Of a stretch of DNA of 64,000 bases, positions 1-64,000 are shown piece by piece. Origin of the DNA: Pseudomonas flavescens (GTDB taxonomy: Bacteria > Pseudomonadota > Gammaproteobacteria > Pseudomonadales > Pseudomonadaceae); contig NZ_JACBYV010000001.1 of assembly GCF_013408425.1 (NCBI RefSeq), positions 5,704,001-5,768,000 of the forward strand. Direction: 5' to 3'. Numbering within the stretch: position 1 is the stretch's first letter; the number at the start of each line of letters is the position of its first letter. The position numbers and the translations under genes were made by a program. A model generated the notes under the pieces. That model was given only the letters and a program-made list of their open reading frames with translations. It was not told the DNA's origin and made no database searches.

Positions 1-400
1 GGACTTTCTCACGACGCTCGAGACGTGACAGACCGGTATTGATGAGCAGTGGCTCTGCCAGCTGATCACCGATCTTCTGGCGTGGGTTGAGCGAGGCATA
101 GGGGTTCTGGAAGACCATCTGCACGTCGCGACGCAGTTGCTTGCGCTTCTGGGCATTGGCGCCCGCGACTTCCTGGCCGGCGATCTGCAGCGAGCCCGAA
201 GAGGGTTCTTCGATCAGTGTCAGGGCACGGGCCAGGGTGGATTTGCCGCAGCCGGATTCACCGACCACGGCCAGGGTCTTGCCAGCTTGCAGCTCGAAGG
301 ACACACCATTGAGCGCCTGCACCGTGGCACTGGGTTTGAACAGCCCCTGGGAAACGGTGTAGTGACGTGTCAGTTCGCGTGCGGTCAGGACGGTCGTCAT
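1..400 (-). CDS. dppF: Dipeptide ABC transporter ATP-binding subunit DppF (N-terminal part, cut by window edge)
   Basis: ATPase of the dipeptide importer, working with DppD on the cytoplasmic face of DppBC. The first 133 codons are present. They read as an oligopeptide/dipeptide-type ABC domain with a Walker A motif GESGCGKST at residues 47-55 and a Q-loop (FQNPYASLNP, Gln98). The signature motif, Walker B and C-terminal Cys-containing region lie outside the window. The ATG overlaps the dppD stop by one base (TGATG), so the gene is translationally coupled as last gene of dppABCDF. The DppF/DppD split rests on operon order and on the N-terminus; the ABC class is certain. Confidence 0.93.
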   Translation of the reverse strand, partial: MTTVLTARELTRHYTVSQGLFKPSATVQALNGVSFELQAGKTLAVVGESGCGKSTLARALTLIEEPSSGSLQIAGQEVAGANAQKRKQLRRDVQMVFQNPYASLNPRQKIGDQLAEPLLINTGLSRLERREKV

Positions 401-1374
401 CACGCCACCTCGGCATTCAGGTTGAGCGGGAAATGGCAGCGCACGGCGCCACGCTCGTGGGGTTCCAGGGCCGGGCGGCGGTCACGGCAGCTCTGCTGCA
501 CGTAAGGGCAGCGCGGCGACAGCAGGCAGCCATGCGGCCGGTCGTAGCGCCCGGGTACGATGCCGGGCAGGGTCGACAGGCGAGTGGCGCCCAGGCTGTG
601 TTCGGGGATCGCCTTGATCAGCGCCTCGGTATACGGGTGGGTGGGCGCATCGAACAGCGCCGGCACCTGGCCCAGCTCCACCGCCTGGCCGGCGTACATC
701 ACGCAGACCCGGTTGGCGGTTTCGGCGACCACGGCCAGGTCGTGAGTGATCAGCACCAGGCCCATGTTCTGCTCGCGTTGCAGGTCGAGCAGCAGCTCCA
801 TGATCTGCGCCTGAATGGTCACGTCCAGGGCGGTGGTGGGTTCGTCGGCGATCAGCAGCTTGGGCTCGGCAGCGATCGCCATGGCGATCGCGACGCGCTG
901 GCTCATGCCGCCGGACAGCTGGTGCGGGTAGGCCTCGAGGCGGCTCGCCGCCCCTGGAATCTCCACCCGCTCGAGCAGTTGCAGGGCTCGCTGACGAGCT
1001 GCCTTGCCCTTGAGGCCGAGGTGCTGGCGGAGTACTTCCTCGATCTGGAAACCCACGGTGAAGCTGGGGTTCAGCGCGGTCATCGGGTCCTGGAAGATCA
1101 TCGACAGATCCTTGCCGACGATGTGGCGACGCTGGCGGCCCTTGAGGGTGAGCATGTCGGTACCGTCGAAGACCAGGCGGTCCGCGCGCACGATGCCGGG
1201 GGAGTCGATCAGGCCCATCAGCGCCATCATGGTCACCGACTTGCCGGAGCCGGACTCACCGACGATGGCCAGCACTTCGCCCTTGTCGACGCTCAGGTCG
1301 AGACCGTCGACCACCGGTACGGCGTTGGCGTCGCCGAAGCGCACGCTCAGGTTACGGATTTCCAGCAGGCTCAT
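400..1374 (-). CDS. dppD: Dipeptide ABC transporter ATP-binding subunit DppD
   Basis: ATPase subunit of the dipeptide importer (324 aa, usual length). Visible motifs are Walker A GESGSGKS (39-46), Q-loop [10 protein letters not shown] (about 94-103), signature LSGGMSQ (153-159) and Walker B LLIADEP (173-179). The C-terminal oligopeptide-transporter extension includes [14 protein letters not shown], the Cys-rich segment typical of Opp/Dpp ATPases. The ATG overlaps the stop of a 20-codon ORF (ATGA) and has its own GGAGG seven bases upstream. It follows dppC and precedes dppF in one minus-strand operon. Confidence 0.96.
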
Positions 1375-1433
1375 CGGGCGGCCTCCATCTGCAGGCGAGG
1401 CGCCTGGTGGATAGTGATGCGGAGGTTATTCAT
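1371..1433 (-). CDS. Possible 20-codon coupling ORF between dppC and dppD
   Basis: The 70-base spacer between dppC and dppD holds an ATG preceded by a strong Shine-Dalgarno (GAGGAG, seven bases upstream). Its 20 codons end in a TGA that overlaps the dppD ATG (ATGA). The peptide begins [10 protein letters not shown] and has no recognisable domain. It may only feed ribosomes into dppD, or the spacing may be accidental. Whether the peptide exists is not shown by sequence alone. Confidence 0.35.
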
Positions 1434-1444
1434 GATCGGCCTCC

Positions 1445-2350
1445 TCAGATCGCGTTCTTGAGCTTGGGATCCAGCGCATCGCGCAGGCCGTCGCCCATCA
1501 GGTTGATCGCCAGCACGCTGAGCAGAATCGCCAGCCCCGGCAGGGTCACGACCCACCAGGCGCGCTCGATGTAGTCGCGTGCGGAGGCCAGCATGGTGCC
1601 CCACTCGGGGGTTGGCGGTTGTACGCCAAGGCCGAGGAAGCCCAGTGCTGCGGCGTCGAGGATCGCCGAGGAGAAGCTCAGGGTCGCCTGCACGATCAGC
1701 GGTGCCATGCAGTTGGGCAGCACGGTGATGAACATCAGCCGTGGCAGGCTGGCGCCGGCCAGGCGTGCCGCGGTGACGTAGTCGCGGTTCAGCTCGCCCA
1801 TCACCGCGGCGCGGGTCAGGCGCACGTAGGACGGCAGCGAGACGATGGCGATGGCGATCACGGTATTGATCAGCCCAGGGCCGAGGATGGCGACGATGGC
1901 GACCGCCAGCAGCAGCGACGGCAGAGCCAGCATGATGTCCATCAGACGCATGATCGACGGGCCCATCAGGCGCGGGAAGAAGCCCGCGACCAGGCCCAGC
2001 AGCAAACCGGGGATCAGCGAGATGACCACCGACGCGAGGCCGATCAGCAACGACAGGCGCGCACCGTGGATCAGCCGCGAAAGCAGGTCGCGGCCCACCT
2101 CGTCGGTACCCAGCAGGAACTGCCATTGTCCGCCTTCGAGCCAAACCGGCGGCGTCAGCAGGGCATCACGGAACTGCTCGCTGGGCGAGTAGGGGGCGAT
2201 CCACGGCGCGAACAGCGCGCAGAACACGATCAGGATCATGAAGCCGAGACCGGCGACGGCACCCTTGTTGTGACTGAACGCGCTCCAGAATTCCTTCAGC
2301 GGCGAAGGGTAGACCAGGCTCTGGTCCAGGGACGTGGTGGTTGAAGTCAT
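1445..2350 (-). CDS. dppC: Dipeptide ABC transporter permease DppC
   Basis: Inner-membrane permease of the dipeptide importer (301 aa). The N-terminal cytoplasmic tail ends in VYPSPLKEFWSAF, followed by a first membrane helix at about 30-50. The BPD_transp_1 domain has the EAA loop (AARLAGAS.PRLMFITVLPN), the site that contacts the ATPases. The C-terminus LMGDGLRDALDPKL is typical of OppC/DppC. It pairs with DppB. Start chosen at 2350 because GAGG lies upstream and family members start a few residues before this conserved tail; the ATG overlaps the stop of a small upstream ORF. Confidence 0.96.
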   Translation of the reverse strand: MTSTTTSLDQSLVYPSPLKEFWSAFSHNKGAVAGLGFMILIVFCALFAPWIAPYSPSEQFRDALLTPPVWLEGGQWQFLLGTDEVGRDLLSRLIHGARLSLLIGLASVVISLIPGLLLGLVAGFFPRLMGPSIMRLMDIMLALPSLLLAVAIVAILGPGLINTVIAIAIVSLPSYVRLTRAAVMGELNRDYVTAARLAGASLPRLMFITVLPNCMAPLIVQATLSFSSAILDAAALGFLGLGVQPPTPEWGTMLASARDYIERAWWVVTLPGLAILLSVLAINLMGDGLRDALDPKLKNAI

Positions 2351-2487
2351 GGTTGTGCCTCGACCTTTGTGGGGGAACCGGGGCGCGTAGCCGACGCTTC
2401 ACCCATCCATCGCTGCATGTTGTTCATGGTGGATGAAAAAAACGTCATCCACCCTACGGGTTGCCAGCAGTGCTGGTTCAGGGACAT
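2347..2487 (-). CDS. Possible 46-codon ORF filling the dppB-dppC spacer
   Basis: The spacer between dppB and dppC is open from an ATG at 2487 to a TGA that overlaps the dppC ATG (ATGA). AAGGAG lies six bases before this ATG. An earlier in-frame ATG at 2502 overlaps the dppB stop (TAATG) and would give 51 codons. The peptide begins MSLNQHCWQPVGWM, has no recognisable domain, and about a third of it is encoded by a hairpin repeat. It may be a coupling ORF created when the repeat lengthened the spacer. Translation is unproven. Confidence 0.3.
   Translation of the reverse strand: MSLNQHCWQPVGWMTFFSSTMNNMQRWMGEASATRPGSPTKVEAQP
2428..2453. repeat. Short inverted repeat (GGTGGATGA / TCATCCACC)
   Basis: Nine-base perfect arms (2428-2436 and 2445-2453) around an eight-base A-rich loop, followed by CCTACGGG. 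It resembles the GTAGGGTGGATGACG-type intergenic repeat that I recall from several Pseudomonas chromosomes. It lies between dppB and dppC, where in RNA it would form a hairpin that may affect relative expression of the operon halves. Confidence 0.7.
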
Positions 2488-2501
2488 GGCAAGCTCCTTC
2501 A

Positions 2502-3512
2502 TTAGCGCTGATGGCGGATACGTGGGTTAACGAGTCCATAGAGGATGTCGACCACGAAGTTGACCAGGATGACCAGGCAGGCGATCAGCAGGATGCCGTT
2601 CTGCACCACCGGGTAGTCACGGGCGCCGATCGACTCGATCAGCCATTTACCGATGCCCGGCCAGGAGAAGATGGTTTCGGTCAGTACCGCACCGGCCAGC
2701 AACGTGCCGACCTGCAGGCCGAATACCGTCAGCACCGGAATCAGTGCGTTGCGCAGGCCATGCACGAACACCACGCGACCCGGTGACAGGCCCTTGGCAC
2801 GGGCGGTGCGCACATAGTCTTCGCGCAGCACTTCGAGCATCGCCGAGCGGGTCATGCGGGCGATCACCGCCAGCGGAATGGTGCCCAGCACGATGGCCGG
2901 CAGAATCAGGTGGCGCAGGGCATCGGCGAACGCGCCTTCCTCACCGGAAAGCAGGGTGTCGATGAGCATGAAACCGGTCACCGGCGCAATGTCGTAGAGC
3001 AGGTCGATACGCCCGGATACCGGTGTCCAGCCCAGCCATACCGAAAAGAACATGATCAGCAGCAGGCCCCACCAGAAGATCGGCATCGAGTAGCCGGTCA
3101 ACGAGATGCCCATCACGCCGTGATCGAACAGAGAGCCGCGCTTCAGTGCCGCGATCACCCCGGCGATCAGCCCCAGGGTACCGGCGAACAGCAGGGCGGC
3201 CAGGGTCAGTTCCAGGGTGGCCGGGAACAGGGTGGTGAACTCGTCCCACACCGGGGTGCGGGTACGCAGCGATTCACCCAGATCACCTCGCGCCAGTTGG
3301 CTGATGTAGTCGAAGTACTGAGCGTACAGCGGCTTGTTCAGGCCCAGGCGCTCCATGGCTTCGGCGTGCATCTGCGGGTCGACCCGGCGTTCGCCCATCA
3401 TCACTTCCACGGGGTCGCCGGGGATCATGCGAATCAGTGCGAAGGTCAGCAGGGTGACGCCAAAGAAGGTGGGAATCAGCAGGCCCAGGCGGCGCGCAAT
3501 GAAACTCAGCAT
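2502..3512 (-). CDS. dppB: Dipeptide ABC transporter permease DppB
   Basis: Inner-membrane permease of the dipeptide importer (336 aa). It starts with MLSFIARRLGLLIPTFFGVT, the usual first helix of OppB/DppB. The extracytoplasmic loop carries MIPGDPVEVMMGERRVDP, and the permease domain has an EAA loop (DYVRTARAKGLSPGRVVFVHGLRNA) and the C-terminal VVDILYGLVNPRIR. It forms the channel with DppC. It is the first permease gene after dppA, from which it is separated by about 200 bases with a stem-loop. Confidence 0.97.
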   Translation of the reverse strand: MLSFIARRLGLLIPTFFGVTLLTFALIRMIPGDPVEVMMGERRVDPQMHAEAMERLGLNKPLYAQYFDYISQLARGDLGESLRTRTPVWDEFTTLFPATLELTLAALLFAGTLGLIAGVIAALKRGSLFDHGVMGISLTGYSMPIFWWGLLLIMFFSVWLGWTPVSGRIDLLYDIAPVTGFMLIDTLLSGEEGAFADALRHLILPAIVLGTIPLAVIARMTRSAMLEVLREDYVRTARAKGLSPGRVVFVHGLRNALIPVLTVFGLQVGTLLAGAVLTETIFSWPGIGKWLIESIGARDYPVVQNGILLIACLVILVNFVVDILYGLVNPRIRHQR

Positions 3513-3659
3513 GGGGGTAGATAACTCCTAATCAGGGCGGTGTCGAACAGGCCGCTGAAAAATTGGCTGCCTCGCCAATGTTTTCAACGACCTGCCAGCA
3601 GCAGGGAATTCTGGCGATTCCTTCGCTTGTTTGCAGGTTAGCTGTTCGACCACGACGTT

Positions 3660-3680
3660 ACCCGGGCGTTTTGCCCGGGT
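3660..3680. other. Intercistronic stem-loop between dppA and dppB
   Basis: ACCCGGGC (3660-3667) and GCCCGGGT (3673-3680) pair perfectly around GTTTT. On the transcribed minus strand no U-run follows, so this is not a classic terminator. Hairpins here commonly protect the binding-protein mRNA and give it more copies than the permease mRNA; that role is inferred. Confidence 0.6.
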
Positions 3681-3709
3681 TCGCCGTTCGAGGACGGTGC
3701 GCGACGCTA

Positions 3710-5305
3710 TCAGTCGTTGCTCACACCGATGAAGCTGTTACGACCGAAGGGGCTGATCTGGAAGCCTTTGACGCTGGTGCGCATCGGTTGGTAGACCGTG
3801 GAGTGGGCGATCGGGGTGATCGGCACTTCACGCTTGAGCACCACCTGGGCCTGGCGATACAGCTCGCTGCGCTGTTCCTGATCGGTGACGCGCTTGGCGG
3901 CGACCACCAGCTTGTCGTACTCGGCATCGCACCACTTGGAGAAGTTGTTGCCGTCTACCGAGGCGCAGCCGTACAGGGTGCCGAGCCAGTTGTCGGGGTC
4001 ACCGTTGTCACCGGTCCAGCCGATCAGCATGGCGTCGTGCTCGCCGGCATGGGCGCGCTTGATGTATTCGCCCCACTCGTAGCTGACGATACGTGCCTTG
4101 ATGCCGACCTTGGCCCAGTCGCTCTGCAGCATTTCGGCCATCAGACGGGCATTGGGGTTGTACGGGCGCTGTACGGGCATGGCCCACAAGGTGATCTCGG
4201 TGCCTTCCTTCACGCCGGCAGCCTTGAGCAGTTGCTTGGCCTTTTCCGGGTCGTAGGCGGCGTCCTTGATCGATTCGTCGTATGACCACTGGGTCGGTGG
4301 CATGCCGTTGACGGCCAACTGGCCGGCGCCCTGGTACACGGCGTCGATGATCGCTGACTTGTTCACCGCCATGTCCAGCGCCTGGCGCACTTCGAGCTTG
4401 TCGAATGGCGCGCGGGTGACGTTGTAGGCGATATAGCCGACGTTGTAGCCAGGCTCGGTCGGCACGTTGAGGTTCTTGTCCGCCTGCAGCGCCTTGAGGT
4501 CGGCTGGACGCGGGTTGAGGGTGACGTGACATTCACCGGCGCGCAGTTTCTGCGCACGTACCGAGGCATCGGTGTTGATCGAGAAGATCAGGTTGTCGAT
4601 CTTCACCAGTTCGGGTGCCCAGTATTGCTTGTTGCCCTTGAAGCGGATCACCGCATCCTTCTGGTAGCGGCTGAACACGAACGGGCCAGTGCCGACAGGC
4701 TTCTGGTTGATGTCAGCGGCCTTGCCGGCCTTGAGCAACTGGTCGGCATACTCGGCCGAATGCACCGCCGCGAAGCTCATCGCCAGGTTCTGCACGAAGG
4801 CGGCGTCCACGGCGTTGAGGGTGAAGACCACGGTCTTGTCGTCGGTCTTCTCGACCTTGGCGATGTTCTTGTCCAGGCCCATGTCGGTGAAGTACGGGAA
4901 CTCGCTGGGGTACGCCTTGCGGAACGGGTGGTTGCGATCGAGCATGCGCTGGAAGGTGAACAGCACGTCGTCGGCGTTGAAGTCGCGGGTCGGCTTGAAG
5001 TATTCGGTGGTGTGGAACTTGACCCCTTCGCGCAGATGGAAGGTGTAGGTCAGGCCGTCTTCGCTGATGTCCCACGAGCTGGCCAGGGAGGGCTGCGCCT
5101 TGGTGCCGCCACGCTCGAATTCCGCCAGGCGGTTGAAGATGGTTTCCGAAGCCGCATCGAAGTCGGTGCCGGTGGTGTACTGGCCCGGATCGAAACCGCC
5201 CGGGCTGCCCTCGGAGCAATACACCAGGTTACTGGCGTTTGCGAACGAAGCACTGGTGAGCAGTCCTGCGGTGAGCAGAGCCTTGCACAGGGGAGACATG
5301 CGCAT
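3710..5305 (-). CDS. dppA: Periplasmic dipeptide-binding protein DppA
   Basis: Substrate-binding protein that delivers dipeptides to DppBCDF (531 aa). Signal peptide MRMSPLCKALLTAGLLTSASFANA, cleavage near residue 24. The mature protein opens with NLVYCSEGSPGGFDPG, typical of SBP_bac_5 DppA proteins, and contains IGWTGDNGDPDNWL, a segment that in E. coli DppA holds the Asp contacting the ligand amino group. AGAGG lies six bases upstream of the chosen ATG. It is first gene of dppABCDF; a putative PsdR site lies about 120 bases upstream. A close paralogue sits at 7521-9119. Confidence 0.95.
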   Translation of the reverse strand: MRMSPLCKALLTAGLLTSASFANASNLVYCSEGSPGGFDPGQYTTGTDFDAASETIFNRLAEFERGGTKAQPSLASSWDISEDGLTYTFHLREGVKFHTTEYFKPTRDFNADDVLFTFQRMLDRNHPFRKAYPSEFPYFTDMGLDKNIAKVEKTDDKTVVFTLNAVDAAFVQNLAMSFAAVHSAEYADQLLKAGKAADINQKPVGTGPFVFSRYQKDAVIRFKGNKQYWAPELVKIDNLIFSINTDASVRAQKLRAGECHVTLNPRPADLKALQADKNLNVPTEPGYNVGYIAYNVTRAPFDKLEVRQALDMAVNKSAIIDAVYQGAGQLAVNGMPPTQWSYDESIKDAAYDPEKAKQLLKAAGVKEGTEITLWAMPVQRPYNPNARLMAEMLQSDWAKVGIKARIVSYEWGEYIKRAHAGEHDAMLIGWTGDNGDPDNWLGTLYGCASVDGNNFSKWCDAEYDKLVVAAKRVTDQEQRSELYRQAQVVLKREVPITPIAHSTVYQPMRTSVKGFQISPFGRNSFIGVSND

Positions 5306-5422
5306 GCGAACCTCTTTTTCTTTTTGTTCGCGCTTCGGTTCAGCGCGAGCTCGGAATGCGGTGAAAGCGGATAGCCCACCGGGTAAGTCTCGAAATTAAG
5401 TCATGCTGAAATTTCGGTCAAC

Positions 5423-5445
5423 AAAAATTAAGCGGCACTAACATT
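5423..5445. promoter_or_regulatory. Putative PsdR operator upstream of dppA
   Basis: The stretch AAAAATTAAGCGGCACTAAC, extended to ATT, resembles the palindrome at 6146-6172: both share TTAAG..GCACT.A flanked by A/T tracts, but here the right arm is imperfect. A second A/T-rich half-palindrome (CGAAATT ... AAATTTCG) lies just upstream at about 5390-5417. The position between psdR and dppA fits repression of dppA. Inferred from similarity only. Confidence 0.5.
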
Positions 5446-5475
5446 GCGCATAATTGCCCTGAATTGGGGCGAAAA

Positions 5476-6042
5476 TCACTCGATGGTGGGGCGGTCGTCG
5501 AAAAGTGCCATGGTGGTCATGGTCAGCACTTCGGCGGGGGCATCGGTGGCATTGGCGAGGCGATGCAGCTTGCCTGCATCGAAGTGCACCGAGTCACCCG
5601 GGCCGAGAATGTAGTCGCGGCCTTCGATGGTGTAGACGATCTGGCCAGCGAGCACGTAAGAGAATTCCACGCCTTCGTGGGCGATCAGTTCCGACTGGTA
5701 ACCCACCGGGATATTCATCTTCACTGCGTTGATCGAGTTGCCGGGAAACGAGCTGGACAGGCGCTCGTAGGCCAGCAACTGGCCGCCCACGGTGTAGCGA
5801 ACCCGCTCGCTGACGTGGGAGTCCGGCTGCGCCTGGGCCGGCTGATCGAACAGGGCGTTGAGCGGGATGTTCAGGGATTTGGCAATGCTCGCCAGGGATG
5901 AAATCGACACGCCGGTCAGATTGCGTTCTGCCTGAGACAGGAAGCTCGCGGTCAGGCCGGCGTCGGCCGCGACCTGATTGAGGGTCTTGCCGGCGGCCCG
6001 CCGGTAGCGGCGCAAGCGTTCGCCAATGCGATCTGCGGTCAT
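5476..6042 (-). CDS. psdR: XRE-family/cupin transcriptional regulator PsdR
   Basis: Repressor of dipeptide uptake and breakdown in P. aeruginosa (PsdR family). 188 aa from the ATG at 6042; a longer frame is open upstream, but the HTH begins directly after this Met. Residues about 6-60 form a Cro/C1-type HTH (LRRYRRAAGKTLNQVAADAG...SFLSQAERN). Residues about 105-180 form a cupin barrel (EGVEFSYVLAGQIVYTIEG, GPGDSVHFDAGKLHRLANAT) that may sense a small molecule. It lies between dppA and the divergent mdpA, which it probably controls along with itself through the palindrome at 6146-6172. Confidence 0.9.
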   Translation of the reverse strand: MTADRIGERLRRYRRAAGKTLNQVAADAGLTASFLSQAERNLTGVSISSLASIAKSLNIPLNALFDQPAQAQPDSHVSERVRYTVGGQLLAYERLSSSFPGNSINAVKMNIPVGYQSELIAHEGVEFSYVLAGQIVYTIEGRDYILGPGDSVHFDAGKLHRLANATDAPAEVLTMTTMALFDDRPTIE

Positions 6043-6145
6043 GAAAGGGGCTCGCTGTTCGAATCGTCGCAGTATACCCATCAGACGCAGGGACTTCAGC
6101 CTGAACCTCCGGTGCTTTTTAAGTCTGACTGAAAAAGCCTTTGAC

Positions 6146-6172
6146 CAAAATTTAAGTTGCACTTAAATTTTG
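6146..6172. promoter_or_regulatory. Perfect 12-bp-arm palindrome between psdR and mdpA (likely PsdR operator)
   Basis: CAAAATTTAAGT (6146-6157), TGC, ACTTAAATTTTG (6161-6172): a perfect inverted repeat with a three-base centre in an A/T-rich island of otherwise GC-rich DNA. It lies about 100 bases before the psdR start and about 60 before mdpA, where one bound dimer could repress both directions. Assignment to PsdR is inferred from position and from the related site before dppA. Confidence 0.7.
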
Positions 6173-6229
6173 CCGCAGCGAACTGCCGGGCGACGATGCC
6201 CGTTGCAGGCTCAAGAAGAGGATGCGCAG

Positions 6230-7459
6230 ATGACACTGGGAGTGGGCGGCAGCACGCCGGAGCAGGCCTTGGCACGCCTGCAGGACATGACAGGCGGTAC
6301 GTCGCCGATCAGCGAAGACGAGTACCGTGGCCGCATCGCACGCGCTCAGTCCTTGATGCGCGAGCAAGGTATCGCGGCGCTGTTCGTGTCCGCAGGCAGC
6401 AATCTGCAGTACTTCACCGGTGTGAAGTGGAACCCCAGCGAGCGCATGGTCGGGGCGATTCTGCCTGCCGACGGTGTACTCGAATACCTGGCTCCGACTT
6501 TCGAAGAAGGCACCGTGCTCGACTTCCAGGTCGTGCCCGGTGTGATCAATACCTGGGAAGAGCATGAGAGCCCCTACGCACTGCTGATCAGATGCTTGCG
6601 ACGCCTGGGTGTTGCGCCCAATGATGGTGCGCCGCCTCGGGTAGGTCTTTGTTCTTCCTTGCCTTTTTTCATGTACGACGGCCTGCGCCAACTGACCGGC
6701 GGTTATCGTTTCGTCGATGCTGGCACCATCACCACGGCCTGCCGACAGCATAAGTCGGCGGCGGAAATCGCCTTGATGCAGCGCGCCAAGGACATGACCC
6801 TGGAAGTGCACAAGGCCGCTGCGAGCATCCTTCGCGAAGGCATCAGCACCACCGAAGTCGCCGAGTTCATCCGTCAGGCGCACCGCAAGGTCGGCGCGCC
6901 GGGCTCGATCTTCTGCATCGTGCTGTTCGGGCCGGCGAGCGCGTTTCCCCATGGGGTCAAGCATGCGCAGTACCTGAAGGACGGTGACATGGTGCTGATC
7001 GACACCGGCTGCCAGGTGCACAGCTACCTGTCGGACATCACCCGCAGCTACGTGTTCGGTACCCCCAGCGCGCGCCAGCGCGAGTTCTGGGACAAGGAGA
7101 AGGCTGCCCAGCAGGCCGCGTTCGAGGCCGCTACCCTGGGCGCGCCCTGTTCATCGGTGGACGCCGCAGCGCGCCGCAGCCTCGAGGCAGCCGGGCTTGG
7201 CCCTGGCTACAAGCTGCCGGGCCTGTCGCACCGCACCGGTCACGGCATCGGCCTGGACATCCACGAGGGTCCGTATCTGGTCGGTGGCGATGACACGCCG
7301 CTGGCCGAAGGCATGTGCTTCAGCAACGAGCCGATGATCTGCGTGCCCGGCGAGTTCGGCATTCGTCTGGAGGATCACTTCTACATGACCACTGACGGCC
7401 CGCGCTGGTTTACCCAGCCGAGCCATTCGGTAGACGACCCGTTCGGGTTGAGCGCGTAA
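6230..7459 (+). CDS. mdpA: M24-family metallo-dipeptidase (MdpA / Xaa-Pro aminopeptidase-like)
   Basis: Cytoplasmic peptidase that would hydrolyse imported dipeptides. 409 aa from the ATG at 6230, chosen because AAGAGGA lies eight bases upstream; the frame is open about 20 codons further. An N-terminal creatinase-like domain (about 1-165) is followed by the pita-bread fold with all five metal ligands: Asp258 (LIDTG), Asp269 (SDITRS), His338 (HGIGLDIHEGP), Glu367 (NEPM) and Glu381 (LEDHF). It is divergent from psdR and shares its regulatory region, matching the PA4498-PA4499 arrangement I recall from P. aeruginosa. Confidence 0.88.
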   Translation: MTLGVGGSTPEQALARLQDMTGGTSPISEDEYRGRIARAQSLMREQGIAALFVSAGSNLQYFTGVKWNPSERMVGAILPADGVLEYLAPTFEEGTVLDFQVVPGVINTWEEHESPYALLIRCLRRLGVAPNDGAPPRVGLCSSLPFFMYDGLRQLTGGYRFVDAGTITTACRQHKSAAEIALMQRAKDMTLEVHKAAASILREGISTTEVAEFIRQAHRKVGAPGSIFCIVLFGPASAFPHGVKHAQYLKDGDMVLIDTGCQVHSYLSDITRSYVFGTPSARQREFWDKEKAAQQAAFEAATLGAPCSSVDAAARRSLEAAGLGPGYKLPGLSHRTGHGIGLDIHEGPYLVGGDDTPLAEGMCFSNEPMICVPGEFGIRLEDHFYMTTDGPRWFTQPSHSVDDPFGLSA

Positions 7460-7473
7460 CCGCCAGTAGAAAC

Positions 7474-7505
7474 GAAAACGCCCGGCCAATTGGCCGGGCG
7501 TTTTC
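7474..7505. terminator. Bidirectional rho-independent terminator
   Basis: GAAAACGCCCGGCC, AATT, then GGCCGGGCGTTTTC: a fully self-complementary 32-base palindrome with T-runs on both strands. It lies between the convergent mdpA and second dppA-like gene and can end both transcripts. Confidence 0.93.
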
Positions 7506-7520
7506 ATTCAGGCAGATGCG

Positions 7521-9119
7521 TTACTCGATGCTGACGCCGTAGAAGGAGTTGATCCCGAACGGGCTGATCTTGAAGTCCTTAACCCGGGTGCTCATCGGCT
7601 GGTACACCGTGGAGTGGGCGATCGGCGTGTTCTGCACATCGGCCTTGAGCAGGTGCTGGGCCTGCTTGTAAAGCACGGTACGCTCTTCACGATCGTTGAT
7701 CGCCTTGGCCTTTTTCAGCAGCCCGTCGAACTCCTTGTTGCACAGGCGGCTGTAGTTGTTGCCACCGATGGCATCGCAGCCGTACAGCACGCTCAGCCAG
7801 TTGTCGGGGTCACCGTTGTCGCCAGTCCAACCGATCAGCAGCGCGTCATGCTCGCCGGCCTTGGCGCGCTTGTTGTACTCGCCCCACTCGTAGCTGACGA
7901 TACGCGCCTTGATGCCGATCTTCGCCCAGTCGGCCTGGAGCATCTCGGCCATCAGCTTGGCGTTGGGGTTGTACGGGCGCTGCACGGGCATGGCCCACAG
8001 GGTGATCTCGGTGCCTTCCTTCACGCCAGCGGCCTTGAGCAGTTCCTTGGCCTTTTCCGGGTTGTAGGGTGTGTCCTTGATGGTGTCGTCATAGGACCAC
8101 TGGGTCGGCGGCATCCCGTTCACTGCCACCTGGCCTGCGCCCTGGTAGACGGCGTTGATGATTGCCTGCTTGTTGACGGCCATGTCCATGGCCTGGCGCA
8201 CTTCGAGCTTGTCGAACGGTTTGTGCTCGGTGTTGTAGGCCAGGTAGCCGACGTTGAAACCGGCCTGCTCGGGCATCTGCAGCTTGGGATCCTTCTTCAG
8301 CGTTTCGAGGTCCGCAGGGCGAGGGAATACGCTGACATGGCACTCACCGGCGCGCAGCTTCTGCATGCGCACGGACGGGTCGGTGTTGATGGCGAAGATC
8401 AGGTTGTCGATCTTCACGTCTTCGGGCTTCCAGTACTCCTTGTTGCCCTTGTAACGGATCTGCGCGTCCTTCTGGTATCGGCTGAACACGAACGGGCCGG
8501 TGCCGATGGGCTTCTGGTTGATGTCCGAGGCCTTGCCGGCCTTGAGCAGCTGGTCGGCGTATTCGGCGGAGTGAATCGACGCGAAGCTCATGGCCATGTT
8601 CTGGATGAAGGCTGCGTCAACGGTGGCCAGCGTGAAGCGCACCGTGTGATCGTCGACCTTCTCGAGCTTGGCGATGTTCTTGTCCATGCCCATGTCGGTG
8701 AAGTACGGGAACTCGGTGGGGTAGGCCTTGCGGAACGGGTGATCCTTGCTGAGCATGCGGTTGAAGGTGAACAGCACGTCGTCGGCGTTGAATTCGCGGC
8801 TCGGCTTGAAGTATTCGGTGGTGTGGAATTTCACCCCTTCGCGCAGGTGGAAGGTGTAGGTGAGGCCGTCATCGCTGATGTCCCACTTTTCCGCCAGGCC
8901 GGGGACCACGGCGGTGCCGCCGCGCTCGAACTGCGACAGGCGGTTGAATACGGTTTCCGCACCGGCATCGAAGTCGGTGCCGGTGGTGTAGAGCCCTGGG
9001 TCGAAGCCCGCAGGGCTGCCTTCGGAGCAGTACACCAGGTTACCGGCGGCCTGGGCGAAGGGGGCGCTGGCGATCAGGCCGGCGACGACAAAAGCCTGGA
9101 TGAAGGCGTTCTTGTGCAT
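7521..9119 (-). CDS. Second periplasmic dipeptide-binding protein (DppA paralogue)
   Basis: SBP_bac_5 protein of 532 aa, very close to DppA at 3710-5305 along its whole length. Signal peptide MHKNAFIQAFVVAGLIASAPFAQA; mature start GNLVYCSEGSPAGFDPG; IGWTGDNGDPDNWLSVLYGC conserved. SD GAGGTAA precedes the ATG. It has no permease genes of its own, so it probably hands peptides of different specificity to the single DppBCDF; P. aeruginosa likewise has several dppA copies for one transporter. It sits alone between two stem-loops, so it is likely monocistronic. No PsdR-like palindrome was seen upstream. Confidence 0.92.
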   Translation of the reverse strand: MHKNAFIQAFVVAGLIASAPFAQAAGNLVYCSEGSPAGFDPGLYTTGTDFDAGAETVFNRLSQFERGGTAVVPGLAEKWDISDDGLTYTFHLREGVKFHTTEYFKPSREFNADDVLFTFNRMLSKDHPFRKAYPTEFPYFTDMGMDKNIAKLEKVDDHTVRFTLATVDAAFIQNMAMSFASIHSAEYADQLLKAGKASDINQKPIGTGPFVFSRYQKDAQIRYKGNKEYWKPEDVKIDNLIFAINTDPSVRMQKLRAGECHVSVFPRPADLETLKKDPKLQMPEQAGFNVGYLAYNTEHKPFDKLEVRQAMDMAVNKQAIINAVYQGAGQVAVNGMPPTQWSYDDTIKDTPYNPEKAKELLKAAGVKEGTEITLWAMPVQRPYNPNAKLMAEMLQADWAKIGIKARIVSYEWGEYNKRAKAGEHDALLIGWTGDNGDPDNWLSVLYGCDAIGGNNYSRLCNKEFDGLLKKAKAINDREERTVLYKQAQHLLKADVQNTPIAHSTVYQPMSTRVKDFKISPFGINSFYGVSIE

Positions 9120-9265
9120 GGTTACCTCATTGGTATTGTGTTTTTCGTGAGGGGTCTGCTGTGGGGAAAACAGGGCGTGTCAGATCGTGACCAGCCTGCC
9201 TTAACCCTAGACCTTGTTTTACGCTATGCACGGGATGTGCCGAAAACCAGGCGGGATGTGGCAAT

Positions 9266-9291
9266 GAGGTTGCGACAGCGGTCGCAACCTC
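9266..9291. other. Stem-loop downstream of the SIMPL gene
   Basis: GAGGTTGCGAC (9266-9276), AGCG, GTCGCAACCTC (9281-9291): perfect 11-base arms. It lies 47 bases past the stop of the minus-strand SIMPL gene and upstream of the dppA paralogue. No U-run follows, so termination strength is uncertain. Nothing else was recognised in 9120-9337. Confidence 0.55.
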
Positions 9292-9337
9292 GAGATCGGG
9301 TGCGCCGAGCGGGCCCGGCGCGGGGATGGGCGTTCGA

Positions 9338-10045
9338 TTACATCTGTACTTCGATCACGCCGTCAGCGCTGAGGGTCACCTGGCTGGTGCCCGCTTCGAC
9401 TTCAGGCGTCACGCTGTCGCTGGAGAACGCGGAAGCCTTCATGGCTTCCATGCGCATCGGCGGGCGCACGAAGCCGCCACTGTTGAGGCCCAGGCTGACC
9501 AGCTTGTAGCTCTTGCCGCCCAGGGCTTCGGTGGTCAACTGCGCGCGCTCCTTGAAGGCCGCCACGGCGTCCTTGATCAGTGCGTCTTCCTCTTTCTTGC
9601 GCGTGGCATCGGCGATGCTGAAGCTCATGCCGCCCATCTTCAGGGTCTTGAGCATGTCGCCCGTGAGTTTCGAGAGGGCGGCGAAATCGGCGCTTTCCAG
9701 ACGGATCTCGGCACGCTCGCGCCAGGCGCTGATTTCCTCACCTTTCTCGCTGTAGACCGGGTAGCTGTTGCGGCTGCCCTGGGAGACGGTCACGCCGTTC
9801 ACGCCACGGGCCTGGGTCAGACCGGCATTGAGGGTGCGGGTGATCTCTGCGGCGAGAGCGGCTGGATCCTTCTGCTGGGCTTCGGTGTACAGGGTGACCT
9901 GCATCAGGTCATGGGCCACTTCATGGCTGACCTGGGTGCTCAGCGAGATCTGGTTGTAGCGTGGCTCGTCGGCCTGGGCAGTGACGCTGAACAGACCAGC
10001 GGTGGTGAGGGCCAGAGCGGTGGCGAGACGGGACAGTGGCTGCAT
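9338..10045 (-). CDS. Periplasmic SIMPL-domain (DUF541) protein
   Basis: 235 aa with a signal peptide (MQPLSRLATALALTTAGLFSVTAQA) and a SIMPL/DUF541 domain (about 30-230): RYNQISLSTQVSHEVAHD, GVTVSQGSRNSYPVYSEKG and a conserved C-terminal VTPEVEAGTSQVTLSADGVIEVQM-type strand. The family includes E. coli YggE, linked to lower oxidative stress, and BP26 of Brucella, which forms channel-like oligomers; the exact role is unknown. It stands alone, divergent from roxS across a 254-base region. The start is the only Met before the signal peptide. Confidence 0.85.
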   Translation of the reverse strand: MQPLSRLATALALTTAGLFSVTAQADEPRYNQISLSTQVSHEVAHDLMQVTLYTEAQQKDPAALAAEITRTLNAGLTQARGVNGVTVSQGSRNSYPVYSEKGEEISAWRERAEIRLESADFAALSKLTGDMLKTLKMGGMSFSIADATRKKEEDALIKDAVAAFKERAQLTTEALGGKSYKLVSLGLNSGGFVRPPMRMEAMKASAFSSDSVTPEVEAGTSQVTLSADGVIEVQM

Positions 10046-10299
10046 GGCGGTTCCTTATCGGTGACGTGTACGGCCCATCGGCCGTGTTCATGAGGGTAGA
10101 CGAGGCGACGTGGGGATTCGGGTTAAGCCCGGTCGAAAAAAATATCCGCCCCCTCTCTGACCTCGATTTCTGGCAGGTGACTTCTTTAATCCTCTACCTG
10201 GGCCGGCAATCATCGTACGACTGCGGCGCGTTGCCGCATCAGGCCGTTGGCGGGCTTGGTTATACTCGCCAGGCTCGCGATGAGCCTTGAGGAAATTTG

Positions 10300-11559
10300 A
10301 TGCTCGCCCCCGTACAACTGCTCTCCGCCAGCCGCCAGAACCTGTGGCGGCTGACCCTGATTCGCTTTCTGGTGCTGGCGGCACAGGCCGGTTCGGTCGG
10401 CCTGGCCTACAAGTCCGAGCTGCTGCCGCTGCCGTGGATGCAGTTGAGCATCACCCTGGGCGCCTCTCTGGTGCTGTGCCTGCTTACGGCCATTCGCTTG
10501 CGTGGGCCCTGGCCGGTGACCGAGGCCGAGTACGGTATCCATCTGGGCTTCGACCTGATCATCCACAGTGTGCTGCTGTATTACTCGGGTGGCTCGGCCA
10601 ACCCCTTCGTTTCCTATTACCTGGTGCCGCTGACCATCGCCGCCGCGACACTGCCGTGGCTGTTCACCATGATCCTCGGCGGTATGGCGCTGGCCTCCTA
10701 CACCTTGCTGCTGATGTGGTCGCACCCGCTGCAACTGCCGGTCGGACCGCGGGAAAGTCTGCTGGTCTATGGCATGTGGCTGAGCTTCGCCCTGGCGGCG
10801 GGGTTGATCACCTTCTTCGTCGCCAAGATGGCCGAAGAACTGCGGCAGCAGGAAAAATTGCGGGCCGAACGCCGCGAGGAGGGCATGCGTGATCAGCAAC
10901 TGCTGGCCGTGGCCACCCAGGCTGCCGGTGCCGCCCACGAGCTGGGTACGCCCCTGGCGACCATGAGCGTGCTGATCAAGGAACTGCGTCGCGAGCACCA
11001 GAACCCGCTGCTGCAGGAAGACCTGGCGCTGCTTCAGGAACAGGTCAAGTTGTGCAAGGAAACCCTCCAGCAACTGGTGCGCGCCGCCGAAGCGGATCGC
11101 CGTCAGGCAGTGGTGGAGATGTCCTCGGTGGCCTGGTTGGAAACCACCCTGAATCGCTGGCACCTGATGCGCCCCGAAGCCAGCTATCGTTACGAGTGCC
11201 TGGGGGTCGGCAAGCCGCCGCAATTGATGCCGCCTGCGGACCTGACCCAGGCGCTGCTCAACCTGCTCAACAATGCTGCCGATGCGTGCCCGGAGAATCT
11301 GGAAATCTGCCTGGACTGGGATCACCAGTGGGTGCGTCTGAGCATACGGGACTACGGTGCCGGTGTACCCTTGGCCATTGCCGAGCAACTGGGGCGGCCG
11401 TTCTTCACCACCAAAGGCAAGGGCAAGGGGTTCGGCCTCGGGCTGTTCCTCAGTCAGGCCAGCGTGACCCGCGCCGGCGGCACGGTGAAGCTGTATAACC
11501 ATGAAGAAGGCGGCACGCTCACCGAGCTCAAGCTGCCAAGGGCTTACGTTCGGGCCTGA
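10300..11559 (+). CDS. roxS: Redox-sensing histidine kinase RoxS (RegB/PrrB family)
   Basis: Membrane sensor kinase of 419 aa. About six membrane helices occupy residues 1-185. Between helices it has GGSANPF at 97-103, matching the GGXXNPF ubiquinone-binding motif of RegB. The kinase part shows the H-box GAAHELGTPL with His213, N-box LLNLLNNAADACPE, DYGAGVP and KGKGFGLGLFLS. The ATG at 10300 has GAGGA seven bases upstream. It is co-transcribed with roxR 15 bases downstream. In P. aeruginosa RoxSR responds to respiratory inhibition and activates the cyanide-insensitive oxidase. Confidence 0.93.
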   Translation: MLAPVQLLSASRQNLWRLTLIRFLVLAAQAGSVGLAYKSELLPLPWMQLSITLGASLVLCLLTAIRLRGPWPVTEAEYGIHLGFDLIIHSVLLYYSGGSANPFVSYYLVPLTIAAATLPWLFTMILGGMALASYTLLLMWSHPLQLPVGPRESLLVYGMWLSFALAAGLITFFVAKMAEELRQQEKLRAERREEGMRDQQLLAVATQAAGAAHELGTPLATMSVLIKELRREHQNPLLQEDLALLQEQVKLCKETLQQLVRAAEADRRQAVVEMSSVAWLETTLNRWHLMRPEASYRYECLGVGKPPQLMPPADLTQALLNLLNNAADACPENLEICLDWDHQWVRLSIRDYGAGVPLAIAEQLGRPFFTTKGKGKGFGLGLFLSQASVTRAGGTVKLYNHEEGGTLTELKLPRAYVRA

Positions 11560-11574
11560 GTTAAGGAGTGATGT

Positions 11575-12135
11575 ATGAGTGACGAAGCGCTGCTGGAAAG
11601 CGAAGAACAACCCCATCTGTTGCTGGTCGATGACGACCCCACCTTCACCCGGGTGATGGCGCGTGCCATGAGCAGCCGCGGCCTGCGTGTATCGACCGCT
11701 GCATCCGCCGAAGAAGGCCTGGCGCTCGCCACCCAGGACTTGCCGGATTACGCCGTGCTCGACCTGAAGATGGAAGGCGACTCCGGTCTGGTGCTGCTGC
11801 CCAAGCTGCTGGAGCTGGATGCCGAAATGCGCGTGGTGATCCTCACCGGCTATTCGAGCATCGCCACCGCGGTGGAAGCCATCAAGCGCGGCGCCTGCAA
11901 CTACCTGTGCAAGCCGGCGGATGCCGACGACGTGCTCGCTGCACTGCTGACCCAGCATGCCGACCTCGACACCCTGGTGCCGGAGAACCCCATGTCGGTG
12001 GACCGCCTGCAGTGGGAGCACATCCAGCGCGTGCTGGCCGAGCACGAAGGCAACATCTCGGCCACTGCCCGCGCCCTTGGCATGCATCGCCGTACCCTGC
12101 AGCGCAAACTGCAGAAGCGCCCGGTTCGCCGATAA
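11575..12135 (+). CDS. roxR: Response regulator RoxR (RegA/PrrA/ActR family)
   Basis: DNA-binding partner of RoxS, 186 aa. Receiver domain (about 14-130): acidic pair LLLVDDD, phosphoacceptor Asp in DYAVLDLKMEGDSG, Thr in VVILTGYSS, Lys in LCKPADADD. A proline-rich linker leads to a short Fis-type HTH at the C-terminus (NISATARALGMHRRTLQRKL), the hallmark of RegA proteins. SD AAGGAG precedes the ATG. It should regulate respiratory and redox genes; no target site in this window could be assigned. Confidence 0.95.
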   Translation: MSDEALLESEEQPHLLLVDDDPTFTRVMARAMSSRGLRVSTAASAEEGLALATQDLPDYAVLDLKMEGDSGLVLLPKLLELDAEMRVVILTGYSSIATAVEAIKRGACNYLCKPADADDVLAALLTQHADLDTLVPENPMSVDRLQWEHIQRVLAEHEGNISATARALGMHRRTLQRKLQKRPVRR

Positions 12136-12332
12136 CGCGGCCTCGAGCCACGCGCTGCGAGTAAGAGACGTTCGCTGGCTGAGCAGTGTCCCGCTGACGT
12201 CCAGCCCTTGGGCTGAGCGACGGTGGTGCTCGGTCGGGGCAGCGTCCGAATGCCCTGACAACAACGGGCCGTTTCTTGCCTTTCAAAGCTTGAAGCTTGC
12301 CGCTGCCTTTACGACTATCATTAGCACGCTAT

Positions 12333-12360
12333 CAACGTGCCTGGGTTTTCAGGCACGTTG
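12333..12360. other. Stem-loop between roxR and the AEC permease gene
   Basis: CAACGTGCCTG (12333-12343), GGTTTT, CAGGCACGTTG (12350-12360): perfect 11-base arms ending 30 bases before the permease ATG. There is no T-run after it. It could weakly end roxSR transcription or structure the permease leader. Confidence 0.55.
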
Positions 12361-12390
12361 CCGTGCCACCTTCCTGCTTCCTGGACGCCC

Positions 12391-13332
12391 ATGCTCGCCG
12401 TGCTTCAGCAAACCTTAGGCATCACTGCCCCGGTCTTCTCCATGCTGTTTCTCGGCGTGCTGCTCAAGCGCCTGCGCTGGATCGACGATGCCTTCATCGA
12501 TACCGCGTCCTCTCTGGTGTTCCGCGGCACCATGCCGACCCTGCTGTTTCTCAGCATCATCGGTGCGGACCTCAACGCGGCGCTGCAGCCTGCACTGATC
12601 GGCTACTTCGTGTTCGCCACCCTGGTCGCCTTCGTCGTCGCCTGGGGCTGGGCCATCTGGCGTTGCCCGATGGCCGATCGCGGTATCTACACCCAGGGCG
12701 CGTTCCGCGGTAACAACGGCATCGTCGGCCTGGCACTGGCCACCAGCATGTATGGCGACTATGGCCTGTCGGTGGGCGCGGTGCTCGGTGGCGTGGTGAT
12801 CCTCTGCTACAACGTGCTGTCGGCCATCGTCCTGGCGATCTACAGCCCGAACATGAAGGCCGACCCCTGGACACTGTGCAAGAGCATCTTCACCAACCCG
12901 CTGATCATCGGCGTACTCGCGGCCATCCCGTTCGCCTACTGGCAGATCCCGCTGCCGCACTGGATGCTGGTGTCCGGCGAATACTTCGCACAGATGACCC
13001 TGCCGCTGGCGCTGATCTGCATCGGCGGCACGCTGTCGCTGACCTCGCTGCGTGAAAGCAGTGGCGTGGCGATCGGGTCGAGCATGATGAAGATGGTCTG
13101 GCTGCCGCTTTTGTCGACGCTGGGAGCCTGGGCATTCGGCTTCCGTGGCGCCGACCTGGCGATCCTTTTCCTGTACTTCGCCAGCCCCACGGCTGCCGCC
13201 AGCTTCGTCATGGCCCGGGCGGTCAACGGCAACTACCAACTGGCGGCCGCGATCATCGTCATCACCACCCTGGCGGCGGTGGTCACCACCAACGTCGGGC
13301 TGTTGCTGTTGCAGTGGGCAGGATGGATCTAG
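12391..13332 (+). CDS. AEC-family (auxin efflux carrier-like) permease
   Basis: Inner-membrane transporter of 313 aa with about ten hydrophobic helices. Family features are the N-terminal TAPVFSMLFLGVLLKR, FRGNNGIVGLALA in the first half, and LPLALICIGGTLSL plus FASPTAAASFVMA in the second half, the two crossover regions of the mem_trans fold. Bacterial AEC proteins are predicted to move malate, malonate or other organic anions; the substrate here is unknown. Start at 12391 is preferred over an open extension upstream because the first helix begins soon after it. It stands alone after roxR. Confidence 0.85.
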   Translation: MLAVLQQTLGITAPVFSMLFLGVLLKRLRWIDDAFIDTASSLVFRGTMPTLLFLSIIGADLNAALQPALIGYFVFATLVAFVVAWGWAIWRCPMADRGIYTQGAFRGNNGIVGLALATSMYGDYGLSVGAVLGGVVILCYNVLSAIVLAIYSPNMKADPWTLCKSIFTNPLIIGVLAAIPFAYWQIPLPHWMLVSGEYFAQMTLPLALICIGGTLSLTSLRESSGVAIGSSMMKMVWLPLLSTLGAWAFGFRGADLAILFLYFASPTAAASFVMARAVNGNYQLAAAIIVITTLAAVVTTNVGLLLLQWAGWI

Positions 13333-13469
13333 CGCATCGATAGCGCCCCCCGTGTAGCTACCGCCTTGCCCATTGCCTCGCAAGCGCTCATTCGGCATCA
13401 ACAGGCATCCCCGATTTCAGGCCGTGGGGTGGGCAATAACTGACGCTCATCCTGCGGGGCTGGTTGTCG

Positions 13470-13487
13470 GGTGGGCTTCAGCCCACC
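13470..13487. repeat. Short hairpin repeat GGTGGGC-TTCA-GCCCACC
   Basis: Perfect seven-base arms and a TTCA loop. A related GGGGTGGGCAATAAC lies 45 bases upstream. I recall this class of repeat as frequent in intergenic DNA of several Pseudomonas; its copy number outside the window was not examined. Confidence 0.55.
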
Positions 13488-13820
13488 AATGGCGTGTTCA
13501 AATGGAGCCTGCGAGTTGGCCGGGTGGCGTGGATCTCACCTGCGTGGTCCGCTTCGCCCACCCGTTCACGAGAGCAAGGGCGGATTCAGCGCACCACCTG
13601 TTCGCATCGCCAACCCACGACTACCCGTCATCGATTCCGCCACTGTGATCCAGTGCCGATTCGCACGCTCCACGATTGTTAGTTGCGGGGTAACTGGTTA
13701 GCATCCTTGGCTAGCGTGTAACTTCATGTGACGGCCGCCTTGTCGCTCATGAGGTCACGGTGTCGCCTACTATGAGCCTACGATGTGAAGTGCGGATGCC
13801 GGGCTGTAGAGCCTGAGCCA

Positions 13821-13833
13821 GCACAAGGAGTGC
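13821..13833 (+). promoter_or_regulatory. RsmA/CsrA-type hairpin covering the magA ribosome binding site
   Basis: GCAC-AAGGA-GTGC: a four-base stem with a five-base loop whose ARGGA is the consensus loop of RsmA/CsrA sites. The loop is also the Shine-Dalgarno of magA (AAGGAG, 13825-13830, nine bases before the GTG start). A second GGA (13794-13796) lies 33 bases upstream in a weaker hairpin, a spacing one RsmA dimer could bridge. MagD levels in P. aeruginosa are reported to depend on RetS and RsmA, which fits direct repression here. Confidence 0.72.
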
Positions 13834-13839
13834 AGTGCA

Positions 13840-14688
13840 GTGGTTCGTCCATCTTCACGACGAGGGTCGTTTCGACTCGCCTGGGCCCAGGCCTGGGCAG
13901 TGCGTCGCGTGCTGCTCCTGTGCGTTGTTCTGACGCCTTCCATGACCCTGGCCGACCCCTCCGTATCCCTGCAAGGCCCCAGCGGTGGCTGGCGTTATCA
14001 CGGTCTCAATGACGGTGCCGACGAAGCACGCGTGGCTTACCCCACGCCGCCCTTCGACCGTGGCGCCCAGCGCGGGCGCAGTCTGATCGAGGGCACCCTG
14101 CACAATATCGGTCATCTGCGTGCGCCCCATCGGCTCGTGGTCAACGGCAGCCCGCTGCCGCTGTACACCGACGAGCAGGGCCGCTTCGCCCGGCCCTATG
14201 CCTTTGGCGCGGGCTCCAACAGCGTCGAGCTGGTGGCAGGTGAGGGGCAGTCGCTCAAACGCATTCAATTCTATGAAGCCAACAACCTGCGCACCCCGGC
14301 GCGCATCCGCATGGTGCTGGGTTGGGACGATCCCAAGGCCGAGCTCGACCTGCACGTGGTTACCCCGGATGGCCAGCACGCCTTCTGGAGCCACCCGGTG
14401 CTGACCAACGGTGGCGGCCTGGACGTGGACAGCGTCGATGGCCCCGGCCCGGAAATGTTCACCATGACCGCGCCGCTGCAGGGCACCTATCTGATCTACG
14501 TGAACTATTGGGGCAACCTGGGCAGCGGTGGTTACAACTTCGAGGCTGGTAGCAACCAGAACGAGATCATCACTGCGCAGATCAACCTGATCTTCAACGA
14601 GAACACCGTCAACGAAAAGCGCGAGACGTTCCTGGTGCCGCTGCGTGCCATTGGCGAGCTGCTTTTCGTGAAATCTTTCAATTATTGA
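13840..14688 (+). CDS. magA: MagA: exported DUF2135 protein (YfaP-like)
   Basis: First gene of the mag operon, 282 aa from a GTG start with AAGGAG nine bases upstream. A long basic n-region leads to a signal peptide ending near TPSMTLA. The DUF2135 domain (about residues 140-280) shows TPARIRMVLGWDDPKAELDLHVV, then PGPEMFTMTAPLQGTYLIYVNY and a C-terminal TVNEKRETFLVPLRA.GELLFVKSF. In P. aeruginosa MagA is found in an inner-membrane complex with MagD, MagB and MagF. It is a paralogue of MagF, which closes the operon. Biochemical role unknown. Confidence 0.88.
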   Translation: MVRPSSRRGSFRLAWAQAWAVRRVLLLCVVLTPSMTLADPSVSLQGPSGGWRYHGLNDGADEARVAYPTPPFDRGAQRGRSLIEGTLHNIGHLRAPHRLVVNGSPLPLYTDEQGRFARPYAFGAGSNSVELVAGEGQSLKRIQFYEANNLRTPARIRMVLGWDDPKAELDLHVVTPDGQHAFWSHPVLTNGGGLDVDSVDGPGPEMFTMTAPLQGTYLIYVNYWGNLGSGGYNFEAGSNQNEIITAQINLIFNENTVNEKRETFLVPLRAIGELLFVKSFNY

Positions 14689-14718
14689 ACCCGATGCTCG
14701 GATGAACTGGGACTTTTT

Positions 14719-16362
14719 ATGAACCGGATGATCACCGCCCACTTGCAGCGCGTCTCCACACTGGCGCTGGCTGTACTGCTTGCCGCCTGCGGTCAGGATT
14801 CCCGCGAGCTGGGTGAACGCAGTGCCCTGGGCCTGAATCTGCAGCACCCCGATGCGCTGATCGAGAGTGCCTCGCTCAGCCGTCTGCCCAAGGACCTGCT
14901 GGCGGTGCCGCTGCTGCGCGACACCCTCACCGAAGACTTCGTCTTCTACTACGAGCACAACGCCGACCGCCTCGGGCTGGTTGGAAGCCTGCGGCGGATC
15001 ATCTACGAACGCGACCTGAAGCTGCGTGACAACCTGCTCGACGAGCTGCTCGACCAGCCCGCCGACGTCGCTCTGTGGAAGGGCGCCGATGGCAAGCTCA
15101 AGCATTTCCTGATGGTGATGCAGCGCGGCGGTCTGGCCAAGGTGCTGGAGCCGCTGGCCCATATCGCGCTGGACGATAGCCAGCTGAAGCAGGTTGGCGA
15201 GCTGCGCGTCGATGGCAGCAGCGTGCCGCTGTATCGTCTCAACTACCTGGGCGACCGTGCGCTGCTGCTGGCCAGCCATGGCGACAAGCTGTTGGTGCTG
15301 TCTTCACCTGGCATGCTGCTTGGCGAGGACGACAAGCTCGGCCGCGAAGCCGTGGAGTCGGTGGAGTCCCTGCTCGACGGCGACAACCCGTTTCCCAAGC
15401 GCTTCGGCCTCAAGGCCCGTGAGCAGGAGCAGCAGCGCATTTCCCTGAGTGGCGAGTATGTCGCCCTCGGCTACCAGCGCTTCTTTCCGGCCTTCGCCGG
15501 TCTGCGTTTCGAAAAAGGCGAGGGCGGCTGGAGCAGCTTCCTGGCCCTGAACGAAGTCGATGACCAGCCGCGGCTGGATTTCACGCCGATCTGGAAAGCC
15601 ATGCCGATGGGCGCCAGTGCCTGTGTGGCGGTCCCCGTGGCGCCAGGTAGCGCCGAGCGGCTGCTGACCCGTGTCGGTGCCAGCAAGGCGGTCAGCGAAG
15701 ATCTCGAAAAACGCCTGGGCAGCACCGCCGGTCTATGCTGGTACGCCGACTCGCGACTGCATTCGCCGTTGCTGGTCACCCACCTCGACGAGGCCGTCAC
15801 ACCCGAGCTCGATCAGGCCATCGGTGGTCTGTTCGACGGCATGGTCGGCGCGTTCGAACCCAATGCCGAGAACGGTCGCTTCCCGGTCGAAAGCCAGAGC
15901 ACTGCCGACGGCCATACCTGGCGCCGCGAGGTGGGCTCCAATTTCGGCCAGTACCCGGCCGAGCAGAGTGCCATGCCCGATGCGCTGGTTTCCCAGGGGT
16001 TCTTCCGCGTGAGCCTGGCGCGTCAGGGGCAGACGTTGCTGTTCTCCCTGGATGACCGGTTGGTGGACAAGGCGCTCGATACGCTCGGCAAACGCTTCCC
16101 GCCGCTTGCCGAGGTGCTGCCCACCGATGGCCTGGTACCCGGCTATCTGGCACCCGAGGGGCTGTCGCGCCTGCTCGAACAGGAAACCCTGGACAGCCTG
16201 CCGGCCAACTACGAGCCGGTATTCCGCAACGCCGCCGACACGCATCTGCTGCCCAAGCTGCGTGCCATGGGCGGTTATGGCCAGTTCGCGCTGACGCTGC
16301 CGAAAGACACCGAAGCCGATGACGATTGGAAATGGGTACCACTGGAATGGCGCTCCCTGTGA
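14719..16362 (+). CDS. magB: MagB: DUF2138 lipoprotein (YfaA-like)
   Basis: 547 aa, second gene of the mag operon, 30 bases after magA. The N-terminus [27 protein letters not shown] carries a lipobox LAAC, so lipidation at Cys24 is expected; Gly and Gln at +2/+3 do not give a classic inner-membrane retention signal. The rest is a long periplasmic DUF2138 domain of unknown function. P. aeruginosa MagB co-purifies with MagD. The last 16 bases overlap the likely magC start. No catalytic motif was recognised. Confidence 0.85.
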
Positions 16363-17147
16363 AAACCCACCCAGAGGCTGCTGCGCGTCGGCCCTGCTGC
16401 GTTAAAAACAGGCTCGGAATGCTCATTTACAAACTCGTAAACTCGAGTGCGAGCCCAGTCCGTTCCTCGCCTGTTTTTGCCTTGCATGGCTCTAGCTCGC
16501 GAGCCTCTGGGCGGGTTGCAGCTATCGCAATGTTCGCCATGTTCATGGCGTTGAGCCTTTGCGCGCGCGCCGAGCAAGCGCCCGGCCTGAACCCCGAGCA
16601 GTCGCAGATCTTCCGTGCCTGGTTCGTGCGGATCGCCCAGGAACAGCTGCGCCAGGGACCGAGCCCGCGCTGGCACCAGCAGGACTGTGTCGGCCTCGTT
16701 CGCTTCGCTGCCAACGAAGCGCTCAAGGTGCATGACGCCAAGTGGCTGCACGCCAATGGCCTGTCCAATCGCTACCTGCCGCCGGAGTTGGAACTGGACG
16801 ATGCTCAGCGCCGTCTGGCGCAGAACTGGCAGCAGGGCGGCGGCAAGCAGGGCCCCTACGTCAATGCGATCAAGATGATCCAGTTCAACAGCCAGTTGGT
16901 CGGCCGCGATCTGAACCAGGCCCGTCCCGGCGACCTGATGTTCTTCGATCAGGGCGACGACCAGCACCTGATGATCTGGATGGGCCGCGACATCGTTTAC
17001 CACACCGGCACCACCACTCCCACGGATAACGGCATGCGTGCCGTCAGCCTGCAACAACTCATGACATGGAAGGACACCCGATGGATACCCGACGACGCCA
17101 ACCCCAACTTTATCGGCATCTATCGGCTGAATTTCCTCGCGCGATGA
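16347..17147 (+). CDS. magC: MagC: DUF1175 protein (YfaT-like), NlpC/P60-like, with repeat-derived N-terminal insert
   Basis: Third mag gene. 266 aa if started at the ATG at 16347, which overlaps the end of magB. After MALPVKTH the frame runs through about 47 codons of an inserted repeat, then reaches a normal signal-peptide core ([19 protein letters not shown]). The domain downstream has DCVGLVRF (Cys114) and [17 protein letters not shown] (His207), spaced and framed like the Cys and His of NlpC/P60 peptidases. An ATG at 16530 inside the signal peptide is an alternative start but has no visible SD. The stop overlaps the magD ATG. Confidence 0.78.
16371..16510. repeat. About 140-bp MITE-like repeat inserted in the 5' end of magC
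   Basis: Bounded by CCAGAGGC (16371-16378) and its complement GCCTCTGG (16503-16510), with inner arms AAAAACAGGC (16404-16413) and GCCTGTTTTT (16469-16478). The centre is an imperfect palindrome rich in CTCG/CGAG. Removing 141 bases joins MALPVKTH directly to RVAAIAMF in frame and restores an ordinary signal peptide. I recall similar sequences dispersed in other Pseudomonas genomes; no other copy was noticed in this window. Confidence 0.65.
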
Positions 17148-20100
17148 ACCGCCTGCTGGCTGTCGCGCTGCTGGCCCTGCTGCCTCTGGCTGCTCAGGCG
17201 GAGGACGAGGTGCCGGCGAGCAACTACACGCCGCTGTCCGGCGAGTCGTTCTTCCTGCTCGCCGACTCGAGCTTCGCCGCCGACGAAGTGGCCACGGTAC
17301 GCCTCGAGGCGCCAGGCCGTGATTACCGCCGCTATCGCATGGAAGGCTACGGCGGGGTGGACATGCGCCTGTACCGCATCGAGCAGCCGCTGGAGTTTCT
17401 CAAGCGCCAGAAGAATCTGCACCGCGTGGTTGCCGAGGGCCAGTTCAAGGGGGAGGGGCTGTCCAATACCCTGTCCTACCTGTGGGACAACTGGTACCGC
17501 AAATCCCGTCGGGTGATGCAGCGTGCCTTCTCCTACGAGTCGCGCAAGCAGGTCACCGAGGAAGCGCCGGAGCTGAAGATGGGCCGCGCCATCGCCGCGC
17601 CCACCGAGTACACCCCGCAGGTGCAGTTCGCGCCGATGAAGGGGCTGCCGCTGGTGGCCGAGTTCCGCTATCCGTTGTGGGAAGCCAAGCCCATCGAGCC
17701 GCCAGCGGGCGTCGACCTGTCCGGCTCGTCGAGCAACTTCGTCAGTGTCGCACCGGGTAACGTCTACGTGCCGCTGGGCAAGCTGGAGCCGGGCCTGTAC
17801 CTGGCCGAGGCGATCATCGGCAAGTACCGCGCCACTACCGTGGTGTTCGTTTCCAACACCGTGGCGGTGAGCAAGATCGCCGGTGGTGAACTGCTGGTGT
17901 GGACGGCCGACAAGCATCAGGGCACGCCAGTGGCGGATGCCAAGCTGCTGTGGAGCGATGGCCTGGGTGTGATGACCAGTGGCAAGACCGACGCACAAGG
18001 CTTGCTGCGCCTCGGCCATGCCAGCCCGGAGCGCTCCTACGTGATCGGCGAGGACGCCCAGGGCGGTGTGTTCGTGTCCGAAAACTTCTACTACGACAGC
18101 GAAATCTACGACACCAAGCTCTACGCCTTCACTGATCGCCCGCTGTACCGCCCCGGCGACTGGGTAGAGGTGAAGATCGTCGGCCGTGAGTTCAAGAACT
18201 CCAGTGATTCGGTGGCGGCCGGTACCGCGCCGATCAGTCTCAGCGTGCTGGACGCCAACGGCACCGTGCTGCAGACCCAGACGCTGGATTTCGACGGCGC
18301 CCGTGGCGGCCAGGGCCGCTTCCAGCTGCCGGACAACGCCGTGGCAGGCGGTTACGAGCTGCGCTTCGCCTACCGTGATCAGCTGTACAGCAGCGCCTTC
18401 CGGGTGGCCGAGTACATCAAACCGCACTTCGAAGTGTCGCTGGATCTGGACAAGCCGGACTTGCGCACCGGTGAGCCGGTCAAGGGCGCCCTGGTGCTTC
18501 TCTACCCGGATGGCAAGCCGGTGGTGGACGCCAAGGTGCAGTTGAGCCTGCGTGCCCAGCAGCTGTCGATGGTCGATAACGAGCTGCAGTACCTCGGCCA
18601 GTTCCCGGTCGAGCTGGCCAGCAGCGAAGTGAGCACCGATAGCCAGGGCCGCGCCGTGCTCGACCTGCCGGCCGCCGACAAGCCCAGCCGCTACCTGCTC
18701 AGCGTGTTCGCCAGCGATGGTGCCGCCTACCGGGTCAAGACCAGCAAGGAAATCCTCATCGAACGCGGTGCCGCGCGCTACCGCCTGAGTGCGCCACAGC
18801 GCTTCAGCTCGGCCGGTCAGGCCGTCAGTTTCAGCTACCGCAGCGAGGGTGACAGCGAGCGGCGCCCGGCTCGTTACGACTGGGTGCGCCTGGAGGATCA
18901 GAGCACCGGCAACGGCGAGCTGGCGGCGGATGCCAAGGGCTTCGAGCTGAACTTCGAACGCCCCGGTACCTACAGCGTCACCCTCAAGGACAGCAGCGGC
19001 CTGATTCTCGGCGCCACCGGCCATTCGGTCAGTGGCGAGGGCGTCAAATCCGTCGCCGGCACCATCGAGATCGTGCTCGACAAGGCCGAGTACCAGGCCG
19101 GTGAAGAAGCCCTGGCGCTGATCACGTTCCCGGAGCCGGTCAGCGATGCGCTGCTGACCCTGGAACGTGACAAGGTCGAGGCCACTGCGCTGCTCTCCAA
19201 GGGCGGCGACTGGCTCAAGCTCGAGCGCCTGTCCGACACCCAGTACCGCGCGCGTATTCCGGTCGGCAAGACCTTCTCGCCGAACATCACCTTCTCGGCG
19301 CTGTACACCCGCGGTGGTGACTACAGCTTCCAGAACGCGGGCATCAAGGTCGCTACGCCGCAGATCGACATCGCCATCAAGGCCGACAGGGAAGTGGTGG
19401 AGCCGGGCGACCTGGTCACCGTCGAGCTGAGCACCCTGTTCGAAGGCAAGCCGGTACCGACGCGTCTGACGGTCAGCGTGGTGGACGAGATGATCTACGC
19501 CTTGCAGCCGGAAATCGCCCCGGGCATCGATCAGTTCTTCTATCACCCACGGCGCAACAACGTGCGCACCAGTGCCAGCCTGTCGTTCATCAGCTATGAC
19601 CTGGCCCTGCCGGGTACGCCAAGTGCACCGGGCCGCGCCAACCGCAGCGAGCGGGGCGTCAAGGTACTGGAGCGGCCACGCCGTGAAGAGGTCGACACCG
19701 CTTCCTGGCAGCCGGATCTGGTCACCGATGCGGACGGCAAGGCACGTTTCAGCTTCCGCATGCCCGACTCGCTGACCCGCTGGCGCATCACCGCCCGTGC
19801 GGTGAGCGCGGACGGGCAGGTTGGTCAGAAGCGTCAGTTCGTGCGCTCGGAGAAGCCGCTGTACCTGAAGTGGAGCGGCCCGAGCCGCTTCCGGGTCGGC
19901 GACAAGCCGGCACTTGGGCTGTTCGCCTTCAATCAGGGCGAAGCGGGCAGCAAAGCGGAACTGCTGATCCGTCATGGTGAGCAGCAACAGCGCCGTGAAG
20001 TGGTATTGGCCAAGGGCATCAACTACCTGCCCGTCGAGGACTCGGTGATCGCCGCGGGTGATTTCAGTGCCGAGCTGCGCCAGGGCGACAAGGTGGCCGA

Positions 20101-21673
20101 TGCGCTGGCCGTGAATCTGCGCACTGTCGCGGCGGGCTGGCAGCAGGTGCGCAGCACGCGCCTGTCAGCTTTCCCGGGCAGCACGGCGTTGCAGCTGCCC
20201 GCCGATGCCAGTCAGGTACAGGTGCGCCTGGATGACAGCGGCGTCGGCCTGTTCGGTGCGGCGCTGGACGATCTGCTCGCCTACCCCTATGGCGGTGTCG
20301 AGCAGACAGCAAGCCGTCTGCTGCCGCTGAGCCTGGCCTACCCGACCCTGGCGGCAGGCGAGCCGCGGATCAAGGATCGCCTGCGTCTGGTCATGCAGAA
20401 CAGCCGCCTGCGCCTGGTGCAGATGGCCGGGCCGGAAGCGACCTTCACCTGGTGGGGCGGCGATGCCGATGGCGACGCCTTCCTCACCGCCTACGCTTAT
20501 TTCGCCGACTGGCACGCCAGCCGTGCGTTGGCGATCCCGTTGCCGCCCGAGCACTGGCAGCGTCTGCTGGAGCTGTATGCCAAACGCGCTCAGGACACGC
20601 CATTGCTGCAGCGCGCGCTGATCATCGCGTTCTCCCGAGACATGGGCTTGCCGGTGAAAACCCTGCTCGAAGGGCTGGTCTATGACCTGGCCGCAGCGGG
20701 CGAGGGCGAGGAAGCGGTGCTCGGCGAGGGTGACAGCCTGGTGATGGCGGCACCGGATTCCGCGCTCGGTCTGGCGATTGCCCGCGAGCTGGGCGTCAAG
20801 CTGGCGCAGCGCGCTGGCGTGCCGGTATCGGATGAGCTGCTCGCGCAGATGGAGGCTGTTCGTGGGCGTCTCGCCGAGAGCCAGTCACCCTTCGTCGATG
20901 CCGTCGGTCTGTATCTGGATGGCCCGGATCGCCAGCGGGCCCAGCGCCTGCTCGGCGAGCTGGCGCCTGCCCAGGCAGGCCTGGAGCGCGCTTTGGCGCT
21001 GACCTGGCTGCAGCCGTCGCTGGACCTGCGTAGCACGCAGCCTGCGTTGGTGCTGGAAGGCGACTGGCGGGCCGTGGAGGGGGCGACTGGCGAAACCTAC
21101 TGGCAATGGAACGGCGCTCAGCCGCCCCAGGCTTTGCTGTTGGCCGGTGACCTGGATCAGCCAAGCGATGTGCGCCTCGACTACCAGAGCGCCCAGGCGG
21201 CGCCAAGCAATGTGCCGGTGACCTTGAAACGGCGGCTGCTGCGCCTGGTGCCGAGCGACAAGGCGTTCGAGTTCCGCGCCGAGGAAGTCGGCAAGGACGA
21301 GATCTCCAGTGCCGACCTGTATCTGGACGAAGTGACCCTGAGCAGCGAATCCGAGCAGACCCTGCGCTACGGCATGCTGGAAGTGCCGCTGCCACCGGGC
21401 GCCGATGTGGAACGTACCACCTGGGGCATTCAGGTAAGCGGCCTGGGTGGCGATGAAGCCTCGGCGCTGGAGAAGGCGCGCAACGAGCCGGGCGAGCTGA
21501 GCTACGCCGTACCGGTGGACAGCCTGCAGGGCGAACTGGTGTTGCGCCATCTGGTGCGTTTCTCGCAGAAGGGTGAGTTCGTACTGCCGCCGGCCCGCTA
21601 CGTGCGCCTCTACGCTCCAGGCCAGCAAGCACTGGAGGCTGAACCCGCGCTGCAGAAGGTAACCGTTGAGTAA
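17144..21673 (+). CDS. magD: MagD: periplasmic alpha-2-macroglobulin homologue
   Basis: 1509 aa from the ATG at 17144, chosen because it overlaps the magC stop (ATGA) and begins the signal peptide [19 protein letters not shown]. The body has macroglobulin-like beta domains, the [15 protein letters not shown] segment typical of bacterial A2M proteins, the [14 protein letters not shown] region and the alpha-helical TED-like domain. Where thioester-type relatives have GCxEQ this protein has GGVEQ (Gly1051), so it cannot form the covalent thioester. It belongs to the YfaS type. P. aeruginosa MagD binds elastase and is held in a complex with MagA, MagB and MagF. It probably shields the periplasm from foreign proteases. 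Confidence 0.94.
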
Positions 21674-23321
21674 GTACGGCTTGCTCGCTTCGCTGGCCTT
21701 GCTATCCGCTTTCTCAGGGCCGGCAATGGCAGCCGAAGCGCCGCTGTCGCTGGCCTGGCAACGGGCCGATGGCAGCGAGCTGCTGCGCTTGGACGAGCAG
21801 CGGCTGCTCAGCCGCGAACCCTTATCCGAGAACCTGCAGGCGCCGCTGGGCAGCCTGTGGAAGCTGTTCGTCTATGCCTATCTGGTCGACACCAGGCAGC
21901 CGGATAACGGCTATCAGTGCCGTGGGCAGGACAAGGAAGAGGTCTATTGCTGCAACCCGGGCGGGCGCATCGACCGGGATCAGGCGCTGGTCAAATCCTG
22001 CGGCTTGTATTTCGAGCAGCAGAATCTGCAACTGGCCGAAGATGACTGGTCGCGTTACTGGCAGGCTCGAAAGGCGCCGAGCTGGATCAGCGAGCGCCAG
22101 CGCCTGGCAGCGGATACCCGCGTTTCGGTTCAGCAATTGCTGACGCAACTCGGGCAATTGCCGGCCCAGGCCGATGCCCGCAAGGTGCTGCTGGACGTGG
22201 TGCTGGGCGGCGACGGCTCGACCATCAGCGCCCTGGGCAGCCGGCTGCGGGTAAAAACCTGGAGCTGGCTGGCCGATGGCGATCCCCAGGCTCGTCAGGG
22301 CGGTTTCGCCGGTTGGCTGGCCGATGGCACGCCGGTCTGGAGCGGCGGCTCGGGCACCAGCAGCATGGTGCTCAAGCGGCATGCCGAGTCGCTTGGCCAG
22401 GTACTGCCTGCGGGGTGGCCGCGCGAGGCCGGCAGCTGCGTCGAGGTACGCCTGTTCGCCCGCTATCCTCTGCGCCAGATACGCCGTGAGGGTAATGACG
22501 TGGCCGTTGAGCCGGGTGTGCTGAATGGTCGTTACGAGGTCGAGTTCGCCAACGGCAATCGCCTGCCCATCGAAAGCCATGGTGAGCTGTTTCTCGAACG
22601 TTCCGACGAGGGACTGCAACTGACCGCTCACCTGGATCGCGAAGATTATGTCGCCCGTGTACTGGATCGCGAAGCATCGGCGCAGCCCGCCGAAGCCGCC
22701 AAGGCTCTGGCCATCGCTGCCCGTACCTACCTGCTGCAGAGCGCCGGGCGTCGCGGCGAATGTCTGCGTATCGACGACAGCAGCGCCAGTCAGCGGGTGG
22801 CGCCGCGCCCGGCCAGTCAGGGCGCACGGGATATCGCCGCGTGGACGGCCGACCTGGTGCTGGCCGGCACCCCTGTGACCTATCACACGACCCAACCCGG
22901 CCCTGATCGCCTGGCCTGGACGCAGGCCGTCGAGCAGGCTGGCAGCGGCCTGCGTTATGACGCCATCCTGGCCCGCGCCTTTCCTCGCGCCACGCTGAGC
23001 CGCTGGGACAAACCGGTAGCGGCTTGCCAACCGCTTGCCGCCGCCGAACAGTGGCTGCGCAAGCAGCGCCGCGACTGGCGTCCGCGCCTGGATCGCGAAC
23101 CGGGCTACGAGGAAATCCAGCAGTTCACCGTGTGCCAGCTGGCGTCTGGCCGGCCCTATGTGGATCGCGAGCGGCAACGGATCTTCGTGCGCGGCTTCTT
23201 CTCGTTGCAAGACCGCCTCGACCTGACCCACGAGTACCTGCACCTGGCATTCATCGCTCACCCCAATGGACAGGACGAGGCCTATGTCGAAGGCCTCGCC
23301 CGCACCCTGTTACTGGAATGA
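21666..23321 (+). CDS. magE: MagE: DUF2300 protein (YfaQ-like) with three cryptic enzyme-like modules
   Basis: 551 aa, started at TTG 21666 with GAAGG six bases upstream, overlapping the end of magD by eight bases. Signal peptide to about residue 22. By eye it contains [14 protein letters not shown] (Ser63-x-x-Lys66) and LVKSCGLYF (111-113), as in penicillin-binding/beta-lactamase serine enzymes, with RVKTWSW (197-198) where KTG would be. It then has [13 protein letters not shown] (Glu336) and [13 protein letters not shown], like SpoIID/LytB, and a C-terminal HEYLH (522-526) with Glu542, a gluzincin-type zinc motif. Function has not been assigned in the family. Confidence 0.85.
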
Positions 23322-23325
23322 CATC

Positions 23326-24120
23326 ATGGCTCTGATCAATCCCCGTTTCGTTCTCTGCCTGACCTTGCTGCCGCTCTGCGCGCTGGCCGAAGTGAGCCTC
23401 GATACACCGCGCAGTGGCTGGCGCGAAGGAGGGGCAGACGGCGCCCAGTTCATGCAGCAGGTCAACTACCCGGCATCAAGCGTCAACAGTGCCGCCAATC
23501 AGGCCGATACCGCCCGCATCAAGGGCGCGATCAGCAAGTTGGAGAAAGATGGCAAGGCACCCGGTCGCCTGGTGGTCAACGGTGTCAGCATGCCGCTGAA
23601 GATCGCCGAAGACGGCAGCTTCGATCGCCCCTTCGTATTCTCGGAGGGCAGCAACAACGTCGAGGTGCGCAGCCCCGATGGCGGGCAGCGTCGCCGCGTG
23701 CAGTTCTACAACAACGGCAGCGGCGAAACCCCGGCGCGCTTGCGGGTGGTGCTGTCCTGGGACAGCGACAACACCGACCTCGACCTGCATTTGGTGACAC
23801 CCGATGGTGGCCACGTCTGGTACGGCGACCGTTCCCTGGCCAACGGTGCAGCCCTGGATGTGGACGTGACCACCGGCTACGGCCCGGAGATGATCGCCAC
23901 GCCAACGCCGCTCAAGGGCCAGTACCTGGTGTACGTGAATTACTACGGCGGCGGTTACAGCTACGACGACGGCGAGAGCACTGCCCAGCAGATTCTCACC
24001 ACCGGGCAGATCACCGTGATCAGCGAAGAGGGCACGGTCAACGAAAAACAGCAGAGTTTCCTCGTACCGATGCGTACACCGGGCGAGTTGACGCTGGTGA
24101 AAAGCTTCAGCTATCCATAG
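23326..24120 (+). CDS. magF: MagF: exported DUF2135 protein (YfaP-like)
   Basis: 264 aa from the ATG at 23326, four bases after magE, chosen because it begins the signal peptide MALINPRFVLCLTLLPLCALA. The DUF2135 domain matches MagA: TPARLRVVLSWDSDNTDLDLHLV, GYGPEMIATPTPLKGQYLVYVNYYG and TVNEKQQSFLVPMRTPGELTLVKSF. P. aeruginosa MagF is in the MagD complex. It is last in the operon. The two DUF2135 proteins at the two operon ends probably arose by duplication and may occupy different sites of one complex. Confidence 0.88.
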   Translation: MALINPRFVLCLTLLPLCALAEVSLDTPRSGWREGGADGAQFMQQVNYPASSVNSAANQADTARIKGAISKLEKDGKAPGRLVVNGVSMPLKIAEDGSFDRPFVFSEGSNNVEVRSPDGGQRRRVQFYNNGSGETPARLRVVLSWDSDNTDLDLHLVTPDGGHVWYGDRSLANGAALDVDVTTGYGPEMIATPTPLKGQYLVYVNYYGGGYSYDDGESTAQQILTTGQITVISEEGTVNEKQQSFLVPMRTPGELTLVKSFSYP

Positions 24121-24160
24121 CCGCCCGTCTGCCCGTTCTCTCTCGATAGCCTCCTGGAGG

Positions 24161-24194
24161 AGCCCGCTTGCAGCCAGCAAGCGAATGGCGGGCT
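24161..24194. other. Stem-loop after the mag operon
   Basis: AGCCCGC (24161-24167) pairs with GCGGGCT (24188-24194), with an inner GCTTGC/GCAAGC pairing. Only TTC follows, so it is a weak terminator candidate or an mRNA 3'-end stabiliser. Confidence 0.5.
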
Positions 24195-24306
24195 TCAGCA
24201 TGGTTGGCAGGATCACCTGTCAACGCTGGCATTTAATATCAAAAAAAGCTTATCCACTCTTCATTATTATTCGTTTGATGAAGCCTTCTTCGTTCGTCAC
24301 ACTCCG

Positions 24307-24353
24307 TTGCATTGTCCGAATCGGTTTCTCTGCTGAAGCGGACAAGGTTGCAA
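24307..24353. promoter_or_regulatory. Inverted repeat in the leader of the HPP gene
   Basis: TTGCA-TTGTCCG (24307-24318) and CGGACAA-GGT-TGCAA (24339-24353) pair with a three-base bulge, about 100 bases before the HPP start. It could be a leader hairpin or a protein-binding palindrome. No family was recognised. Confidence 0.4.
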
Positions 24354-24456
24354 ACAGACGATTCCATCATCCAGGGACGGATACTCCTGCCAGCCGCCTA
24401 TGGCGGTACACAGCGGGCCTTTCACGTGAGAGGCTCGATCTTTTCGACGATACCCG

Positions 24457-25590
24457 ATGAAATCCTCAGCGCATTTTCCCCAGTGGCTGTCTGCCTTACT
24501 GCCGGATTCCCTGCACACCCGACCTCGTGAATGGAGCCGCGCCGCGCTTGGTGCCGCGACGGGTTTTCTGTTCAGCACCTGGGTGTGCAGCCATCTGTTC
24601 GGCCTGCACATGACGGTGCATTTTTCCGGGCCACTGGCGGCCTCGGCCGTGCTGTTGTTCGCAGTCTCTTCCGGCGCGCTGGCGCAGCCCTGGTCGATCC
24701 TCGGCAGCTACCTGTGTGCCTGCGTGGTCGCACTGACGATCACCCACTTCATCGATCACAGCCTGGTCGGTGCCGCGCTGGCCTTGGGCCTGAGTCTGCT
24801 GCTGATGTGTCCGCTGCGCTGCCTGCATCCGCCGGCGGGTGCCATCGCCTTCTGCATGGTGTTCGCCACGCCTGCGCCCGGTGAGCCGTTCTGGCAGCCG
24901 GCGCTGGTGGCGATGACCGCCGGCCTCGGTCTGCTGGCCTGCGCGCTGCTCTACAACAACCTGACACGCATGCCTTACCCTCGCCCGCACCCGGGAGCGT
25001 CCACGCTGCACCGCACCCGCGACCCGCTGCCCAGCGAACGTGCCGGCATCAAGGCGGGCGATCTGGATCACGCCCTGGACGAGCTTGGCGCCTTCGTCGA
25101 TGTCACCCGTGAAGACCTCGAGCTGATCGTGCGCAGCACCGAGAAGCATGCCCTGCGCCGCAGCATGGGGGATATTCGGGCCGGGCAGATGATGTCCCGC
25201 GACCTGGTTCATGCCGCCCCCGCAACCCCTGTCGCCAAGGGCCTTTACCTGCTTACCCACCACCAGCTCAAGGCCTTGCCGATTCTCGACCGTGACAAGC
25301 GACTGGTGGGCATCGTCAGCCTGGTCGATCTGGTCAGCGCTCTGCGTTCCAGGCGCTTCAATCTGCGCGCGATGCTCGGTCTGCAAAAGAAGCAGGTACT
25401 GGGCGAGCTGATGACATCGCCCGTGCAGTCGGTGGATGTCGATGCCCATGTCGTCGACCTGATTGCATTGCTCTCCGACGAAGGCCTGCATTGCCTGCCG
25501 GTACTGGACGACGGGGCTCTGGTCGGGATGATCACCCAGACCGATCTGGTCGCGGCACTGCACCGCGATCTGCTCAGGCATCTGAATTGA
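24457..25590 (+). CDS. HPP-family membrane protein with C-terminal CBS domain pair
   Basis: 377 aa. Residues about 25-170 form the HPP domain with four to five membrane helices and the family motif LHPPAGAIAF. After a charged linker (about 175-235) come two CBS motifs: GQMMSRDLVHAAPATPVAKGL..LPILDRDKRLVGIVSLVDLV and GELMTSPVQSVDVDAHV..LPVLDDGALVGMITQTDLV. HPP proteins are linked to nitrite transport in plants and cyanobacteria; the CBS pair suggests adenylate-ligand control. No SD is seen before the chosen ATG. The LysR gene downstream may regulate or be unrelated. Confidence 0.87.
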   Translation: MKSSAHFPQWLSALLPDSLHTRPREWSRAALGAATGFLFSTWVCSHLFGLHMTVHFSGPLAASAVLLFAVSSGALAQPWSILGSYLCACVVALTITHFIDHSLVGAALALGLSLLLMCPLRCLHPPAGAIAFCMVFATPAPGEPFWQPALVAMTAGLGLLACALLYNNLTRMPYPRPHPGASTLHRTRDPLPSERAGIKAGDLDHALDELGAFVDVTREDLELIVRSTEKHALRRSMGDIRAGQMMSRDLVHAAPATPVAKGLYLLTHHQLKALPILDRDKRLVGIVSLVDLVSALRSRRFNLRAMLGLQKKQVLGELMTSPVQSVDVDAHVVDLIALLSDEGLHCLPVLDDGALVGMITQTDLVAALHRDLLRHLN

Positions 25591-25679
25591 TGCATCGAAT
25601 GATTCGACCTGCCCCCTTACACTGCGCATCGGATCAGGCTTGAGGAGTCGCCGGCGCCAATCGCGCTGGCTCAGCGAAG

Positions 25680-26540
25680 ATGGATATCGACCTTACCCGC
25701 ACCTTTCTGGAAATCGTCCGCAGCGGCAGCTTCATCGCCGCGGCCGAGCGCATGCACGTCACCCAGACGGCGATCACCGCGCGGATCCAGAAGCTCGAAA
25801 GCCACCTTGGCAGCACGCTGTTCGTGCGCAACCGGGCGGGCGCGCGACTGACTGCCGATGGCGAGGCATTCGTCACCTATGCCAACCAGATTCAACAGAC
25901 CTGGGAAGCGGCGCAGCGTGACCTGCCGCTGCCGGATGGTTATCACAACGTCATCCACATCGGCGGCGAGGTCAGCCTGTGCAACCCGCTGATGCTGCGC
26001 TGGGTGAGCGCGATTCGCGAGAACATCGATGGTTATGCGGTGCGTGCGCAGATCGCCGAAGGAGCGAGTCTGTTACGGCAGGTGGAGCTGGGCGTGCTGG
26101 ATGCGGCATTGGTCTACCAGCCCACGTACTGGGCCGGTATGCAGGTCGAGCAGGTGCTCGAGGAGAAGCTGATCCTGGTGAAGGCGGCGAACCCCGAGCC
26201 CTACGTCTACATCGACTGGGGCGACAGCTTCCGCGCGCAGCACGACCGTGCCTTGCCGGACAAGGCACGTGCGCCGGTGACCTTCAATCTCGGCCCGTTG
26301 GCGTTGCAGTACATTCTGGAGCACGGTGGGTCCGGCTACTTCCGTACCCGGGTGGTGCAGAGCTATCTGGACAGCAAGGTGCTCGAGCGGGTTAGCAAGG
26401 CGCCGGAGTTCAGCTACCCGACCTATCTGGTCTACGCCCGCGAGCGCGACTCGGCGGCTTTGCAGCAGAGCTTCACCCTGCTGCGCGAGATCGCCGCCCA
26501 GGATACCGACTGGTCACAGCGCTGGGACCCGGCGGTCTGA
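25680..26540 (+). CDS. LysR-family transcriptional regulator
   Basis: 286 aa. N-terminal winged HTH (about 1-60): LTRTFLEIVRSGSFIAAAERMHVTQTAITARIQKLE, then a helical linker and a LysR substrate domain (about 90-280). The effector is unknown. The frame starts 89 bases after the HPP gene on the same strand with no clear SD. LysR regulators usually act on a divergent neighbour; here the upstream neighbour is co-directional, so its target cannot be inferred. A REP array follows its stop. Confidence 0.88.
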   Translation: MDIDLTRTFLEIVRSGSFIAAAERMHVTQTAITARIQKLESHLGSTLFVRNRAGARLTADGEAFVTYANQIQQTWEAAQRDLPLPDGYHNVIHIGGEVSLCNPLMLRWVSAIRENIDGYAVRAQIAEGASLLRQVELGVLDAALVYQPTYWAGMQVEQVLEEKLILVKAANPEPYVYIDWGDSFRAQHDRALPDKARAPVTFNLGPLALQYILEHGGSGYFRTRVVQSYLDSKVLERVSKAPEFSYPTYLVYARERDSAALQQSFTLLREIAAQDTDWSQRWDPAV

Positions 26541-26563
26541 GCGAATCTCCCACATCTGTACAA

Positions 26564-27092
26564 GCCGCGACCTCGCGGCGAATGGTGGTAGCGCTGCGGT
26601 CTTGCGGCGTGGCCGCAATCATTTTCGCGCCGGGGGCGACGCTCCTACGGTCTGCGGAAATGCCGCATTAGCGTAGGAGCCGCGACCCCGCGGCGAATGG
26701 TGGTAGCGCTGGAGTGTTGCGCAATCGCCTTCGCGCCGGGGGCGACGCTCCTACGGTCGGCGGAAATGCCGCATTAGCGTAGTAGCCGCGACCTCGCGGC
26801 GAATGGTGGTAGCGCTGCGGTCTTGCGGAGTGGCCGCAATCGCCTTCGCGCCGGGGGCGACGCTCCTACGGTCGGCGTGAAGTGCCGCATTAGCGTAGGA
26901 GCCGCGACCCCGCGGCGAATGGTGGTCATACCGCCGCTTCTGCAGGATGGCTGCTATCGATTCGCCCCGAGGTCGGGGCTCCCACGGATCTGAGGACCCA
27001 CGCGATCCTGTAGCCGCGACCCCGCAGGCCGGGGGGAAATCACGGCATGGCCGCAACCGTTCGCGCCGCGGGCGACGAGCCTGCGGAGCCCG
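26564..27092. repeat. Tandem REP/REPIN array
   Basis: A unit of 106-116 bases repeats about 3.3 times, with copies beginning at 26564, 26679, 26785 and 26901, followed by diverged copies to about 27092. Each unit has two REP-like palindromes in opposite orientation: GTAGGAGCCGCGACCCCGCG then GCGAATGG, and TTCGCGCCGGGGGCGACGCT then CCTAC. Such inverted REP pairs are REPINs, moved by RAYT transposases; no RAYT gene is in the window. The array fills the space between the convergent LysR and RlpA-like genes. Confidence 0.88.
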
Positions 27093-27104
27093 TGGCGGCT
27101 GTTT

Positions 27105-27476
27105 TCACTTGAGGCTTTCAACCCTGACCGGCACTACGCCGGAGCGGATCATGTCCAGCGACTCCGCCGCCTTTCTAGACACATCGATGATGCGCCCACG
27201 CGAGAAAGGGCCGCGGTCGTTGATGCGCACCACCACGCTGCGGTCGTTGTTGAGGTTGGTGACCCTGACCCGGGTGCCGAAGGGCAGCGTGCGATGGGCG
27301 GCGGTCATGGCGTTCTGGTCGAAGCGTTCGCCGCTGGCGGTCCTGTTGCCGTGGTGCGCCTTGCCGTAATACGAGGCCTTGCCGTCAGCGCGGTAGTCAC
27401 CGGGTACACCGCCTCCAAAGCTGCTACAGCCGGCGAGCAGGCTGAACAGCACCAGCAGACCCGATAATCGACGCAT
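27105..27476 (-). CDS. RlpA-like double-psi beta-barrel lipoprotein
   Basis: 123 aa from the ATG at 27476, chosen for GGAG upstream and the signal peptide [17 protein letters not shown], with lipobox LAGC. The DPBB domain has [39 protein letters not shown] and [11 protein letters not shown], the RlpA core with the conserved His and Asp of the lytic transglycosylase. It lacks the SPOR domain of full RlpA, so it would not bind denuded septal glycan through SPOR. It may be a small wall-cleaving lipoprotein. It follows gatB on the same strand but a terminator separates them. Confidence 0.85.
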
Positions 27477-27508
27477 TGCTCTTCTCCATTTCCCATACGG
27501 CAGACACA

Positions 27509-27534
27509 AAAACGCCGGGCAACCCCGGCGTTTT
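27509..27534 (-). terminator. Rho-independent terminator of gatCAB
   Basis: AAAACGCCGGG (27509-27519) and CCCGGCGTTTT (27524-27534) around a four-base loop, eight bases past the gatB stop on the minus strand. The A-run on the plus strand gives U-runs on both transcripts. Confidence 0.9.
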
Positions 27535-27542
27535 CAAATCGC

Positions 27543-28991
27543 TCAGCCTTCGAGCTTTTTCTTCAGCAGTTCGTTCACTTGCCCCGGGTTGGCCTTGCCC
27601 TTGGAGGCTTTCATGGCCTGACCGACGAAGAAGCCGAACATTTTGCCGCGCTTGGCTTCGTCGCTGGCGCGGTACTGTTCGACCTGCTCGGCATTGGCGG
27701 CCAGCACCTCGTCGAGCATCTTTTCGATGGCGCCGGAGTCAGTGACCTGCTTGAGGCCTTTCTTCTCGATCACCTCATCCGCCGTTGCGCCTTCACCAGC
27801 GGCCAGGGCTTCGAAGACCATCTTGGCGATCTTGCCGCTGATGGTGTTGTCCTTGATGCGCAGGATCATGCCGCCCAGTTGCTCGGCGGAAACCGGCGAC
27901 TGATCGATCTCCAGGTTGTCCTTGTTGAGCAGGCTGGACAGCTCGCCCATCACCCAGTTGGCCGCCAGCTTGGCATCGCCACAGGTTTTCTCGACGGCTT
28001 CGAAGTAGTCGGCCAGCTCACGGCTCGCGCTCAATACGCTGGCGTCGTAAGTGGACAGCGCATATTGGCTTTCGAAGCGCTCGCGTTTTTGCGGCGGCAG
28101 CTCGGGCAGCTTGCCGCGCAGGTCGTCGAGGAAGCTCTGCTCGATCACCACCGGCAGCAGGTCAGGGCAGGGGAAGTAACGGTAGTCGTTGGCTTCTTCC
28201 TTGCTGCGCATGGACTTGGTTTTGTTGGCTGCTACGTCATACAGAACGGTTTCCTGCACGATTTTGTTGCCAGACTCTATTTCGTCGATCTGCCACTCGA
28301 TCTCGGTATTGATCGCGCGCTCAATAAATTTGAAAGAGTTGACGTTTTTAATCTCGCGACGGGTGCCGAACTCGGCCTGGCCTTTCGGGCGTACCGACAC
28401 GTTGCAGTCGCAGCGCAGCGAACCTTCGGCCATATTGCCGTCGCAGATGCCGAGGTAGCGCACCAGGGCGTGGATCGCCTTGACGTAGGCCACCGCTTCC
28501 TTGGCGGAGCGGATGTCCGGTTCGGAGACGATTTCCAGCAGCGGTGTGCCGGCACGGTTTAGGTCGATGCCACTCATGCCCTGGAAGTCTTCGTGCAGGC
28601 TCTTGCCGGCATCTTCTTCCAGGTGCGCGCGGGTGATGCCGATGCGCTTGACGGTACCGTCTTCCAGGGTGATGTCGAGGAAGCCCTTGCCGACGATGGG
28701 GTGGTCCATCTGGCTGGTCTGGTAGCCCTTCGGCAGGTCCGGGTAGAAGTAGTTCTTGCGGGCGAAGACGTTACGCTCGGCGATCTCGGCGTCGATGGCC
28801 AGGCCGAACTGGCAGGCCATGCGCACGGCTTCGGCGTTGAGCACCGGCAGGGTGCCGGGCATGCCGAGGTCGACCAGGCTGGCCTGGGTATTGGGCTCGG
28901 CGCCGAAGGTGGTGGCGCTGGCCGAGAAAATCTTCGATTGAGTGCTGAGCTGAGCGTGGATCTCGAGCCCGATCACTGTTTCCCATTGCAT
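27543..28991 (-). CDS. gatB: Asp/Glu-tRNA amidotransferase subunit B
   Basis: Subunit of GatCAB, which converts Asp-tRNA(Asn) and/or Glu-tRNA(Gln) to Asn-/Gln-tRNA; it binds the tRNA and activates the carboxylate with ATP. 482 aa. The catalytic half begins [17 protein letters not shown] and includes [18 protein letters not shown] and [15 protein letters not shown]. The C-terminal YqeY-like tail (about 330-480) ends [13 protein letters not shown]. Last gene of gatCAB. In Pseudomonas the complex mainly makes Asn-tRNA. Confidence 0.97.
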
Positions 28992-29005
28992 ATCTTGATC
29001 CTTCC

Positions 29006-30457
29006 TCAGAAGCCGCTCGGTGCTTGTTTGTGCCAGTCGCTGACCTGCTGGTACTGATGTGCGACGTTCAGCAGGCGGCCCTCCTGAAAGTAGTTGCCGA
29101 GCAACTGCACGCCGACCGGCAGACCGTCGACGAAGCCCGCAGGCATCGACAGGCCCGGGATCCCGGCGAGGTTGGCGGTGATGGTGTAGATGTCTTCCAG
29201 ATAGGCCGACACCGGATCCGCGTTCTTCTCGCCCAGTTTCCAGGCCAGGTTCGGCGTGGTCGGGCCAAGGATCACGTCGACGTCCTTGAAGGCGGCGACG
29301 AAGTCGTTCTTGATCAGGCGGCGGATCTTCTGCGCCTTGAGGTAGTAGGCGTCGTAGTAGCCAGCGGACAGCGCGTAGGTGCCGACCATGATGCGGCGTT
29401 TCACTTCTGCGCCGAAGCCCTCTTCGCGGGAGCGCTTGTACAGGTCTTGCAGGTCCTTCGGGTTTTCGCAGCGGTAGCCGAAGCGCACGCCGTCGAAACG
29501 CGACAGGTTGGAGCTGGCTTCCGCCGGAGCGATCACGTAGTAGGCCGCAATGGCGTGCTGCAGGTTTGGCAGACTGATGTCCTTGACGGTGGCGCCGAGC
29601 TTTTTCAGCGCCTCGACCACGGCCAGGATCTTCTCGCCGATGCGGGCGTCGAGGCCGGCGCCGAAGTATTCCTTCGGCAGACCGATGCGCAGGCCGCTCA
29701 GGGGCTGGGCGAGGGTGGCCAGGTAATCATCCACCGGCTGATCGACACTGGTCGAATCCTTCGGGTCGAAACCGGCGATGGCGCCGAGCAGCAGGGCGCA
29801 GTCTTCGGCGGTGCGGGCCAGCGGGCCGCCCTGGTCGAGGCTCGAGGCGTAGGCGATCATGCCCCAGCGCGAAACGCGACCGTAGGTCGGCTTGATGCCG
29901 GTCAGGTTGGTCAGCGCGGCCGGCTGGCGGATCGAGCCGCCGGTGTCGGTGCCGGTGGCTGCGGGCAGCAGGCGTGCAGCCACCGCGGCGGCCGAGCCAC
30001 CCGACGAGCCGCCCGGTACGCGGGTCAGATCCCAGGGGTTCTTGACCGGGCCGTAGTGGCTGGATTCGTTGGCCGAGCCCATGGCGAACTCGTCCATGTT
30101 CAGCTTGCCCAGGCTCACGGTCCCTGCGGCGGCGAGCTTCTCGACCACGGTGGCATCGTAGGGGGCCTTGAAGCCGGTGAGGATCTTCGAGCCACAGCTG
30201 GTCAGCACGCCCTTGGTGCAGAACAGGTCCTTGTGGGCGATCGGCGCGCCGAGGAGCGAATTGTTTTCACCAGCGGCGCGGCGCTGATCGGCGGCCTTGG
30301 CCTGCTCGAGGGCGAGGTCGGCGGTCACGGTGATGAAGCTGTTGAGCTGCGGATCGAGCTGTTCGATACGCGTCAGCAGGCTCTGGGTCAGCTCGGTGGA
30401 TGAGAACTGCTTGTCGGCGAGTGCGCGAGCGATCTCGGCCAGGGTCATTTGATGCAT
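29006..30457 (-). CDS. gatA: Asp/Glu-tRNA amidotransferase subunit A
   Basis: Glutaminase subunit of GatCAB, 483 aa. Amidase-signature enzyme: catalytic Lys76 ([13 protein letters not shown]), the Gly/Ser-rich signature [13 protein letters not shown] with the cis-Ser (about 151), and the nucleophile Ser in [12 protein letters not shown] (about 175). It releases ammonia from Gln and channels it to GatB. It starts MHQMTL; a Met three codons later would also do. It sits 15 bases after gatC and 14 before gatB. Confidence 0.97.
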
Positions 30458-30472
30458 GGCAGGGCGCTTTCC

Positions 30473-30760
30473 TTACTCGATGACTTTGGGAACCAGGTAC
30501 AGGCCGCTTTCCACGGCTGGGGCGATGGCCTGATAGGCGTCGCGCTGGTTCGCTTCGGTAACGGCGTCGGCGCGCAGGCGCTGAGTGGTCTCCAGCGGAT
30601 GCGCCAGAGGCTCGATGCCGTCGGTATCGACCGCCTGCATGCTGTCGATCAGGCCGAGAATGTTGTTCAGGGTTGCGGTGGTGTGTGGCAGTTCGCCTTC
30701 ACTCAGGCCCAGTCGGGCCAGGTGTGCGATCTTTTCCACCTCGGAGCGTTCAAGCGCCAT
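30473..30760 (-). CDS. gatC: Asp/Glu-tRNA amidotransferase subunit C
   Basis: Small subunit (95 aa) that wraps and stabilises GatA/GatB. Features of the family are [17 protein letters not shown] at the N-terminus, [26 protein letters not shown] in the middle and the C-terminal YLVPKVIE. It is first gene of gatCAB on the minus strand, divergent from mreB. Confidence 0.95.
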
Positions 30761-32124
<1,364 letters not shown>

Positions 32125-32373
32125 GGCGCACGCCTTTCGCTGCAGCAGTCAGGACGCCGCATGCAGCTCCCGGAAATCAGTCGTCGATGTTTCGGCGCGA
32201 TGTTTCCGGGAGCGCGGTATCCTGCCATGCGTTGCCGGAGCACCTGGCAAGGGAAAACCACGGACGGCTAGTCCATTCCCTGCGTTCTGAGCCTGATCGG
32301 CTGCTGTCCGTGCCCAGGTAGCAACGCGGCTTGCGCTGAAACGTCAACAGACCCTAGCTGCGAGGTAATCGCC

Positions 32374-33345
32374 ATAAAGCCGCTATTCGCCAAAGGTCCT
32401 TCGCTCGGTATCCGCCTGTTGGTGTTCGCCGTGCTGTCGTCTGCGTTGATGGTCGTCGATGCTCGCCTGACCGTTCTGCAGTCGGTACGCAGCCAGATTG
32501 GCCTGATCGTCGAGCCGGTGTACTGGCTGGGGCGTTTCCCGGTGACCCTGTGGGAAAGCGCGACCCAGGAGCTCAGCTCGCGCAACGAGCTGGCGGCCGA
32601 GAACGAGAAGCTCAAGGCCGAGCAATTGATGATGCAGCGTCGCCTGCAGAAGCTGGCCGCGTTGACCGAGCAGAACGTGCGCCTGCGCGAACTGCTCAAT
32701 TCGTCTGCCCTGGTCGATGACGAGGTGCTGGCCACCGAACTGATCGGTATCGACCCCAACCCCTTCACTCACCGCATTCTCATCGACAAGGGCGAGAAGG
32801 ATGGTGTCGTGCTTGGTCAGCCGGTGCTCGATGCCCGCGGGCTGATGGGCCAGGTGGTCGAGGTCATGCCGTACACCTCTCGCGTCCTGTTGCTCACCGA
32901 TACCACCCACAGCATTCCGGTGCAGGTCAACCGCAACGGCCTGCGCGCCATCGCCACCGGCACCGGCAACCCGGAGCGCCTGGAGCTGCGTCATGTCGCC
33001 GATACCGCGGATATCCGCGAGGGCGATCTGCTGGTCAGTTCCGGCCTGGGGCAGCGCTTCCCGGCCGGTTACCCGGTGGCGACGGTGACCGAGGTGGTGC
33101 ATGACTCCGGCCAACCCTTCGCCATCGTCCGTGCCGTGCCGACCGCCAACCTCAATCGCACCCGTTACATGCTGCTGGTGTTCACCGACCCGCGAACGCC
33201 GGAACAGCGCGCTACCGAGTCGGCCGAAGCCCAGGAAGAGGTCGACCGCAAGGCGCTCGAAGGCGAAATGCCGTCCGAGGCCATCACGCCGCCTGCCGAT
33301 GAACCAAGCCCGGCGCCTGCCAACGGTGAGGAGGCCAGCCAATGA
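32374..33345 (+). CDS. mreC: Rod-shape protein MreC, start codon non-standard (ATA) or 15 codons later (TTG)
   Basis: Bitopic inner-membrane protein linking MreB to the wall synthases. The conserved cytoplasmic N-terminus reads IKPLFAKGPSLGIRLLVF before the membrane helix (VFAVLSSALMVV), but the frame has no ATG, GTG or TTG between the stop at 32269 and TTG at 32419. GAGG at 32362-32365 lies eight bases before ATA (32374), so ATA initiation is proposed (323 aa). Starting at TTG 32419 gives 308 aa and loses the conserved tail. A coiled coil (about 65-110) and the MreC beta domains follow. The stop overlaps mreD. Confidence 0.85.
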   Translation: MKPLFAKGPSLGIRLLVFAVLSSALMVVDARLTVLQSVRSQIGLIVEPVYWLGRFPVTLWESATQELSSRNELAAENEKLKAEQLMMQRRLQKLAALTEQNVRLRELLNSSALVDDEVLATELIGIDPNPFTHRILIDKGEKDGVVLGQPVLDARGLMGQVVEVMPYTSRVLLLTDTTHSIPVQVNRNGLRAIATGTGNPERLELRHVADTADIREGDLLVSSGLGQRFPAGYPVATVTEVVHDSGQPFAIVRAVPTANLNRTRYMLLVFTDPRTPEQRATESAEAQEEVDRKALEGEMPSEAITPPADEPSPAPANGEEASQ

Positions 33346-33830
33346 TCGCTGCTCGCTCGAACAATCTCTGGGTGATCTGGGCCAGCATGGGGCTTGCGCT
33401 GTTGCTCAGCGTGTCCACCCTGCCGCGCTTCATGGAGATCGGTCGGCCGCTTTGGCTGGCGCTGTTTCTCACCTACTGGGTGCTGGCCGTACCGCACCGT
33501 GTCGGCATGACCAGCGCCTGGTGCGTCGGTCTGCTGGCTGACGTGCTCAACGGCACCCTGCTGGGGCAGAACGCGCTGATCCTCACGCTGACCACGTTCA
33601 TGGTGCTGAGCCTGCATCAGCGTTTGCGCATGTTCCCCATGTGGCAGCAGAGCATGGTGCTGCTGGTGGTGTTCGGCGTGGCGCAACTGGTGCAGTTGTG
33701 GCTCAACGCATTGACCGGCAACCGGCCGCCGATTCTGGTGTTCATACTGCCCGCGCTGGTCAGTGCCCTGCTCTGGCCGTGGGTCTGTACCTTGCTGCGT
33801 GCCGTGCATCGTCGTCTGGGTGTCAACTGA
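33342..33830 (+). CDS. mreD: Rod-shape protein MreD
   Basis: Integral membrane partner of MreC in the elongasome, 162 aa with about five helices. It starts MIAARSNNLWVIWASMGLALLLSV, and has GMTSAWCVGLLADVLNGTLLGQNALILTL, the best conserved part of the family. The ATG overlaps the mreC stop (ATGA), so translation is coupled. Confidence 0.95.
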   Translation: MIAARSNNLWVIWASMGLALLLSVSTLPRFMEIGRPLWLALFLTYWVLAVPHRVGMTSAWCVGLLADVLNGTLLGQNALILTLTTFMVLSLHQRLRMFPMWQQSMVLLVVFGVAQLVQLWLNALTGNRPPILVFILPALVSALLWPWVCTLLRAVHRRLGVN

Positions 33831-33864
33831 AACGCGCTGCGGCGCCTGCTTGTGAGACGTCTGC

Positions 33865-34446
33865 ATGGCAACGCTTTACCTGGCTTCCGCTTCACCGCGC
33901 CGCAGTGAGCTGCTGACGCAGATCGGCGTTGCCTTCACCACCCGGATCGTGCCCATCGATGAAACGCCGCAGCCTGGCGAGGCGCCAGCGACCTACGTCG
34001 AGCGCCTGGCACGGGCCAAGGCGGCGGCGGTGCTCGATAGCCTGCCCGAGCGTGAGGGTGCGGTGGTACTGGGTTCCGATACCGCAGTGGTGCTCGATGG
34101 GCGCATCCTCGGCAAGCCTCTCGACCGTGACGATGCGGTGGCCACGCTGACCGCCTTGTCCGGCCGTGAGCATCAGGTGCTCACCGCCGTCGCGCTGATC
34201 AGCGACGAGCGCAGCAGCGCACGGGTGGTGACCAGCAGCGTACGCTTCAAAGCGCTCGAGCAGACACAGATCGAAGCGTATTGGGCCACCGGTGAGCCGC
34301 GCGACAAGGCAGGCAGTTATGGTATTCAAGGGTTGGCTGCGGTCTTCGTCAGCCAGATGCAGGGCAGTTATTCAGCGGTGGTCGGCCTGCCGTTGTGCGA
34401 GACTGCCGAACTGCTCGCGGAATTCGCGATTCCGTGCTGGCAATGA
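33865..34446 (+). CDS. maf: Maf-family nucleoside triphosphate pyrophosphatase
   Basis: 193 aa house-cleaning pyrophosphatase, probably of the YhdE type acting on dTTP/UTP or modified pyrimidine nucleotides. Shows the N-terminal [58 protein letters not shown] with the catalytic Asp, and [16 protein letters not shown]. It lies 34 bases after mreD and 96 before rng, an order conserved in many gammaproteobacteria. Confidence 0.95.
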
Positions 34447-34542
34447 CTGCCAGCGCATAACCCAGAGGTTGCAGGCCGCGATGGGCCGGGCTCGACTGAG
34501 TCTGCCGCTGCTTTCAGCTTCATCTCAAGCAGAGATGGGCGC

Positions 34543-36000
34543 ATGAGTGAAGAGATTCTGATCAACATCACGCCGATGGAGTCGCGCGTGGCGGTGGTGG
34601 AAAACGGTGTCCTGCAGGAAGTGCACGTCGAGCGCACCCAGCGTCGCGGCATCGTCGGCAACATCTACAAGGGCAAGGTCGTGCGCGTGCTACCCGGCAT
34701 GCAGGCAGCCTTCGTCGATATCGGCCTGGAGCGGGCGGCGTTCATTCACGCCTCGGAAATTTCCAGCCGTGAAGGCAGCGCGGTGGAAACCATCAGCGCG
34801 CTGGTGCACGAGGGCCAGAGCCTGACGGTGCAGGTCACCAAGGACCCCATCGGCAGCAAGGGCGCACGGCTGACCACGCAGTTGTCCATTCCCTCGCGCT
34901 ATCTGGTGTACATGCCGCGCACCAGTCACGTGGGCATTTCCCTGAAGATCGAAGACGAATCCGAGCGCGAGCGCCTCAAGCAGGTGGTCGCCGACTGCGT
35001 GGCCGCCGAAGGCATCGCCGAGGCCGGTGGCTTCATCCTGCGCACTGCCGCCGACGGCGCGCGTGCCGAAGAGATCCTCGTGGACATCCGTTACCTGCGC
35101 CGCCTGTGGGCGCAGATCGGCGAGCAGATGAAGAGTGCGCCGACCCCCTCGGTGATCTACGAAGACCTCAGTCTGGCCCTGCGCACCCTGCGCGACCTGG
35201 TCGGCCCGCGTACCGAGAAGATTCGCGTCGACTCCCGGGAAACCTTCCAGAAGATCACCGGGTTCGTTGCCGAGCTGATGCCGGAGATCTCCGATCGCCT
35301 GGAACATTATCCGGGCGAGCGGCCGATCTTCGACCTGCATGGCATCGAAGACGAGATCCAGAAGGCACTGGAGCGCAAGGTGCCGCTCAAGTCCGGTGGC
35401 TATCTGATCATCGACCCGGCCGAGGCGATGAGCACCATCGACGTGAATACCGGCGCCTTCGTCGGCCATCGCACGCTCGAAGAAACCATCTTCAAGACCA
35501 ACCTCGAGGCGGCCACCGCCATCGCCCGGCAACTGCGCCTGCGCAACCTGGGCGGGATCATCATCATCGACTTCATCGACATGGAGGACGAAGAGCATCA
35601 GCGCCAGGTGCTGCGCACCCTGGAAAAGCAGCTGGAGCGAGATCACGCCAAGACCAACATCATCGGCATTACCGAGCTCGGCCTGGTACAGATGACCCGC
35701 AAGCGCACCCGGGAGAGCCTCGAGCAGGTGCTGTGCGAGCCGTGCAGTCACTGTCAGGGCCGCGGCAAACTGAAGACGGCGGAAACCACCTGTTACGAGA
35801 TCTTCCGCGAGATCCTTCGCGAGGCCCGCGCCTACCAGCCAGAAGGCTATCGCGTGCTGGCCAACCAGAAGGTGGTCGACCGCCTGCTCGACGAGGAGTC
35901 GGGCAACGTCGCCGACCTCGAAGCATTCATTGGACGAACCATCAAGTTCCAGGTCGAAACCATGTACTCCCAGGAACAATACGATGTGGTGCTGCTATAA
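34543..36000 (+). CDS. rng: Ribonuclease G
   Basis: Single-strand endoribonuclease that matures the 16S rRNA 5' end and degrades mRNA, 485 aa. N-terminal S1 domain (about 38-120, RRGIVGNIYKGKVVRVLPGMQAAFVDIG), RNase H-like and DNase I-like parts with the catalytic STIDVNTG and IDFIDMEDEEH, and the zinc-link CEPCSHCQ. It lacks the long C-terminal scaffold of RNase E, hence RNase G. Start supported by family length. It runs into yhdP 31 bases downstream, across a GGCCCGGCCGGGCC palindrome. Confidence 0.97.
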   Translation: MSEEILINITPMESRVAVVENGVLQEVHVERTQRRGIVGNIYKGKVVRVLPGMQAAFVDIGLERAAFIHASEISSREGSAVETISALVHEGQSLTVQVTKDPIGSKGARLTTQLSIPSRYLVYMPRTSHVGISLKIEDESERERLKQVVADCVAAEGIAEAGGFILRTAADGARAEEILVDIRYLRRLWAQIGEQMKSAPTPSVIYEDLSLALRTLRDLVGPRTEKIRVDSRETFQKITGFVAELMPEISDRLEHYPGERPIFDLHGIEDEIQKALERKVPLKSGGYLIIDPAEAMSTIDVNTGAFVGHRTLEETIFKTNLEAATAIARQLRLRNLGGIIIIDFIDMEDEEHQRQVLRTLEKQLERDHAKTNIIGITELGLVQMTRKRTRESLEQVLCEPCSHCQGRGKLKTAETTCYEIFREILREARAYQPEGYRVLANQKVVDRLLDEESGNVADLEAFIGRTIKFQVETMYSQEQYDVVLL

Positions 36001-36031
36001 CGGGGCCCGGCCGGGCCGGGGCGTGAACTGA

Positions 36032-39000
36032 ATGGAGCGGCTGGGGCTGGCCTTCGCCGCGCTGCTGCGTTGGAGTCTGGGGCTGTGCGCCCTGGGTTTG
36101 GTGCTGGCCGCCTTTTACGTGAGCCTCGGTCGTCAGCTGGTGCCGCTGGTCGCCGAGTACCGGGTAGAGGCGCAAGCCCAAGCCACCCAGGCACTGGGCT
36201 TGCCGGTCACCATTGGCGCACTCGAAGGTCACTGGAGCGGTTTCTCGCCATTGCTGACGGTGCGCGATCTTCGCCTTGGCGAGGGTGATCAGGGCCTGGC
36301 TCTTGAGCATGTGCGGGTGGTGCCCGACCTGCTTGGCAGTCTGATGGCCTGGCAGCCGCGTATCGCCGAGCTGCAACTCGACGGCCTGAGCCTGACGCTG
36401 CGCCAGGACGCGCAGGGCGCATGGCGCGTGGAAGGTCTGCCTCAGCGGCAGAATCAACCCCCGCTGGACATCGCCAAGATGCTGCGCCAGTCGCAGATGG
36501 TCAGCCGCATCGCGCTCTTCGACAGCCAGGTGAGCGTTCAGGCTCAGGATCTGAAACCCTTCAGTCTTACCGCCATCAACCTGAGCCTGAGTAATGGCAG
36601 CTCTCGCCAGCGTCTGGATGCCCGTGTGCAACTGCCGGACGGTCAGCCACTCGCCCTGCAGGTGCGGACGCGCATGCAGGCCGAGCACTGGCAGGACATG
36701 CGCGCCGAGTTCTACCTCAGTGCACCGCAGAGCGACTGGGCCACCTGGCTGCCGCCAGCCCTGACCCGCGAGTGGCACCTCGATCACTTGCAACTCGGTG
36801 GCGAGGCGTGGGGGCTCTGGGACAAGCGCAACCTGCAACGTGCCGTCACCCGCCTGCACGCCCCGCAGTTGGCAGGGCGTTATGGCGAGCGCAAGGCCGT
36901 GGCACTGAACGACCTGTCCCTGAATGCTTATTTCGAGCGCAAGGAGGGCGACTTCGATCTGTTGCTCGACGACTTCGCCTTCAGCCGTGGCGACGACCGC
37001 TGGGGCGAGGCGCGTATTGCCCTCGGCCATCAGGCGGCCAGTGGCGAGCAGTCGCAGCGCTGGAGTCTGAGCGCCGATCGCCTCGACGTCGGGCCCCTGG
37101 TGCCTTTGGTGGAGGGCCTGGCACCGATGCCGGAAGCTGCCCTGGACCTGCTGCAGACCCTCAAGCCCCATGGTGCCTTGCGCAACCTCAACGCCAGCTT
37201 CCGCCCCGAGTTCGAAGGACCGGAGCGCCTGCAGTTCTCAGCCAATCTGGAGCGTGTCGGCTTTTCCGCCTGGCACGCCTCGCCTGCCGTCGAGAATGGC
37301 AGCGGCAGCATCACCGGCGATCTGGGCCAGGGCGAGCTGAAGGTCGACAGCGAAGATTTCTCACTGCACCTCACCACCCTGTTCCCAAAAGCCTGGAAGT
37401 ACCAGCAAGCCAAGGGCCGGCTGACCTGGACGCTCGACGATCAGGGCTTCACCCTGCGCGCGCCGTACCTGCAGGTGGAAGGCGAGGAGGGCAAGATCGC
37501 TGGCGATTTCCTGATTCGCATGCTCAAGGATCCCGAGCGCGAGGACTACATGGATCTGCGTGTCGGCATGCGTGACGGCGATGCGCGGTTCACCGAGAAG
37601 TACCTGCCGACCCCAGTGCTCAGTCCGGCCCTGGACGAGTGGCTGAAAACCGCGATTCGCGGTGGCAAGGTGGAAGAAGGCTATTTCCAGTACCAGGGGT
37701 CGATCAACCGCAACCCGGATCCTGCCGTGCGCAGCATCAGCCTGTTCTTCGCGGTGCAGGACGCCGAGCTGGCCTTCCAGCCCGGTTGGCCAGCGCTGCA
37801 CGATGCCCGTGGTCAGGTGCTGATCGAGGACAGTGGCGTTCGGGTGCGCGTCTCCGAAGGGCGTATCCTCGACAGCCAGGTGCGTGAGGCCTATGCCGAC
37901 ATCCCTCATGTCGAGGCTGGAGAAACACCGCACCTCAAGCTCAAGGGCAAGCTGCAGAGCAGTGTCGGCGATGGCTTGAAGATCCTTCAGGAAACGCCCC
38001 TCGGGGTTGCCGATACCTTCGCCGGTTGGAAAGGCACAGGTGCCCTGAGTGGCGCGCTGGATCTGGATATACCGCTGCACAAGGGCGAACAGGCCAACGT
38101 GGTCGTCGACTTCAGTGCCGACAAGGCGTCGCTGAAAATCAGCAAGCCGGCGCTGGAGCTGAGCGAGGTGACTGGAGACTTTCGTTTCGACACCAGCAAG
38201 GGCCTTAGCGCACCCTCGATCAGTGCCCGCGCGCTGGGCCATGCGGTGACCGGCAAGGCCATTGCCGATGGCCGGCCCGGTCATTCGCGCAGCCGCATCG
38301 AGGCCAATGGCATCATTCCCCTGGCTAATCTCACTGGCTGGCTGGGTGTCAAGCAGCCGTTGCCTGCCCAGGGAAATGTGCCGTATCGCTTGCGCCTGAG
38401 TCTCGAGGGGGCGGACAGCCAACTGCGTGTCGACTCCAACCTCAAGGGCCTGAGCATCGGCCTGCCTGCGCCGTTCGGCAAAACCGCCAGCGAGGAGCGC
38501 TACGCCGACTGGCGCATGACGTTTGGCAGTGGCGAGCAGCGCTACTGGCTCGATTACGCCAATGTCGCCAGCTTTACCCTGGCAGCGCCGCCCGGGCAGT
38601 TCAATCAGAGCCGTGGCGAGCTGCGCCTGGGCGACGGCCCGGCGATCCTGCCAACCGCGCGTGGCGTGCGGGTTCGCGGTCGGGTAGCGGAAGTGAACCT
38701 GGCGGCTTGGCAAGAGGCCATCAAACCCTACGAGCAGACTTCGCGTCAGGATGCCCAACAACTGTTTACCGATGCCGAACTGCGCATTGGCCGCTTCGAG
38801 GGGCTTGGCCAGAAGCTCGACGATCTCGACGTCGGCTTCCGGCCCATCGATGGCGGCTGGTCGCTGAGTGTGGACAGTGCGCTGGCCAAGGGCCGTGTCG
38901 ACCTGTTCGAGGCCAGTGGTCGGCCTATCGTCGCCGATCTGGAATATGTGCGTCTGCCTGCCGCCAAGCCGAAAACCGCTGATGCGCCGGAGCCCGAGGC

Positions 39001-39859
39001 GCCGGACCCGTTGGCTGATTTCGATCCGCGGCAGATTCCGGCGCTGGATCTGCGCGTCGCCCATGTGTTCCAGGGTGAAGACGACATGGGCGCCTGGTCG
39101 TTGAAAGCCCGTCCGGATGCCCAGGGCGTGCAGTTCAGCGATCTGGATATCAACCTCAAGGGATTACGCCTTGGCGGTGCCATCGGCTGGCAGGGCGTGC
39201 CGGGGCAGACGCGCAGCTGGTACAAGGGGCGCATGCAGGGCGAAAAGCTCTCCGAAGTCCTCAAGGCCTGGGGCTACGCCCCCTCGGCGACCAGCGAGAG
39301 TTTCCGTCTGGACGCCGATGGGCACTGGCCCGGCTCACCGGCCTGGTTCAGCCTCAAGCGTTATTCGGGCAGCCTCGATGCGGCGCTGCGCAAGGGCCAG
39401 TTCGTCGACGTGCAGGGCTCGGCGTCGGCGCTGCGGGTGTTCGGCCTGCTCAATTTCAATTCCATTGGCCGCCGTCTGCGCCTGGACTTCTCCGATCTGC
39501 TCGGCAAGGGCCTGAGTTATGACCGGGTGAAAGGCAATCTGAATGCAACGGATGGCGTGTTCGTCACTCAGGAGCCGATCACCATGACGGGCCCGTCGAG
39601 CAATCTGGAATTGAATGGCACCCTGAACATGATCGACCAGGGCATCGATGCCAAGTTGCTGGTGACCCTGCCGGTCACCAACAACCTGCCGCTGGCCGCG
39701 CTGATCGTCGGCGCTCCTGCCATTGGGGGGGCCCTGTTCATCGCCGACAAGCTGCTCGGTGACCGCGTGGCGCGTTTCGCCAGCGTGCAGTACGACGTCA
39801 AGGGCACCCTGCACGATCCGCAATTGACCTTCGACAAACCGTTCGAGAAACCCAACTGA
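36032..39859 (+). CDS. yhdP: YhdP, large AsmA-like envelope protein
   Basis: 1275 aa, anchored by one N-terminal helix (FAALLRWSLGLCALGLVLAAFYVSLG) with a huge periplasmic beta-taco body. The TIGR02099 family features include GALEGHWSGFSPLLTVRDLRLG near the start, an AsmA_2 region with FGLLNFNSIGRRLRLDFSDLLGKGLSYDRVKG, and a C-terminal DPQLTFDKPFEKP. In E. coli YhdP, TamB and YdbH carry phospholipids to the outer membrane. It lies between rng and the nitrilase gene, as in E. coli. Confidence 0.93.
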   Translation: MERLGLAFAALLRWSLGLCALGLVLAAFYVSLGRQLVPLVAEYRVEAQAQATQALGLPVTIGALEGHWSGFSPLLTVRDLRLGEGDQGLALEHVRVVPDLLGSLMAWQPRIAELQLDGLSLTLRQDAQGAWRVEGLPQRQNQPPLDIAKMLRQSQMVSRIALFDSQVSVQAQDLKPFSLTAINLSLSNGSSRQRLDARVQLPDGQPLALQVRTRMQAEHWQDMRAEFYLSAPQSDWATWLPPALTREWHLDHLQLGGEAWGLWDKRNLQRAVTRLHAPQLAGRYGERKAVALNDLSLNAYFERKEGDFDLLLDDFAFSRGDDRWGEARIALGHQAASGEQSQRWSLSADRLDVGPLVPLVEGLAPMPEAALDLLQTLKPHGALRNLNASFRPEFEGPERLQFSANLERVGFSAWHASPAVENGSGSITGDLGQGELKVDSEDFSLHLTTLFPKAWKYQQAKGRLTWTLDDQGFTLRAPYLQVEGEEGKIAGDFLIRMLKDPEREDYMDLRVGMRDGDARFTEKYLPTPVLSPALDEWLKTAIRGGKVEEGYFQYQGSINRNPDPAVRSISLFFAVQDAELAFQPGWPALHDARGQVLIEDSGVRVRVSEGRILDSQVREAYADIPHVEAGETPHLKLKGKLQSSVGDGLKILQETPLGVADTFAGWKGTGALSGALDLDIPLHKGEQANVVVDFSADKASLKISKPALELSEVTGDFRFDTSKGLSAPSISARALGHAVTGKAIADGRPGHSRSRIEANGIIPLANLTGWLGVKQPLPAQGNVPYRLRLSLEGADSQLRVDSNLKGLSIGLPAPFGKTASEERYADWRMTFGSGEQRYWLDYANVASFTLAAPPGQFNQSRGELRLGDGPAILPTARGVRVRGRVAEVNLAAWQEAIKPYEQTSRQDAQQLFTDAELRIGRFEGLGQKLDDLDVGFRPIDGGWSLSVDSALAKGRVDLFEASGRPIVADLEYVRLPAAKPKTADAPEPEAPDPLADFDPRQIPALDLRVAHVFQGEDDMGAWSLKARPDAQGVQFSDLDINLKGLRLGGAIGWQGVPGQTRSWYKGRMQGEKLSEVLKAWGYAPSATSESFRLDADGHWPGSPAWFSLKRYSGSLDAALRKGQFVDVQGSASALRVFGLLNFNSIGRRLRLDFSDLLGKGLSYDRVKGNLNATDGVFVTQEPITMTGPSSNLELNGTLNMIDQGIDAKLLVTLPVTNNLPLAALIVGAPAIGGALFIADKLLGDRVARFASVQYDVKGTLHDPQLTFDKPFEKPN

Positions 39860-39873
39860 CCCTGGAGGCCAGC

Positions 39874-40728
39874 ATGTCTTTCGCCGTGATCCAGATGGTC
39901 AGCCAGGACGATATCGCCGCCAACCTGATGCAGGCCCGTCGCCTGCTCGAAGAAGCGGCCTCCAGCGGCGCGCGCCTGGCGGTGCTGCCGGAAAACTTCT
40001 CGGCCCTCGGGCGGCGCGATGCCGCCGACCTGGGGCGTCTGGAAGCCAGTGGTCAGGGCCCTGTGCTGCCCTGGTTGAAACGCACGGCACGTGACCTCAA
40101 CTTATGGATAGTGGCCGGCACCCTGCCGTTGCCGCCGGCCAGCCAGCCCCGTGGCAAACCACGCGCCTGCTCGCTGCTGCTCGACGATCAGGGGCAAACC
40201 GTCGCCCGTTACGACAAGCTGCACCTGTTCGACGTGGATGTCAGCGACAGCCGTGGCAGTTATCGCGAGTCGGACGATTACGCCCACGGTGAACAACTGG
40301 TGGTCGCCGATACACCCGTTGGGCGTCTGGGTTTGACCGTATGCTATGACCTGCGCTTTCCTGAACTCTATGGGGCCCTGCGTGAAGCGGGTGCCGAGCT
40401 GATCAGTGCGCCGTCGGCGTTCACCCGGGTCACAGGTGCCGCCCACTGGGATGTACTGATCCGCGCACGTGCAATCGAAACCCAGTGCTACCTGCTGGCG
40501 GCAGCTCAGGGCGGCGTTCATCCTGGCGGTCGGGAAACCTATGGCCACGCGGCCATCATCGACCCCTGGGGACGCAAGCTGGCGGAACGGGCGGATGGCG
40601 AGGCTGCGTTGCTGGCCGAGCGCGATATCACCGAGCAGGCCGCTATCCGCGAGCGCATGCCGGTAGTGCGACACAAACGATTTTTCGCTGCGGCGCAGCC
40701 GCGGCAGCCTGATGTGGAGACGTTATGA
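39874..40728 (+). CDS. Nitrilase-superfamily amidohydrolase (Nit1-like)
   Basis: 284 aa carbon-nitrogen hydrolase. Catalytic residues are visible in order: Glu in [11 protein letters not shown], Lys in [12 protein letters not shown] and Cys in [14 protein letters not shown]. This set and the neighbourhood fit the branch that includes Nit1/YbeM, deaminated-glutathione amidases; the substrate is inferred. It follows yhdP by 14 bases and its stop overlaps the tldD ATG (ATGA), so it is part of the rng-yhdP-nit-tldD run. Confidence 0.9.
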
Positions 40729-42167
40729 GCGACATGTTGTTGACCGTCAGCGAGCAGATGCTGAGCCCTGGCGGGCTGACCCTGGAGCATTTGCCGGGGG
40801 TGCTCGGCGAACTGGCCGGCCCTGGCATCGATGCCGCCGACCTGTACTTCCAGACCCAGGTGTCCGAAACCTGGGTGCTGGAAGATGGCATCGTCAAGGA
40901 GGGCAGTTTCAATCTCGATCAGGGCGTCGGCGTGCGCGCCCAGTCCGGCGAGAAGACCGGCTTTGCCTATAGCAATGCGATCACCCCCGATGCCTTGAGC
41001 CAGGCCGCCCGCGCGGCCCGTTCCATTGCCCGCGCCGGGCAACAGGGCCGCGTGCAGGCCTTTGCCGCGACCCAGGTAACGCCGTTGTACGCGCCGGAGA
41101 ACCCGCTGGATGTCCTGGACCGCGCTCAGAAGGTGGAGCTGCTCAAGCGTGTCGATGTGGCTACCCGTACGCTGGACCCGCGTATCAAACAGGTGACGGT
41201 GAGCCTCGCCGGTGTCTGGGATCGCATTCTGGTCGCCGCTACCGACGGCAGCCTGGGCGCCGACATTCGCCCGTTGGTGCGTTTCAACGTCAGCGTGATC
41301 GTCGAGCAGAACGGTCGTCGCGAGCGTGGCGGGCATGGCGGCGGCGGGCGAACGGACTATAGCTATTTCCTCAATGAGGACCGTGCCATGGGCTACGCCC
41401 GTGAAGCGCTGCGTCAGGCGTTGGTCAACCTCGAAGCGGTTGCCGCTCCGGCTGGCAACTTGCCGGTGGTGATGGGCGCCGGCTGGTCCGGCGTACTGCT
41501 GCACGAGGCGGTCGGCCACGGTCTGGAGGGGGACTTCAACCGCAAGGGCAGCTCCAACTACAGCGGCAAGATCGGCCAGCAGGTGGCTTCCAAGCTGTGC
41601 ACCATCGTCGATGACGGCACCCTGGCGCAGCGCCGCGGCTCATTGAGCATGGACGACGAAGGCACGCCTACCCAGTGCACCACGCTGATCGAGAACGGTG
41701 TGCTCAAGGGCTACATGCAGGACAAGCTCAATGCTCGACTGATGGGTGTGGCACGTACCGGCAACGGCCGTCGCGAGTCCTATGCGCACCTGCCGATGCC
41801 TCGCATGACCAATACCTACATGCTGGCCGGCGAGAGCGACCCCGAGGAGATCATCCGTTCGGTGAAGAAGGGCATCTATTGCGCCAACCTGGGCGGTGGT
41901 CAGGTCGACATCACCAGCGGCAAGTTCGTGTTCTCGACCAGCGAGGCGTACCTGATCGAGGACGGCAAGATTACCGCTCCGGTCAAGGGTGCGACCCTGA
42001 TTGGCAACGGCCCGGAAGCCATGAGCAAGGTGTCCATGGTCGGCAACGACCTGGCGCTCGACAGTGGCGTCGGTACCTGTGGCAAGGACGGCCAGTCGGT
42101 ACCGGTTGGCGTGGGCCAGCCGACGCTGAAGATCGATGCGATCACGGTCGGCGGAACCGGCGCGTGA
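40725..42167 (+). CDS. tldD: TldD metalloprotease subunit
   Basis: 480 aa. Together with PmbA (TldE) it forms a heterodimeric zinc protease that degrades unfolded peptides and, in E. coli, acts on microcin B17 and CcdA. The metal motif HEAVGH is at 260-265 in [20 protein letters not shown]. Further family features are the C-terminal ISSGKF-like [20 protein letters not shown] and [18 protein letters not shown]. It overlaps the upstream gene by four bases. Its partner pmbA lies about 700 bases downstream on the same strand, beyond darP. Confidence 0.96.
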
Positions 42168-42184
42168 AACCGCTACCGGCCTCG

Positions 42185-42217
42185 AGCCACGCTGCGCGAT
42201 ATCCAGCGCTCGTGGCT
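42185..42217. terminator. Stem-loop between convergent tldD and darP
   Basis: AGCCACG (42185-42191) and CGTGGCT (42211-42217), with an inner GCGC/GCGC pairing. No long T-run follows on either strand; it is the only terminator candidate in the 74-base gap. Confidence 0.5.
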
Positions 42218-42241
42218 TGCGGCGTGTGGCCTGCTGCTGTC

Positions 42242-42760
42242 TTAACGCAGCCCGCGCTGGGTTTCGTCGAGATCGCGGATGTACTTGAAGATCTTGCGTG
42301 ACGAGGCGGGAGCCTTTTCCTGAGCCGCTTCATGCTGGGCATGGCGGATCAGCGCACGCAGGTGTTGGCGGTCGGCTTCGGGGTACTCGACGACGAATTT
42401 TTCGAGCACTTCGTCGTTGCCGGCGATCAGACGATCACGCCAGCGTTCGAGGTTGTGGAAGCGCTCGTTGTACTGGCGCGTGGAGGCGTCCAGCTGATCG
42501 AGGAGCGTCAGGATCGCTTCGATGTCCTGATCGCGCATCAGCTTGCCGATGAACTGCATGTGGCGTTTTTTTGCCGCATTGGCGGTGTGCTTTGGCGATT
42601 CTTCCAGAGCACGGCGCAGGCCATCGGTAAGCGGTAGCTTGTTCTGCAGATCAGGCTTGAGGCCTGCCAGACGCTGGCCTAGCTCCTGTAACGCGTGGAA
42701 CTCACGCTTGACCTGGGTTTTGCTCTTCTCGCCGGAGAAGTCGTCGAGGTAATCAGACAT
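42242..42760 (-). CDS. darP: Ribosome biogenesis factor DarP (YjgA)
   Basis: 172 aa from the ATG at 42760. This start gives the family N-terminus [20 protein letters not shown]; the frame is open 14 codons further. DUF615 protein of helical composition, with [35 protein letters not shown] and [15 protein letters not shown]. The E. coli homologue acts late in 50S assembly near the peptidyl-transferase centre. It lies between tldD and pmbA, on the opposite strand, as in other Pseudomonas. Confidence 0.93.
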
Positions 42761-42862
42761 TTTGCGGTGATCCAATGGGAAACGCCGCCATGATAGCAGC
42801 AAGTTTCTTGCCGTATGCGCGACCAGAGTCGTTGCCGCTGCGGCTATCGTTCAGGAGTCGTT

Positions 42863-44209
42863 ATGAGTGAAGTGGAAGTAGTCGGGCCGGGTGCACTACC
42901 GGGCCTTCAGGCGCAGGTCGAACAGATTCTCGCCGAGGCGAAGAAGCAGGGCGCAAGTGCCTGCGAAGTGGCGGTATCGGTGGAGCAGGGGCTGTCCACC
43001 AGCGTGCGCCAGCGTGAGGTGGAAACCGTCGAGTTCAATCGCGATCAGGGCTTCGGCATCACCCTTTACCTCGGCCAGCGCAAGGGCTCGGCCAGCACCT
43101 CGGCCACCGGCGAGGCAGCGATCCGCGAAACCGTGGCGGCGGCCCTGGCCATCGCCAGGCATGCATCCGAAGACGAGAGCGCCGGTCTTGCCGACGCTGC
43201 GCTGATGGCTCGCGATCTGCCGCAGCTGGATCTGTACCACGCCTGGGACATCACGCCGGAGCAAGCGATCGAGCGTGCGCTGGTCTGCGAAGCGGCGGCA
43301 TTCGACGCCGATCCACGCATTCGCAATGCCGATGGCACCAGCCTGGGAACTCACCAGGGTTGCCGTGTATACGGCAACAGCCACGGCTTCATCGGCGGCT
43401 ACGCCAGCACCCGGCATAGCCTCAGTTGCGTGATGATCGCCGAAAGCGACGGGCAGATGCAGCGCGACTACTGGTATGACGTGAACCGTCAGGGCGAGCT
43501 GCTCGCCGATGCCGCGAGCATCGGGCGTCGCGCCGCCCAGCGAGCGGTCAGCCGCCTCGGTGCCCGCCCGGTGCCAACCTGCGAAGTGCCCGTGCTGTTC
43601 TCCGCGGAACTGGCCACCGGCCTGTTCGGCAGCTTTCTCGGGGCGATCTCCGGCGGCGCACTGTATCGCAAGTCATCGTTCCTCGAAGGAACCCTGGGCG
43701 AGCAACTGTTTCCCTCCTGGCTGAACCTCGACGAGCGCCCGCACATTCCCCGTGCCATGGGCAGTGCGGCATTCGACGGCGATGGCCTGGCCACCTATGC
43801 GAAACCTTTCGTGGAGGGCGGCAGGCTGGTCTCCTACATTCTGGGCACCTACGCCGGGCGCAAACTGGGTATGCCCAGCACCGCCAACGCCGGAGGGGTA
43901 CACAACCTGTTCGTCAGCCATGGCGATGAAGATCAGCAGGCGCTGATCAAGCGCATGGGCCGTGGGCTGCTGGTCACCGAGTTGATGGGCCACGGTCTGA
44001 ACATGGTCACCGGCGACTACTCCCGCGGCGCGGGCGGCTACTGGGTGGAGAATGGCGAGATCCAGTTCGCCGTGCAGGAGGTGACCATTGCCGGCAACCT
44101 GCGTGACATGCTCAAGCAGATCGTCGCGGTCGGCAGCGATCTGGAGCTGCGCAGCAATATCCGTACGGGCTCGGTGCTTATCGAGAAGATGACCGTCGCG
44201 GGCAGTTGA
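42863..44209 (+). CDS. pmbA: PmbA (TldE), non-metal partner of TldD
   Basis: 448 aa from the ATG at 42863, with AGGAG six bases upstream. Partner subunit of the TldD/E protease; it has the same fold but lacks HExxxH. Family segments: the N-terminal ACEVAVSVEQGLSTSVRQREVETVEFNRDQGF, FIGGYASTRHSLSCVMIAE and the C-terminal ELMGHGLNMVTGDYSRGAGGYWVENGEIQ. It is divergent from darP, with about 100 bases between the starts. Confidence 0.95.
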   Translation: MSEVEVVGPGALPGLQAQVEQILAEAKKQGASACEVAVSVEQGLSTSVRQREVETVEFNRDQGFGITLYLGQRKGSASTSATGEAAIRETVAAALAIARHASEDESAGLADAALMARDLPQLDLYHAWDITPEQAIERALVCEAAAFDADPRIRNADGTSLGTHQGCRVYGNSHGFIGGYASTRHSLSCVMIAESDGQMQRDYWYDVNRQGELLADAASIGRRAAQRAVSRLGARPVPTCEVPVLFSAELATGLFGSFLGAISGGALYRKSSFLEGTLGEQLFPSWLNLDERPHIPRAMGSAAFDGDGLATYAKPFVEGGRLVSYILGTYAGRKLGMPSTANAGGVHNLFVSHGDEDQQALIKRMGRGLLVTELMGHGLNMVTGDYSRGAGGYWVENGEIQFAVQEVTIAGNLRDMLKQIVAVGSDLELRSNIRTGSVLIEKMTVAGS

Positions 44210-44244
44210 TTCGAGTGGGCGCTGCAGGCGCCCGATCGTCGAGG

Positions 44245-44282
44245 CGCTGACGTTTTCGTTGCCACTCCTGAAAACGTCAGCG
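44245..44282. terminator. Stem-loop after pmbA
   Basis: CGCTGACGTTTTC (44245-44257) and GAAAACGTCAGCG (44270-44282) pair perfectly around a 12-base loop. There is no T-run outside the stem, but it is long and well placed, 36 bases past the pmbA stop. Confidence 0.65.
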
Positions 44283-44457
44283 GACTCTGGCTAGCCACGC
44301 AATGTGGTGGTGCCCGTCTTTTCACTCCGTTTCCCGAATACTGAACGCAGATGGCGGCGTATTGCCGGCCGTTCGGCCATTTTCTCTTTCTGCATCTTTG
44401 CCATTGGGCGCAGCCGCGATGCTGCGCGGCGAGACCAATGGCGCTTCACATCAATTC

Positions 44458-44476
44458 GGTATTGATTATTCTTTCT
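44458..44476 (+). promoter_or_regulatory. Candidate Fur box upstream of fagA-fumC-orfX-sodA
   Basis: The 19 bases from 44458 (GGTATTGATTATTCTTTCT) match the GATAATGATAATCATTATC consensus at 11 of 19 positions by my count. They lie in an A/T-rich island 40 bases before the fagA ATG. The same operon in P. aeruginosa is Fur-repressed. Binding is inferred. Confidence 0.5.
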
Positions 44477-44515
44477 ATATAGGAATTAATATTATTAGCT
44501 TTTAAAAGGTGAGCC

Positions 44516-44903
44516 ATGAGATTTCGCTCGAGCAATACGCCCTGTCTGGATTGTTGGTACTGGCTGGGTTTTCGGATCCGTTGCGGGCTGCTTCCCGATG
44601 AACCAAGGCTGCTCGAGTTGCACTGGGCACAGGGGCGACAACTGGTCGAGCATGGCCGCCTGTGCCCCTGGCGGATGTCGCTGACCACCCTGAATCTGCT
44701 CATGGATACCGCCTGCGATACGGCGCTGCCCTGGCACTGGCGCAGTGTCTGCCTCGATCACGCCTACCGCTCCCTCTACGCGCTGCAGCACCTGGCGACC
44801 AATCGCGATCAGCAACACAGTCTGAATCGCGTTCGCAACCGTCTGGCCACCTTGCGCATGCAGCCCTCTCTTTCGATGTCCGAATTGGCAGAAGGAAATC
44901 CCT

Positions 44904-44911
<8 letters not shown>
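44516..44911 (+). CDS. fagA: FagA, Fur-associated small protein
   Basis: 131 aa of unknown function, recognised by its place before fumC-orfX-sodA. AAGGTGA precedes the ATG. The sequence is rich in Trp, Leu, Arg and Cys (NTPCLDCWYWLGFRIRCGLL at the N-terminus, with Cys pairs), has no signal peptide, and reads as a helical cytosolic protein. The last eight bases overlap fumC. Expected to be made under iron limitation, when Fe-dependent fumarase and SOD are replaced by FumC and Mn-SOD. Confidence 0.82.
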
Positions 44912-46280
<1,369 letters not shown>

Positions 46281-46294
46281 TCGTTGAAACCGCC

Positions 46295-46316
46295 GCGCAG
46301 GTCATCTGGCCTGCGC
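46295..46316 (+). terminator. Possible attenuating hairpin between fumC and orfX
   Basis: GCGCAGG (46295-46301), eight-base loop, CCTGCGC (46310-46316), then ATTTTCGTCT. The weak T-run suggests partial termination or processing inside the fagA-fumC-orfX-sodA operon, which could set different levels for sodA. Confidence 0.4.
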
Positions 46317-46345
46317 ATTTTCGTCTCAGGGCGAGGAGGCAATCC

Positions 46346-46795
46346 ATGGAGCAGTGGAAGCGACTCATCCAGGCGGGTAACCGCTACTTCGCCGAGGGTT
46401 CCTGGGTCGAGGCGCGGGAACAGTATCTGCAAGCGCTGGCGCTTGCTCAAGTGCTGTTCGAGCGCTGGCGGGATGCCGATGCTGCGGTGGCGGCTTTCGT
46501 CGTTTCTCAGCACAACCTGGCCGATCTGCAACTGATGATCGGTCATCCGGAAGGCTCCGCGGAGCACCTCTGTGCCTGCCATGAACACCTGTTGCGCTGC
46601 ATGGACAGTGAGCATCTGTCGCCGTCCTTGCGCCAGGCCGCACTCAATCACAGCGGCCGAACCTACACCAGTCTGTTGAACTTTGTCGCCGAGCACGGGG
46701 CCTACCCCCGTACGGATCGATTGTTGGGCGCCCATGCGCCTGGCGATGTTTCACCGGCAGAACGCCCAGCGTCTGTCGTTCGTCAGTACCATTAG
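46346..46795 (+). CDS. OrfX, conserved protein of the fagA-fumC-orfX-sodA operon
   Basis: 149 aa, no assigned function. It is mostly helical, and residues about 1-75 ([34 protein letters not shown] ... [15 protein letters not shown]) read like two TPR-type helix pairs, so a protein-binding role is possible. GAGGAGG precedes the ATG. It ends 13 bases before the sodA start. Without its place in the operon it would be an anonymous protein. Confidence 0.82.
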
Positions 46796-46808
46796 AGGAG
46801 TGAAAACC

Positions 46809-47420
<612 letters not shown>

Positions 47421-47453
47421 TCGCATGCCCATGAGCCCACATCGAGTGTGCCT

Positions 47454-48344
47454 ATGAGCCCGCTGCACGAGTTGATTGCGGCCAATGGCCGCTCCTTTCG
47501 CTATGCACTGGGCCTGATGCTGCTCGTTGGCGGCGGGACCATTCTCGCCCTCAAGGTCTGGAGTGGTTTGCAGAGCCGGCTTTCGCCGGCTCTGTGGTAT
47601 GCCTGGCAAGGTGGCATGCTGTGCGCTCTTGGCACGGCTCTGGGCGCCTTGCCGGTCATTTTCATGCGCAGCATTTCGGCACGTTCGTACACGGCCATGC
47701 TGGGTTTGGGCGGGGGCATGATGCTCGCTGCCAGTCTTTTCTCACTACTGCCGCCGGCTTTTCAGCTGGCTGACGAGCAGGGCCTGACCAGCAGTCGGGG
47801 CTCATTGCTGGTCGCCGCGGCAGTGGTACTGGGTGCTGGCGCCTTATGGGTGCTGGGCCACGGGTTGTCCCGTACATCGCGAGCGCGGGTAAATCAGGGC
47901 GTCGGGTCGAGCGTCTGGCTGTTCGTCATCGCCATCGTGTTGCACAACGTGCCGGAGGGCATGGCGGTCGGCGTGGCGGCTGCAGCCAATCTGGCGAATG
48001 CCGACGGTTTGACGCTGGGGATTGCGTTGCAGGACGTGCCCGAGGGGCTGATCATTGCCTTGGTGCTGGCCGGGGCGGGCATGTCGCTCTACAAGGCGGT
48101 CTTCTGCGGTGCGGCGTCCGGGTTGGTAGAGCCGCTGTTCGCCGTGCTTTCGGCCTGGCTGGCCGGTGCGTCGCTGCAGCTGCTGCCCTGGGGGCTGGCG
48201 ATGGCCGCGGGAGCGATGCTCTTCGTGGTGCTGCGCGAGATCATTCCCAAGCTGTATCGGCGCGCTGACGTGCCGCCGGCCTCGCTGGGGTTCGCATCGG
48301 GGTTCGTGCTGATGCTGGTTCTGGGCAATGCCCTGAGCGTCTGA
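47454..48344 (+). CDS. ZIP-family metal transporter
   Basis: 296 aa with about eight membrane helices. ZIP signature helices: IVLHNVPEGMAVGVAAAANLA (helix IV, His/Asn/Glu metal site) and IALQDVPEGLIIALVLAGAG (helix V). It should import divalent metal such as zinc, iron or manganese; specificity is unknown. ATG at 47454 preferred over a GTG two codons earlier; no strong SD. Placed 33 bases after sodA, it may share the operon, which would make sense if it supplies metal to the enzyme. Confidence 0.86.
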   Translation: MSPLHELIAANGRSFRYALGLMLLVGGGTILALKVWSGLQSRLSPALWYAWQGGMLCALGTALGALPVIFMRSISARSYTAMLGLGGGMMLAASLFSLLPPAFQLADEQGLTSSRGSLLVAAAVVLGAGALWVLGHGLSRTSRARVNQGVGSSVWLFVIAIVLHNVPEGMAVGVAAAANLANADGLTLGIALQDVPEGLIIALVLAGAGMSLYKAVFCGAASGLVEPLFAVLSAWLAGASLQLLPWGLAMAAGAMLFVVLREIIPKLYRRADVPPASLGFASGFVLMLVLGNALSV

Positions 48345-48350
48345 GAGCGG

Positions 48351-48623
48351 TTACTCGCCTTCGTCGAAGTAGTTGTTGATCAAGTCGATCAGCGCCTGCA
48401 GGGCCTCCTCTTCCCGTTCGCCCTCGGTCGCCAGATGTACGGTGGTGCCCTTGCCGGCGGCGAGCATCATCACCGCCATGATGCTCTTGCCTTCCACCAG
48501 GCTGTCGACGCTGCGCCCGATTTTCACCTGGCAGGGAAAGCGCCCTGCGACTCCGACGAACTTGGCGGCGGCACGCGCATGCAGGCCGAGTTTGTTGATG
48601 ATGGTGATTTCACGGGCGGGCAT
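48351..48623 (-). CDS. ptsO: Nitrogen-PTS phosphocarrier NPr
   Basis: HPr-like protein of 90 aa, with the phosphorylated His15 in INKLGLHARAAAKFV and the regulatory-site serine region EGKSIMAVMML. It passes phosphate from EI-Ntr (PtsP, outside the window) to PtsN. Last of the rpoN-hpf-ptsN-rapZ-ptsO run; its stop is six bases from the convergent ZIP gene, with no terminator in the gap. Confidence 0.96.
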   Translation of the reverse strand: MPAREITIINKLGLHARAAAKFVGVAGRFPCQVKIGRSVDSLVEGKSIMAVMMLAAGKGTTVHLATEGEREEEALQALIDLINNYFDEGE

Positions 48624-48635
48624 CGCGGCAATTCC

Positions 48636-49493
48636 TTAACTGAGGTCGCGGTGGCGGATCTGAACGTTCTTCAGCAGCGGTTTGAGGGCGTGGCCCAGGC
48701 GGTTGGCGAGATACACCGAACGATGATGGCCACCGGTGCAGCCAATCGCAACGGTGACGTAGGAGCGATTGCTGGCAGCGAAGCGCGGCAGCCATTTGTG
48801 CAGGTAGGCGAAGATGTCCTGGTACATGTCCTGGACGTCCTCCTGGGCTGCGAGGTATTCCTCCACCGGCTGTTCGAGGCCCGTGAAGTCACGCAGCTCG
48901 GGCTTCCAGTAGGGGTTGGGCAGGCAGCGCACGTCGAACACCAGATCCGCATCCACTGGCATCCCCCGTTTGAAACCGAAGGACTCGATCAGGTAGGCGG
49001 TGCCCGGCTCCGGCTGGTTGAGCAGGCGCAGCTTGAGGGTGTCGCGCAGTTGGTAGAGATTCAGGTGAGTGGTGTCGATCTTGAGGTCGGCACGGTCGAT
49101 GATCGGGCTCAGCAGCTTGGTCTCGTCGACCATGGCCTCGGCCAGCGAGCGCTGGTCGTTGGTCAGCGGATGACGCCTGCGCGTCTCCGAAAAGCGCTTG
49201 AGCAGCGTTTCTTCGCTGGCATCCAGGTACAGGACATCGCAGCGGATATTGCGGCCGCGCACTTCGTCGAGCAGTTCGGAGAAACGCTTGAGCTGGCTGG
49301 GCAGGTTGCGTGCGTCTATCGACACCGCGACTTGCGGGTGCAACAGCTCGGTGTGCAGCAACGCCCGTTCGGCCAGCTCGGGAAGCAGGCCGGCAGGCAG
49401 ATTGTCGATGCAATAGAAGCCGTTGTCCTCGAGCACGTCGAGAGCGGTGCTCTTGCCCGAGCCGGAACGGCCGCTGACGATGATCAGGCGCAT
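48636..49493 (-). CDS. rapZ: RNase adapter / nucleotide-binding protein RapZ
   Basis: 285 aa. N-terminal P-loop GRSGSGKS (8-15) and Walker B-like segments; the C-terminal domain (about 155-285) has [16 protein letters not shown], which in E. coli binds GlcN6P and the GlmZ small RNA. In enterobacteria it directs RNase E to GlmZ; in Pseudomonas the partner RNA is not established. It sits 19 bases after ptsN and 12 before ptsO. Confidence 0.95.
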
Positions 49494-49512
49494 GGGCTCA
49501 TCCTGTGTAGGG

Positions 49513-49977
49513 CTATTGGCCGTTCTGCACGTTCACTACGGTCTGGTACAGCGATTGACTGTCCTGAGCCTGGCGCAGTCGCTCGCGAACGTCCTCGCGG
49601 TCGAACATGCTGGCGATCTGGCGCAGCAGTTCCAGGTGCTCATCGGTCGCTGCTTCGGGAACCAGCAGCACGAACAGCAAATCGACAGGGGCGCCATCGA
49701 TTGCGTCGAAATCCACCGCGGCGTCGAGTTTCAGCAGCGCACTGATCGGTGAGCTGCACCCGGGCAAGCGGCAATGAGGAATGGCGATGCCATTGCCGAA
49801 ACCGGTCGAGCCGAGTTTCTCCCGGGCGATCAGGCTTTCATAGATGGTCTGGCCATCGAGATCGGGCAGGTCGCGCGCGATCACGGCAGCTATCTGTTCG
49901 AGTACACGCTTTTTACTGCCGCCCGGCACGTTCACGAGGGAACGGCCGGGGGTCAGGATATTTTCAAGTCGGATCAT
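49513..49977 (-). CDS. ptsN: Nitrogen-PTS regulatory EIIA (PtsN)
   Basis: 154 aa EIIA-Ntr. The phosphorylated His is in [13 protein letters not shown] (His68). Its phosphorylation state controls potassium transport, kinases and other targets rather than sugar uptake. It follows hpf by 15 bases in the rpoN cluster. Confidence 0.96.
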
Positions 49978-49992
49978 AGGAGAAGGACGAGG

Positions 49993-50301
49993 TCAGCGGG
50001 CCATTGCGCCCTGCTGGCGGTCGAGCTGTTTTTCCTTGTGCTTGATGAGTTGGCGGTCAAGTTTGTCGGTCAGTAGATCGATGGCGGCGTACATGTCTTC
50101 ATGCTCGGCATTGGCCACCACTTCGCCTCCGGCGATGTGCAAGGTGGCTTCGACTTTCTGCTTGAGCTTCTCGACCTCCAGGATGACCTGCACATTGGTG
50201 ATCTTGTCGAAGTGCCGCTCGAGACGTCCGAGCTTTTCCTCGATGTAGCTGCGTAGTGCGTCTGTCACATCCAGCTGGTGCCCACTGATGTTGACTTGCA
50301 T
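49993..50301 (-). CDS. hpf: Ribosome hibernation promoting factor HPF
   Basis: 102 aa short-type HPF/YhbH that binds the 30S decoding region in stationary phase. Starts MQVNISGHQLDVTDALRSYIEEKLGRLERHFDKI, giving the beta-alpha-beta fold; ends with a basic tail. The start at 50301 has AGGAG upstream and fits the family; a longer open frame to 50385 is discarded. It follows rpoN by about 80 bases. Confidence 0.95.
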   Translation of the reverse strand: MQVNISGHQLDVTDALRSYIEEKLGRLERHFDKITNVQVILEVEKLKQKVEATLHIAGGEVVANAEHEDMYAAIDLLTDKLDRQLIKHKEKQLDRQQGAMAR

Positions 50302-50381
50302 ACCGCTTCTCCTTGTTGCCGTGTGTGAGTGGCAGGCTATACACCTGCCGCAGGAACACTGGGGCTCTACTACAAGGCCGC

Positions 50382-51890
50382 TCACATCAGTCGTTTGCGT
50401 TCGCTCGAAGGCGCTATACCGAGCGATTCACGGTACTTGGCGACTGTGCGGCGCGCCACTTGAATGCCCTGTGCTTCCAGTAAACCAGCGATCTTGCTAT
50501 CGCTCAATGGCTTTTTCGCATTTTCCGCGGCGACCAGTTTCTTGATGATCGCGCGGATCGCGGTGGACGAACATTCGCCGCCTTCGGAGGTGCTGACGTG
50601 GCTGGAGAAGAAGTATTTCAGCTCGTAAATGCCACGCGGTGTATGCATGTACTTCTGGGTGGTGACGCGTGAGATGGTCGATTCGTGCATGCCCACCGCT
50701 TCGGCGATGTCGTGCAGTACCAACGGCTTCATGGCTTCGTCGCCGTAGTCGAGGAAGCCGCGCTGGTGTTCGACGATCTGCGTCGCGACCTTCATCAGGG
50801 TTTCGTTGCGGCTCTGCAGGCTCTTGATGAACCAGCGTGCTTCCTGCAACTGATTGCGCATGAAGGTGTTGTCGGCGCTGGAGTCGGCGCGCTTCACGAA
50901 GCCTGCGTACTGCGCGTTGACGCGCAGGCGAGGCATGGCCTCCTGGTTGAGTTCCACCAGCCAGCGATCGTTGTGCTTGCGCACGATCACGTCAGGCACC
51001 ACGTACTCGGGCTCGCTCGATTCGATCTGCGAACCGGGGCGCGGGTTGAGGCTCTGAATCAGCTCGATGACCGGGCGCAGCTCGTCTTCCTTGAGCTTCA
51101 TGCGGCGCATCAGCTGGCTGTAGTCGCGGCTGCCGAGCAGGTCGAGGTAGTCACTGGTGAGGCGCTGGGCCTCGCTCAGCCAGGGGGTATTGGCCGGCAG
51201 TTGGCGCAGTTGCAGAAGCAGGCACTCGCGCAGGTCGCGGGCGGCGATGCCGGAAGGCTCGAACTGCTGGATGCGGTGCAGCACGGCTTCGACTTCATCG
51301 AGCTCGACATCGAGTTCGGGGTCGAAGGCGTCGGTGATTTCTTCGAGGGTTTCCTCGAGGTAGCCCTGACCATTGATGCAGTCGATCAGCGTCACTGCGA
51401 TGAGGCGGTCCTTGTCGGACATAGGTGCCAGGTTGAGTTGCCAGAGCATGTGACTCTGCAGGCTCTCGCCGGCAGAGGTGCGAGTGGTGAAGTCCCACTC
51501 GTCGTCATCATTGCTTGGCAGGCTGCTGGCGCTGGTCTGATAGACGTCTTCCCAGGCCGTGTCGACCGGCAGTTCGCTGGGGATTCGCTCGCCCCATTCG
51601 CCTTCTTCCAGATTGTCGACGGTCTGGGTGTTTTCCTGGAAAGTTGGTTCCTGAAATTTCTCTTCCTGAGCGGCCGCCGTGGGTGCGCTTTCCGCGCCGT
51701 CGGCCATGGGGTCCGAATTGTCGAAGTCGTCGCCTTCTTCCTGACGCTCGAGCATCGGGTTCGACTCCAGTGCCTCCTGGATCTCCTGTTGCAGATCCAG
51801 CGTGGACAGTTGGAGCAGGCGAATGGCTTGTTGCAGCTGCGGTGTCATCGTCAGCTGCTGGCCCATTTTCAGGACTAGCGATGGTTTCAT
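50382..51890 (-). CDS. rpoN: RNA polymerase sigma-54 factor RpoN
   Basis: 502 aa. Region I (1-50) is Gln/Leu-rich ([20 protein letters not shown]) and contacts activators; region II is acidic (about 55-120); region III binds core and DNA and ends with the RpoN box [10 protein letters not shown] near the C-terminus. It directs transcription of nitrogen, motility and many other genes. It lies between lptB and hpf, the conserved gammaproteobacterial order. Confidence 0.98.
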
Positions 51891-52057
51891 TGCAGACCTT
51901 ATCTGGCGTCTGTGCGCGATCCACGACAGGGCGCCAAAGCGCCACTAGGAAGCAAATTATATGCCTGAATCCGAGTGCTTTGCCTAGAGCCCGTTACCAT
52001 TTCATTACGACCCTGTCGTGGGTAGCGGGCGCTGGGCGTTCATCGGCGGGAAATTCG

Positions 52058-52783
52058 TTACAGGCGGAATTCGTGGCCCAGATAGACTTCCTTGACCACC
52101 TGGTTGGCCAGGATCGCAGCGGAATCGCCTTCGGCGATCAGTTGACCATCGCTGACGATGTAGGCGGTTTCGCAGATATCCAGGGTTTCGCGCACGTTGT
52201 GGTCGGTGATCAGCACGCCAATGCCTTTGGCCTTGAGGTGGTGAATGATTTGCTTGATGTCACCGACCGAGATCGGGTCGACGCCGGCGAAGGGCTCATC
52301 GAGAAGGATGAATTTCGGCGAGGTGGCGAGGGCGCGGGCGATTTCGACGCGGCGGCGTTCGCCACCCGAGAGGCTCATGCCCAGGTTGTCGCGGATGTGC
52401 GTGATGTGGAATTCCTGCAGCAGGCTTTCCAGCTCCTGCAGACGCTGCGCACGGTTGAGGTCCTTGCGCGTTTCCAGGATCGCCATGATGTTGTCGGAGA
52501 CGCTCAGCTTGCGAAAGATCGAGGCTTCCTGAGGCAGGTAGCCGATACCGGCGCGAGCACGGCCATGCATGGGTTGGTGGCTGACGTCGAGATCGTCGAT
52601 CAGCACGCGGCCCTGATCGGCCTGAACCAGGCCGACGATCATGTAGAAGCAGGTGGTTTTGCCGGCGCCGTTGGGGCCGAGCAGGCCGACGATCTGCCCG
52701 CTTTCGATGCTCAGGCTGACGTCGCGAACGACCTGGCGACCCTTGTAGCTTTTTGCCAGATGCTGGGCTTTCAGTGTTGCCAT
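52058..52783 (-). CDS. lptB: LPS export ABC transporter ATPase LptB
   Basis: 241 aa ATPase that powers LPS extraction by LptFG (encoded elsewhere). Walker [10 protein letters not shown] (about 37-45), Q-loop YLPQEASIF, signature LSGGERRR, Walker [14 protein letters not shown] and switch His in [10 protein letters not shown]. It follows lptA by two bases and precedes rpoN by about 170 bases. Confidence 0.97.
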
Positions 52784-52785
52784 CG

Positions 52786-53328
52786 TTATTGGCCCTGCTC
52801 GGCGGCGGGTTTCTTCTGCGGCTGAATCACCATGTCGATGCGCGGGCGCGGGGTCGACACGTTGGTGCCCGTGGCGCGACCGGCATTGACGATCTGACGC
52901 TGGGTGTCATAGACGATCTTCTCGCCTTCGAAGGTGTTGCCTTCCTGAACCACCTTGGCCTGGTCGATCAGCACGATGCGTTCATTGGCCGCGAAGTATT
53001 GGATGGTCAGGCCGTAGGCCTTGACGATCTGCTTGTCGGCAGACGGCTTCTGCTCGTAGTAGGCCGGTTTGCCCACCGAGGTGAACACGTCGATATCGCC
53101 CTGTGCATTCTGGGTGATGGTGACGGTGTCGCCAGTGATTTTCAGGGTGCCCTGAGTGATGACGACATCGCCGCGGTACACCGCCACGCCTTGCTTGTCG
53201 TCCAGCTCAGCACTGTCGGCCTGCACGCGGATCGGTTGATCGCGGTCGCTCGGCAGAGCCCAGGCGCTTGCGCTTCCGAGCGTGGCGCCGAGGCTGAGAA
53301 GTAGGGGGAGGGTTTTAACGAACCTCAT
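52786..53328 (-). CDS. lptA: Periplasmic LPS bridge protein LptA (LptH)
   Basis: 180 aa with signal peptide [22 protein letters not shown]. The OstA beta-jellyroll (about 30-160) has [29 protein letters not shown], the family start, and a Lys/Gln-rich C-tail. It oligomerises to carry LPS across the periplasm from LptC to LptD. It overlaps lptC by 14 bases and is followed two bases later by lptB. Confidence 0.95.
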
Positions 53329-53884
53329 GCTGGCCTCTTACGTTGGACTGCAGGAGCATCCTGCCGTCATTCAAGTACGCTTTCATTCCTTGTGCCGTGG
53401 TCACCCCGTTGGCCGCGTCGATTCTAACGGCTTGCTGGGTCTGCGCATATTCCTTCTGTGGGAATACGGTCAGGCGGCTGGTGGTGAGTATAGTGGGGCG
53501 GCCTTTTTCGTCCGTGCGCTCCACGCGCACCTGATCGATCAATTCGACCTCTTCGCCATCCGGGCCTACCTCGCCACGGGCGCTGCGCACCTTCCAGGGA
53601 AGTTCGGTGCCGCGGAACAGATTCATGCGCGGCTCGGTCAGCAGGGTGACGTCGGTGCTCTGCACGTGCTCCAGGCGGTCGCTGGTCATGTCGCTCTGCA
53701 CCTTGCCGTCGGGCAGGTATTGCACGCTGCGGGCATTCACGGCGTAGAAGTCGATCGGATTGTCCGGCCCGCTCTGCTGTGGCGCGCTGGAGAAACTGTC
53801 TGGATTGATGTTCCAGTACCCGGCGGCCACCAGCAGCAGTGCACCGAAGGTCAGCAGGACGGGAGTGATGAATTTGCGCAGCAT
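53315..53884 (-). CDS. lptC: LPS export protein LptC
   Basis: 189 aa bitopic inner-membrane protein: one N-terminal helix (ITPVLLTFGALLLVAAGYW) and a periplasmic jellyroll with DFYAVNARSVQYLPDGKVQSDMTSDRLEH. It links LptBFG to LptA. It sits 9 bases after kdsC and overlaps lptA by 14 bases. Confidence 0.94.
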   Translation of the reverse strand: MLRKFITPVLLTFGALLLVAAGYWNINPDSFSSAPQQSGPDNPIDFYAVNARSVQYLPDGKVQSDMTSDRLEHVQSTDVTLLTEPRMNLFRGTELPWKVRSARGEVGPDGEEVELIDQVRVERTDEKGRPTILTTSRLTVFPQKEYAQTQQAVRIDAANGVTTAQGMKAYLNDGRMLLQSNVRGQHEVR

Positions 53885-53893
53885 CGGCAGGCC

Positions 53894-54418
53894 CTAAAGG
53901 TAGGCGGACTGGGCGGCTTCGAGAGTGCCCTGGCCGCGCATGATCAGTTCGCAGAATTCGCGGGCCGCACCTTCGCCGCCACGCGCTTCGGTGACGCCGT
54001 GGGCGTGCTCGCGCACGAAGCCGTTGGCGCTGGCTACCGCCATGCCCAGGCCGACACGGCGAATCACCGGCAGGTCCGGCAGGTCATCGCCCAGGTAGGC
54101 CACCTGTTCGTAGCTCAGGCCCAGTTCGGCGAGCAGCTCGTCGAGCACGTCGAGTTTGTCTTCACGGCCCTGATACAAGTGCTGGATGCCCAGGTTCTGA
54201 GCGCGGCGCTCGACCACCGGGGTCTTGCGACCGCTGATGATTGCGGTGCGCACGCCGGAATTGATCAGCATCTTGATGCCCTGGCCGTCCAGGGTATTGA
54301 AGGTCTTGAACTCGCTGCCGTCGACCAGAAAGTACAGCTTGCCGTCGGTAAGCACGCCGTCGACGTCGAAGATCGCCAGTTTGATGGCGCGAGCGCGCTG
54401 CAGAAGGTCGTTCATCAC
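53894..54418 (-). CDS. kdsC: Kdo-8-phosphate phosphatase KdsC
   Basis: 174 aa HAD-family phosphatase without a cap domain. Nucleophile motif FDVDGVLTDGKLYF (DxD), Thr/Ser in AIISGRKTPVVERRA and motif IV GDDLPDLPVI. It makes free Kdo for the LPS core. Its start overlaps the kdsD stop by four bases and lptC follows, joining Kdo synthesis to LPS export. Confidence 0.95.
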   Translation of the reverse strand: MMNDLLQRARAIKLAIFDVDGVLTDGKLYFLVDGSEFKTFNTLDGQGIKMLINSGVRTAIISGRKTPVVERRAQNLGIQHLYQGREDKLDVLDELLAELGLSYEQVAYLGDDLPDLPVIRRVGLGMAVASANGFVREHAHGVTEARGGEGAAREFCELIMRGQGTLEAAQSAYL

Positions 54419-55389
54419 ATGACCCCCGCGCGCAACAGGTCACCAAGGTTGAAGGCGCCTACCGGGTAACCACTGGTGTCGATCACCACCAGCGCGCTGA
54501 TCTTGTTGTCTTCCATTATCTTCAGGGCCTCGGCAGCGAGCATATCGGCCCGAGCGGTCTTGCCGTGCGGGGTCATGACATCGTCGATGCGCGCATCACG
54601 TACATCGATGCCTTTGTCCAGGGCGCGGCGCAGGTCACCGTCGGTGAAGATTCCGGCCAGACGACCGTCGTTTTCAAGGACCGCGGTCATGCCCAGGCCT
54701 TTCTGGGTCATTTCCAGCAATGCATCACGCAGGCTGGTGCCGCGTTTGACCTGCGGCAGGCTCTCGCCCGCGTGCATGACGTTCTCGACCTTGAGCAGCA
54801 GGCGGCGACCCAGGGCACCGCCCGGATGGGAGAAGGCGAAGTCTTCGGCGGTGAAGCCGCGGGCCTCTAGCAGCGCGATGGCCAGGGCGTCGCCAAGTAC
54901 CAGCGAGGCGGTGGTGGAAGAGGTCGGCGCCAGGTTGAGTGGGCAGGCTTCCTTGGCTACGCGGGTGTCGAGGTTGACTTCGGCAGCCTTGGACAGCGGC
55001 GACTCCGGGTTGCCGGTCATGCTGATCAGGGTAATGCCGAGGCGCTTGATCAGCGGCAGCAGTGTGACGATTTCGGCCGTGGAGCCCGAGTTGGACAGCG
55101 CGAGCACGACGTCGTCACGGGTGATCATGCCCATGTCGCCGTGGCTGGCTTCGGCAGGGTGCACGAAAAATGCGGTGGTACCGGTGCTGGCCAGGGTGGC
55201 GGCGATCTTGTTGCCGATATGCCCTGATTTGCCCATGCCGACCACGACCACGCGGCCCTTGCTGGCGAGAATCAGCTCGCATGCCTTGACGAAATCGGCG
55301 TCGATACGAGGCAGCAGCTCTTGCACCGCCTCGATCTCGAGGCGGATGGTGCGCTGTGCGGAATCAATCAGGTCGCGGGTCTGGTTCAT
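54415..55389 (-). CDS. kdsD: Arabinose-5-phosphate isomerase KdsD
   Basis: 324 aa. Interconverts Ru5P and A5P, the first step to Kdo. SIS domain (about 30-180): GMGKSGHIGNKIAATLASTGTTAFFVHPAEASHGD and LSNSGSTAEI; then a CBS pair (about 205-320). Start at 55389 (MNQTRDLIDSAQ) fits the family better than an open extension of 22 codons that reads across the -10 element. First gene of the kdsD-kdsC-lptC-lptA-lptB run. Confidence 0.95.
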   Translation of the reverse strand: MNQTRDLIDSAQRTIRLEIEAVQELLPRIDADFVKACELILASKGRVVVVGMGKSGHIGNKIAATLASTGTTAFFVHPAEASHGDMGMITRDDVVLALSNSGSTAEIVTLLPLIKRLGITLISMTGNPESPLSKAAEVNLDTRVAKEACPLNLAPTSSTTASLVLGDALAIALLEARGFTAEDFAFSHPGGALGRRLLLKVENVMHAGESLPQVKRGTSLRDALLEMTQKGLGMTAVLENDGRLAGIFTDGDLRRALDKGIDVRDARIDDVMTPHGKTARADMLAAEALKIMEDNKISALVVIDTSGYPVGAFNLGDLLRAGVM

Positions 55390-55423
55390 GCTCTGCTTGG
55401 GCTGCTGTACGAAAAAGACAGGG

Positions 55424-55429
55424 ATTATA
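55424..55429 (-). promoter_or_regulatory. Putative -10 element of the kdsD-lpt operon
   Basis: On the minus strand TATAAT lies 35 bases upstream of the kdsD ATG, a perfect -10. No good -35 is seen at 16-18 bases, so an activator may help or the site may be fortuitous. Confidence 0.5.
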
Positions 55430-55516
55430 GCGGGAAAGACTACAGGACTCATCATTCATGGCGCTGCGCAAAAGTGGCAAAGCTGTCACAAGCCTGAACG
55501 TCGGTCTTGCTCGGCT

Positions 55517-55545
55517 TTGGCGGCCATTGGCGCGAATGCTATAGT
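55517..55545 (+). promoter_or_regulatory. Putative sigma-70 promoter of mlaFEDCB
   Basis: TTGGCG (55517-55522), 17 bases, TATAGT (55540-55545), about 90 bases before the mlaF start and divergent from kdsD. Confidence 0.6.
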
Positions 55546-55637
55546 CCGCTGCCATTTTTGGCCCGCATGGCCGATCGCCGTGCCCTTATTCCGATGCTGG
55601 GCGTCTGATTAGGAAGGCAGTACGCAATGGAGTTCCG

Positions 55638-56447
55638 ATGAGCGCCGAAAATCAGTACGCGGTCGAGTTGAAAAACGTCAGTTTTCAACGCGGCGAGCGG
55701 CACATCTTCAAGAACGTCGACATATGCATACCGCGGGGCAAGGTCACCGGGATCATGGGCCCCTCCGGGTGCGGCAAGACCACCTTGTTGCGGCTGATAG
55801 CCGCCGAGCTGCGCCCGAGCGCGGGTCAGATACACGTCAACGGCCTGAATCTGCCCGACCTGTCGCGCAGCGAGCTGTTCGACATGCGCAAGCAGATGGG
55901 CGTGCTGTTTCAGAGTGGCGCGTTGTTCACCGACCTCGACGTGTTCGAGAACGTGGCGTTCCCGTTGCGGGTGCATACCCAGCTCCCCGAAGAAATGATT
56001 CGTGACATTGTCCTGATGAAACTGCAGGCAGTCGGCTTGCGTGGTGCCATCGAATTGATGCCCGATGAGCTGTCCGGCGGTATGAAGCGGCGCGTCGCGC
56101 TGGCCCGGGCGATTGCCCTGGATCCGCAGATTCTGATGTACGACGAGCCGTTCGTCGGCCAGGACCCGATCGCCATGGGCGTGCTGGTGCGCCTGATCCG
56201 TCTGCTCAACGATGCCCTGGGTATCACCAGCATCGTGGTCTCCCACGATCTGGCGGAAACCGCGAGCATCGCCGACTACATCTATGTGGTCGGTGACAGT
56301 CAGGTGCTGGGGCAGGGAACGCCTGCCGAGTTGCGCGACTCCGAGAATCCACGGGTGCGCCAATTCATGCAGGGCACGCCAGACGGGCCGGTCCCGTTTC
56401 ATTTTCAAGCGCCGAGCTACCACGACGATTTACTGGGGGGGCGCTGA
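55638..56447 (+). CDS. mlaF: Phospholipid transport ATPase MlaF
   Basis: 269 aa ATPase of the MlaFEDB complex, which moves phospholipids between the inner membrane and MlaC to keep outer-membrane asymmetry. Walker [10 protein letters not shown]-loop [12 protein letters not shown], signature LSGGMKRR, Walker [14 protein letters not shown], switch His VVSHDLAE. Known as Ttg2A in pseudomonads. First gene of mlaFEDCB; its stop overlaps mlaE by one base. Confidence 0.97.
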
Positions 56448-57244
56448 TGCGCAGGACATCTACACTCGAACGCGTACGCCTGTTCGGGCGTGCGGGTATC
56501 GACGTGGTCGCCTCGCTGGGGCGTTCGACGATCTTTCTGCTGCGCGCGCTGTTCGGTCGCGGTACGTCGGGCAACTCGCTGCAACTGCTGATCAAGCAGC
56601 TGTATTCGGTGGGCGTGCTGTCGCTCGCGATCATCGTGGTTTCCGGCCTGTTCATCGGCATGGTGCTTTCTCTGCAGGGGTTCAGCATTCTCGCCAAGTA
56701 CGGGTCCGAGCAGGCGGTCGGGCAGATGGTCGCCCTGACTCTGCTGCGTGAGCTGGGGCCGGTGGTCACTGCGTTGCTGTTCGCCGGTCGAGCCGGTTCC
56801 GCGCTGACCGCCGAGATCGGCAACATGAAATCCACCGAGCAGCTATCGAGCCTGGCGATGATTGGTGTCGACCCGCTCAAGCACATCGTCGCACCGCGAC
56901 TGTGGGCGGGCTTCATCTCCATGCCGCTGCTGACCATGATTTTCAGCGTGGTCGGTATCTGGGGCGGGGCGATGGTCGCCGTCGACTGGCTGGGCGTCTA
57001 CGAAGGCTCGTTCTGGGCCAATATGCAAAACAGTGTTTCGTTCCGCGAAGACGTGCTCAACGGGATAATCAAAAGCCTGGTCTTCGCCTTCGTCGTTACC
57101 TGGATCGCGGTGTTCCAGGGCTACGACTGCGAGCCCACCTCCGAAGGTATCAGCCGCGCCACCACCCGTACGGTGGTGTATGCCTCGCTGGCCGTATTGG
57201 GGCTGGATTTCATTCTGACCGCTTTGATGTTTGGAGATTTCTGA
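56447..57244 (+). CDS. mlaE: Phospholipid transport permease MlaE
   Basis: 265 aa MlaE-family permease with about five to six helices. The N-terminal amphipathic region is followed by [50 protein letters not shown], the conserved coupling region that contacts MlaF. Its stop overlaps the mlaD ATG (TGATG). Confidence 0.96.
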
Positions 57245-57717
57245 TGCAAAACCGCACGATGGAAATCGGTGTCGGCCTGTTTCTCCTGGCCGGCCTGCTG
57301 GCCCTGCTGCTGCTGGCTCTGCGTGTCAGCGGCCTGGCGCCTGGCAACGCCGTCGACACCTACAAGGTCTACGCGCACTTCGACAACATTGCCGGCCTCA
57401 CCATGCGCGCCAAGGTGACCATGGCGGGGGTGAGCATCGGTCGGGTGACGGCGATCGATCTGGATCGTGACAGCTACACCGGGCGCGTAACGATGGAACT
57501 AGACGGCAGTGTCGACAATCTTCCGGTGGACTCCACCGCGTCGATCCTGACTGCAGGGCTGCTCGGTGAAAAGTACGTGGGGATCAGCGTCGGTGGCGAT
57601 GAAGAGCTGCTGGCCGACGGCGGAACCATCCATGACACCCAGTCTTCTCTGGTGCTCGAAGACCTGATTGGCAAATTCCTGCTCAATTCGGTCAATAGGG
57701 ATCAGGACAGCCAATGA
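57244..57717 (+). CDS. mlaD: MCE-domain protein MlaD
   Basis: 157 aa. One N-terminal membrane helix (IGVGLFLLAGLLALLLLALRV) and an MCE domain (about 40-115: YKVYAHFDNIAGLTMRAKVTMAGVSIGRVTAIDLD) that forms the hexameric lipid pore, with a short hydrophobic C-terminal helix region. Start at 57244 because it overlaps the mlaE stop; longer in-frame readings run through mlaE. Confidence 0.95.
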   Translation: MQNRTMEIGVGLFLLAGLLALLLLALRVSGLAPGNAVDTYKVYAHFDNIAGLTMRAKVTMAGVSIGRVTAIDLDRDSYTGRVTMELDGSVDNLPVDSTASILTAGLLGEKYVGISVGGDEELLADGGTIHDTQSSLVLEDLIGKFLLNSVNRDQDSQ

Positions 57718-58361
57718 GGTACCCGATGATGATCAAGACCGTGCGCAACAGCCTTGTCGCTCTGCTGGCCGCACTGCCGTTGCTGGCAGTGGCCGCGCCT
57801 GCCGCCCATGAAGTGGTGCAGCAGACCACCGAGACCCTGCTGGCCGATCTCAAGGCCAACAAGGAGCAGTACCGCAGCAATCCCGACGCGTTCTACAACT
57901 CGCTCAACGAGATCCTGGGGCCGGTGGTCGATGTCGATGGCGTCGCCCGCAGCGTGATGACGGTGCGCTACTCGCGTGAGGCCACACCCGAGCAGATGAC
58001 CCGTTTCCAGGAGAGCTTCAAGCGCAGCCTGATGCAGTTCTATGGCAACGCGCTGCTCGAGTACAACAACCAGGACATCCGTGTGCTGCCTGCTTCCGGC
58101 AAGCAGGACCCGCAGCGCACCTCGGTCAACATGGAGATTCGCGATGGCAAGGGCACGGTCTATCCGCTGTCGTACACCATGGTCGCCATGGACGGGACCT
58201 GGAAGCTGCGTAATGTGGTGATCAACGGCATCAACGTCGGCAAGCTGTTCCGTGACCAGTTCGCCCAGTCGATGCAGAACAACCGCAACGATCTGGACAA
58301 GGTCATCGACAGCTGGGCCGATACCGTCGCCCGCGCACGCCAGGCCCGGGGGGCATCGTGA
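57714..58361 (+). CDS. mlaC: Periplasmic phospholipid-binding protein MlaC
   Basis: 215 aa soluble lipid shuttle between MlaFEDB and the outer-membrane MlaA complex (not in this window). Signal peptide within the first 29 residues (VRNSLVALLAALPLLAVAAPA). The domain has YNSLNEILGPVVDVDGVARSVM and MEIRDGKGTVYPLSYTMV. The ATG overlaps the mlaD stop (ATGA); Met residues five and six codons later could be alternative starts. Confidence 0.94.
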   Translation: MRYPMMIKTVRNSLVALLAALPLLAVAAPAAHEVVQQTTETLLADLKANKEQYRSNPDAFYNSLNEILGPVVDVDGVARSVMTVRYSREATPEQMTRFQESFKRSLMQFYGNALLEYNNQDIRVLPASGKQDPQRTSVNMEIRDGKGTVYPLSYTMVAMDGTWKLRNVVINGINVGKLFRDQFAQSMQNNRNDLDKVIDSWADTVARARQARGAS

Positions 58362-58666
58362 GTTCAGCGGCTATCTTCGAGCAGGCGCCAGGCGTTCTGG
58401 CGCTTTCCGGCATCCTCGATTATCAGAGTGGTCCGGCCCTGCGCGAGCAGGGTGGCCGGCTGATCCAGGCCACCCAGGCGCCCGCCTGCGTGATCGACTG
58501 CGCGGCGGTTGAGAAGTCCAGCAGCGTCGGGCTTTCCCTGCTGCTCTGCTACACCCGCGATGCCCGAGCTGCCGGCAAGACACTGAGCATTCGCGGTCTG
58601 CCCAGGGACATGGCCGGGATCGCCAAGGTGTGCGAGCTTCAGCACGTACTGCCCCTGGAGGCCTGA
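58358..58666 (+). CDS. mlaB: STAS-domain protein MlaB
   Basis: 102 aa cytoplasmic STAS protein that binds MlaF and is needed for assembly and activity of the complex. Shows GVLALSGILDYQSGPALREQG and CVIDCAAVEKSSSVGLSLLLCYTRDA with the conserved helix after the Ser. GTG start overlapping the mlaC stop. Last gene of mlaFEDCB. Confidence 0.93.
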   Translation: MSSAAIFEQAPGVLALSGILDYQSGPALREQGGRLIQATQAPACVIDCAAVEKSSSVGLSLLLCYTRDARAAGKTLSIRGLPRDMAGIAKVCELQHVLPLEA

Positions 58667-58739
58667 AGGCACTCTGCGAGCGGCGGCGATGAGCTTCTCG
58701 CGGTGGCGTTCGATACCGGGAATTTCTCGTCAGATTTTT

Positions 58740-58748
58740 TGGTATGAT
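58740..58748 (+). promoter_or_regulatory. Putative extended -10 promoter of ibaG-murA
   Basis: TGGTATGAT: an extended -10 (TG one base before TATGAT at 58743-58748) in the 242-base mlaB-ibaG gap, after a T-run. It lies about 160 bases before ibaG. No -35 of note. Confidence 0.5.
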
Positions 58749-58908
58749 GCTCGCCCCATGTCTACAGGCTCGTGCCGAATGCGGCTGGTGGATCGTGAAG
58801 CCAGCATCGTTGCTTCCCGACCTTTCCCGCACTTGCAGCACAGACGCTTGTACACAGATGTCGCCATGCGACGTTCACGCTTATTGAATACGTTGATCGA
58901 GGTTGAGC

Positions 58909-59148
58909 ATGCAGGCCCTTGAGGTAAAAAGTTTCTTGGAGACCAAACTGCCGGACGTTCAGGTAGAGGTCGACGGCGAAGGCTGCAACTTCCAACTCAA
59001 CCTGATCAGCGACGAGCTGGCCGGCCTCAGCCCGGTCAAGCGTCAGCAGCAAATCTACGCTCACCTCAATCCCTGGATCGCCGATGGCAGCATCCACGCC
59101 GTGAGCATGAAATTCTTCAGCCGTGCCGATTGGGCCGCGCGTTCCTGA
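58909..59148 (+). CDS. ibaG: BolA-family protein IbaG
   Basis: 79 aa. BolA/IbaG fold with QALEVKSFLETKLPDVQVEVDGEGCNFQLNLISDELAGLSPVKRQQQIYAHL. These proteins bind [2Fe-2S] clusters with monothiol glutaredoxins. ATG at 58909 with GAGG six bases upstream; a TTG two codons earlier is less likely. It precedes murA by 15 bases, an order kept in many gammaproteobacteria. Confidence 0.93.
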   Translation: MQALEVKSFLETKLPDVQVEVDGEGCNFQLNLISDELAGLSPVKRQQQIYAHLNPWIADGSIHAVSMKFFSRADWAARS

Positions 59149-60429
<1,281 letters not shown>

Positions 60430-60433
60430 CCAC

Positions 60434-61069
60434 ATGCTGACCATTGCCCTGTCGAAAGGCCGTATTCTCGATGACACCCTGCCGCTGCTCGCGGCGGCAG
60501 GCATCGTGCCGACCGAGAATCCGGACAAGAGCCGCAAGCTGATCATCCCGACCACCCAGGACGACGTACGTCTGCTGATCGTCCGTGCCACTGACGTGCC
60601 GACCTACGTCGAGCATGGTGCTGCCGACCTCGGTGTCGCTGGCAAGGACGTGTTGCTCGAGTACGGTGGCCAGGGGCTCTACGAGCCACTGGACCTGCGT
60701 ATCGCTCGTTGCAAGCTGATGACCGCCGGTGCCGTGGGTGCGGCCGAACCCAAGGGCCGCCTGCGCGTTGCCACCAAGTTCGTCAACGTCGCCAAGCGCT
60801 ACTATGCCGAGCAAGGCCGGCAGGTCGACATCATCAAACTGTACGGTTCCATGGAACTGGCGCCGCTGGTTGGCCTGGCCGACAAGATCATCGATGTGGT
60901 CGACACCGGTAACACCCTGCGTGCCAACGGTCTGGAAGCTCAGGAACTGATCGCCCACATCAGCTCGCGTCTGATCGTCAACAAGGCCTCCATGAAAATG
61001 CAGCATGGCCGCATCCAGGCCCTGATCGACACGCTGCGTGAAGCGGTCGAGACGCATCATCCGCATTGA
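60434..61069 (+). CDS. hisG: ATP phosphoribosyltransferase HisG (short form)
   Basis: First enzyme of histidine synthesis, 211 aa from the ATG at 60434, four bases after mur[20 protein letters not shown] is the usual start. [33 protein letters not shown] carries the PRPP-binding loop. The length shows the short form, which lacks the regulatory domain and needs HisZ (not in the window) for activity and feedback inhibition. Confidence 0.96.
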
Positions 61070-61198
61070 TCCTCTCCCGCGCGGCCTTCGGGCTGCGCAG
61101 TGCCTATCCGTGTCATAGCCAAATTCTCAGGTGCCCGCACGGTGGGCTTGCTACTCTAGCGGCGCCTGAGAACACGCCATCCAGATGAGGCTTTCGCT

Positions 61199-62509
61199 AT
61201 GACCGCTCCAGTTGCCATTCGCCGACTCAACGCTGCCGACCCGGATTTCGCTCATCATCTGGATCATCTGCTGAGCTGGGAAAGCGTCTCGGACGACGGC
61301 GTCAATCAGCGCGTGCTGGATATCATCAAGGCCGTGCGTGAGCGTGGCGATGCTGCGCTGGTCGAGTTCACCCAGCGTTTCGATGCCCTTGAAGTCGCCT
61401 CCATGGCTGACCTGATTCTGCCGCGCGAGCGTCTGGAACTGGCGCTGACGCGCATTACCGCGGAGCAGCGCCAGGCGTTGGAAATCGCCGCCGAGCGGGT
61501 ACGCAGCTACCACGAAAAGCAGAAGCAGGATTCCTGGACCTACACCGAAGCCGACGGCACGGTGCTGGGCCAGAAGGTCACGCCGCTGGATCGTGCAGGG
61601 CTGTACGTGCCGGGCGGCAAGGCATCCTACCCGTCGTCGGTACTGATGAATGCCATTCCGGCCAAGGTCGCCGGAGTACCCGAGGTCGTGATGGTGGTGC
61701 CAACGCCCCGTGGCGAGATCAACGAAATCGTTCTGGCTGCCGCGGCGATTGCCGGGGTCGACCGGGTCTTCACCATCGGGGGGGCACAGGCTGTCGCAGC
61801 GCTGGCCTATGGCACCGAGAGCGTACCGCCGGTGGACAAGATCGTCGGCCCGGGCAACATCTATGTGGCCACTGCCAAACGTCATGTATTCGGCAAGGTC
61901 GGTATCGACATGATCGCCGGGCCGTCGGAAATCCTCGTCGTGTGCGACGGCCAGACCGACCCGGACTGGATCGCCATGGACCTGTTCTCCCAGGCCGAGC
62001 ACGACGAAGACGCGCAGTCGATTCTGGTCAGCCCGGATGCGGCGTTCCTCGACAAGGTTGCCGAGAGCATCGCCCGCCTGCTGCCGAGCCTGGAGCGGGA
62101 GGCGATTGCGCGAACTTCAATCGAAGGTCGCGGCGCGCTGATCCTGGTCGCGGACATGGGCCAGGCCATCGAGGTGGCCAACCGCATCGCGCCAGAACAC
62201 CTGGAACTCTCGGTCGAGAACCCGGAGCAGTATCTGCCAGAGATTCGCCATGCTGGCGCCATCTTCATGGGCCGTTACACCGCCGAAGCACTGGGCGATT
62301 ACTGTGCGGGGCCGAACCACGTATTGCCTACATCGGGCACTGCGCGTTTCTCGTCGCCGCTGGGGGTCTACGACTTCCAGAAGCGTTCGTCGATCATCCA
62401 CTGTTCGGCCGAAGGTGCGTCCGAGCTCGGCAAGGTGGCCTCGGTGCTGGCCCGTGGCGAGTCGCTGACCGCCCATGCCCGCAGTGCCGAGTACCGCATC
62501 AAGAACTGA
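61199..62509 (+). CDS. hisD: Histidinol dehydrogenase HisD
   Basis: 436 aa. Oxidises histidinol to histidine in two NAD steps. Shows [38 protein letters not shown], and the zinc/catalytic segment [12 protein letters not shown], with PEHLELS further on. The 129-base gap from hisG holds no gene. ATGAGG lies ten bases before the ATG. Confidence 0.97.
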
Positions 62510-62545
62510 CCCAACGACCCAACCGAATTCGAGGAGAGCGGGCAG

Positions 62546-63598
62546 ATGAGCAAATTCTGGAGCCCCTTCGTCAAAGACCTGGTGCCATACGTACCGGGTG
62601 AGCAGCCCAAGCTGAGCAAGCTGGTCAAGCTCAACACCAATGAAAACCCCTACGGCCCGTCGCCCAGGGCCATCGCCGCCATGGGCGAGGCGCTCAACGA
62701 CGACCTGCGTCTGTACCCCGACCCCAATGGTGATCGCCTGAAGCAGGCAGTCGCCCAGTTCTACGGCGTAAAGGCCGCTCAGGTATTCGTCGGCAACGGT
62801 TCTGACGAAGTGCTGGCCCATGCCTTCCACGGCCTGTTCCAGCACGGCAAACCGTTGCTGTTCCCCGATATCAGCTACAGCTTCTACCCGGTCTACTGCG
62901 GCCTGTATGGCATTCAGGCCGAACCGTTGGCGCTGGACGAGCAGTTCCAGATCCGCGTCGAGGATTATGCGCGGCCCAACGGCGGCATCATTTTCCCCAA
63001 CCCCAACGCCCCCACTGGCTGCCTGCTGGCCCTGGAAGCCATCGAGCGGTTGCTGCAGGCCAACCCGGATACCGTGGTGCTGGTGGATGAAGCCTATATC
63101 GACTTCGGCGGCGTCTCGGCCATCGGCCTGGTCGACAAGTACCCGAACCTGCTGGTCACCCAGACCCTGTCCAAGTCACGTTCCCTGGCGGGCCTGCGGG
63201 TTGGCCTGGCGGTCGGGCACGTGGACCTGATCGAGGCGCTGGAACGGATCAAGAACAGCTTCAACTCCTACCCGCTGGACCGTATTGCCATCGCCGGTGC
63301 TGCGGCTGCGTTCGAGGACCGCGCCTACTTCGAGCAGACTTGTGCCGCGGTGATCGACAGCCGCGAAAAGGTCACCGCTGGTTTGCAGGCACTGGGGTTC
63401 GAGGTGCTGCCTTCGGCTGCCAACTTCATCTTCGCCCGTCATCCGCAACGTGATGCTGCCGGTATCGCGGCTGCACTGCGTGAGCAGGGCGTGATCGTGC
63501 GCCACTTCAAGCAGGCGCGCATCGCCCAGTTCCTGCGTATCAGCATCGGTTCGCCGGAGCAGAACCAGGCGCTGCTGGAGGCCCTGGCGGCGCTCTGA
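62546..63598 (+). CDS. hisC: Histidinol-phosphate aminotransferase HisC
   Basis: 350 aa PLP enzyme. [12 protein letters not shown] at the N-terminus, the PLP-binding Asp/Tyr region [11 protein letters not shown] and the Schiff-base Lys210 in [22 protein letters not shown] precedes the ATG. It follows hisD by 36 bases; a terminator follows at 63616. Class I aminotransferase, HisC1-type by position. Confidence 0.96.
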
Positions 63599-63615
63599 GG
63601 TTTGCGGGCAGCATG

Positions 63616-63645
63616 AAAAAGCCAGGGCAGATGCCCTGGCTTTTT
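63616..63645 (+). terminator. Rho-independent terminator after hisC
   Basis: AAAAAGCCAGGGCA (63616-63629), GA, TGCCCTGGCTTTTT (63632-63645), then CGTTTT. It ends the ibaG/murA/his transcripts and, with A-runs on the other side, may also work on the minus strand. Confidence 0.93.
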
Positions 63646-63709
63646 CGTTTTAGTGTCGGCGCCGGCTTGGTCTCGAACGGCAGTACGCACCACCGGTGTT
63701 GCCATCGCC

Positions 63710-63767
63710 ATTCGCCGCGAGGTCGCGGCTCCTGCAGCTGCGTAGGAGCGTCGCCCACGGCGCGAAT
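63710..63767. repeat. Single REPIN of the same family as 26564-27092
   Basis: Two REP palindromes in opposite orientation: ATTCGCCGCGAGGTCGCGGC followed by TCCTGC, then CGTAGGAGCGTCGCCCACGG followed by CGCGAA. It is the reverse complement arrangement of the units in the tandem array. It lies between hisC and the convergent partial gene. Confidence 0.85.
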
Positions 63768-63819
63768 CGGGCGATGGAACCTCAGGCTCGATGCCGCTGA
63801 CCGGCTCGAGCGTCGACCA

Positions 63820-64000
63820 TCAGTGATGATGCCCCTGGCCGATGAACGTCAGCGAGGTGAAGTAGCCACGGCTGTCGATATCGGCGTCACCTTTCACCGG
63901 CTGGCTGGCCTCGGCGGCGATGATGTTCAGGCCTTCGTTGCGAATCACCACATGCGCTTCGCCCTTGGCATTGGTGGTGGCGCTGACCTGATCCGGTGCA
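63820..64000 (-). CDS. C-terminal part of a small, probably exported protein (DUF4198-like?)
   Basis: Open on the minus strand from the window edge to TGA at 63820-63822, 60 codons. The piece reads NAKGEAHVVIRNEGLNIIAA and ends LTFIGQGHHH. The beta-rich pattern with a His-rich end resembles DUF4198/NikM-like periplasmic metal-uptake proteins, but only the tail is visible, so the family is a guess. It is not the algW gene that I recall following hisC in P. aeruginosa. Confidence 0.6.
   Translation of the reverse strand, partial: APDQVSATTNAKGEAHVVIRNEGLNIIAAEASQPVKGDADIDSRGYFTSLTFIGQGHHH

Follow-up and report, generated by a model that had tools for sequence, protein, structure and literature searches.

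MagE belongs to the mag system, that is, the type II alpha-2-macroglobulin system, encoded by the mag operon of Pseudomonas aeruginosa (where MagE is PA4488) and by the yfa genes of Escherichia coli (where it is YfaQ). The accessible text of Zouhir et al. 2018 (PMC5764988) reports that the macroglobulin MagD traps a protease (TEV) in vitro, that no stable MagE-MagD complex formed, and that deletion of magE alters the amount of MagD and yields larger forms of it, an effect seen in plain LB and described there with no mention of an attacker; its authors suggested a chaperone or signal-peptide role for MagE and cited it as cytoplasmic. In the accessible part of a T6SS study from 2025 (PMC12663445), MagD contributes to resistance chiefly against VgrG3, to a limited extent against Tae1, and not against TseH; MagE is not named there on its own, and the authors call the protective mechanism unresolved. 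A third study, in E. coli (PMC12282094, 2025), reports in its accessible sections that cells are wider when yfaQ is deleted, and describes YfaQ as a protein with a predicted signal peptide whose N-terminal domain is transpeptidase-like and whose C-terminal domain is SpoIID-like; the words "metallo" and "zinc" do not occur in its main text as accessible, nor does any mention of a zinc domain or of a stand-alone short form. The initial annotation of the locus analyzed here had claimed three enzyme-like modules in MagE, and two thirds of that claim are therefore, going by those sections, already in print. What is new is the zinc domain, and the existence of mag operons with the zinc domain alone as MagE; a search of the open-access literature, which takes in a minority of subscription journals, gave no printed report of this domain among the papers listed.

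Among described proteins, BlaR1 offers a working example of sensor-protease pairing. BlaR1 and MecR1 carry an N-terminal membrane-embedded protease and a C-terminal sensor, and BlaR1 carries a KTG motif. MagE may likewise join a class D-like sensor-type fold with a likely gluzincin in one chain, but in reversed order, with an extra SpoIID-like domain, with KTW/Y/F in place of KTG, and with a macroglobulin as its neighbor instead of a repressor. No membrane helix was seen in MagE beyond the signal peptide, hydropathy over 19-residue windows peaking at 1.56 at residue 5 and nowhere exceeding 1.18 past residue 25. The type I pair yfhM-pbpC also sets a macroglobulin beside a PBP-type gene, as with MagD and MagE; in E. 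coli, the adjacency of pbpC and yfhM is seen in the genome and stated in the accessible text of PMC4498604. Compared to PBP1C, MagE has no glycosyltransferase family in Pfam or NCBIfam, and has zinc and SpoIID-type domains instead.

The mag operon of the window

In the window (the whole stretch of 64,000 nucleotides that was analyzed), six genes make up the operon and magE comes fifth. Their Pfam content runs DUF2135, DUF2138, DUF1175, macroglobulin, DUF2300 and DUF2135, as in the P. aeruginosa mag operon and the E. coli yfa genes (Table 1). The closest named relatives belong to Pseudomonas (Phytopseudomonas) flavescens, at 95% for MagE (among the best 120 of 1616 similarity matches) and 96% for MagD (against the 29 other proteins of the MagD tree), and a sequence search gave 66% identity between MagE and a P. 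aeruginosa protein. Neither a PADLOC run nor a PDB sequence search with the single MagE protein produced a match. MagE opens with a signal-peptide-like segment and is presumably secreted.

Table 1. Coordinates of the mag genes in the window and of the features of MagE (residue numbers refer to MagE; the last row gives positions in other loci)
Feature	Position	Strand	Basis and remarks
magA, DUF2135	13840..14688	+	Pfam; start tentative
magB, DUF2138	14719..16362	+	Pfam
magC, DUF1175, NlpC/P60-like, with DCVGLVR and QHLMIWMG	16326..17147	+	NLPC_P60 20.7, below cut-off 23
magD, alpha-2-macroglobulin homologue, GGVEQ instead of thioester	17066..21673	+	PF01835, PF00207, PF07703
magE/yfaQ homologue (DUF2300)	21666..23321	+	551 aa; TTG start; 8-nt overlap with magD stop; PF10062 274.9 bits
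Hydrophobic signal-peptide-like segment, residues 1-22, GPAMA/AEAP	21666..21731	+	Hydropathy; putative cleavage point (at the slash) is our reading
Class D beta-lactamase/BlaR1/PBP-like domain, residues 23-249	21732..22412	+	S63-x-x-K66, S111-C-G113, K197-T-W199
SpoIID/LytB-like domain, approximately residues 315-447	22608..23006	+	PF08486; Glu336 at 22671-22673
Gluzincin-like domain, residues 454-551	23025..23318	+	Modest scores and model
HEYLH zinc motif, residues 522-526, in helix 514-528	23229..23243	+	Model and conservation
His532, alternative third zinc ligand	23259..23261	+	His 308/310, Tyr 2/310 (E. coli YfaQ among the Tyr rows)
E538-x3-E542, start of last helix 538-550	23277..23291	+	Likely third zinc ligand and second-shell acid; 241/241
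magF, DUF2135	23266..24120	+	Start probably 23326; Pfam
MagF with LprI	L028:10303-11367; L031:10307-11359		Pfam above cut-off

The MagC motifs DCVGLVR and QHLMIWMG occur together in 66 of 71 MagC proteins, and the MagC homologue of locus L028 reaches 27.3 bits with NLPC_P60 (cut-off 23). An N-terminal LprI (lysozyme inhibitor) domain is present in MagF of both short-MagE operons scanned (24.7 and 33.5 against a cut-off of 22) and was not seen by Pfam in MagF of the window. Given an NlpC/P60-like MagC and LprI in some MagF, several operon partners have wall-related folds.

Type II macroglobulins are described as lacking the thioester motif. A thioester-like CxEQ is found in 33 of 74 MagD proteins of mag operons (GCVEQ in 30, GCAEQ in two, GCIEQ in one), and the window reads GGVEQ. 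Conservation over the MagD bait (residues 808-871) is 0.85 compared to 0.71 for the mature protein in these 74 sequences, with a nearly invariant block at residues 860-873. We considered the conserved bait as a dedicated protease site and rejected it: in the type I control, E. coli YfhM, bait identity equals or exceeds global identity in six of seven relatives, so bait conservation is not used as evidence here. Regarding other mag genes and MagD, the legend of Figure 6 in the accessible text of PMC5764988 gives a 100-kDa MagD form as absent without magB and magC, and the text describes magC deletion as having no pronounced effect.

Three enzyme-like domains predicted in one chain

Conservation was read from 241 long-form rows, i.e., the window protein and 240 homologues (the top 120 among 1616 matches of one search and the top 120 among 719 of another), which are fairly close relatives and were gathered by whole-protein similarity and not by motif. 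S111, K197, T198, E336, R353, H522, E523, H526, E538 and E542 are each present in 241/241. A wider alignment of 310 rows, which also took in YfaQ of E. coli together with 68 out of 80 genome loci, gave the same picture; the 12 loci excluded were eight short forms, one at a contig edge (L045) and three reading PLASLWK with SxxK kept. Because the locus rows were chosen by the pattern [LI][SDT][LV][AT]HEY[LV]H and a GS-[LMVIT]-[WFY]-K filter, they say nothing for the zinc and SxxK motifs. Among 20,000 shuffles of MagE, HExxH arose in 0.47% and HExxH-x11-E-x3-[D/E] in 0.015%, compared to 53% for SxxK and 4.0% for an ordered SxxK..Sx[N/G]..K[T/S]. Serine motifs alone therefore mean little, and it is invariance together with fold that makes those of MagE real.

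An AlphaFold2 model of full-length MagE (pLDDT 94.2) places residues 22-249 in a class D beta-lactamase/BlaR1-like fold, with Z to 15.7 in a structure search, and on this model the N-terminal domain almost certainly adopts the serine penicillin-recognising fold. The initial annotation had put SLWK at a helix start and the motifs in the order of penicillin-binding enzymes, and the predicted structure agrees, S63 opening a helix and K197 sitting in a later strand. Its motif set survives in part. SxxK behaves as near-invariant (S63 in 240 of the 241 motif-unselected rows with one gap; K66 in 239, with one gap and one Thr) and aligns with GSTFK/GSIFK of PBP2-like proteins, but the third residue of the SxN site is mostly Gly (304/310, with S111 in 310/310), where PBP2-like proteins read SCD, and KTG was not found, K197 (310 of 310 rows) and T198 (309) being followed by W in 178, Y in 84 and F in 48 rows and never by Gly. 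A search of the 299 sampled genomes (see below) with this domain gave six strong matches, all in long-MagE genomes, with PBP2-like proteins among the weaker ones.

The SpoIID/LytB pattern with Glu336, likewise noted earlier, was borne out by PF08486, which scores 34.5 bits over residues 314-376 (gathering cut-off 23), and by E336, R353, D371, Q376 and Y406, each in 241/241 motif-unselected rows (E336 in 310/310 of the wider alignment). The MagE family profile matches three SpoIID structures, with 4rwr the best at E 0.022, and in this alignment Glu336 is paired with a glutamate in 4rwr and in 5i1t, which we take to be the catalytic residue there. Like the lytic transglycosylase-type SpoIID/LytB proteins, in which E101 is the catalytic glutamate of Clostridioides difficile SpoIID, MagE scores above the Pfam cut-off and keeps a Glu at the corresponding place, but it differs in that the first part alone is recognised by sequence: a second segment, residues 418-447, matches 4rwr weakly (-1.6 bits, family profile) and would leave 45 positions between the segments compared to 172 in 4rwr. 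All 74 of 74 family members gave a SpoIID match with E no higher than 1; PF08486 gave 32.4 bits for the L066 homologue and 16.8, under the cut-off, for that of L036, and precomputed SpoIID matches were absent in 18/120 rows of the set drawn as best 120 of 719 and 1/120 of that drawn as best 120 of 1616. The whole source genome holds one SpoIID match, MagE's own. Structure lists for the full-length model name neither SpoIID nor a zinc peptidase, but they are filled by beta-lactamases through one domain and so constitute no evidence of absence. We regard a SpoIID-like identity of the middle domain as highly probable.

The C-terminus resembles small zinc peptidases, with modest scores, and very probably has a zinc peptidase fold, probably of the gluzincin type. 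The initial annotation described a gluzincin-type site formed by HEYLH and Glu542; H522, E523, H526 and Glu542 are kept in 241/241, though the likelier third zinc ligand appears to be Glu538, possibly His532, and not Glu542. E538 with an acid four residues on is present in 241/241 and recalls E245/D249 of MecR1 and E242/D246 of BlaR1, while H532 (308/310) is also placed as a possible ligand, and this alternative, together with the weak scores, makes the site less sure. The minigluzincins (abylysin, jannalysin/selecase) are among the proteins closest to the domain, at an E of only 0.06; in comparison, MagE bears a signal peptide, two conserved cysteines and a tie to a macroglobulin operon.

Pfam DUF2300 scores two stretches of MagE, residues 87-208 within the PBP-like domain and residues 414-534 lying across the tail of the SpoIID part and the zinc domain. 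Tandem DUF2300 copies were rejected, with no relation by BLASTP and a profile-profile probability of 0.4%, so that PF10062 appears to merge two unrelated regions; its short members cover profile positions from about 26-49 onward only.

Taken as an observation, the three enzyme-like modules of the initial annotation are upheld by fold, Pfam score and invariant residues, the zinc part with modest scores. SLWK (63-66), SCG (111-113), Glu336, HEYLH (522-526) and Glu542 lie where it had put them, while RVKTWSW, given as 196-201, spans 195-201 (K197-T198-W199). It had also named in advance what would count against it, a confident model with no such folds or free variation at the key residues; the model is confident and shows the serine penicillin-recognising fold, SpoIID passes its Pfam cut-off, the last domain resembles zinc peptidases with modest scores, and S63, K66, E336, H522, E523 and H526 do not vary freely.

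The zinc domain occurs alone as MagE

An unbiased draw of 299 genomes was scanned with DUF2300, which exceeded the cut-off in 12: six with long MagE (including the genome of the window) and six with a short MagE of the approximately 100-residue zinc domain only, one of whose frames (G089) reaches the contig end. A further match (G009) was below cut-off, with five stops and no mag genes, and was dropped, hence 12 and not 13 genomes. Short magE adjoins magF in 6/6 genomes, with magD on the same contig in 4/6, and none of the six (78-100% complete) gave a SpoIID match at E<=0.001, a search in which E. coli and Bacillus subtilis controls matched.

A second set comprised 80 loci, the best of 318 confirmed loci against a short-form query, found by the zinc-motif pattern; being ranked against that query, it favors short forms. 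Eight loci are short (L028-L032, L034, L037 and L098, with L029 reaching the contig end), and their flanks show no sign of the remaining MagE domains. Judged by length, the contigs of L028, L029 and L030 are those of G117, G089 and G125, and the two sets therefore overlap. The E-x3-E at the right distance is kept in 9/9 short rows (two of them identical proteins) and in L098, a spacing that lay outside the pattern used to find them. By tblastn, magD is present in 77 of the 80 loci, the remaining three being cut off by a contig edge. The same search gave magB in 71, magC in 72, magA in 78 and magF in 78; the last two genes share a domain, so a match to one may stand for the other. In every locus with DNA reaching far enough, magD lies upstream of magE. 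In two Azoarcus loci (L067 and L070) about 7-8 kb separate the end of magD from a long magE, and the 10 kb downstream gave no magF; magB and magC would fall beyond the DNA covered there.

On a tree of 30 MagD proteins, with midpoint root only, seven of eight short-form MagD group together (support 99/97), from Magnetococcales, Competibacteraceae, a gammaproteobacterial bin, a Schekmanbacteria bin and two further genomes. The Iodobacter short form falls among long forms, on a long branch, so that the long/short label changes at least twice. The zinc domain is thus the constant core of MagE and also occurs alone.

Proposed role of MagE

Given the confident model, the SpoIID score, the zinc-peptidase likeness and the unvarying residues, MagE is likely not a passive partner. 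The initial annotation had drawn this conclusion too, and fold and invariant residues favor it, while the aromatic residue always found at the KTG glycine, a SpoIID second half unrecognised by sequence, and a third zinc ligand that is likelier Glu538 (or His532) than Glu542 weaken it. We propose, at a probability of about 43%, that MagE is a secreted three-domain protein with a gluzincin-like protease core, MagD as its most likely substrate, and wall domains that place or switch the protease. The zinc ligands would be H522 and H526 together with a third, probably E538 or alternatively H532, and E523 would serve as the base. MagD is the leading, still tentative, substrate because the zinc end is in every form, magD lies upstream in the loci and magE deletion has a MagD phenotype. 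In Pseudomonas, enterobacteria and betaproteobacteria the added wall domains precede the zinc domain; the most likely role of the class D/BlaR1-like and SpoIID-like domains would be to bind the stem peptide and glycan of peptidoglycan. Binding might in turn position the protease at damaged wall or switch it there, and MagD would then be processed at the site of attack. This placing role is suggested by their resemblance to stem-peptide and glycan binders and by the defense of the wall by MagD; wall sensing and its coupling to cleavage would be further steps, and a sensing switch as such is unlikely.

The best-surviving alternative, unlikely but the least so, makes MagE chiefly a wall-remodelling enzyme (transpeptidase/carboxypeptidase-like and lytic transglycosylase-like) that would correspond, in type II systems, to PBP1C, with the zinc domain secondary. 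A PBP/class D fold and a SpoIID domain with most key residues kept fit such an enzyme, as do the wide cells of the yfaQ mutant, from which the authors of PMC12282094 conclude alike in its accessible sections, the pbpC-yfhM adjacency (accessible text of PMC4498604), the NlpC/P60-like MagC, and LprI in MagF of two short-MagE operons. Yet a bulky aromatic residue replaces the KTG glycine everywhere, Gly replaces the SxN asparagine in 304/310 rows, the second SpoIID half is unrecognised, and both wall-type domains are missing from 8/80 loci that keep the neighboring mag genes.

Somewhat less probable is a stronger form of our proposal, that MagE is a soluble, rearranged BlaR1 in which a PBP-type sensor and a glycan-binding SpoIID-type domain read periplasmic peptidoglycan damage and switch a gluzincin that arms MagD by proteolysis. 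In that case a macroglobulin paired with a protease of 100 residues would be the smallest unit, and the sensor would have been gained later or lost on two occasions. The discoverers' proposal that MagE acts as a scaffold or chaperone when MagD is exported or folded, here taken as catalytically dead, accords with the altered amount and form of MagD upon MagE loss (accessible text of PMC5764988) and with the degenerate KTG and SxN motifs, but it is rather improbable when three unrelated sites retain their remaining catalytic-type residues in 241/241 rows or nearly so and zinc-only forms still keep E-x3-E (9/9 short rows, two the same protein, and L098). That the zinc domain cuts foreign proteins (effectors, proteases) passed on by MagD, and not MagD itself, is very improbable: MagD traps TEV in vitro and protects against injected effectors, so a zinc protease could finish trapped cargo, but magE deletion alters MagD in plain LB, with no attacker mentioned in the accessible text of PMC5764988.

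Conclusions

MagE is an envelope protein filed under "unknown function" for which three enzyme-type folds are predicted in one chain, beside the protease-trapping MagD. With the candidate protease site H522/E523/H526/E538 in an operon partner of MagD, the processing of MagD and the mechanism of protection become testable through single-residue changes. Outside the BlaR1 antibiotic-sensing family, a protein that couples a wall-type domain to a protease would suggest a wider sensor-protease design.
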